Shown piece by piece: positions 1 to 33,914 of a DNA stretch of 33,914 nt. The notes beneath the pieces are model-generated. The model saw only the letters and a program-made list of their open reading frames with translations. It did no database searches and had not been told where the DNA came from. The stretch is from a bacterium (GTDB lineage Bacteria > Acidobacteriota > Thermoanaerobaculia > Multivoradales > JAHEKO01): the NCBI GenBank assembly GCA_024224155.1, contig JAAENP010000464.1:1-33914 (forward strand). The letters run 5' to 3'. Every line of letters starts with the position of its first letter. The first letter of the stretch is position 1. A program made the translations under genes and the position numbers.

Positions 1-2104
1 GGACGTGCACGTGCACGTCCCGCTCGAACTCGCCTGGCTTGATTCCGAACTTGCCGGCCCTCGACCGAGCGTAGCTCCAGGCGGCCCGCGCCGATTCCTT
101 CATCACATCTCCCAGCTGTCCGGTCAGCACCAACTCCCCCTTGCCAGGCATCGTCGTCACTTCGACGAATAGAATGTCTCCTCCCGCGGGCGTGTAGAAC
201 ATCCCGGTTGCGACTCCGACCTGGTCTTCGACCAGCGCGGTCTCGGGATGAACCTTCGAGCGGCCCAGAAGCTCGCGCACCTCTTCAGGCGTCAGTTCAC
301 CTACCTCCTCGTCGCCAGCCGCTACTCTGCGGGCCACTTTTCGACAGAGCTTGCCGATCTGTCGCTCCAGCTGGCGCACACCGGCCTCGCGCGTGTAGTG
401 CGTGATCACCGCAGCAATGGCTCCGTCCGAAATCTCCAGCGCCCCCGAATCCACCGCCTTCTCCCGCATCTGACGCGGTACTAGATAGCGTTTGGCGATC
501 TCGAGCTTCTCCCTCTCGGTATAACCCGTGAACTCCACCATCTCCATGCGGTCCCGCAGCGGACCGGGGATGTTCTCTATGAAGTTGGCGGTGGCAATGA
601 AGAGCACCTCGGAGAGGTCGAATGGAACCCCGATGTAGTGGTCCACGAAGCTGTCGTTCTGAGCCGGATCGAGCACCTCGAGCAGCGCCGCCGCCGGATC
701 GCCCTGATAGGAAACCCCGACCTTGTCTACTTCGTCCAGAAGAAACACCGGGTTCCTGGAGCCGGCCTGTTTCATCCCCTTGATCACGCGGCCCGGCATC
801 GCGCCGACATAGGTTCGACGATGGCCTCGGATGTCGGCTTCGTCTCGCGCGCCGCCGAGAGAGATTCTCACGTACTCGCGTCCCATCGAGCGGGCGATGG
901 ACTTGGCGATCGAGGTCTTGCCCACCCCTGGGGGACCCACGAAAAGCAGAATCGGTCCATGCGGCACGCGGTCTTCCCGCTCGCCGGTAGCCGCGGCAGC
1001 GGCCGGTTCGGGAGCGCCGACTTCGCCATTCTCATCGCCGCCATCCACTTCTGCGGGCACGGCCTCCTCGATGGCTCGCTGGCGGAGCTTGTGCACCGCC
1101 AGGAACTCCAGAACGCGGTCCTTCACGTCTTGAAGACCATAGTGATCCTCGTTGAGGATCTCGGAGGCCCGGTGGAGGTCCAGGTGTTCGTCGGTACGCT
1201 CGTTCCAGGGCAGCTCGGACACGGTCTCCAGGTAACTGCGAACGACCTGGTACTCCATGGACTCGCGGTTCATCCGGCCGAGCCGGTTGAGCTCGCGATC
1301 GATCTCCTTGCGCGCCTCGGGCGCCAGGTCGAGGGCTTCGAGTCGCTCGCGCAGCTCGTCGAGCTCTTCGCCTTCATCGCCCTCGCCCAGTTCCTTGCGA
1401 ATGGCCTTGAGCTGCTCACGAAGTACCATTTCACGCTGGCGGTCGCCCAACTCCTGCTGCACTTTGGACTGGATGTCTTCCTGGGCCTCGTGAACGCTGA
1501 TCTGGCGCTGGACGTGAACCAGGACCCGGCGCAGCCTCTCCTCCACCGACAGGGTCTCGAGCAGGGCCTGCTGTTCGTGGTGGGCGATATCCAGATAGCT
1601 GGCGACCAGGTCGGCGAGCCTTCCGGGGCTCTCGACGTTGGCGAGCGCCTGGGTCACCATCTCCTCGGGAAATCCCGCGTGTTGGCCGAGCTCGAGCGCC
1701 CGGTCCCGCAATTCACGAAACAGACCCTGAAATGCCGCATCCTCGGGGTCGGCCGGCGACATCTCGTCGGCTTCACGAACCACGGCCTCCAGATGCTCGC
1801 CCTTGTGGCTGATCCGGAAGGCGATGCCTCGGCCCTTTCCTTCGAGCAAAAGCTGCACGAACCCGCGCCCCTTTTGAACGTGGCCGATTCGAGCGATCGT
1901 ACCGATCGTGAAGAGATTCTCGGCAGTCGCGTGCTCTACGTTCTCGCGCTGAGCAACGGCGAACACGAGCTGCTCTCCATGATCGATCGCGGCCTGAATC
2001 GCTCGCAAGGTTTCCGGCCGGCCCGCCCGAATCGGTGCCTGGACGCCCGGGAACATGACCGTGTCACGCAAAGGAAGTACTGGAAGAGTCAACGTGTCTG
2101 ACAT
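1..2104 (-). CDS. lon: Lon (La) ATP-dependent serine protease, 3' end cut by window edge
   Basis: ATP-dependent cytoplasmic protease that degrades misfolded and regulatory proteins. Seen: 701 codons without a stop. The start ATG (2102-2104) follows an AGAAAGG-type ribosome site at 2112-2118. The N-terminus reads LPVLPLRDTVMFPG, typical of the Lon substrate-binding domain. Walker A GPPGVGKTS lies at residues 390-398 (DNA 911-937) and Walker B DEVDK at about 457-461. The C-terminal part enters the protease domain (TPAGGDILFVEV, GQLGDVMKESARAAWSY) and ends at DVHVHV. The catalytic Ser of the KDGPSAG motif therefore lies just outside the window. Oddity: an Ala/Glu/Gly-rich insert of about 22 residues sits between the helical region and the ATPase domain, which pushes Walker A later than in E. 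coli Lon. It is divergent from the rhomboid-like gene. Confidence 0.97.
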   Translation of the reverse strand, partial: MSDTLTLPVLPLRDTVMFPGVQAPIRAGRPETLRAIQAAIDHGEQLVFAVAQRENVEHATAENLFTIGTIARIGHVQKGRGFVQLLLEGKGRGIAFRISHKGEHLEAVVREADEMSPADPEDAAFQGLFRELRDRALELGQHAGFPEEMVTQALANVESPGRLADLVASYLDIAHHEQQALLETLSVEERLRRVLVHVQRQISVHEAQEDIQSKVQQELGDRQREMVLREQLKAIRKELGEGDEGEELDELRERLEALDLAPEARKEIDRELNRLGRMNRESMEYQVVRSYLETVSELPWNERTDEHLDLHRASEILNEDHYGLQDVKDRVLEFLAVHKLRQRAIEEAVPAEVDGGDENGEVGAPEPAAAAATGEREDRVPHGPILLFVGPPGVGKTSIAKSIARSMGREYVRISLGGARDEADIRGHRRTYVGAMPGRVIKGMKQAGSRNPVFLLDEVDKVGVSYQGDPAAALLEVLDPAQNDSFVDHYIGVPFDLSEVLFIATANFIENIPGPLRDRMEMVEFTGYTEREKLEIAKRYLVPRQMREKAVDSGALEISDGAIAAVITHYTREAGVRQLERQIGKLCRKVARRVAAGDEEVGELTPEEVRELLGRSKVHPETALVEDQVGVATGMFYTPAGGDILFVEVTTMPGKGELVLTGQLGDVMKESARAAWSYARSRAGKFGIKPGEFERDVHVHV

Positions 2105-2248
2105 TTCTTGGCCTTTCTCGACTGGGAAGGGGCAGCCCCACCCTCTGCTCCATACAAGGAAAAAGTCGCCACAGAAATTCCTCCGCGGTCTCCTAGGCGC
2201 GGTGCAGAGACACCCCGTCGGAGCGGAATCCCCGGTAGTATCTCGCAC

Positions 2249-3052
2249 ATGCGCAACATTCCCACCGGCGCGGGAGGCGGCTACGGTTTCGGACTCAGCG
2301 GGCCCGTCCCACGCGACGTCTGGATTCTCTTGGGGATCGTGTTCGCCACCTTCTCGATGCGCTTTTTCGAGGTCAGCGCTCCGCTGGCCGAGCTGCTTCG
2401 TTTGACTCCACGCGCCTGGCGGAGCGGATTCCTGTGGCAGCTAGTGACCTACCCGTTCGCGGGTACCGGCGCGCCGGGGTTCTGGTTCGTCATCGAGCTG
2501 CTCATCCTTTTTCTCTTCGCTCGCACGGTCTTCTATCAACTCGGCCGGCGCAAGTTCTGGCGGCTACTGGTACTGCTTTCACTGTCGGCGGCACTCGCCG
2601 CCGTTGCGGTCGACCTCATCGGATCGCTGCTGGCAGGGGGTCCTGCCTGGCAGGTGCCCTTCGCCCTGATGCAGGGGCAGCGCATGCTCCTGGTGCTCCT
2701 GATCGCCCTCTTCGCGGTCCTCAATCGCAACGCCACCATCCTCCTGTTTTTCGTCCTTCCGGTCCAGGCCAAGTGGTTCCTTCTGCTCGAGATCGTCTTC
2801 GCCTTCCTCGGCTTTCTCGGAACCAAGGACCTTCCCGGCTTTATCGGCATCTGCGCGGGTGTCGGAGTGACCGTCGCTTACTTCGGACGCGGCCAGGGCG
2901 CCGGGCTACTCGGCGGCGCGTTTCGCGAGCTCTGGCTGCGTGCGCAGGCCGCGTGGTTTCGGCTGCGACTCGCTCGCCTCAAGCAAAAGCGCGGCATGCA
3001 GATCGTTCCCGACGATCGGGATGGTCACGACCAAGACGACTGGGTGCACTAG
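2249..3052 (+). CDS. Rhomboid-fold integral membrane protein, probably proteolytically inactive
   Basis: 267-residue polytopic membrane protein with about six hydrophobic segments and a charged C-terminal tail. Seen: the layout LWQLVTYPF, then a long helix, then LFFVLPVQAKW resembles rhomboid/derlin-superfamily proteins, in which the first loop reads WQLxTYxF and a later helix reads FFxxPxxAKW. The usual GxSG serine motif is absent; the equivalent stretch reads ALMQGQRMLLVLL. It may therefore be a pseudoprotease acting in membrane-protein binding or turnover. I chose ATG 2249 because residues upstream of it in the same frame are low-complexity and unlike the family. The gene is divergent from lon and convergent with pgl, with 27 nt between stops. 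Family assignment is by fold-like pattern, not catalytic residues. Confidence 0.72.
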   Translation: MRNIPTGAGGGYGFGLSGPVPRDVWILLGIVFATFSMRFFEVSAPLAELLRLTPRAWRSGFLWQLVTYPFAGTGAPGFWFVIELLILFLFARTVFYQLGRRKFWRLLVLLSLSAALAAVAVDLIGSLLAGGPAWQVPFALMQGQRMLLVLLIALFAVLNRNATILLFFVLPVQAKWFLLLEIVFAFLGFLGTKDLPGFIGICAGVGVTVAYFGRGQGAGLLGGAFRELWLRAQAAWFRLRLARLKQKRGMQIVPDDRDGHDQDDWVH

Positions 3053-3057
3053 TAACG

Positions 3058-3074
3058 GCGAGACCGTCTCTCGC
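3058..3074. terminator. Short hairpin between convergent genes
   Basis: GCGAGA (3058-3063) and TCTCGC (3069-3074) form a 6-bp stem with a 5-nt loop in the 27-nt gap between two convergent stops. There is no T-tract on either side. It could be a weak bidirectional terminator; confidence is low. Confidence 0.25.
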
Positions 3075-3079
3075 ACAGG

Positions 3080-3829
3080 TCAGGTTTGCGGCAGTCGGCT
3101 CGCCGCCGCGGCATCCAGTACCCAGCAGACCACACCGGAGCGGGGATCGACCTGCGTCACCGGCAAGGAGCGATCCCTCTCTTCGAGGACCCGATACACG
3201 ACCTCGGCCTTATCCTCTCCCGAAGCCAGGATGAGAATCCTGCGCGCCGCGGCGAGGAGCTCGAACGAGAAGCTGATGCGCTCATGCGGCGCCGCCGGGC
3301 TTCGCGTCGCCACTACCAGGCCGCTTCGTCCCGGATGCGCTTCCGGGGGCTCGCCGGGAAAGAGCGATGCCGTGTGACCATCGGCTCCGACCCCGAGCAG
3401 AACCAGATCGAACCGCGGCGTAGCGGTCGCTTCAGGCCGGAGGGTCCGGCGAATCTCGCCCTCGTAGGCGGCGGCGGTCGACCTCGGGTCACGCGCGAGT
3501 CTCGGCGCGTGGATCCGCTCGGGGGCAATGTCGAGGTCCCGCAGGAGCTGCTCATGGGCCGCGTTCACATTGCTGCCGGGATCATCCGCGGGCACGCAGC
3601 GCTCGTCGCTCCAGAAGAAGTGGACTCGGCGCCAATCCGCCGGCCGCAGTCCTGCGGGCACAGCCGCCAGAGCCCGATACACCGGCCGCGGCGTTGCGCC
3701 GCCGGCGAGCGCCAGCGACACAGCATCTCTCTCGGACAGCGTCGCGCGCAGCACTCTCGTGATCTCGATCGCCGCCCGAACCGCGAAGCCCTCGTCACCG
3801 GCGATGACGATCTCCGGAATCGGCTTCAT
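3080..3829 (-). CDS. pgl: 6-phosphogluconolactonase (DevB/SOL type)
   Basis: Hydrolyses 6-phosphoglucono-1,5-lactone to 6-phosphogluconate in the oxidative pentose phosphate pathway. 249 residues, normal for the family. Seen: LALAGGATPRPVYRAL (about residues 39-54) is the sugar-phosphate binding loop, FFWSDERCVP (71-80) is a family signature, and LLGVGADGHTASLFPG (144-159) carries the conserved Asp/His region. Start ATG at 3827-3829 lies 7 nt after the pgi stop. An in-frame start upstream would lie inside pgi and give a non-homologous extension. Last gene of the tal-pgi-pgl unit; convergent with the rhomboid-like gene. Confidence 0.95.
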   Translation of the reverse strand: MKPIPEIVIAGDEGFAVRAAIEITRVLRATLSERDAVSLALAGGATPRPVYRALAAVPAGLRPADWRRVHFFWSDERCVPADDPGSNVNAAHEQLLRDLDIAPERIHAPRLARDPRSTAAAYEGEIRRTLRPEATATPRFDLVLLGVGADGHTASLFPGEPPEAHPGRSGLVVATRSPAAPHERISFSFELLAAARRILILASGEDKAEVVYRVLEERDRSLPVTQVDPRSGVVCWVLDAAAASRLPQT

Positions 3830-3836
3830 CGAGGGC

Positions 3837-5489
3837 CTAGCCTGCCAGGAGCTGACGCAGAAGCCAGAGTCCCTGACGACCGCTGTCTTCGACATCCACA
3901 CGCAGCACGCGGCGCCCGGCGGCCAGCAGCGCGGCGGCGTCACCGTCGGCCTGCGCCGCGATCACGCTCCCGAGCGAGGTCTCTTCTCCGGGAACCAGAA
4001 AATCGGTCCGTGGTGAAGGAACGATCTGCAGAAACGATCCCGTGTTGGGTCCGCCCTTGTGAAGCTGACCTGTCGAATGCAGGTAGCGTGGCCCGTAGCC
4101 CGCGGTCGTGGCGATCGTGGTCAGATCCCGCACCCGCCTTTGAAGCTCGGCGAGCTCGAGGTCGGTTTCCGGAGTCGGCGGCAGGTAGGCCAAAATCCCG
4201 AAGTAGTCTCCGTCGGAAGCCGAAGACATCCAGGTCTTCAGGGCCTCGACCAGCCGCTCGCGCTCCCCGGCGCGAATCACCTCGGGAAGAGTCCCGCTGA
4301 CCTTGGCGCCGTCCAGAAGCCGGCGAGCCTCGTTCTTGGCCGCCTCGACATCGGGCTGGTCAAAGGGGTTGACCCCGGTGACCATCGCGGCGGCGGCGAC
4401 CGCCATCTCCCAGCGGAAGAACTCGGCTCCCAGATCGTAGCGATCGTGCAGGACGATCCGTATCGTCGGATGGCCGAGCTCGGAGAGATCCTCGAGAAAC
4501 CGGGCAAGCGTCGCCTCTTCGCCCTCCATGGCAATACCGACGAAGACCCGATCCTGATCGTAGCTCTCGACGTCGCCTCTGGGCTCGCCGCCGACCGGCA
4601 CGATGCCCTTGCCGTCCTTGCCGAGACTCTCCGCCACCAGCTGCTCGATCCAGAGCGGCAGGGCGGCCACGCTGGGTGAGGTCAGGAGAGTCAGCTTGTC
4701 ACGACCCGCCAGCGCGCATTCGCCCAGCGTCGCGCCCAACTCCAGTCCGACACTCACCGGCCCTCTGAGACAGTTGTCTTCCATGGCGCCGGCACGGCGC
4801 AGAAGACGCTCCGGGTCAATGCCGATCATGGCGGCCGGGAGCAGCCCGAACACCGACAACGCGCTGAAACGGCCGCCGACGTCCGAGGGTGCGGTGAACA
4901 CGCTACGAAAACCTCGTTCCTCGGCCAGGTCCGCCAACCTGGTTCCGGGGTCGGTAATCGCAAGAAAATGAGACCCCGGCTGCGCCACCCAGCGCCCTGC
5001 GGCATGAAAGAGAACCTCGGTCATCACGCGGGTCTCGAGAGTGGTTCCCGACTTGCTCGAGACCACGAACTGAAAGCCCTCGGAGGGCAGGGTGTCAACC
5101 AGGCTCCGGACCGAATCGGGATGAGTCGTGTCCATCACCCGTAGCTGCCGACGCGTGGGCTTGAAGACGCGCTCGAAAACCAGAGGCGCGAGACTCGATC
5201 CTCCCATGCCGATCAGAATGGTCTGATCGATCCCGAGCCTGTGCGCTTCGGCAGCACCCAAGAGGATGCCTTCCAGCCCGCCCCGCCAGGCGTCCTGAGG
5301 CAGAGTCAGCCAGCCCAAGCGAGACGAAATCTCGGTCTCGTCACCGGCCCACAGCGTCGGATCCTGGTTGCGCAACCTTGCCAGGACCTCGTCGGCCTGC
5401 CACCGGACCAGCCGTTCGCGAACGCGTTCGGCAAGATCTCCGTCTCCTCCGCAACCGAGCTCCATCCTCGGGAGCTGCTGTCGGGTCAT
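3837..5489 (-). CDS. pgi: Glucose-6-phosphate isomerase (form related to Tal-Pgi fusions)
   Basis: Interconverts glucose-6-phosphate and fructose-6-phosphate. 550 residues. Seen: GMGGSSLAP (94-102), SKSGTT (145-150), VGGRFSALS (204-212), the ESLGKDGKG region with the probable catalytic Glu, and HSTGQLHKGG near the C-terminus with the conserved Lys. The sequence resembles the isomerase half of the long bifunctional transaldolase/PGI proteins found in several phyla more than classical E. coli Pgi (inference from motif spacing). Start ATG overlaps the tal stop by 4 nt (ATGA, 5486-5489), so translation is probably coupled. The window contains no zwf or gnd, so the oxidative branch is incomplete here. 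Confidence 0.95.
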   Translation of the reverse strand: MTRQQLPRMELGCGGDGDLAERVRERLVRWQADEVLARLRNQDPTLWAGDETEISSRLGWLTLPQDAWRGGLEGILLGAAEAHRLGIDQTILIGMGGSSLAPLVFERVFKPTRRQLRVMDTTHPDSVRSLVDTLPSEGFQFVVSSKSGTTLETRVMTEVLFHAAGRWVAQPGSHFLAITDPGTRLADLAEERGFRSVFTAPSDVGGRFSALSVFGLLPAAMIGIDPERLLRRAGAMEDNCLRGPVSVGLELGATLGECALAGRDKLTLLTSPSVAALPLWIEQLVAESLGKDGKGIVPVGGEPRGDVESYDQDRVFVGIAMEGEEATLARFLEDLSELGHPTIRIVLHDRYDLGAEFFRWEMAVAAAAMVTGVNPFDQPDVEAAKNEARRLLDGAKVSGTLPEVIRAGERERLVEALKTWMSSASDGDYFGILAYLPPTPETDLELAELQRRVRDLTTIATTAGYGPRYLHSTGQLHKGGPNTGSFLQIVPSPRTDFLVPGEETSLGSVIAAQADGDAAALLAAGRRVLRVDVEDSGRQGLWLLRQLLAG

Positions 5490-6625
5490 TCAGCGGGTCC
5501 GGCCGCCGCCCCCATGGGCGCAGCTGCGAGTTCGACCCGCTTGCTTTCGAGCGCTGCCAGCAGGCGGTCGAACGGCACACCGAACTTCTCGAGCCCCTCG
5601 CGCTGCAGACGATCGGTTGCGCCATCCAGGTCGATTCCGATCGCCGCCAAGGCCGACAGATCGCTTCGCGCGCGATCCAGGTCCGCGGTCAGGGTCGGTG
5701 AAACCTCGCCGTGCTCGCGGAAGTCCTCGAGCGTCCGGGGGGGAATGGTGTTGACCGTCTCGGGTCCGATCAGCTCTTCGACGTAGAGAACATTCCGGTA
5801 GTCCGGATTCTTGGTCGACGTGCTCGCCCAAAGCACTCGCTGCGGACGGGCTCCGGCTTCTCTCAGTCTCGCGAAGGCGGGCCCATGGAAGATCTCGAGG
5901 TAGCGCGCGTAGGCCATCTTGGAATTCGCGATCGCGATCCGACCGGCCAAATCCCCGGCCTCGGGCGTATCAGAGCCGGCGGACTCGGCCAGCAGCTTGT
6001 CGATCAAGCTGTCCACCCGGCTCACGAAGAACGAGGCCACGGAAGCCGCACGCTCGGGCTTGGCGGCGCGCTCGACGCCCCGGATGTAAGCCTGCGCCAC
6101 CGCCTCGTAGTGAGCCATCGAGAACATCAAGGTCACGTTGACGTGAATGCCCTCAGCCAGGAGGGACTCGACCGCGGGGATCCCCTCGACCGTCGCGGGC
6201 ACCTTGATCATCAGGTTGGGCCGATCGACCTTCTGCCAGAAGCGGCTCGCTTCGGCCAGCGTGCCCTCGGTATCGCGCGCGAGGTGCGGCGAGACTTCCA
6301 GGCTGACGAACCCGTCCGCTCCGTTGGTCGACTCATAGACCGGTGCCAGCAGATCCGCCGCCAGCTGAATGTCACGAATCGCCAGGTGTTCATACAGCAG
6401 CCCGGTAGAGATCTCCGGGTCCTTTTCAAGCGCCGCGCGAATATCGGAATCGTAGAGATCGCTGTTGCCGATCGCTTTTTCGAAGATCGCCGGGTTGGAA
6501 GTCACGCCGGTCAAGCCGTCTTCGGAGATCAAGCGCGCGAGTTCCCCGTTCTCGAGAACGTCCCGGCGGATGTAGTCGAGCCAGATCGCCTGGCCCTGGG
6601 TCCCGAGCATTCGCAGTCTGTTCAT
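5486..6625 (-). CDS. tal: Transaldolase
   Basis: Transfers a dihydroxyacetone unit between sugar phosphates in the non-oxidative pentose phosphate pathway. 379 residues, the long-subfamily size. Seen: SIWLDYIRRD-like N-terminus with Asp17, GVTSNPAIFEKAI (40-52), LMIKVPATVEG with the Schiff-base Lys141, NVTLMFS (163-169) and WASTSTKNPDY. Start ATG 6623-6625 is preceded by AGGAGGT (6630-6636), which decides it over an in-frame start upstream. Its stop overlaps the pgi start (ATGA). In many bacteria tal and pgi are one fused polypeptide; here they are separate but abut. It lies 53 nt downstream of the copper ATPase gene and could be read through from it. Confidence 0.95.
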   Translation of the reverse strand: MNRLRMLGTQGQAIWLDYIRRDVLENGELARLISEDGLTGVTSNPAIFEKAIGNSDLYDSDIRAALEKDPEISTGLLYEHLAIRDIQLAADLLAPVYESTNGADGFVSLEVSPHLARDTEGTLAEASRFWQKVDRPNLMIKVPATVEGIPAVESLLAEGIHVNVTLMFSMAHYEAVAQAYIRGVERAAKPERAASVASFFVSRVDSLIDKLLAESAGSDTPEAGDLAGRIAIANSKMAYARYLEIFHGPAFARLREAGARPQRVLWASTSTKNPDYRNVLYVEELIGPETVNTIPPRTLEDFREHGEVSPTLTADLDRARSDLSALAAIGIDLDGATDRLQREGLEKFGVPFDRLLAALESKRVELAAAPMGAAAGPAE

Positions 6626-6678
6626 GAAGACCTCCTGGTCGGCCGAATCGTACCACCCGGACAGCAGTGGAGCGCGTT

Positions 6679-9171
6679 TCAAAGCTCGAGGCGTCGAAGG
6701 CGAAGGGCATTGGAGATCACCGATACCGAGCTCAGACTCATGGCCGCACTGGCGAGCATCGGCGATAGCAGCCAGCCGACGAAGGGGTAAAGGACCCCAG
6801 CGGCGACCGGAACGCTCAAGGAGTTGTAGAGGAACGCGAAAAAGAGGTTCTGCCTGATGTTGCCCATCGTGGCGCGGCTCAACCGAAGTGCCCGCAGGAT
6901 GCCGCGCAGATCGCCCTTCACCAGGGTCACTCCGGCGCTCTCGATCGCAACGTCTGTGCCGGTGCCCATCGCGATTCCGATATCTGCCTGGGCCAGAGCG
7001 GGGGCATCATTGACACCATCTCCCGCCATCGCCACCGTTCGTCCTCCGTCTTGAAAGGTCCGCACGATCTCGAGCTTCTCCTCGGGCCGTCGTTCGGCCT
7101 CGACCCTGTCGATACCGAGTCGCTCGGCCACGGCGCCGGCCGTCTCGCGATTGTCACCGGTCACCATGACGACTTCGATCCCGATCCTCTGCAGCTCTCC
7201 AATCAGCTCGCGAGCCGACTCTTTGATCGGGTCGGACACCGCCAGCAGGCCCGCCAGATCCCCGTCATCCGCAACGAAGACCACCGTCGCTCCGGCCGAG
7301 CGCAGGGCGTCCACCTTCTCCCGTGCGACTTCGACCGTCACTCCCAGATCCACGAGATGGGCCTCGTTGCCAACCGCCAACCGGCGACTCCCCGCGCGCC
7401 CGACGACTCCCCTGCCCGGAAGGGCCTGGAAGTCCTCGACCGCCTTCGGTCCCAGGCCCCGCTCGAGCGCCTCCCCGACGATCGCTCGAGCCAGAGGATG
7501 CTCGCTGCCCCGCTCCAGCCCAGCGGCCAGAGTCAGCACATCCGCCTCGCTCCGACCCTCGAGCGCTACTACCCGCTCGAGTCGGGGGCGCCCGTCGGTA
7601 AGTGTCCCGGTCTTGTCCAAAAGCAGCACCTCGGTCTTCCCCAGTGTCTCGAGAGCCTCGGCATCTCGCACCAACACACCCGACCTTGCACCCCGCCCGG
7701 TTCCGACCATGATCGACATCGGAGTCGCCAGTCCCAGGGCACAGGGACAGGCGATGATCAGAACCGCAACCGCATTGACGAGGGCGATCGGCAAGGCCGG
7801 TTCCGGACCCCAGGAATACCACGCCGCAAAGGTCAACAAGGCCACCAGAACCACCGCCGGCACGAAGAACGACGCGACCCGATCCGCCAAGCGCTGGATG
7901 GGGGCACGACTTCGCTGTGCCTCGGCCACCATTTGAACGATACGTGCCAGCAAGGTCTCGGAACCCACTCTCTCGGCCCGGACTACGAGGCCGCCGTTGC
8001 CGTTGACGGTGCCGCCGATCACCGGTTCGCCGACCGTCCTCGACACCGGGATCGGCTCGCCCGTCACCATGGACTCGTCGACATAGCTCTGACCTTCCAG
8101 CACGATCGCATCGACGGGGACCTTCTCTCCGGGCCGGATCCTGAGCCGGTCGCCGACTTCGACTTCGGCGAGATCGATCTCGCTTTCCTCCCCGTCTGAA
8201 CCGATCCTGAGCGCCACCGCCGGGGCTAGCTGCAGGAGTTCCTTGAGGGCCATTGAGGTGCGGCTCCTGGCCTTGAGCTCCAACACCTGTCCGAGCAGCA
8301 CCAGAACCGTGATCACGGCGGCGGCCTCGAAGTAAACCGGAACGGCCCCGCCCGTCGCGCGCATCGACGCCGGGAACAGCCCGGGGAGAAACAGAGCAAT
8401 CAAACTGTACCCGTAGGCCGCTCCGGTACCCATCGCGATCAGCGTGAACATATTGAGATTCAGCGTCCTGAGAGAGCTCCAGCCACGCTCGAAGAACGGC
8501 CGGCCGCACCAAAGGACGACAGGTGTCGCCAGAAGGAACTGCAGCCACACCAACCCGCGATTCCAACCTTGCGGCAACCGCTCCGCCAGATCGAGTCCCG
8601 GCACCATCTCGGACATCGCCAGTAGGAAGACCGGCAGCGTCAACAAGGCGCCGAGCCAGAACCTACGCAGCATATCCACGAGCTCGGGGTTCTCGCCCTC
8701 ATCGATCGCCACGGTCTTGGGCTCGAGAGCCATGCCACATTTCGGGCAGGAGCCCGGCCCCAGCTGCTCGATCTCGGGGTCCATGGGGCACGTGTAGACG
8801 ACGTCATCCGGAGCCGGCGAGGTCGCCGGCTCCGAGCCGGGGTCGACCGCGAGCAGGAACTTCTCGGGGGCCGCCTCGAACCTCCTCTTGCAGCCCTCGC
8901 AGCAGAAGTAGTAGTCGACACCGCCATGTGTCGACTTGTTTTTTGCGGTGGCCGGATCGACCTTCATTCCGCACACCGGATCTGTTGCCTCGGACTCGAG
9001 GAAGTCAGACGGGGACTTGATGAATTTCTCTCGACAGCCGGCGCAGCAGAAGCCGTAGTCGACGCCCTCGTGCTCGTACCGGTGGGCGGCGGTCGCGAGA
9101 TCGACGGTCATTCCGCAGACCGGATCGGTCGACGCGACGCCGGGCTCGGACTGTTGGCGATGCTCAGTCAT
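6679..9171 (-). CDS. copA: Cu(I)-exporting P1B-type ATPase with N-terminal YHS-YHS-HMBD metal domains
   Basis: Inner-membrane copper-exporting ATPase, 830 residues. Seen: two YHS domains (about 15-60 and 62-108), each with DPVCGM and FCCxGC. A heavy-metal-binding domain follows (YTCPMDPEI...CPKCGM, 126-147). Core motifs are TGE (370-372), CPC (475-477), DKTGT (519-523), SEHP (556-559) and GDGVNDAP (717-724). Membrane motifs YN (782-783) and MxxSS (811-815), together with CPC, are the P1B-1 Cu(I) signature. The usual HMA (GMxCxxC) domains are absent. Start ATG 9169-9171 has GGAGAGA at 9181-9187. No copper-regulator gene lies beside it; cusCBA is about 9 kb away in the same window. Confidence 0.96.
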
Positions 9172-9261
9172 CTTGCAGTCTCTCTCCCAGCCAACGCCGA
9201 CCGCGACTCACCTATTCCGTCACTCTGCGCAACAGACTGATTGACCGCTCGATTTCGGCCG

Positions 9262-9804
9262 TTAGGCGACGTCCGCCTCGGCCGCATGTTCAACCAGAAG
9301 CCGCTCGATCTGTCCGGTATGGCGACGTAGGTGATCGATCAAGAACCGGAGCGTCTGCTCCAGATTGAGCCGGCCCGCGACCGGATGCCTGTAGACCGCC
9401 TTGTTCGCCAATTCAGCGGGATAGTGCTCGAGGAAGTCCTGCCACTCGGCTCGCGCCTCGCTCCAGTCCCGCGCAAGTGCGGTCAGCTCGCCCGTTTCGG
9501 GCACGTCGGCCGAGCGCGCCGGTGCCGCGACCTTGAACGGTAGTCTCAAGAATAGCCCCAGCGCCCGGCTCTTGATCGCGCCGGCCGCGCCACTGCGCGG
9601 TATCAAGTCGGGCCTTTGGATCTTTTTGCGTAGGTAGCCGAGTGAGAGCCGCTCGGCCAGAATCACATGAGCCAGAACCTGGGCCGCCGACCAGCCGCCG
9701 TCCGGCGGTCTTCGGTTGAGCGCCGCCGAGTCCGGACCCGAGAGCCGCTCCAAGAGTTCCGAGCGCAACCGCTCGAGTTCGTCCATCTGTTGCTGGTGGG
9801 TCAT
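9262..9804 (-). CDS. DinB-fold (DinB_2 type) putative metal-dependent protein
   Basis: 180 residues. Four-helix DinB/YfiT-like fold, a superfamily including thiol-dependent S-transferases and many uncharacterised stress proteins. Seen: GWSAAQVLAHV puts His46 at the usual first metal position, and DHLRRHTGQIERLL puts His158 and His162 at the other two, so the metal triad is complete. The substrate is unknown. Start ATG overlaps the stop of the PH-domain gene by 4 nt (ATGA, 9801-9804), so the pair is co-translated. It ends 90 nt upstream of copA on the same strand and may share its transcript. Confidence 0.88.
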   Translation of the reverse strand: MTHQQQMDELERLRSELLERLSGPDSAALNRRPPDGGWSAAQVLAHVILAERLSLGYLRKKIQRPDLIPRSGAAGAIKSRALGLFLRLPFKVAAPARSADVPETGELTALARDWSEARAEWQDFLEHYPAELANKAVYRHPVAGRLNLEQTLRFLIDHLRRHTGQIERLLVEHAAEADVA

Positions 9805-10331
9805 CTTCCCTCCTCGAATCGGCTCGGAGTGTCATCACGAACGCGCGGACTGCGCCCGAGGATATCCGCAACCAGAGCCTGGGGCTCACCGGGACTGACC
9901 ACGACGGTGCGTCCCGACAGGCGTAGGACGACGGCCCGGTGGTGGTCGGTCACGAAAGCTCGATACCGGCCCAGCCTCTTACTCCGGAAGATCCCCGAGA
10001 AGGAAAACAGACCGCCGTTCCCAAACAGCCGAATCGAGCCCTGCATCGCGGCGGGATCGATCGCCACCGACTCGAGCTCGCGCAGATCCACGTCCGTCTC
10101 CCACAACAGCCGGCGAACGTAGAGGTGAGGCCCATCGACTCGGTAGGCGCGTATCGAAAACAGCGCGGCTAGCGCAATGACCAGAATCGACAGCGCGGCC
10201 AATGCCAGGCCGAGGCCCTCCGGTTCGCGCACGTTGCGCCAGGTGAGAAACGCCACCCCGACGAGAATCGCCGAGGCGCCCCAGGAGAGACCGATCAGCA
10301 ATCTACTCCAAGGCGCGGAATAGACGGTCAC
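9801..10331 (-). CDS. Membrane protein with bacterial PH domain (bPH-like)
   Basis: 176 residues. Seen: two hydrophobic helices (about 10-29 and 39-58) followed by a soluble domain whose pattern (LYVRRLLWETDVDLREL, RLFGNGGLFSFSG, GRYRAFVTDHHRAVVL) matches the small bacterial PH-like domains in which a G-N/G-G-L-F element precedes a YRAFVTD strand. The function of this family is unknown. The start is GTG at 10329-10331; no better in-frame ATG precedes the first membrane helix. Translationally coupled to the downstream DinB-fold gene. Family call by pattern only. Confidence 0.75.
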   Translation of the reverse strand: MTVYSAPWSRLLIGLSWGASAILVGVAFLTWRNVREPEGLGLALAALSILVIALAALFSIRAYRVDGPHLYVRRLLWETDVDLRELESVAIDPAAMQGSIRLFGNGGLFSFSGIFRSKRLGRYRAFVTDHHRAVVLRLSGRTVVVSPGEPQALVADILGRSPRVRDDTPSRFEEGR

Positions 10332-10401
10332 ACCGCTCTCACTGCGTTGCTCTCAGCGTAGCCCGCTGCGTCGCTTCGGCTGAAATCCACCGGTGCCGAT
10401 C

Positions 10402-10812
10402 TTAGCGCCGATCGCCGGCGCGCTCCGCACCCCCGGCCGGAGCCCGCTCGGCCAGGCAATCCAGAGTGCGTGGTCCGAAGCCGAATCTTCTCGGCCGACC
10501 TCTGGCGCCGGGCTTGCTTTGGTGCGCGAGGCGCGGCGACAGACCGAACCTGCCGCCGCCGAATTCCGGATCCGCGGGACGCACGCCGGGGACTCCGAAG
10601 ACCCCCTGCCAAAGCTCGAGAGCTCGACAGCTCTCCGGATCGAGGCAAGGAGCGGCACCGGCGATTCTCCGCGCGATCGCACAGAGGTCTTCGTCACCAA
10701 ACGGCGCTTCAACCACCGTTGCTTCCTCCGCCATGATCTCGGTCATGCGCTGGGGAAGCGCGGGCGACGCTCCGGCCAGAGCCGCGGCCGACAACAGTTC
10801 CAGTACGAACAT
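10402..10812 (-). CDS. Hypothetical small protein with N-terminal signal-like segment
   Basis: 136 residues, not recognised. Supported mainly by a good ribosome site (GGGAGG just upstream of ATG 10810-10812) and by a signal-like start (MFVLELLSAAALAGASPALP). The middle carries an acidic helix and a Cys pair (CAIARR...CLDPESC). The C-terminal third is Arg/Gly/Pro-rich and less protein-like. It follows the ridA-like gene by 23 nt on the same strand, consistent with one operon. Whether the whole length is translated is uncertain. Confidence 0.5.
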   Translation of the reverse strand: MFVLELLSAAALAGASPALPQRMTEIMAEEATVVEAPFGDEDLCAIARRIAGAAPCLDPESCRALELWQGVFGVPGVRPADPEFGGGRFGLSPRLAHQSKPGARGRPRRFGFGPRTLDCLAERAPAGGAERAGDRR

Positions 10813-10835
10813 AGTGTCCTCCCGTTTTCGAGTCT

Positions 10836-11387
10836 CTATCCTACTCCTCGATCGGCGGCCCGGCTTCCGAAGGCCGCGATGCATTCGATCTCCACTCGAG
10901 CACCCAGTGCCAGGCCGCTCGTGCCGAAAGCGCTCCGGGCCGGGAAGTGTTTGCTAAAGAACGTCTTGTAGACCTCGTTCATCGCCGCCCACTCGTCTAT
11001 GTCAGCCAGCATCACAGTACATTTGACCACGTCGTCCATCGAAAGGTTCCGACGTTCGAGTGCCGCGCGGATGTTCTCCAGGGTCTGCTGCGTCTCTGGC
11101 CCGATGCCGCCCGGTGGCCGTCCGCGCCCGCCCTCGTCCACCGCCGCACCGATCTGCCCGGACAAGAAGAGCAGGTTCCCCGCTCGTACGGACTCCGAGA
11201 AGGGCATGTCACTGCGACCGGTCGGCGAATGGTATTCGATCGGTTGCCCGGAAGCGGACCCGCTGCCGCCATCCTCGGCTCCGGCACTCGAAGGCATCCG
11301 TCCCAGAATCAGCAAGCTCAATCCCACGGTCGCCATCACCCAGATCGGACCCCGGTCCAGAATCGCTTGTCTCAATCGCCTACTCAT
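10836..11387 (-). CDS. RidA/YjgF-family protein with N-terminal export or anchor segment
   Basis: 183 residues. RidA proteins hydrolyse reactive enamine/imine intermediates made by PLP enzymes. Seen: the RidA core spans about 50-175, with LLFLSGQIG (72-80), NIRAALERRNLSMDDVVKCTVML and FPARSAF, in which Arg151 matches the catalytic Arg of active RidA. The family is normally cytoplasmic and about 130 residues. Here about 48 extra N-terminal residues include a hydrophobic stretch (14-29) and then a Gly/Ser-rich linker, so the domain is probably periplasmic. Start ATG 11385-11387 has AGGAG at 11394-11398 and overlaps the thioesterase stop (ATGA). Confidence 0.9.
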   Translation of the reverse strand: MSRRLRQAILDRGPIWVMATVGLSLLILGRMPSSAGAEDGGSGSASGQPIEYHSPTGRSDMPFSESVRAGNLLFLSGQIGAAVDEGGRGRPPGGIGPETQQTLENIRAALERRNLSMDDVVKCTVMLADIDEWAAMNEVYKTFFSKHFPARSAFGTSGLALGARVEIECIAAFGSRAADRGVG

Positions 11388-11896
11388 TGCTTTCTCCTAC
11401 TTGGTTTCCGCCGCTCGCCAGAACGAGTGGACTCCTCGCGCCAGGACGGCGCCACCCGGATCGCCAGTACCGTGCCCAGAGCGCACTCCTTCTCGCCCGA
11501 AGACAGGCTGCACTCGAGCCGCGTTTTCTTGCCCTCGTGCTCGACGATCCGGGCGCGCAGATCGACCGCCCGGTCGATCGGAATCGGCGCCAGATACCGG
11601 ATCTCGATCGAGCCGGTCACGCACCAGATCGGCGGCGGCGACCCGATCTCGCGTCCTTCGACGCGATATGCGTGAGCGACGGCTGTGCAGACGCAGTGAC
11701 AATCGATCAGCATCGCGGTGATTCCACCGTTCATCACATTCACAGGGCCTGCCGAGTGCTCCGGCCGTGGCTGGAAGACGCTCACGGACTCTTCGCCGTC
11801 CCAGAAGCTCTTGATCTGCAAACCCAGAGGGTTGAGCGGCCCGCAGCCGAAACAGTGGTTGTCCGGCATCTGCTCTTGAAACGCGAGTCGCATCAT
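11384..11896 (-). CDS. PaaI-type hot-dog-fold thioesterase
   Basis: 170 residues. Probable acyl-CoA or similar thioester hydrolase. Seen: NHCFGCGPLNPLGLQIK (13-29) is the typical N-terminal signature of this thioesterase subgroup; NVMNGGITAMLIDCH (53-67) is the hot-dog active-site helix, with NGG in place of the commoner HGG; GSIEIRYLAPIPI (95-107) is the dimer strand. I chose ATG 11894-11896 (GAGG at 11902-11905) over a GTG 45 nt upstream. The stop overlaps the ridA-like start by 4 nt, so the two enzymes are coupled. The C-terminal 20 residues are basic and unusual. Confidence 0.87.
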   Translation of the reverse strand: MMRLAFQEQMPDNHCFGCGPLNPLGLQIKSFWDGEESVSVFQPRPEHSAGPVNVMNGGITAMLIDCHCVCTAVAHAYRVEGREIGSPPPIWCVTGSIEIRYLAPIPIDRAVDLRARIVEHEGKKTRLECSLSSGEKECALGTVLAIRVAPSWREESTRSGERRKPSRRKQ

Positions 11897-12019
11897 CCGA
11901 GCCTCGGCCCAAGCGATCTCAGAAAACGCACTCCGTAGCACTGCTCATCGGCGGTGTCTTCATCTTACAGGGTTGCGCTACTTCGCCGTCGAGAGCATGA
12001 TCGGGGCATAGGAACTCCG

Positions 12020-12820
12020 GTGCGCCACGCAATCGCGATTCTAGGCGCTCTGCTGGCAGTCGAGCCAGTGAGCGCGACCAACCTGGCGAACGATCGAGAC
12101 GCCGAGGACTTCCTGCAAACGGCGGAAGTCGTCGAGATCAAGCCACTGGGCAAAGGCGTCACCCTCTCACATCTGGTGACCCTGTCGGCTGAGGGCCTCA
12201 ACGCCAAAGCCGTCTGGAAAACCATCGACGAATACATGCCCGTCAGGCACTTCGATGACGGTGGCTTCCCCGAACTCGGATTTCGCGATAGCTACAAGAG
12301 CGAGATCGCAGCCTACAGGCTGGATCGCCTCATCGGATTGAATCAGGTACCTCCAACCGTCGAGCGAAAGATCCGCGGCGAGGACGGCTCTCTCCAGCTC
12401 TGGATCGAAGACTGTATGACCGAAGGCGAACGCCGGAGAAAGGCGCTCGCGCCACCCGACGCGAAGCGCTTCAATGAGCAGATGCGTCGCGCCAAGGTCT
12501 TCTTCCAGCTGATACACGACGTCGACTATGTCAACCTGAGCAACCTGCTCATCGATCCGGACTTCACGGTTCGTAAGGTCGACAGTTCTCGCGCCTTTCG
12601 TACCCAGACCAAGATTCTCGACCCGGAGAGCCCGGATCGCTATTCGCGCCCGCTCGTCGAGGGGCTACGCCGGCTCGATGAAGACTCGCTGAAAGAAACG
12701 GTCGGAGCCTGGCTGAGCAAGAAGCAGCGCTCGACCTTGCTCCATCGTCGCGATCTCATCCTCGAACGTACCGAGCGGTTGATCGCCGAGCGCGGCGAGA
12801 AAAGTGTGCTCTACCCCTAG
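12020..12820 (+). CDS. Exported protein with a protein-kinase-like fold
   Basis: 266 residues, function unknown. Seen: a signal peptide (MRHAIAILGALLAVEPVSA) and then kinase-like landmarks in order: AVWK with Lys67 (beta-3 lysine), SEIAAYRL with Glu95 (alpha-C), LQLWIED (hinge region), HDVDYVNLSNLLI with Asp167 or Asp169 and Asn172 or Asn175 (catalytic loop), and VRKVDSSRAF with Asp188 (metal-binding Asp in place of DFG). This layout is like the secretory Fam20/HipA/PI-kinase-like groups rather than Ser/Thr kinases. I chose GTG 12020 because AGGA at 12010-12013 and the signal peptide start there. Followed 54 nt later by an exported histidine phosphatase on the same strand. Confidence 0.7.
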   Translation: MRHAIAILGALLAVEPVSATNLANDRDAEDFLQTAEVVEIKPLGKGVTLSHLVTLSAEGLNAKAVWKTIDEYMPVRHFDDGGFPELGFRDSYKSEIAAYRLDRLIGLNQVPPTVERKIRGEDGSLQLWIEDCMTEGERRRKALAPPDAKRFNEQMRRAKVFFQLIHDVDYVNLSNLLIDPDFTVRKVDSSRAFRTQTKILDPESPDRYSRPLVEGLRRLDEDSLKETVGAWLSKKQRSTLLHRRDLILERTERLIAERGEKSVLYP

Positions 12821-12874
12821 TCGCGGGTCCTGCCCGTCAAATCTCTGACCAGCGTCTCATGGAGGTCTGCTGCA

Positions 12875-13390
12875 GTGAACAACACTCGATCCCTAATCGG
12901 CCTGATCGCGACGGTTCTGCTTTCGGCTCTGGTTCCCGACTGCGCGCACGGTGATGCCCAGCGGGCGACCACCGTCATTGTGGTCCGACACGCTGAAAAG
13001 CAGCAGGCCGAGGACGACCCGGGGCTGACGCTCGCCGGCGAAGAGCGCTCGCACCGTCTTCGGGACCTGACGCTCGAAGCCGGGGTCACGGCGGTGTTCG
13101 CGAGCCAGTTCAGACGCACCCAGGCAACGGTTCGGCCTCTGGCGGAGGCCCTCGGGCTCGAGATCGCGATCGCCGACGCCGGAGACACACCGGCCCTCGT
13201 CACCAAGATCCTTTCAGATCATCGCGGCGGCATCGTGGTCGTGGCCGGCCACAGCAACACCGTGCCCGGCATCGTGGCCGCGCTCGGCGCTCCCGAGCCC
13301 GGTCCCATCGACGAGAGCGACTACGGCAACCTCTTCATCGTGACGGTCCCGGAAGACGGTCCGGCTTCGGCCCTCAGCCTCAGATTCTGA
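12875..13390 (+). CDS. Exported histidine phosphatase (phosphoglycerate-mutase superfamily)
   Basis: 171 residues. Seen: a signal peptide (IGLIATVLLSALVPDCAHG), then VVRHAEK with catalytic His39, an Arg pair at 80-81 in SQFRRTQAT, and VVAGHSNTVPGI with the second active-site His126. The length suits the short SixA/periplasmic-phosphatase type. The substrate is unknown; a phosphoester in the periplasm is likely. GTG start 12875-12877 with GGAGG at 12861-12865. It is convergent with the MerB-like gene, with only 8 nt between stops. It may form a functional pair with the preceding kinase-fold protein. Confidence 0.9.
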   Translation: MNNTRSLIGLIATVLLSALVPDCAHGDAQRATTVIVVRHAEKQQAEDDPGLTLAGEERSHRLRDLTLEAGVTAVFASQFRRTQATVRPLAEALGLEIAIADAGDTPALVTKILSDHRGGIVVVAGHSNTVPGIVAALGAPEPGPIDESDYGNLFIVTVPEDGPASALSLRF

Positions 13391-13398
13391 AAAGCAGT

Positions 13399-14091
13399 TC
13401 AGAAGCTGTCTGCCATGGGGTCCCAGAACGGGCCTTCGAGGCCGATATCGGCGAAGATCCGACGCATCTCCGCCGGCCTCGGCCGGCGAGCATCCGGACT
13501 CAAGCGGTCCCCGTACCAGGCGACCGCGAGTCGCCACTGCGTCTCGAGGCTGATGATCGGGCATACCTCGAGGCCTCGTTCGCGACACCAGGCTCGAACG
13601 TGCTCTTCCGACCGGAAGAAGAGCATGGTGCTTCACGTGTAGACGATGTCGTCCCACCAGTGAGCGGCCGGCACCGCGTAGTGGGCCACACAGGAGTCGC
13701 CGCTGAGCTCGCCATCTCGGACCCGCAGCCTGATCGGCTCGAGGCTCTGCCCACACTGAGACTCGACCTCGCCGTCGGTGCTCAAAGCGGCCACGACGCC
13801 CAGGGAGTCCCAGGCGCAGTTGGCGTAGTAGTTCTTACCGGCCTCGCCGGCCTGGCCCGCCACGGTCACCTTGTGCTGGGTCTCGACGCCGGAAAACGGC
13901 GGTGCCATTCGAATCGACACGCCATCATCCTCGAGGACCAGAACGCGACTCGCGTTCAGGCGCCTGTACCCTTCCCGAATATCCGTATCGGCTCGACCCG
14001 TGACGCGAACCATGTCTTCCACGGTCGGTGCCGTCGTCGTCTCGGCGACGTGCCGATAGATGGCGAGCTTGAGCTCGGTATCGAAACTCAC
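13399..14091 (-). CDS. MerB-family organomercurial-lyase-like selenoprotein (in-frame TGA = Sec153)
   Basis: 230 residues if TGA 13633-13635 is read as selenocysteine. MerB cleaves carbon-mercury bonds with two Cys and one Asp. Seen: an N-terminal winged-helix-like region (1-65); YYANCAWDSLG, in which Cys92 and Asp95 match E. coli MerB Cys96 and Asp99 (C-x-x-D); ESQC with Cys113 at the MerB SSHC position; then DDIVYT-[TGA]-STMLFFRSEEH. In MerB the second catalytic Cys159 is followed by four residues and FF; the TGA has exactly that spacing. Homology continues in the same frame after the TGA (HVRAWCRERG, WRLAVAWYGDR). A hairpin resembling a bacterial SECIS follows at once. GTG start (14089-14091) overlaps the upstream stop as GTGA. 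Alternative: a nonsense mutation, judged much less likely. The actual metal substrate is not shown. Confidence 0.88.
13601..13625 (-). promoter_or_regulatory. Bacterial SECIS-like hairpin just downstream of the UGA
   Basis: In the mRNA, UGCUC pairs with GAGCA (lower stem, 5 bp), UUC bulges on the 5' side, UUCC pairs with GGAA (upper stem, 4 bp) and the apical loop is GGUC. The loop is 20-23 nt after the UGA. In E. coli fdhF, as I recall it, the minimal SECIS has a bulged U, a 3-bp upper stem and the same GGUC loop at 19-22 nt. An alternative continuous 8-bp stem (UGCUCUUC/GAAGAGCA) with a 9-nt loop uses the same bases. The hairpin lies inside coding sequence, as bacterial SECIS elements do. 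Confidence 0.85.
13633..13635 (-). other. Probable selenocysteine (UGA) codon
   Basis: Single in-frame TGA inside the MerB-like gene. The reading frame is open for 152 codons before it and 77 codons after it, and family similarity is present on both sides. It falls at the position of the second catalytic Cys of MerB. The next downstream ATG (13624-13626) has no purine-rich ribosome site, so independent initiation there is not favoured. Confidence 0.87.
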
Positions 14092-14693
14092 AAGACCCTC
14101 TCCCCGGTTCGCCTGGGAACGAAGCATGGCACCCGCCGACGGTACCTCTCGTAGTCGCTCCCAAATCGCTCCATCAACTCTCGCTCTTCGAGCACGATCA
14201 TAAGCCAACCGACCGGCACCGACGCCGCAACCACCACATAGACCCACAGGTAGTTGCAGATCAGAGCGAAGCCGGTGATGCCGATCAACGCTCCGAAATA
14301 GCGGGGATGACGCACGATGCCGTAGGGCCCGTCGGTCAGGAGTCTGCCGGAACTTCCACTGGATAGCTCCGGCAGACCGGCCAGGACCGGGAACCTCAGC
14401 TTTCGCAGCACCCTCCAGTCCCAGGCCGCGCCGGCAAGGTAGAGAGCCACGCCCATCCCGATGGTGATCGGCCGATAGCCGAAGTGCTGCCGCATCAGCG
14501 GCGCGCGCACCGTCCAGATGGCGTAGACCGCCAACAGGCAAATCGCGGCAACGATCGTGTAGCTCGCAACGGGACCCAGCCGGCGCCAGAACGAAGCGAA
14601 GGGGTGGATCAGGAGCCAGAAGAGCAGGGCCGCCGGAAGCGCAGCAAGCATGAGCCCGGCGAGGACATCCAGAATACGCGCTGCCAGTTCCAT
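14088..14693 (-). CDS. Isoprenylcysteine carboxyl methyltransferase (ICMT/PEMT-like) family membrane protein
   Basis: 201 residues, about five membrane helices. Seen: DGPYGIVRHPRYFGALI is the RHPxY SAM-binding signature of ICMT/phospholipid-methyltransferase-like enzymes, and the C-terminal EERELMERFGSDYERYRRRVP is the second conserved element (E-E-x-x-L...Y-x-x-Y). Bacterial members methylate varied and mostly unknown substrates. The stop overlaps the start of the MerB-like selenoprotein (GTGA, 14088-14091), so the two products are probably made together. ATG 14691-14693 precedes the first membrane helix directly. Confidence 0.88.
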   Translation of the reverse strand: MELAARILDVLAGLMLAALPAALLFWLLIHPFASFWRRLGPVASYTIVAAICLLAVYAIWTVRAPLMRQHFGYRPITIGMGVALYLAGAAWDWRVLRKLRFPVLAGLPELSSGSSGRLLTDGPYGIVRHPRYFGALIGITGFALICNYLWVYVVVAASVPVGWLMIVLEERELMERFGSDYERYRRRVPCFVPRRTGERVL

Positions 14694-14721
14694 CGTGCGT
14701 TCGTAGACCTCGACTCCGCCT

Positions 14722-15807
14722 CTAGATCAACTCGAGCCAGAGCAGGAGCAGAAGCAAGAGAGCCAGTCCCATCGCGATCAAGAGAATCAGGCATCCGGGT
14801 CTGCAGCCGCTCTCGCTCCGGTCGGGTGGCTCTTCAAGAGGACCGTCGTCCGGCTCCGTCTCCGTTGGCGGCGCCGCGACGGCGACATCGAAGGCCCAGG
14901 CACCGGCGGCGATGAAGCCCGCCGACGTGTCGACAACGATCCCCTGCGTCGAAGTGATCCCGCCGCTCGACTCCTCGAGCTCGATCTGAACGGGCCCATG
15001 AGTCACCTCACCGAAATGAAGATCACCGGCGCTGTCGAAAGCGAGCCCGGAGGGATCACTCAGGCTGCCAAGGACGCCCGTCCGGACCAGGGTCGATGGA
15101 TCGATCTTCTCGATGCGGCCGGCATCCACGGTGACGCCGCCATCGGTCACCCTGGGGTGATTGAAGTAAACCTCGCTGCCCAGGCAAGCGACGTCGAAGC
15201 CCCAGGAGCCTGCGGTGACAAAGCCCGCCGAGGTGTCGACCACCATCCCCAGGCTCGCGACCGTGCCGTCGGGTGCTCGTTTGCGCAGCTCCACCCGGAC
15301 CGGGCCTGTAGTCATATTGCCGAAGTAGAGGTTCCCCGCGCCGTCGAAGGCCAGGCCCGAAGGGTTGTCGAGACCCGGAACCACCACCGTACGCGCGGCG
15401 GTGACCGGATCGATCTTTTCGATACGACCCGCCTCGACAACCGCGCCGCCGTTCGTCACCTCGGGATGATTGAAGTAGACCACTCCTGCCTCGACGCACA
15501 GGTCGAAGGCCCAAGAGCCCACCGACACAAAGCCCGCCGAGGTGTCGACCACGGTGCCCAGACTGGTGATGGTACCGTCAGGTGCCCTTCGGCGCAGCTC
15601 GACCCGGATCGGCCCGGTCGTCACGTTGCCGAAGTAAAGGTTTCCGGCAGGATCCAGGGCAAGGCCCGACGGATAGTCGAGGTTGGAGACGATCACCGTT
15701 CGAGTCGCCGTCAGCGGGTCGAGCGTCTCGATCCGACCTGGATCCACGGTCGCGGGGCCGTTGACCACCTTCGGGTGGTTGAAATAGACCACTTCGGTCG
15801 CGCACAT
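14722..15807 (-). CDS. Repeat (NHL/beta-propeller-like) protein with C-terminal membrane anchor, probably 5'-truncated
   Basis: 361 residues. Seen: three and a partial copies of a unit of about 103 residues containing VYFNHPxV, GRIEKIDPxT, NPSGLAFDxAGNLYFG, GPVRVELR and VVDTSAGF, i.e. NHL-like propeller blades; then a Pro/Glu/Asp-rich linker (TETEPDDGPLEEPPD) and a C-terminal hydrophobic helix of Leu/Ile (about 340-360). Oddity: the first ATG lies within a repeat unit. Codons just upstream in frame still resemble the repeat (SWYS against SWAFD) and are closed by TAG, and there is no signal peptide. The 5' part of a larger surface protein has probably been lost. Confidence 0.7.
   Translation of the reverse strand: MCATEVVYFNHPKVVNGPATVDPGRIETLDPLTATRTVIVSNLDYPSGLALDPAGNLYFGNVTTGPIRVELRRRAPDGTITSLGTVVDTSAGFVSVGSWAFDLCVEAGVVYFNHPEVTNGGAVVEAGRIEKIDPVTAARTVVVPGLDNPSGLAFDGAGNLYFGNMTTGPVRVELRKRAPDGTVASLGMVVDTSAGFVTAGSWGFDVACLGSEVYFNHPRVTDGGVTVDAGRIEKIDPSTLVRTGVLGSLSDPSGLAFDSAGDLHFGEVTHGPVQIELEESSGGITSTQGIVVDTSAGFIAAGAWAFDVAVAAPPTETEPDDGPLEEPPDRSESGCRPGCLILLIAMGLALLLLLLLWLELI
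14880..15807 (-). repeat. Tandem coding repeats of about 306-309 bp
   Basis: The shared core AAGCCCGCCGANGTGTCGAC (plus strand) begins at 14915, 15221 and 15530, giving periods of 306 and 309 bp, or 102-103 codons. Each copy encodes one propeller-like unit ending in VVDTSAGF. High DNA similarity between copies suggests recent duplication or gene conversion. Confidence 0.85.
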
Positions 15808-15906
15808 CGAATACCAAGACTAACAGCCCACTGGCCTCCGAACACTCAGTACGGCCCCGGCAGCGAACTCCCGAGCACCGCTCGCGTATTAAGCTGGGGC
15901 CCTGCC

Positions 15907-17937
15907 ATGAAGATCCGTACTCAAATCGCCATCGCGTTCCTGTTCCTGGCTATCCTGCCGATGACGGCAATCGTTCTCTACAGCTACGTCTCGTCGCTGA
16001 GCGCCGTTCGCGAAGCCGTCGAGGCCGAGGCCGAGAGCCTCACCAGCGACATGGAGAATCGAATGACCCAAGTCCGGGGCGATCTGCGTCGCCGGGTCGA
16101 ACGGATCTCCGCTTTGCCCTTCAGACGCTGGGCCTTCGAAGCGGAAACCGAAAAAGAGCGCGAGGAGCTCTACGGCTCGATGATGGCGGAGCTCGGAGAG
16201 ACCGCGCCATTGGTCACGTCCTTCGAATTCGTGCCCGAGTACCCGGGCACGGCGGAGGACGCGGTGCCGAGCCCGGACGTTGAGACTGCCTCGGAGCTCA
16301 TTCCGGCTCCACCGCGCCGCCCGCCGCCGCCCCCCGCGCCGATCGTGATCGACATGCGCGAGATGCTGAAGACGGTGGAAGCCGGCATCGAGAACCTCGA
16401 CGCCGAGTTGATCCCGGATACCGACCGGGAGGAGCTTATCGAACAGGCCAAGCTGGGCCTCGAATTCGTCCAAGAAAAAGCCGAAGTCTTCAACCTGCAC
16501 GCCGGTCGGTTGATCGAGATCCGAGCTGAAACCGAGGAGTTGCACCGGCTGACCGAGACCGCCCCCACGGCCGAAGCAGAAGAAGACACGTACCGCATGA
16601 TCTTCAGCCCGGAGGTGGAAGTGCCGGTCTACGAGGACGGCGAGATGGTCGGCGAGATCCGGGCTCGGGTCGCCAACGAGAAGCTTCTGGAGCGGGTCCT
16701 TCATCGCACCCTGCGCGAGCGGGGTGAGGTACCGTTTGCGGTCGACACCGAAGGCAACTTGTTCGCGGCGAGTGATGAGGACCGCGGGACCCTACTCGGG
16801 TTGGGGCTCCAGGAGCCCGTCGATGCGGAACGGATCACAGACCAAGAGGTCTTTGGCGACTGGATCGTCGCGACCAGCGCGGACCAGGCAACGGGATTGA
16901 CTTTCGGCATTGCCCGCCCAATCCGCGATTCCATCACCGAGATGCGCTCGACGGCGTTGCGTAACTTCGGATTCGGTACCGGGTTGATCGGCCTCGCTCT
17001 TTTGGGTGTCCTGCCGCTGTCGCGCCGGATTACCCACGGACTCAAGCTCGTTGCCGAGAGCGCGGAGCGGGTAGCTGGTGGCGACCTCGAAGCCCGGGTG
17101 CCCCTCCAGTCCAGAAGCGAGATCGGCCAGCTGGCCAAGGCGTTCAACAACATGGCCCAGGACCTCGAAGAGAACCAGCAGAGACTCATCGAGAGCGAGC
17201 GCCTGCAGGTTGAATTCGATCGCAAGACCGAGGAACTGGAGGAAGCCCGCCGGTTTCAACTCTCGCTCCTGCCCAAGAGGCTCCCCGACCACCCCTCTTT
17301 CGACCTGGCCGCGATGATGAGAACCGCCACCGAAGTCGGAGGCGACTACTACGATTTTCGTGTCGCCGACGATGGCACCCTGACCGTGGCCATCGGCGAC
17401 GCCACCGGGCACGGCGCGAAGGCCGGAACCATGGTGACCGTGGTCAAGAGCCTGTTTTCCGCCTACCCGCCGGGAGGCGACCTGGCGGAGTTCCAGAAGA
17501 AGGGTGCCGACGCGATCAAGCGTATGGCGCTGGGGCGGATGTCGATGGCGCTGACTCTCGCTCGGCTGACAAAGGGCAGGCTCACCCTCTGCGCCGCCGG
17601 AATGCCGCCCGCTCTCCTGCACCGAGCGGCGACCGGAAAGGTAGAAGAAATCGCCATCGAAGGCATGCCTCTGGGTGGACTCGACTTTACCTATCGCCAA
17701 GTGTCGGTGAGCATCGACGCCGGCGACACGCTGTTGCTGATGAGTGACGGTTTCCCGGAGCTCCCCGATCGAGACGGAAACACCCTCGGCTACGAGCGCG
17801 CCGCCGAGCTCTTCGCCGCCACCGCCGGCTCGAAGCCCAACGAAGTGATCGAGCACTTGCTCGCGAGAGCTCGAGATTGGGCGGGCGACTCCGCCCCCGC
17901 CGACGATGTCACCTTCGTGGTCGCGCGAGTTCGATAG
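15907..17937 (+). CDS. Membrane sensor HAMP-SpoIIE PP2C-type serine phosphatase (RsbU-like)
   Basis: 676 residues. Seen: membrane helix 1 (about 7-28); a large extracytoplasmic region (29-350) containing a Pro-rich run (PAPPRRPPPPPAP, about 133-145) and acidic helices; membrane helix 2 (about 353-371); HAMP (371-424); a coiled coil (425-455); and a SpoIIE phosphatase domain (463-676). Metal-binding Asp residues are seen in EVGGDYYDF (Asp480), GDATGHG (Asp498), LMSDGFPE (Asp614) and PADDVTF (Asp667). Such proteins dephosphorylate anti-sigma-antagonist proteins in partner-switching pathways; no partner gene is in the window. ATG 15907 starts the first helix. Its 3' end overlaps the convergent cusA-like gene by 29 bp. 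Confidence 0.94.
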   Translation: MKIRTQIAIAFLFLAILPMTAIVLYSYVSSLSAVREAVEAEAESLTSDMENRMTQVRGDLRRRVERISALPFRRWAFEAETEKEREELYGSMMAELGETAPLVTSFEFVPEYPGTAEDAVPSPDVETASELIPAPPRRPPPPPAPIVIDMREMLKTVEAGIENLDAELIPDTDREELIEQAKLGLEFVQEKAEVFNLHAGRLIEIRAETEELHRLTETAPTAEAEEDTYRMIFSPEVEVPVYEDGEMVGEIRARVANEKLLERVLHRTLRERGEVPFAVDTEGNLFAASDEDRGTLLGLGLQEPVDAERITDQEVFGDWIVATSADQATGLTFGIARPIRDSITEMRSTALRNFGFGTGLIGLALLGVLPLSRRITHGLKLVAESAERVAGGDLEARVPLQSRSEIGQLAKAFNNMAQDLEENQQRLIESERLQVEFDRKTEELEEARRFQLSLLPKRLPDHPSFDLAAMMRTATEVGGDYYDFRVADDGTLTVAIGDATGHGAKAGTMVTVVKSLFSAYPPGGDLAEFQKKGADAIKRMALGRMSMALTLARLTKGRLTLCAAGMPPALLHRAATGKVEEIAIEGMPLGGLDFTYRQVSVSIDAGDTLLLMSDGFPELPDRDGNTLGYERAAELFAATAGSKPNEVIEHLLARARDWAGDSAPADDVTFVVARVR

Positions 17938-20900
17938 CTCCCGATTCCTCCTTCGGAAACAGCGGGCCGCGTTTCAGTCCCCTTCCGCGCCAAATGAAAT
18001 AGATCGCTGGGAAGACCAACAGCTCCGCCGCGAACGAGGTGAATACCCCGCCGACCATGGGGGCGGCTATGCGCCGCATGACGTCGGAGCCGGTCCCGGT
18101 CGCCCAGAGAATCGGCACCAGAGAGAAGAAGGTCGCCATGACCGTCAGCATCTTGGGGCGAATTCTCTGCACGGCGCCGTGATCCACGGCTTCGGCCAGG
18201 TCGCGGAAGCTCTTCATCCGGTCTTTTCGACTCCAGTCCTCGTAGGCTATGTCGAGGTAGAGCAACATCACGACGCCGGTCTCGGCCGCCAGACCCGCCA
18301 GGGCGATCACGCCGACCCAGACCGCTATCGACCAGTTGTAGTCGAGAATCCAGAGCAGCCAGACCGAGCCGACCAGGGAAAACGGAATCGCCGAAAGCAC
18401 GATGGCAGTCTTGAGGATCGACTTGAGATGGAAGTAGAGGATCAGGAAGATCAGCGTCAGGGTGAGCGGCACGATCAGGAGCAGCCGGGCCTTGGCTCGC
18501 TGCATGTACTCGTACTGGCCAGACCAGAAGATCGTGTAGCCCGCCGGCACCACCACCTGCTCGGTCACCTCCTGCTGCGCCCGCTTCACCCAGGTGCCCA
18601 CGTCGATGCCTCGCAGGTCGACGTAGACCCAAGCGTTGGGGCGCGCGTTTTCCGATTTGATCCCGGGCGGCCCCTGGCGAAGCTGGATCTCGGCCAGCTG
18701 TCCGAGCGGCACCTGAGCGCCGGTTGGCGTGGCCACCAGAATCTCGCGCAGAGCGACCGGATTGTCCCGCAGCTCTCGCGGATACCGGACGTTGATCGGG
18801 TAGCGCTCGAGCCCTTCGACCGTGGACGAGACATTCATGCCGCCTACCGCCGATTGGATGACGTCCTGGACGTCGCCCACCGTCAGCCCGAACCGAGATG
18901 CCGCCTGGCGATCGATATCGAAGTCGAGATAGCTGCCACCCATCACTCTCTCGGCATAGGCGGAGAGGGTTCCCGGTAGCGGTTTGACCACGGCTTCGAT
19001 CTTCTTGGCGATCTCCTCGAGCACCGTCAGGTCGGGACCCCCGACCTTGATTCCGACCGGCGTCTTGATGCCGGTCGACAGCATGTCGATGCGGGTCTTG
19101 ATCGGCATCGTCCAGGCATTGGTGAGGCCTGGGAACTGAATCGCCGCATCCATTTCCGCGATGAGATCGTCCTTGGTCAGACCGGGTCGCCATTCGGAAG
19201 GGTCTTTCAAAATGATCGTCGTCTCGAGCATCGAGAGCGGCGCCGGATCCGTCGCCGTCTCGGCGCGCCCGGCCTTGCCCAGAACCGATTCGACCTCCGG
19301 AAAGGACCGAATGATCTTGTCGGTCTGCTGCAGAATCTCCTTGGCCTTGGTGATCGACACACCAGGGAAGGTCGTTGGCATGTACAGCAGATCTCCTTCC
19401 CAGAGCGGAGGCATGAATTCCGAGCCGATGCCCTGGAGTGGCACGAGCGTCAACGCGAGCACCGCCAGCATGAGGACGATCACTCCCCAGCGCCAACGCA
19501 GCGCCCAGTTGAGGACCGGCGTGTAGAGAAAGCGTAGGAAGCGCGAGACCGGGTGTCTCTTCTCGCTGAAGATCTTGCCCCTGACGAACCAGAACATGAG
19601 AACCGGAACGACGGTTACCGCCACGATGGAGGACAGTGCCATGGCGTAGGTCTTGGTAAACGCCAGGGGCTTGAACAGGCGCCCCTCCTGTGCCTCCAGA
19701 GTGAAGATCGGCAGGAACGAGACCGTGATCACGAGCAGGGTGAAGAACAGCGTCGGTCCTACCTCTTGGGCCGAGCGAATGATGATCTCCAGGTGCGAAC
19801 GCTTGCCGCGCCACTCCTCGTAGTGCTTGTGCGCGTTCTCGACCATGATCACCGCGGCGTCGACGAGGACGCCGATCGAAATCGCGATGCCTCCCAGCGA
19901 CATGATGTTGGCCCCCAGGCCCTGGTACTTCATGATCACGAAGGCCAAGAGGATCGAGACCGGTATGGACACGATCGCGACAAAGGCCGACCGGAAGTGA
20001 AACAGGAAAACCAGGCACACGAGGGCCACGACGATCGACTCTTCGATCAATGTGGTCGTGAGCGTGTCGATCGAACGCTCGATGAGCCCGGTCCGGTCAT
20101 AGGCCACCGAGATCTCGACGTCATCCGGCAGGCCGGCTCTGAGCTCCGTTAGGCGCTCCTTGACCCTGGCAATCGTCGAGAGGGTGTCGGCCCCCCAGCG
20201 CACCACCACGACGCCCCCGACCGTCTCGCCCTCGCCGTTCCAGTCAGCCAGCCCGCGCCGGATCTCGGGCCCGATCGTGACGTTGGCGACATCCCGGAGA
20301 ACGATCGGCGTCCCACCGGGGCCACTGCCCAGGACAACCACCTCGAGGTCTCGGATCTCCTTGATGTAGCCGCGCCCTCGCACCATGAACTCCCGTTCTG
20401 ACATCTCGACGAGACGGCCACCGACCTCGACGTTCGATCGCTGGATCGCCCGGCGGACCGCCTGCAGAGGCAGCCCGTAGGCGCGCAGCCGTATCGGATC
20501 GACCTCGACCTGGTACTGGCGCACGAAGCCGCCGATCGAGGCCACCTCGGCAACTCCCTCGACCGAGGCGAGACCGTACTTGAGATACCAGTCCTGATAA
20601 CTCCGGAGATCGGCCAGTGAGCGCTGCTCGGAGTTGAGGACGTACATGAAAGCCCAGCCCACACCGGTGGCATCGGGCCCGAGCTGCGGCGAAACACCCT
20701 CGGGCAGATCGGCGGACAGACCCGACAGGTACTCGAGCACTCGCGAGCGGGCCCAGTAGAGGTCGGTCCCGTCCTCGAAGAGCACGTAGACGAACGAGAA
20801 GCCGAAGAAGGAATACCCGCGCACGACCTTGGCGAAGGGCACGGCCAGCATCTTGGTCGTGATCGGGTAGGTCACCTGGTCCTCGATCACCTGAGGCGCC

Positions 20901-21067
20901 TGACCGGGGAAATCCGTAAAGACAATCACCTGGACGTCCGAGAGATCCGGTATCGCGTCGATCCGGGTCTCTTTGATCGCCCACACGCCGGCGAGGATGG
21001 CGACGACGAGGCCGACCGTCACCAGGGGTTGGTTCCTGAGCGACCACTCGATCAACCTAGCGAGCAT
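17909..21067 (-). CDS. cusA: HME-RND copper/silver efflux pump inner-membrane subunit
   Basis: 1052 residues, the normal RND length. Proton-driven pump that moves Cu(I)/Ag(I) from periplasm or cytoplasm to the outer-membrane channel. Seen: an N-terminal membrane helix with ETRIDAIPDLSDVQV, a CusA/CzcA signature; SIGGFVRQYQVEVDP; GIAISIGVLVDAAVIMVENAHKH in TM4, whose Asp and Glu are the proton-relay region; LLYMPTTFPG and TRIDMLSTGIKTP, in which Met residues match the CusA methionine cluster. These Met residues favour Cu/Ag over Zn/Co. The start overlaps the end of cusB by 11 bp; the end overlaps the convergent phosphatase gene by 29 bp. Confidence 0.96.
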   Translation of the reverse strand: MLARLIEWSLRNQPLVTVGLVVAILAGVWAIKETRIDAIPDLSDVQVIVFTDFPGQAPQVIEDQVTYPITTKMLAVPFAKVVRGYSFFGFSFVYVLFEDGTDLYWARSRVLEYLSGLSADLPEGVSPQLGPDATGVGWAFMYVLNSEQRSLADLRSYQDWYLKYGLASVEGVAEVASIGGFVRQYQVEVDPIRLRAYGLPLQAVRRAIQRSNVEVGGRLVEMSEREFMVRGRGYIKEIRDLEVVVLGSGPGGTPIVLRDVANVTIGPEIRRGLADWNGEGETVGGVVVVRWGADTLSTIARVKERLTELRAGLPDDVEISVAYDRTGLIERSIDTLTTTLIEESIVVALVCLVFLFHFRSAFVAIVSIPVSILLAFVIMKYQGLGANIMSLGGIAISIGVLVDAAVIMVENAHKHYEEWRGKRSHLEIIIRSAQEVGPTLFFTLLVITVSFLPIFTLEAQEGRLFKPLAFTKTYAMALSSIVAVTVVPVLMFWFVRGKIFSEKRHPVSRFLRFLYTPVLNWALRWRWGVIVLMLAVLALTLVPLQGIGSEFMPPLWEGDLLYMPTTFPGVSITKAKEILQQTDKIIRSFPEVESVLGKAGRAETATDPAPLSMLETTIILKDPSEWRPGLTKDDLIAEMDAAIQFPGLTNAWTMPIKTRIDMLSTGIKTPVGIKVGGPDLTVLEEIAKKIEAVVKPLPGTLSAYAERVMGGSYLDFDIDRQAASRFGLTVGDVQDVIQSAVGGMNVSSTVEGLERYPINVRYPRELRDNPVALREILVATPTGAQVPLGQLAEIQLRQGPPGIKSENARPNAWVYVDLRGIDVGTWVKRAQQEVTEQVVVPAGYTIFWSGQYEYMQRAKARLLLIVPLTLTLIFLILYFHLKSILKTAIVLSAIPFSLVGSVWLLWILDYNWSIAVWVGVIALAGLAAETGVVMLLYLDIAYEDWSRKDRMKSFRDLAEAVDHGAVQRIRPKMLTVMATFFSLVPILWATGTGSDVMRRIAAPMVGGVFTSFAAELLVFPAIYFIWRGRGLKRGPLFPKEESGAIELARPRR

Positions 21068-22574
21068 GTCCGGCCCCCTCAGACGATGGCGCCATCTCCT
21101 GACGTTGAGCCATCATCTTCTGGATCGCTTCCTGGAGATTCGCCTCGGAGTCGATCAGAAACTGAGCCGAGGTCACCACCCGCTCACCCTCTTCGAGACC
21201 CTCGAGCACCTCGACGAACTCGACTCCCTCGTGCCCGAGATTGACCGTCCGCGGGGCGAAACGGCCTTCGCCCAAATCGACCACGACTACGTCGCGCTGC
21301 CCCGTCCGTAGAACCGCGAGCGAGGGCACGGTCAACACCGCCCGAGCCGCAACGGGCTCGAAGGTAACGGTCGCGAACATGCCGGCACGCAGTTTTCGGT
21401 CCGGGTTGGGAACCTCGAGCTTCACCCTCAGCGTCCTCGTCTTTTCGGAGAACTCCGGCTCGAGGAAGCGGACGGTGCCGCGGAAGGTCTCACCCGGAAA
21501 GTACGTGAAAGTGACATCCGCGGGGCTGCGCTCGCGAATCCAGGCCACCTGGTCCTCGAAGATCTCGACCGATAGCCAGAGGGAGGAGAGATTGGCGATG
21601 TGGTAGGTCTCCATGCCCGGCTTGACCGCCATGCCCTCCAGTCCCGGCATGCGCTTCATCACCAGGCCGCTGGACGGAGCCACGACCTTGAGCGTGCGGA
21701 AGATCTCGCCGGTCTCCTCGAGCCTCGAGATCTGCTCTGGCGCGATATCCCAATACGAAAGCCGAGTCCGCGCCGCATCGACCAGTGCCTCGGCCCTGCG
21801 CAGGGCGTCGTCCGCCGTGCCGACGAACTTCTTGGCATACTCGATCGCCGACAGCAGCTCCTGCTCGGTCTGCAACAGCTCGGGCGCGTAGATCTCGAAA
21901 AGCGGCTGTCCTCTTCTGACCGGCTCGCCGACGTAGTTGACGTAGACCTTCTCCACCCAGCCGGTGTACTTCGTCGTTACCGTAACCATCCGCTCCTGGT
22001 CGTACTCGAGGTAGCCGACCGTGCGAATCTCGTGGGTGAGGTCACGCCGCTCCACCAGAACGCTCTGGACGTTCATGTTCTGGACGGTGGCGGGATCGAT
22101 GGATACCTCCGTGCCGGGACCGATGGCCCGGACCGCTTCGTCCGCGTAAACGGGCACGTAGTCCATCCCCATCTCGTCCTTGGCAGGAACCGGTGAGGTA
22201 ATCGTCGGGTTCATCGGGTTGCGGTAGAAGAGGATCTCCCCTTTGCTCCGAGCCGTGGAGCTCCCGGCGGCTCTCCCAGCCGTGCTCTGTCCTTTGGCGC
22301 GCACCAGATTCATGCCGCAGATCGGACATTCCCCGGGGTTCTCTTCGAGAATGTGAGGATGCATCGGACAGGTCCATAGCTCGTTCTCGATCTCGGCGGC
22401 GGAGCCGGCCGCTGCCTCCGCTGCTTCGCGATAACCGAGCCGAGCCCGCAGCAAGCTGTCCAGGGGGTGCAAGTGAAGCGGGTCGAAGAACACCACGAAG
22501 AAGATCAGAAAGCCGGTGCCGATCCAGAGCACGGGAGCGATCCAGGCTCTCGGGTTTCTGTTGCTACGCGTCAT
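21057..22574 (-). CDS. cusB: Copper efflux periplasmic adaptor (membrane fusion protein) with HMBD domains
   Basis: 505 residues. Links CusA to the outer-membrane channel and binds metal. Seen: a membrane anchor (about 12-31); a heavy-metal-binding domain WTCPMHPHI...CPICGM (67-88); a second HMBD-like element YRNPMNPTITSPVPAKDEMGMDYVPVY-type (117-143) in which Met replaces Cys; then the typical adaptor barrel-sandwich region (KYTGWVEKVYVNYVGEPVRRGQ) and beta-barrel (FLEPEFSEKTRTLRVKLEVPNP). The C-terminus is Met/Gln/Ser-rich. Overlaps cusC by 11 bp and cusA by 11 bp, so the three genes are translationally linked. Confidence 0.95.
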   Translation of the reverse strand: MTRSNRNPRAWIAPVLWIGTGFLIFFVVFFDPLHLHPLDSLLRARLGYREAAEAAAGSAAEIENELWTCPMHPHILEENPGECPICGMNLVRAKGQSTAGRAAGSSTARSKGEILFYRNPMNPTITSPVPAKDEMGMDYVPVYADEAVRAIGPGTEVSIDPATVQNMNVQSVLVERRDLTHEIRTVGYLEYDQERMVTVTTKYTGWVEKVYVNYVGEPVRRGQPLFEIYAPELLQTEQELLSAIEYAKKFVGTADDALRRAEALVDAARTRLSYWDIAPEQISRLEETGEIFRTLKVVAPSSGLVMKRMPGLEGMAVKPGMETYHIANLSSLWLSVEIFEDQVAWIRERSPADVTFTYFPGETFRGTVRFLEPEFSEKTRTLRVKLEVPNPDRKLRAGMFATVTFEPVAARAVLTVPSLAVLRTGQRDVVVVDLGEGRFAPRTVNLGHEGVEFVEVLEGLEEGERVVTSAQFLIDSEANLQEAIQKMMAQRQEMAPSSEGAGHAR

Positions 22575-23928
22575 GGCTGGGAACCTTCACACGGCTTTCG
22601 AGCGGCGCACCGATGGCGCCCTCGAGCTCCGCGATTCCGATCAGATAGTCTGCTTGGGCCCGGGCCAGAGCGGTGTGCGCTTCGAAGCGCACGTGCTCGG
22701 CGTCCAGAAGAGCCAGGGCATCCAGGGTTCCGGCAATGTAGCCGGCCAAAGCCGACTCCTCAGCCTCCTCCGCCTGCACCACCAGGAGATCATCGATCAG
22801 GCGCAGCTGCCGCCAGTCGAGCTCCAAGCGCTGCGCCAGGTCGCCGATCGCCGCCACGATCTCCGCGCGAGTCGCTCGCAGGCCTTCCTCGGCGGCGGTC
22901 TCGTGGCCAACCGCTTCTTCGACCTCGGCCGTCAAGCTCCTGCGCCGAACCGGCAGTGTAATCCCGCCCCGGATACCGACGATGTCGTCACCGTTGCCTT
23001 CCGGCGGCTGAAGCCGGCCGGCGGCGTCGCTCCTCGGGTCGACCACCGTGTAGGTCAGTCCGAGGCTGAAATCCGGCCGCCGCGATTTTTCCGCGAGCTC
23101 GACTCGCGTCCGCGCGTTTCGGATCCTGGCCTCAGCCGCATGCAGCTCCGGGCGCAGGTGCTGCGCCTTTTCGAGGAGTGGCTCCAGATTGAGCGAGATT
23201 TCGGGGATCGTCGGCATCCCTTCGGCCAAGATCGGCGTCAAGGCGGGGCGATCGCGCAACGTGTTGAGGCGGGCCTCCAGACCGATCCGGCGCCTTCGAA
23301 TCTCCAGCAGGTCGTTCTCGGCAAGGGTAATCTCCGCCTGCAGCTTGACCACTCCCTGGCCGCGACCAGCTCCGGTCGCGTATCGAGCCCGAGCGATCTC
23401 CTCGTGCTGAGAGAGATGGTCCCGAAGCTCCTCCCCGATCACCCTGCGTCGGTCGAGGTACAGAAGCTCATAGAACAAGCGCCGGGTCTCGGTGAGGAGC
23501 TCGAGGCGCAGTGCCTCGACCTCGGCATCGAGAGCCGCTGCCTCCAGAAGAGCGGTCCGTTCTTTGAGCGCCAGCTTGCCGGCCCACGGGACCGCCTGCG
23601 CCAGAACCACCGCGATCTGCTGGGGACCGGTTCGCGTCTCCGGCGAGTCCAGGAACGTCGTCAGGCTGGCGGTCGGATCCGGCAATGCTCGCAGCCGCGG
23701 CGCGCGGTGTCTGGCGGCCAGGGCCCGTGCCGCGGCGGCGGCGATGTCTGGATTGCGCTCCAGCACCTCCACGGCGAGCTGGCGCAAAGGTGGCTGTTGG
23801 ATGCCCTTCAGAATTGGGGCTAGCCCGGTCTCACTGCCCGGTTCGCCCTCGGCCGCCGCCTGGCTCACGGCCGAGCCGGTCACGGTCGCTACCAGCAGCA
23901 GCGCAACAAATCGTCTTTTTGCAAACAT
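22564..23928 (-). CDS. cusC: TolC-family outer-membrane efflux channel
   Basis: 454 residues. Seen: a signal peptide (FVALLLVATVTGSAVSQAAA), long helical repeats typical of TolC (LPDPTASLTTF, QAVPWAGKLALKERTALLEA, RRLFYELLYLDRR), and the matching second half (LRPELHAAEARIRNARTRVELAEKSRRPDFSLGLTY split around the barrel strands). The start is ATG 23926-23928, chosen because GGAGGAG lies directly upstream; an in-frame TTG is one codon earlier. First structural gene of the efflux set. No Cys for lipidation near the signal cleavage site. Confidence 0.93.
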   Translation of the reverse strand: MFAKRRFVALLLVATVTGSAVSQAAAEGEPGSETGLAPILKGIQQPPLRQLAVEVLERNPDIAAAAARALAARHRAPRLRALPDPTASLTTFLDSPETRTGPQQIAVVLAQAVPWAGKLALKERTALLEAAALDAEVEALRLELLTETRRLFYELLYLDRRRVIGEELRDHLSQHEEIARARYATGAGRGQGVVKLQAEITLAENDLLEIRRRRIGLEARLNTLRDRPALTPILAEGMPTIPEISLNLEPLLEKAQHLRPELHAAEARIRNARTRVELAEKSRRPDFSLGLTYTVVDPRSDAAGRLQPPEGNGDDIVGIRGGITLPVRRRSLTAEVEEAVGHETAAEEGLRATRAEIVAAIGDLAQRLELDWRQLRLIDDLLVVQAEEAEESALAGYIAGTLDALALLDAEHVRFEAHTALARAQADYLIGIAELEGAIGAPLESRVKVPSHDA

Positions 23929-24011
23929 CAAACTCCTCCAAGAAATCCAAAGTCGGCTTGACCGCCCACTCGAGAGTGGGTCGGTCGAACACGGGGCCTC
24001 TCAGAGGAGAA

Positions 24012-24434
24012 TCAGAGTAGATAAGACGAGAACAGCGTGTAGCGGTTCTTGCAGGGCACCGGCGGGCCGTGTTCCCGCGCCGCATCGCGGTCGAGAAGAG
24101 CGGGCTCGATTGCCGATCGCAGATCAACGGCGGCCAGCGAGACCAAGACCTTCGAGGTATCGGTGGCAAGTCCTTCGACCTGATCGCTCGTCGTCCCAAC
24201 CACGCAGCAATCGGCCGCGGGCGAGCCGTCGCCGCGGCAAGCGTCCTTCGCAGCCGCCGGGGCCGCTGGGCCCACAGCGCGACCCATGGCCTCGTGCTGG
24301 GACGCCATCTCCATCATGCCCGCCACCCGGCAGCCTTCTGTCATTCGCGCAAACTCGACACACGCCTGCCCTGCTGGAGAGAAGAGAATCAAAGCTCCCA
24401 TCAAGAGTGCGGTAAGGAAGTTCACGCGCCGCAT
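24012..24434 (-). CDS. Small secreted Cys/Met-rich protein, putative copper-binding partner of CusCBA
   Basis: 140 residues, no family recognised. Seen: a signal segment (FLTALLMGALILFSPAGQA) followed by Cys25, Cys35, Cys66, Cys76-Cys77 and Cys128. A Met/His patch (MTEGCRVAGMMEMASQHEAM, 31-50) and a C-terminus ending in aromatic/hydrophobic residues (YTLFSSYLL) also stand out. Soft metal ligands and its place 83 bp upstream of cusC on the same strand suggest periplasmic copper binding or sensing. That role is inference. An ATG 27 nt upstream (24459-24461) is also possible; the chosen start gives a compact signal peptide. Divergent from the ZIP gene. Confidence 0.7.
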   Translation of the reverse strand: MRRVNFLTALLMGALILFSPAGQACVEFARMTEGCRVAGMMEMASQHEAMGRAVGPAAPAAAKDACRGDGSPAADCCVVGTTSDQVEGLATDTSKVLVSLAAVDLRSAIEPALLDRDAAREHGPPVPCKNRYTLFSSYLL

Positions 24435-24583
24435 GACTCGAGGATCATACCCGAGAGTCATTCAAGCGCAAGTGCCGCAGTCCACCGCCGCCCGCCACCA
24501 CCAACGCCCACCCGTTTGGGTATTGCTACTCGAGGAGGACGATTCCTAGGCTGAACCATCGTCCGGCTTGCCAGCTCAATCCC

Positions 24584-25387
24584 ATGCTCAGCGATTCTTG
24601 GACACGATTCACCAAGCTCGGTCCGGTACACCAGGCCCTGCTCGGAACGCTCTTTACCTGGGGCTTGACCGCGGCCGGCGCGTCATTGGTCTTCTTCCTC
24701 CGTCGCGAAAACAAGCGGCTGCTCGACATCATGCTCGGCTTTACCGGCGGTGTCATGATCGCCGCCAGCTTCTGGTCTCTGCTCTCGCCGGCCATCGAGA
24801 TGTCCGCAAATCTGGAGAAGCTGAGTTGGCTACCTGCCGCGGTCGGCTTTTCTCTTGGCGCCGTATTCCTGAGACTGGCCGACTTCATCACGCCCCATCT
24901 GCATCTCAAGGCTCCGATCGAAGAAGCCGAGGGTATTCCAACCAAGCTCGAGCGCACGACTCTGCTGGTTCTCGCCATCACCTTGCACAACATCCCCGAG
25001 GGACTCGCGGTCGGCGTCGCGTTTGGCGCAGCGGCGCACGGCCTCGAGTCGGCCACCGTTGCAAGTGCCGTGGTGCTCGCTTTCGGCATCGGCATCCAGA
25101 ACTTCCCCGAAGGTATGGCGGTTTCGATGCCCATGCGGCGGGAAGGCTTCTCGCCGGCGAAGAGCTTCTGGTCCCCTCCCGACTGGTTTTCGAAGCCTTG
25201 TTTCCCTGTAGCGGTCGAGCTCCGTCTCAACCGTCTGTTGGCCGCCGGTGCCGCCTCTCCGGGAGCGAAGAGAGGCTCCCTCCGAGGCGCACACGAACGG
25301 CCTGTAACCGAGAGCGGCCGTAGCGGTCGACCGCCCCTCCTTACGGATAGAGCCGCTCCATCACCCAGCCATCGTCCCGCCGGGTGA
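24584..25387 (+). pseudogene. ZIP-family metal transporter missing its C-terminal third
   Basis: Seen: a good ZIP N-terminal part through TM5, with LHNIPEGLAVG (134-144) and QNFPEGMAVSMP (172-183), the two metal-binding helices, and a histidine-containing loop (HLHLK). After MRREGFSPAKSFW (about residue 196, DNA 25171) the expected G-x-L-S-x-x-x-E-P helix and the last membrane helices are absent. The frame continues 71 codons into Arg/Pro/Ser-rich, non-membrane sequence and ends inside the convergent pdxH gene. No other frame restores the ZIP tail. Either the transporter was disrupted by a deletion or rearrangement, or it makes a short protein. Start ATG 24584 lacks a strong ribosome site; GAGGAGG lies further upstream at 24532-24538. 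Confidence 0.7.
25208..25330 (+). repeat. 11-bp direct repeats bounding a short segment next to the ZIP breakpoint
   Basis: GTAGCGGTCGA occurs at 25208-25218 and again at 25320-25330, with a 101-bp spacer that contains a GGGAGC/GCTCCC hairpin (25261-25280). The segment begins about 37 bp after the point where ZIP similarity stops. It could be a rearrangement scar or a small repeat element; chance is possible. Confidence 0.35.
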
Positions 25388-25919
25388 ACAGGCGCCGGTC
25401 GTGCAGACGATAGAGCTCGTTCGACCAGAACTCGATGCGCTCCGGAATGACTCGAAAACCGCCCCAAAACGGCGGCCGAGGCACCGGCCCCAGAGCATAG
25501 CGAGCCTCGAGCTTGGCCACCCGGCGCAGCAACCGGGCGCGAGACTCGAGAGGCTGGCTCTGTTTCGAGGCCCACGCACCGATCCGGCTCTGCCGGCCAC
25601 GACTCGCGAAGTAGGCGTCCGATTCCTCCTCGGTCACGCGCTTGACGTTGCCCTCGATTCTCACCTGCTGACCGATCGAGTACCAGTAGAAACAGAGTGC
25701 GGCGTGAGGATTCGAGTCGAGCTCGAGTGCCTTGCGGCTGCGGTAATTGGTGTAGAAAACGAATCCCGTCTCGCCGAATTCCTTGAGCAGCACCATGCGT
25801 ACCGAGGGCAACCCCTGATCGTTGGCGCTGGCAAGGGCGCATGCGGTTGCGTCTCCCTCTTCCAAATGCTTGGCGCGTTCGAAGAGAGCCGCGAACTCGG
25901 CGATCGGATCCTGGCTCAC
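25341..25919 (-). CDS. pdxH: Pyridoxamine/pyridoxine 5'-phosphate oxidase
   Basis: 192 residues. FMN enzyme that makes pyridoxal 5'-phosphate (PLP). Seen: LPSVRMVLLKEF (FMN-binding strand), FYTNYRSRKALELDSNPHAALCFYW (split here only by description; the signature NYRSRKA with Arg/Lys is present), QVRIEGNVKRV, QSQPLESR and the C-terminal WGGFRVIPERIEFW and RLHDR elements, all standard PdxH motifs. The start is GTG (25917-25919), which overlaps the tryptophanase stop as GTGA, so the PLP-making enzyme is coupled to a PLP-dependent enzyme. The gene's end overlaps the tail of the broken ZIP gene on the other strand. Confidence 0.95.
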   Translation of the reverse strand: MSQDPIAEFAALFERAKHLEEGDATACALASANDQGLPSVRMVLLKEFGETGFVFYTNYRSRKALELDSNPHAALCFYWYSIGQQVRIEGNVKRVTEEESDAYFASRGRQSRIGAWASKQSQPLESRARLLRRVAKLEARYALGPVPRPPFWGGFRVIPERIEFWSNELYRLHDRRLFTRRDDGWVMERLYP

Positions 25920-27307
25920 TCGGCTAACACCGGGGCGCCGACCGGCGCGAACGACGCCGAGAAGTGGCGCAGCGCCGGCGGCTGGTCGACGATTCGGAAG
26001 CCCCGAATTGACTCTCGCTCCGAGAACATCTCGACGACGACCTCGACGACATAGTCGATGTGGCTCTTGGTGTAAACGCGTCGCGGGATCGCCAGGCGCA
26101 CGAGCTCGTGCTCGGCCGGGATTTCCCCTCCGGTCGCGGGGTCTCGCCGCCCGAGCATCACCGAGCCGATCTCAACCGAGCGGATGCCCCCCGCCAGGTA
26201 CAGAGCTACGGCGAAGGCCTGCCCCGGGAACTCCGACCTCGGAATGTGGGGCAACGAGGCGGCCGCGTTGACGTAGATGGCGTGACCGCCGGGAGGTTGA
26301 ACGATCGGCACACCCGCCTCGGCGAGGTGATCGCCGAGATACTTGGTCGAGGCGTGACGGTAGCGTTGGTAGGCGGGATCGAGGGCCTCGTAGAGGCCGA
26401 CTGCGATGGCCTCCAGGTCTCGGCCGGCCAGTCCTCCGTAGGTCGGGAAGCCCTCGGTCAAGATGAGCAGCTCCTCCTCCTCCACCGACACTTCGTCGTC
26501 GTTGGTGCACAGGAAGCCGCCGATATTGGCCATGCCGTCCTTCTTCGCGCTCATCGTGCAGCCGTCGGCGTGCGAGAACATCTCTCGAGCGATATCGATC
26601 AGAGACTTGTCCTGGTAGCCCGGCTCTCGGCGCTGGATGAAGTAGGCGTTCTCGGCGAACCGGCAGGCGTCGAGGTAGAAAGGCACACCGCGCGCACGAC
26701 AGATCACCGAAGCCGCCTCGATGTTGGCCATCGAGACCGGTTGCCCACCGCCCCCGTTGTTGGTGATCGTGACCATGGCAAAGGGCACGGCGCCGGCGTT
26801 CTCTTCGAGAACCCTCTCCAGCCCTTCAAGGTCGATATTGCCTTTGAAGGGATGTACCGCCGCGAGATCGTGCGACTCGGCGCAAGGCAGATCCAGAGCG
26901 CGGCAACCGGTAGCCTCGATATTGGCTCGGGTCGTGTCGAAATGGGTGTTGTTGGGAACCACCTGACCGGACCGACAGAGCGTGGTCGCCAGGATACGCT
27001 CCGCCGCGCGGCCCTGATGCGTGGGGATGACGTGTTTGAAGCCATATATGTCTAGGACCGCCCGTTCAAAGCGACCCCAGCTCTCGCTGCCTGCATAGGA
27101 CTCGTCACCGCGCATCATCGCGGACCACTGCTCCGCGCTCATCGCGCCGGTGCCGCTGTCGGTCAGCAGGTCGATGAGAATGGCTGCCGCCGGCACCTTG
27201 AACAAGTTGTAGCCGGCCGCCTTGAGAAAGTGCTCGCGCTCGGCCCGGGTCGTCATGCGAATGGGCTCCACCGTCTTGATGCGAAAGGGCTCGATGATCG
27301 TAGACAT
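25916..27307 (-). CDS. tnaA: Tryptophanase (tryptophan indole-lyase)
   Basis: 463 residues. PLP enzyme that splits L-tryptophan to indole, pyruvate and ammonia. Seen: THQGRAAE (96-103, phosphate loop), SAKKDGMANIGG (253-264) with PLP Lys256, FAENAYF, EGFPTYGG. Choice between tryptophanase and tyrosine phenol-lyase: Asp124 (FDTTR), Ile380 (VEIGS) and His448 (LRHFS) match tryptophanase, where the phenol-lyase has Thr, Arg and Phe. PTHQGR itself is phenol-lyase-like, so the protein is somewhat divergent. ATG 27305-27307 has GGAGGAGA upstream (27310-27317). I see no tnaC-like leader peptide in the 112-bp upstream gap. Coupled to pdxH. Confidence 0.9.
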   Translation of the reverse strand: MSTIIEPFRIKTVEPIRMTTRAEREHFLKAAGYNLFKVPAAAILIDLLTDSGTGAMSAEQWSAMMRGDESYAGSESWGRFERAVLDIYGFKHVIPTHQGRAAERILATTLCRSGQVVPNNTHFDTTRANIEATGCRALDLPCAESHDLAAVHPFKGNIDLEGLERVLEENAGAVPFAMVTITNNGGGGQPVSMANIEAASVICRARGVPFYLDACRFAENAYFIQRREPGYQDKSLIDIAREMFSHADGCTMSAKKDGMANIGGFLCTNDDEVSVEEEELLILTEGFPTYGGLAGRDLEAIAVGLYEALDPAYQRYRHASTKYLGDHLAEAGVPIVQPPGGHAIYVNAAASLPHIPRSEFPGQAFAVALYLAGGIRSVEIGSVMLGRRDPATGGEIPAEHELVRLAIPRRVYTKSHIDYVVEVVVEMFSERESIRGFRIVDQPPALRHFSASFAPVGAPVLAE

Positions 27308-27368
27308 GCTTCTCCTCCGGGTGGCTCGCACCCGAAGTCATTCTGACTCTTTGGGACCGGCACCACCA

Positions 27369-27411
27369 CACCCTTGCGGAGGGTGGCCGTCGGCCCACCG
27401 GCCGGGTGGGC
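27369..27411 (-). terminator. Two tandem hairpins between the YbjQ gene and tnaA
   Basis: CACCCT/AGGGTG (27369-27385, 6 bp, 5-nt loop) and GCCCACC/GGTGGGC (27393-27411, 7 bp, 5-nt loop) lie 8 nt past the YbjQ stop in the direction of transcription. No T-tract follows, so this is a possible rather than clear terminator. Confidence 0.4.
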
Positions 27412-27419
27412 GCGTCCGG

Positions 27420-27752
27420 CTATTCGTCCAAGCCGGCGTCTTCGACCACGACCGCGGTGCCGAAAACCAGCAGCTCCGCGGCCATGGTCATCACCATCGA
27501 GGTCGAGAAGCGAACCTCGACAATGGCGTTCGCCCCCTGCTCGCGCGCCTCCGCCACCATGCGATCCAGCGCCTGCTCGCGCGCCTCCGCGAAGAGCTTG
27601 GTGTACTCGCTGATCTCACCGCCGACGATGTTGCGCAGGCCGGCCATGACGTCCTTGCCCAGGTGCCGGGCGCGGATGGTGTTGCCCCGGACCAGGCCGA
27701 GCGTTCGAACGATCTTCTTCCCCTGAATCGTTGCCGTGGTCGTCACAATCAT
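27420..27752 (-). CDS. YbjQ/UPF0145 family protein
   Basis: 110 residues, full length for the family. Seen: GLVRGNTIRARHLGKDVMAGLRNIVGGEISEYTKLF (described in parts: VRGNTIRARH and GGEISEYT) and the second half AREQGANAIVEVRFSTS, the standard YbjQ pattern. YbjQ proteins form a pentameric dodecin-like assembly of unknown role. ATG 27750-27752 overlaps the anti-sigma stop (ATGA), so it is the third gene of the sigma operon. The context suggests an envelope- or stress-related job but does not define it. Confidence 0.92.
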   Translation of the reverse strand: MIVTTTATIQGKKIVRTLGLVRGNTIRARHLGKDVMAGLRNIVGGEISEYTKLFAEAREQALDRMVAEAREQGANAIVEVRFSTSMVMTMAAELLVFGTAVVVEDAGLDE

Positions 27753-28219
27753 TTCTTCACCCTCCGGTAGCGATCGGTTTGCCTGCTTCGGAGCCGGTCG
27801 AGCACGACCGAAAGAAACAGCAGCGCGACTCCGGAAACGCCGCCGAAAATCGCCAGCTTCTCGAGAAGGCTCTGCGTGCTCTGCCAGGCTTCGCCAAGCG
27901 CGAAACCAGCCAGACCCACCGCCCAGATCACCAGCAGCAGCCACCCCACTCCGAAGGCGAGACCACTGGCCGCGTCTTTCGGCTTTTCGCTCCATTGATC
28001 GTCGGAAGGTACCTTGAACTCGCTGGTCATGGCTGCTCTCCTCATGGTCGCCAGTTCCTCCACCAATGTGCGGCAAGCGCCGCAGTCTTCCAGGTGCACT
28101 CGAACCCGCTGCTCGTCCTCCTGGGTCAGAACCTGATCCAGGTATCCGGTCAGCATCGACTCATCGAACGGCCGCCGGCACTGTGGAGAAGCTGCGCGTG
28201 TTTCCCTTGATTCAGGCAC
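27749..28219 (-). CDS. Membrane anti-sigma factor with zinc-finger (zf-HC2-like) domain
   Basis: 156 residues. Seen: His42-x3-Cys46-x2-Cys49 (HLEDCGAC), the ZAS/zf-HC2 motif of anti-sigma factors, then two membrane helices (about 89-109 and 122-141) and a basic C-terminus. Binds and silences its cognate ECF sigma factor at the membrane. GTG start 28217-28219 is chosen because GGGAGG stands 8 nt upstream; the start overlaps the sigma stop by 8 bp. Coupled on both sides (sigma upstream, YbjQ downstream). What signal releases the sigma factor is not visible. Confidence 0.92.
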   Translation of the reverse strand: MPESRETRAASPQCRRPFDESMLTGYLDQVLTQEDEQRVRVHLEDCGACRTLVEELATMRRAAMTSEFKVPSDDQWSEKPKDAASGLAFGVGWLLLVIWAVGLAGFALGEAWQSTQSLLEKLAIFGGVSGVALLFLSVVLDRLRSRQTDRYRRVKK

Positions 28220-28787
28220 TCGCGGTTCCTCCCTTTTCGAGGTAGGCGGCCCGCAACTTCTTGCGGGCCGCGTGCAAGCGCGACATCACCGTGCCCAGGG
28301 GAATCCCCAGAACCGCCGCGAGGTCTTCGTACGACAGGTCCTGGTAGTCGCGCAACACCAGAATCTCCCGATGTTTCTCGGGCAGCGTCGAGAGCGCCAG
28401 CCAAAGGCGCTCTCGGATCTCATTGGTCACCGCGTTGCGCTCGGGCCCATCCGCGCGATCGACGACCTGATGTCCGGCCTCGGGGCCCACCTCGACTGCG
28501 AGAGGCTCGCTCCTGCGCACCTTCCGCCTGCGCCATAGATCGCGGACCTGGTTGCGCACAACCGTGTACAACCAGGGGCGAACGCTCCGAGAGCGGTCGA
28601 GCCGCCCGAGGTTGCCGAACAGCCTCAGCATGGCCTCTTGAGAGACATCGAAAGCGTCCTCACGATTGCCGGTCAGTTGAAGCGCCAGAACATACGCCGC
28701 CTTGCGATGCCGCCGGGCGAGCTCCGCCCGCGCGCGGTCGTCACCCTGTTGAGCACGGCCTACCAGATCACGCTCGCCTGTTGACAT
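28212..28787 (-). CDS. ECF-family RNA polymerase sigma factor
   Basis: 191 residues from ATG 28785-28787. Seen: sigma-2 region (AYVLALQLTGNREDAFDVSQEAMLRLF in parts, then RPWLYTVVRNQVRDLWRRRK) and sigma-4 region with the helix-turn-helix (LPEKHREILVLRDYQDLSYEDLAAVLGIPLGTVMSRLHAARKKL in parts). An in-frame GTG at 28821-28823 would add 12 residues; neither start has a clear ribosome site, and the ATG gives the usual ECF length. First gene of the sigma / anti-sigma / YbjQ operon, which probably drives itself, as is common for ECF genes. Confidence 0.93.
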   Translation of the reverse strand: MSTGERDLVGRAQQGDDRARAELARRHRKAAYVLALQLTGNREDAFDVSQEAMLRLFGNLGRLDRSRSVRPWLYTVVRNQVRDLWRRRKVRRSEPLAVEVGPEAGHQVVDRADGPERNAVTNEIRERLWLALSTLPEKHREILVLRDYQDLSYEDLAAVLGIPLGTVMSRLHAARKKLRAAYLEKGGTASA

Positions 28788-28856
28788 GAGAGGTACCGAG
28801 GTCAATGCCGTCGCGCTGTTCACGCCTAGGATACGTCCGAGGGCCTCTTTCTATTC

Positions 28857-29156
28857 ATGGCCAGGTCTAGCCGGACCGAGAGCGTCTTGACGACGACCGA
28901 GTCTATCCCCCGAACGCCAAGACCTTCGAGTGCCTCCTGGCCCATGTCAGCGTCTGTCCGATCCAAAGGGCCGTTCTTGAGCAGGGTGGCGGCGCTCGAG
29001 GACTGGGACTTGGACGATTTTCAGGTCGATCAGCTCCAGGCCTACGGAGCGAACTTCCTGACGGTCGACGATGCCACGCGGTTCCTCTTCCTCGATGCCT
29101 GGTACGGCAGCTTCGACGCCAACGTCGCTCAAGCCTTCGTCAAGCTGGTCTTCTAG
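28857..29156 (+). CDS. Small hypothetical protein, possibly a gene remnant
   Basis: 99 residues, not recognised. The first 45 residues are Ser/Thr/Arg/Pro-rich and look like non-coding or another frame. The last 55 (from RVAALEDWDLDDFQVDQ) are acidic, aromatic and protein-like, ending LFLDAWYGSFDANVAQAFVKLVF (given here as one stretch only in outline). The shift in character suggests the 3' end of an older gene joined to other sequence, or a short ORF starting inside. No good ribosome site at 28857. Confidence 0.35.
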   Translation: MARSSRTESVLTTTESIPRTPRPSSASWPMSASVRSKGPFLSRVAALEDWDLDDFQVDQLQAYGANFLTVDDATRFLFLDAWYGSFDANVAQAFVKLVF

Positions 29157-29639
29157 GCTCCTCTCGGCTCCTCATCTGGGCGGCGTTCTCTGAAAGGAGG
29201 GCGCCGCCCCCTCCTGCTCGCAGCGCCGGCTCGTCCGGCACCGCTCTCGAGCAGTGGGTGCAAAGCGCACCCCCGCTCGTGCATTGCGAGCCACTCCCGG
29301 GGCGATGCAACTCTGCATGAGAAAAGGAAAAATCTAGTTGCCGAAAGCCGCCAAGTCTGGTCTACTGAGGCATCAAGCACGACAACCAGACGAAGAAGCG
29401 GCGCCGGTGGTTTCGAGAGGAATCGAGCTGGAGTCTCGGCCTTGAACTCGAGCGCCCCTCGCGCCTTCCTTTCACGCCGTTTCGAGCTACCCCTTCGGGT
29501 GGGCTCCTTCCCCCCCGCCGGCTCTGTGAGTCGCTTCACAGCGTTATGAGGCGAAGACTCCTAGTCTTTAAGTCACCGAGAAATTGGCAAGATCTTTCAC
29601 GACCGGAACGTACGAAGAACGTCAGAAAAGGAGTGCCGT
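29157..29639. other. 483-bp gene-free region upstream of the cytochrome genes
   Basis: I find no convincing gene here. It holds a strong 8-bp GC hairpin near its left end (29178-29209), a purine-rich stretch around 29321-29338 and, at its right end, the ribosome site AAAGGAG (29627-29633) of the decaheme cytochrome. A long leader or promoter region for the cytochrome-porin operon is the simplest reading. I could not assign a sigma-54 or other specific promoter motif. Confidence 0.6.
29178..29209. terminator. GC-rich hairpin after the small ORF
   Basis: GGGCGGCG (29178-29185) pairs with CGCCGCCC (29202-29209) around a 16-nt loop, starting 22 nt after the stop of the small ORF. No T-tract follows. 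Could terminate that transcript or be a structured part of the leader. Confidence 0.35.
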
Positions 29640-30554
29640 ATGACAGCTAGACGAAGACTGGCAATGGGTGCGGGGTTGGTATTGCTGCTCTCTCTCGGAG
29701 CCGGCACCGCGTTCGGCGCGCCAGAAACCGAACCCGAGATGGCCGCGAGCTACGTGGGTGGTGACATGTGCGTCGAATGCCACGACACCTACGAGGACGA
29801 CCTCGCTCAAACACAGCACGGTAAGGCGGGTTTCGCCAAGCTCTCGGAGCACGGCTGCGAGTCGTGTCATGGCCCGGGGAGCCTCCACGTCGAGGACCCC
29901 GAGGCTTACCAACCCAGAGTCTCGGATCTGAGCAAAGCCAAGCAGTCGGCCATGTGCCAGACCTGCCACGATGGCGGCAGTCAGTTCTTCTGGCAGGGCA
30001 GCGCCCATGACACTCGTGGGCTCTCCTGCACCGACTGCCACGGGATCCACGACTTCAAGTCGGAGACCGCACAGCTGAAGACCAGCTCGACCACGGAACA
30101 GTGCTTCAGCTGCCACAAGGACGTGCGAGCCGAGACCTGGAAGCGCTCGCATCATCCGATCCGCGAGGGCCAGATCGGCTGCAACGATTGCCACAACCCC
30201 CATGGCGCGCAGTCCGACAAGATGGTCAATGCGGCGTCCGTCAACGACCAGTGCTACTCGTGCCACGCCGAGAAGCGCGGACCGTTCCTCTGGGACCACG
30301 CTCCGGTGCGCGAAAGCTGCTCCAACTGCCACACGCCGCACGGCTCGAACCACTTGAAGCTGCAGAAGACTTCGGTGCCCTACAACTGCCAGCAGTGCCA
30401 CGCCAACACCCGACACCCCGGCACGATCTACGACGCGCAGACACTCGCGGATGGCACGCGACCCAGCAACCGGGACTTCAGCCGCTCGTGCCTCAACTGC
30501 CACAACGCGATTCACGGTAGCAACCATCCGTCCGGCTGGGCGCTGTACCGGTAG
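29640..30554 (+). CDS. Decaheme c-type cytochrome (DmsE/MtrA-like)
   Basis: 304 residues. Periplasmic electron carrier thought to pass electrons through a porin across the outer membrane. Seen: a signal peptide (LAMGAGLVLLLSLGAGTAFGA) and ten CxxCH heme sites: CVECH, CESCH, CQTCH, CTDCH, CFSCH, CNDCH, CYSCH, CSNCH, CQQCH and CLNCH. Ten hemes and about 300 residues match the DmsE/MtrA/PioA family. ATG 29640-29642 has AAAGGAG 6 nt upstream. The next gene, 9 nt later, is an MtrB/PioB-like porin, the usual partner. No DMSO reductase and no outer-surface cytochrome (MtrC/OmcA type) lies in the window. Confidence 0.95.
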   Translation: MTARRRLAMGAGLVLLLSLGAGTAFGAPETEPEMAASYVGGDMCVECHDTYEDDLAQTQHGKAGFAKLSEHGCESCHGPGSLHVEDPEAYQPRVSDLSKAKQSAMCQTCHDGGSQFFWQGSAHDTRGLSCTDCHGIHDFKSETAQLKTSSTTEQCFSCHKDVRAETWKRSHHPIREGQIGCNDCHNPHGAQSDKMVNAASVNDQCYSCHAEKRGPFLWDHAPVRESCSNCHTPHGSNHLKLQKTSVPYNCQQCHANTRHPGTIYDAQTLADGTRPSNRDFSRSCLNCHNAIHGSNHPSGWALYR

Positions 30555-30563
30555 AAGGGAGAC

Positions 30564-32825
30564 ATGATGATCAGAGACAACATGCGACAGGCTCTGACGA
30601 TCGTCGTTGCGTCTTTGCTGCTCTTCGCCACAGGCGCGGGAGTTGCGACGGCGGGTGACGACGACGGTTTCCGCCTCTGGGTCGAGCCACTCGACTTCTG
30701 GGTGCTCGAGAAGGATCAAGACACCAACTCTTCGAAGTTTCAGGAGTATCGCGATCTCCAGAGCGGGCTGTACGCGAATCTCAAAGCCTACGGCGAGAGC
30801 GAGGACGGCGACCGAACGCTCGCGATCCGGATGAGCGCCATCGGGCGTGACCACGCCCGCTACAACGTCGACTACGGCGTCGCCGGTAGCTACAAGGTCA
30901 ACCTCGACTACAACAAGATCCCGCATCTCTTCGGCAACGACGCCACCCTGCTCTGGAACCAGACGGCGGTCAATCGGTTTGAGCTGGCCGACTCGACCCA
31001 GCTGGCGTTGCAGGAGGCGGTGATTGCCCAGCGGGCCGGCGGGGGCTCGGTCAACTTCGGCTTTCTCGAGCCCTTGATCCGACCGTTCGTGGACGTCGCC
31101 AATCGGACCGACCTCGGTCTCCAGCGCGACCGCACGCGAGCCCGCTTCGATTTCGGCAATCTAGGCAAGTTCGCCTGGGGCTTCGAGTACAAGCACGAGA
31201 ACCGTGACGGCAGCCGTCCGATGGGTGCCGCGTTCGGCTTCAACAACGTTCAAGAGATCCCCGAGCCGATCAACTACAACACCACCGATGTCGAGTTCTC
31301 CGGCGAATTCAACGGCAAGAAGGGCGGTGCGCGCTTCGGCTATCGCAACTCCCAGTTCAAGAACACCCTCGACTCGGTGCTCTGGGACAACCCCTGGCGA
31401 GCGACCGACAGTACCAACCCCATCGCCTACCTCGGCCCCAACACGACCGACGCGGGTCCCTCTCGCGGTCTCGCCAGCCTGGCGCCGGACAACGAAGCCA
31501 ACCTGCTCTTCTTCGACGGCCGCGCGAGAGCGGGCGGCTGGTGGTTCAACGGCAGCCTGACCATGAACACCATGACCCAGAATGAGTCGCTGCTGCCCTT
31601 CACAATCAACACCGCCATTGTGGGCACCGACGAGAGCACGGGGCGCACCTTCAACGCGGCGAGCTCCGGCCTGCCGGTCAATGCGGCCGACACCGAAGTC
31701 GAAACCATGAACGTTTCCGCCAACGCGGGGACCGAGCTCGGCGACGATTTCAGCCTGACGCTACGGTATCGAACGTATGATTACGACAACTCGTCGCCGC
31801 GAGTCACCTTCCCCGGGTACGTCAGGCTCGATGCCGTTTGGGAGCCGCCGGCCCTGATCACCGTGCCCTACGACTGGACCAAGGACAATCTGGGCGCGGA
31901 GCTCGGTTGGGACGCCACCAATTCCACCCACCTGACCCTCGGCTACTTCATGGAGAGCTGGGATCGCACCTTCCGCGAGATCCACACCTCAGACGAGGAC
32001 ACCATCAAACTAACGGTCGATAGCCGCCCCAACAGCAAGGTCTCGGTGCGGGCCAGCTGGGCGACCGGCGATCGGACGACCGGCGAGTACGACGTCGAGG
32101 CCCAGGAGGTGTTCTTCGTCCATCCCGAGGGAATCAACCAGCAGCCCGGTCTGCGCAAGTTCGACGAGGCCGAGCGGGATGTCGACGACTATGACTTCTC
32201 CGTGCAGCTGTTTCCCAGGGACTCCTGGAATCTGAGCTTCGGATTGTCGGCCCGCGAAGAGGATTATCCCAACAGCGAGTTCGGCCTTCAGTCGGACGAG
32301 ATCATGAGCTACAACTTCGAGTTCGGATACGCTCCGGGCGCCCATCTCAACTGCTACGTCTTCGGCAACATGGCCGACCGCGAGGTTTTCCAGAGATCGC
32401 GGCAGTCCGGCGCAACGCTCTCGACCAATCCCCTGGACAACTGGAGCGTGCTCCTCGACGAGGACACCACGACCTGGGGCTTTGGTCTCAACTCCAAGAA
32501 CGACAATGGTTGGAGCTGGGATGCGGTGCTCAATATCTCGGACTCCGATGGCGCAGGGGACTTCACTACGCCCTCTGGTGGCCGGACAGTGGTCGACATC
32601 GACAACTACGAGGACATCGAGCTGACCAGCCTGTGGGTGAAAGCGGGCTACGAGATCACCGAGAACGCCAGCTTCGGCGTGTTCTTCTACTTCGAGGACT
32701 ACACCATCGACAGCTTCATTCTCCAAGGTATCGTTCCCTACCTGCCACAGTCGATTCTCTTGGCACCGAACGACGCCGACTACGAAGCCCACATGTTCGG
32801 AATCAACCTGAAGCTGAAGATCTAG
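30564..32825 (+). CDS. MtrB/PioB-family outer-membrane beta-barrel protein
   Basis: 753 residues. Large porin that sheathes a multiheme cytochrome. Seen: a signal peptide (ALTIVVASLLLFATGAGVATA), then alternating amphipathic strands throughout, rich in Tyr/Trp/Asn/Asp; phrases such as YNVDYGVAGSYKVNLDYNKIPH and LTLRYRTYDYDN fit MtrB/PioB strands. It ends with a terminal aromatic/hydrophobic strand (HMFGINLKLKI). The N-terminal CxxC of Shewanella MtrB is absent; only one Cys is seen in the mature protein. ATG 30567 is an alternative start, one codon later, with slightly better ribosome-site spacing (AAGGGAG at 30556-30561). Operon with the decaheme cytochrome. Confidence 0.92.
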   Translation: MMIRDNMRQALTIVVASLLLFATGAGVATAGDDDGFRLWVEPLDFWVLEKDQDTNSSKFQEYRDLQSGLYANLKAYGESEDGDRTLAIRMSAIGRDHARYNVDYGVAGSYKVNLDYNKIPHLFGNDATLLWNQTAVNRFELADSTQLALQEAVIAQRAGGGSVNFGFLEPLIRPFVDVANRTDLGLQRDRTRARFDFGNLGKFAWGFEYKHENRDGSRPMGAAFGFNNVQEIPEPINYNTTDVEFSGEFNGKKGGARFGYRNSQFKNTLDSVLWDNPWRATDSTNPIAYLGPNTTDAGPSRGLASLAPDNEANLLFFDGRARAGGWWFNGSLTMNTMTQNESLLPFTINTAIVGTDESTGRTFNAASSGLPVNAADTEVETMNVSANAGTELGDDFSLTLRYRTYDYDNSSPRVTFPGYVRLDAVWEPPALITVPYDWTKDNLGAELGWDATNSTHLTLGYFMESWDRTFREIHTSDEDTIKLTVDSRPNSKVSVRASWATGDRTTGEYDVEAQEVFFVHPEGINQQPGLRKFDEAERDVDDYDFSVQLFPRDSWNLSFGLSAREEDYPNSEFGLQSDEIMSYNFEFGYAPGAHLNCYVFGNMADREVFQRSRQSGATLSTNPLDNWSVLLDEDTTTWGFGLNSKNDNGWSWDAVLNISDSDGAGDFTTPSGGRTVVDIDNYEDIELTSLWVKAGYEITENASFGVFFYFEDYTIDSFILQGIVPYLPQSILLAPNDADYEAHMFGINLKLKI

Positions 32826-32854
32826 GCTCCTTCCTTCTGCTTCGCGGTTCAGCG

Positions 32855-32890
32855 CGGCGCCGTCCCGAAGGGGCGGCGCCGTTTTCTCTT
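32855..32890 (+). terminator. Strong rho-independent terminator of the cytochrome-porin operon
   Basis: CGGCGCCG (32855-32862) pairs with CGGCGCCG (32874-32881); inside, T-G and CCC/GGG extend the stem to 12 bp with a GAA loop. TTTTCTCTTT follows from 32882. It lies 30 nt after the porin stop. It also sits between convergent genes, though the T-tract favours the plus strand. Confidence 0.92.
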
Positions 32891-32921
32891 TGAGCAATAG
32901 AGGCCTGAGAGGCGTCGCGAG

Positions 32922-33914
32922 CTACCGGGGTCTGAGGCGGACCTGAAGGCTCAGCACGTCCGCCCCCAGGCCGTAGGTTCCGCGAAGACTGCCTCGGAGA
33001 AAGTCTTCTGAGCGCGGAAAGGCGAGCTTCTCAATGCCGCTCTCATCGGCGTCGACGATCGCATAGCCCAGGCTCAGGTCCAGTCTCTCGGAGACGGCGA
33101 AGTCGAACCCCAGCGCGTACCATTGCCGTGGCGCGTCGGGGAATCGTGCCGATTGGCGCCGCGCACCCGAGCCGGCCGTCTCCTCGGCCGCGAAGCCGAA
33201 GCGGAGTCTCCAGCGCTCGGTCGCGGCGAAGATCGACCCGACCGAAGCCCCGACGCTGTCCCTCGCCTCGACCGTGGTCACCTCGTCGGGCACGCTACTG
33301 TCGAGACGAATCCGAAGCTCATCCAGCGAGCTCCAGCCGGTACGGGTCCAGTCGCCGACGAGCTCCCAGCGCTTCACCGGCCGCCAGAAGATGCTGAACG
33401 ACTCGAAATCCGGCAAATCCAGGCTTCCGCGTGCTGCTGAGTCGACGACACCCGCCGCGCCCGCGGCGAAGGCGGTGGCCCGGGGATCCAAGGCGCTCAC
33501 GCTGTACCTGCCGCCCAGCTCGTGCGCGATCTTCGAACGGTAGGCAAGACCGATCCGAAGCCTCTCGACCGGCTGCCAGAGCAGCCCGAGATTGAACCCG
33601 ACCGCGGTGCTGTCGGCGTCGAAGCCGACGGTCCCATCACTGTGCTGCGGCTCCAGACCCCGAGCGTCACAGTCCCCGAACAGAAGATCGCCGGCGAGCT
33701 CGAGCGCGAAGCACATGCTGCCAAGGTCAATCGCCCGCGAGAGCTCGACGTCGAGCCTCGACAGGTTTGCACCGAAACCGACCGAAAGGTGGTCGCTGAA
33801 CCGATATCCAACCGTCGCGGTGAGGTTGACCGAGCCGATCTCCGATCGAAGAGCGTGGTAGCGGCCGACCCAACCCGCCCGGTATTCGGTGTCGAGGGCA
33901 AAGGGCCTATTCAA
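32922..33914 (-). CDS. FadL/OmpP1/TodX-family outer-membrane transport protein, 5' end cut by window edge
   Basis: About 330 residues visible, the C-terminal part of a hydrophobic-compound porin. Seen: NLTATVGYRFSDHLSVGFGAN and WQPVERLRIGLAYRSKIAHELGGRY in parts, then IFWRPVKRWELVGDWTRTGWSS, RFGFAAEET, and a C-terminal strand. The GYRxSxHLSxGxGxN and GxAYRSxIxHxLxG phrases are FadL-family hallmarks. The true start lies beyond position 33914; the edge codon TTG is internal. Convergent with the MtrB/PioB-type gene. Likely substrate class is fatty acids or hydrocarbons, not determined here. Confidence 0.9.
   Translation of the reverse strand: MNRPFALDTEYRAGWVGRYHALRSEIGSVNLTATVGYRFSDHLSVGFGANLSRLDVELSRAIDLGSMCFALELAGDLLFGDCDARGLEPQHSDGTVGFDADSTAVGFNLGLLWQPVERLRIGLAYRSKIAHELGGRYSVSALDPRATAFAAGAAGVVDSAARGSLDLPDFESFSIFWRPVKRWELVGDWTRTGWSSLDELRIRLDSSVPDEVTTVEARDSVGASVGSIFAATERWRLRFGFAAEETAGSGARRQSARFPDAPRQWYALGFDFAVSERLDLSLGYAIVDADESGIEKLAFPRSEDFLRGSLRGTYGLGADVLSLQVRLRPR

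Follow-up and report, generated by a model that had tools for sequence, protein, structure and literature searches.

The window analysed here, a 33,914-nucleotide stretch of bacterial DNA, carries on its minus strand (13399-14091) a gene whose 230-residue product, judged from its sequence, is a MerB-superfamily selenoprotein distinct from both SaoL and canonical MerB. The frame runs from a GTG start at 14091 to a TGA stop at 13399-13401 and is interrupted once, by the in-frame TGA reported in the initial annotation, which proved to be codon 153 (13633-13635, minus strand) and falls in the column of MerB Cys159. Sequence alone could hardly make a firmer case for insertion of selenocysteine (Sec) at this codon. 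We consider it fairly likely that the protein is a MerB-family selenoenzyme acting as an organometal lyase through Cys92, Sec153 and Asp95. MerB is the known methylmercury-cleaving enzyme, and should organomercury be a substrate of the selenium forms, they would provide selenium-dependent, MerA-independent breakdown of methylmercury in many soil and sediment phyla.

The MerB-like frame and its catalytic residues

When TGA was translated as Sec (U), codon 153 and its flanking residues read WWDDIVYT-U-STMLFFRSEEH. The Pfam MerB match spans the TGA (residues 66-194; E = 3.2e-28; 98.7 bits against a gathering cut-off of 27), and membership of the MerB superfamily (Pfam PF03243) is firm. Constraint persisted 3' of the TGA, with dN of 0.16 and dS of 0.88 between the window gene and a homologue from the same genus (L010), and five further pairs had dN well below dS behind the TGA. 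No NCBIfam model scored above its cut-off for the window protein, so standard annotation would probably stop it at residue 152, in keeping with the initial expectation that the gene would be missed.

A 14-sequence profile was aligned to solved structures with HMMER and matched MerB2 with an E-value of 5.1e-21. In this alignment Cys92 (codon at 13816-13818, minus strand) fell on MerB Cys96 and residue 153 on Cys159; Asp95 (13807-13809, minus strand) fell on Asp99, a position occupied by Ser in MerB2. C92 and D95 both belong to the NCAWD motif. The membership of the MerB family, the reading of NCAWD as the source of the Cys96 and Asp99 equivalents, and the placement of Sec at the second catalytic cysteine, all claimed from the letters of the sequence at the outset, were borne out by these comparisons. 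Across 84 TGA-bearing members, the three catalytic columns read C/D/U in 83 and C/E/U in one, while the Cys117 column held Cys in 69; the window protein has Cys113 there.

An AlphaFold2 model of the window protein, built from 14 sequences, reached a pLDDT of 94.2 and predicts a MerB fold. When the predicted model was searched with Foldseek, all 11 matches at E ≤ 0.001 were MerB or MerB2. The N-terminal winged helix of the predicted model also resembles those of the metal regulators MntR and DtxR.

The recoded codon, its hairpin and the selenocysteine machinery

Read codon by codon, 93 of 96 homologous loci carried TGA at the codon-153 column and two (L023 and L024) carried Cys. These 96 loci comprise 80 from named genome contigs and 16 from close genomes, the window gene included; the remaining one of the 96 (L117) was dropped, its TGA lying outside the motif. 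The contig scan found 123 relatives, of which 80 were kept, and its starting alignment held TGA members only, so its TGA share (79 of 80) is an overestimate. Among 59 close genomes, the own genome counted, 16 had a homologue, with exactly one TGA in 14 and none in 2. The same profile was also run on 297 Acidobacteriota genomes, where 10 of the 11 matches above 200 bits had one TGA, and on 396 Actinomycetota genomes, where 18 of the 20 matches above 150 bits did, one of the 18 also having a TAG (both counts partly codon-read). In the joint alignment, Cys occupied the Sec column in 15 of 112 rows. In one close relative (L156, genome G217) the Sec site is Trp and the NCAWD motif reads CSAWD; it looks like a diverged member that has lost both soft ligands.

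By record titles and taxonomy, the TGA loci come from Acidobacteriota, Planctomycetota, Calditrichota, Chloroflexota, Verrucomicrobiota, Gemmatimonadota, Eiseniibacteriota, Actinomycetota, Thermomicrobiota, Fidelibacterota, Myxococcota, Sysuimicrobiota and candidate division KSB1, although individual labels may be wrong because the records are mostly metagenome bins. The same gene and recoding signal in many bacterial phyla probably mark a large selenoprotein family.

A SECIS-like hairpin with a 7-bp stem and a GGUC loop (13613-13610) lies at 13603-13620 on the minus strand, with 19 bases between the UGA and the loop. In the window it reads UUCUUCC-GGUC-GGAAGAG, its outermost pair being U-G. 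After loci with identical core DNA were removed, 84 loci (83 distinct) were left, over which 95.2% of stem cells were paired, compared to 90.1% in shuffles, none of 500 of which was as high. Taking related loci as independent, 34 cells were altered on both sides versus 10.4 in shuffles (0 of 500), and four pairs had double-sided change versus 1.8 (6 of 500). Slid controls were 44-64% paired with 2-11 double changes.

Codon choice pointed in the same direction. The GGUC loop, present in 81 of 84 loci, falls on the Arg160 and Ser161 codons. Arg160 was CGG in 82 of 84 loci versus 431 of 1491 elsewhere in the same genes, and Ser161 was TCG in 81 of 81 versus 307 of 883; the binomial tails are near 1e-41 and 7e-38, respectively, under independence of the loci, which does not hold fully. 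Folding energy was mildly better than that of synonymous recodings, with at most 5 of 200 recodings as stable in 11 of 84 loci. Since folding energy supports little per locus, the case for the hairpin rests on covariation and codon choice. The covariance model R1 matched the window at 13635-13588 with 64.6 bits, a score that follows by construction because R1 was built from these loci. The Cys relatives in the joint alignment lack a fixed FRSE motif, so this motif looks to be partly imposed by the RNA. Rfam gave no match above the gathering score near the window gene. The GGUC loop resembles that of E. coli fdhF. We regard the hairpin as a bacterial SECIS-like element and a putative SelB site.

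The genome to which the window belongs is 96.6% complete and encodes the machinery that Sec insertion would draw on. A check for selA, selB, selC and selD, suggested with the original claim, found all of them: selA at 434.5 bits, selB at 355.7 bits, tRNA-Sec at 70.5 bits (anticodon TCA by ARAGORN) and selD at 355.9 bits on contig 284 (L048). The selD gene has an in-frame UGA of its own (CAGUASK), which means that the Sec machinery is itself Sec-dependent. In 43 of 50 further genomes with TGA loci, corresponding to 50 of the 79 contig loci, selA was above cut-off; the seven others are draft assemblies. Among close genomes selA is near-universal (52 of 59 above cut-off) and is therefore not discriminating.

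Could the TGA be a true stop, left by a broken gene or a sequencing error, or be read as Trp? The single TGA in an otherwise open frame and the Trp of L156 would both fit such an explanation, which we nevertheless regard as extremely improbable. The same TGA recurs across independent assemblies and phyla, so sequencing error is not credible, and it is accompanied by a covarying hairpin and by constraint behind it. The Cys of NCAWD is missing from L156 as well, as expected for a divergent member, and TGA also serves as the stop codon of the window gene. The initial annotation had named three findings that would count against Sec: homologues without Cys or Sec at residue 153, a genome without Sec machinery and a raw-read error. 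The homologues had TGA or Cys, with Trp only in L156, the Sec genes are present, and the recurrence of the TGA in independent assemblies speaks against the third.

Relatives with two selenocysteines

A weak second match in the own genome (L199, contig 547, 1947-2732, minus strand) had TGA at both catalytic Cys columns (AAUGVD ... DDFURKSVLFWSEEH). Searching 396 Acidobacteriota genomes gave eight such double-UGA loci in seven genomes, the own one included (L199, L200, L202, L204, L205, L206, L207 and L214), all with U-x-x-D followed by F/Y-U and with Asp99 kept. Two of them (L202 and L206) have one TAA within their match ranges, and the stretch holding both TGAs is open in each. Two fragments (L208 and L209) cover the second site only. 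The own genome also holds a third, distant MerB-like frame (L165, contig 221) that matched at 24 bits and is free of TGA.

The profile search of 396 Actinomycetota genomes likewise returned full-length two-TGA matches. Three of these (L189 in G609, L190 in G599 and L191 in G717) have a double UGA with Glu at position 99 and run on into a P-loop ATPase stretch, which Pfam AAA matched in both proteins tested. Two other genomes (G706 and G725) matched the ATPase part only. The sister of the three fused loci on the tree, L220, has Cys and Sec. Pfam MerB fitted both double-Sec types (2.7e-13 for L199 and 2e-13 for L191). An AlphaFold2 model of a double-Sec protein, built from five sequences, was of middling confidence (pLDDT 68.9), and Foldseek matched it to MerB2 at 1.7e-11. 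Three double-Sec proteins from Acidobacteriota, two of the fused type and three with a single Sec all stayed below the cut-off of every NCBIfam model.

Behind the second UGA, the eight Acidobacteriota loci have a GGUC hairpin whose closing pair is U-A instead of C-G, and R1 scored these hairpins at 16-27 bits, a range whose lower end a Cys relative reached by chance (16 bits). Behind the first UGA comes a different conserved stem, whose loop is CGUGC in all but one locus (there CGUCG) and which shows one double-sided pair change. On the 112-row tree, which is unrooted and does not determine direction, the Acidobacteriota and Actinomycetota double-Sec groups are separate, and well-supported branches require two changes for the double-Sec state. 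Elsewhere among the MerB-like sequences, L023, L024, L168 and L170 carry Cys at the Asp99 position (C-x-W-C ... C); two of these four are on plasmids and one is annotated as an organomercurial lyase.

We tentatively propose, as a possibility that falls somewhat short of likely, a broad superfamily of selenium-dependent MerB. It would consist of a widespread single-Sec branch, with Sec at the Cys159 position, and two separate double-Sec groups with a diselenol site at positions 96 and 159, one of them fused to AAA for possible metal release. Soil and sediment bacteria that Cys159 screens count as MerB-less would then be able to cleave organomercury, or other organometals, without MerA. One large survey used Cys159 to screen MerB homologues and, in the portion of the text available to us, names Acidobacteria that have MerA and no MerB (PMC8261052); a protein whose annotation ends at the UGA would not pass such a filter. 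As natural pairs of catalytic selenols, the double-Sec forms would offer a clean test of selenium versus sulfur in metal capture.

Proposed function and comparison with known systems

From the MerB mechanism, as described in the available part of PMC4525700, we infer by analogy how carbon-metal cleavage might proceed. SelB, charged tRNA-Sec and the GGUC hairpin would place Sec at UGA 153. Within the MerB-like fold, Cys92 and Sec153 would form a soft-ligand pair, with Asp95 as the proton relay. The thiolate/selenolate pair would capture an organometal cation, for which methylmercury is the prime candidate by the same analogy. Asp95 would then protonate the carbon, the hydrocarbon would depart, and a carrier or small thiols would take over the metal. 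Sec, which is expected to bind soft metals more tightly and to ionise at lower pH, would give the site a tighter grip on the metal while being ionised at neutral pH. Among mimics of the lyase, selones are reported to be faster than sulfur compounds in the part of PMC11639659 available.

We asked what the surroundings of the gene say about mercury. Upstream lies a gene for a PEMT/ICMT-like membrane methyltransferase (14088-14693, minus strand; Pfam PEMT 1.3e-9). This gene shares its last four bases with the beginning of the selenoprotein gene and is probably co-transcribed with it in the window. It had no relative in 85 homologous loci and is not a conserved partner. We rejected a conserved operon partner more generally: the top neighbour family occurred in 9 of 85 loci, in two of those at less than 300 bases, and the best neighbour count within 300 bases was 4 of 85 (mechanical ORFs). 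MerA was above cut-off in none of 14 close genomes with the TGA form versus 8 of 45 other close genomes (Fisher p = 0.18), so there is no MerA link either way. With no MerA in the 14 close carriers and no regular neighbour, nothing ties the gene to mercury. By the available portion of the 2021 survey, 906 of 1795 merB-carrying genomes are also without MerA (PMC8261052). Plasmids gave 26 records with MerB matches, all below 60% identity; phages gave no MerB matches and PADLOC no match.

Other metal-related genes were seen by eye in the window. A heavy-metal P-type ATPase with YHS-like repeats (6679-9171, minus strand) shares its strand with a CusABC-like efflux set (17909-23931), and a related ATPase is near the homologue in one same-genus locus (L051). 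On the plus strand (29640-32825), a multihaem CxxCH cytochrome is followed by a long outer-membrane-barrel-like protein, resembling an MtrA/MtrB pair. In two other genomes, MerA-like flavoproteins (G043:C24:163530-164882 and G003:C282:16389-17741) fell short of the MerA cut-off at 405-408 bits, and each match contains one TGA; the former is about 260 bases from a MerA above cut-off. These two may be selenoproteins.

Two other functions deserve weighing against an organomercury lyase. A MerB-fold selenoprotein that is no lyase, serving instead to sequester or hand over soft metals or as a redox protein with a Cys92-Sec153 selenenylsulfide, is unlikely but is the sort of role that the absence of a mer-gene link would fit. 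A Cys/Sec pair is equally suited to metal binding and redox work, and the predicted N-terminal winged helix is like that of MntR and DtxR. However, canonical MerB shares this winged helix, and the proton-relay Asp95, kept in all but one of the TGA members (which has Glu), would be needless for a mere binder. It is less probable still that the protein is a MerB-type lyase whose natural substrate is not organomercury, such as organotin, organolead, methylated metalloids or another natural organometal. The very wide spread of the gene, together with the lack of MerA in its close carriers, would suit that substrate range, and the 2021 survey, in the part available, discusses a broader organometal role of MerB variants (PMC8261052). 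Against it, the catalytic trio is the same as in mercury-cleaving MerB, and selenium chemically prefers mercury (PMC11639659, part available). An organometal lyase with methylmercury as its leading candidate substrate is the function we favour.

Membership of the SaoL family, which belongs to a Sec-assisted organometal system, had been raised as a possibility in the initial annotation. NCBIfam SaoL (NF040728) was among the best matches (E = 3.1e-12), and SaoL, like the window protein, is a MerB-like predicted selenoprotein according to the accessible part of PMC13188914. The window protein nevertheless scored 46.7 bits against a cut-off of 140, and we rejected the assignment. The SaoL model was above cut-off in none of 44 genomes, with a best score of 64.9 of 140 bits. 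SaoL has the motif CU, in contrast to TU in the window protein (Thr152 precedes the Sec), and Cys preceded U in none of the 93 TGA loci. We therefore regard membership as highly improbable, the comparison being by model score and motif, with the Sec column inferred from profile coordinates. SaoL is the organometallic lyase of the SAO system; beside the window gene and its relatives, no gene family recurs regularly in 85 loci.

The novelty of the family was considered next to published catalogues. A groundwater-genome survey by Deng et al. from 2026 reportedly holds unvalidated new candidates and may contain the window family. Among the 119 families and subfamilies of prokaryotic selenoproteins catalogued in 2026, SaoL with its CU motif is the sole MerB-like entry in the part available (PMC13188914), and the corresponding part of PMC9312934 lists a MerB-like selenoprotein under SaoL's accession. 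No MerB-like selenoprotein besides SaoL appears in the main texts, as far as available, of PMC13188914, PMC9312934, PMC12013277, PMC2398784, PMC11639659, PMC8261052 and PMC4525700, and a term search of the accessible text of PMC5029168 was without matches.

The window protein differs from canonical MerB as well. It scored far below the equivalog or exception cut-offs of NF009710 and NF033555 (38.6 of 193 and 35.1 of 200 bits). With respect to the canonical signature Cys96/Asp99/Cys117/Cys159, as given in the available part of PMC8261052, it has Cys92, Asp95 and Cys113, and Sec in place of Cys159. MerB of plasmid R831b (PDB 3F0O and 3F2F; VIA Z 15.6, rmsd 3.9, 179 residues to the predicted model) has the positions C96, D99 and 159 and the N-terminal winged helix in common with the window protein, but Cys159 where the latter has Sec. 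The closest solved structure to the predicted model is MerB2 (PDB 5C17; VIA Z 19.2, rmsd 2.9, 187 residues), in which positions 99 and 159 are Ser and Cys; the window protein has Asp and Sec there.
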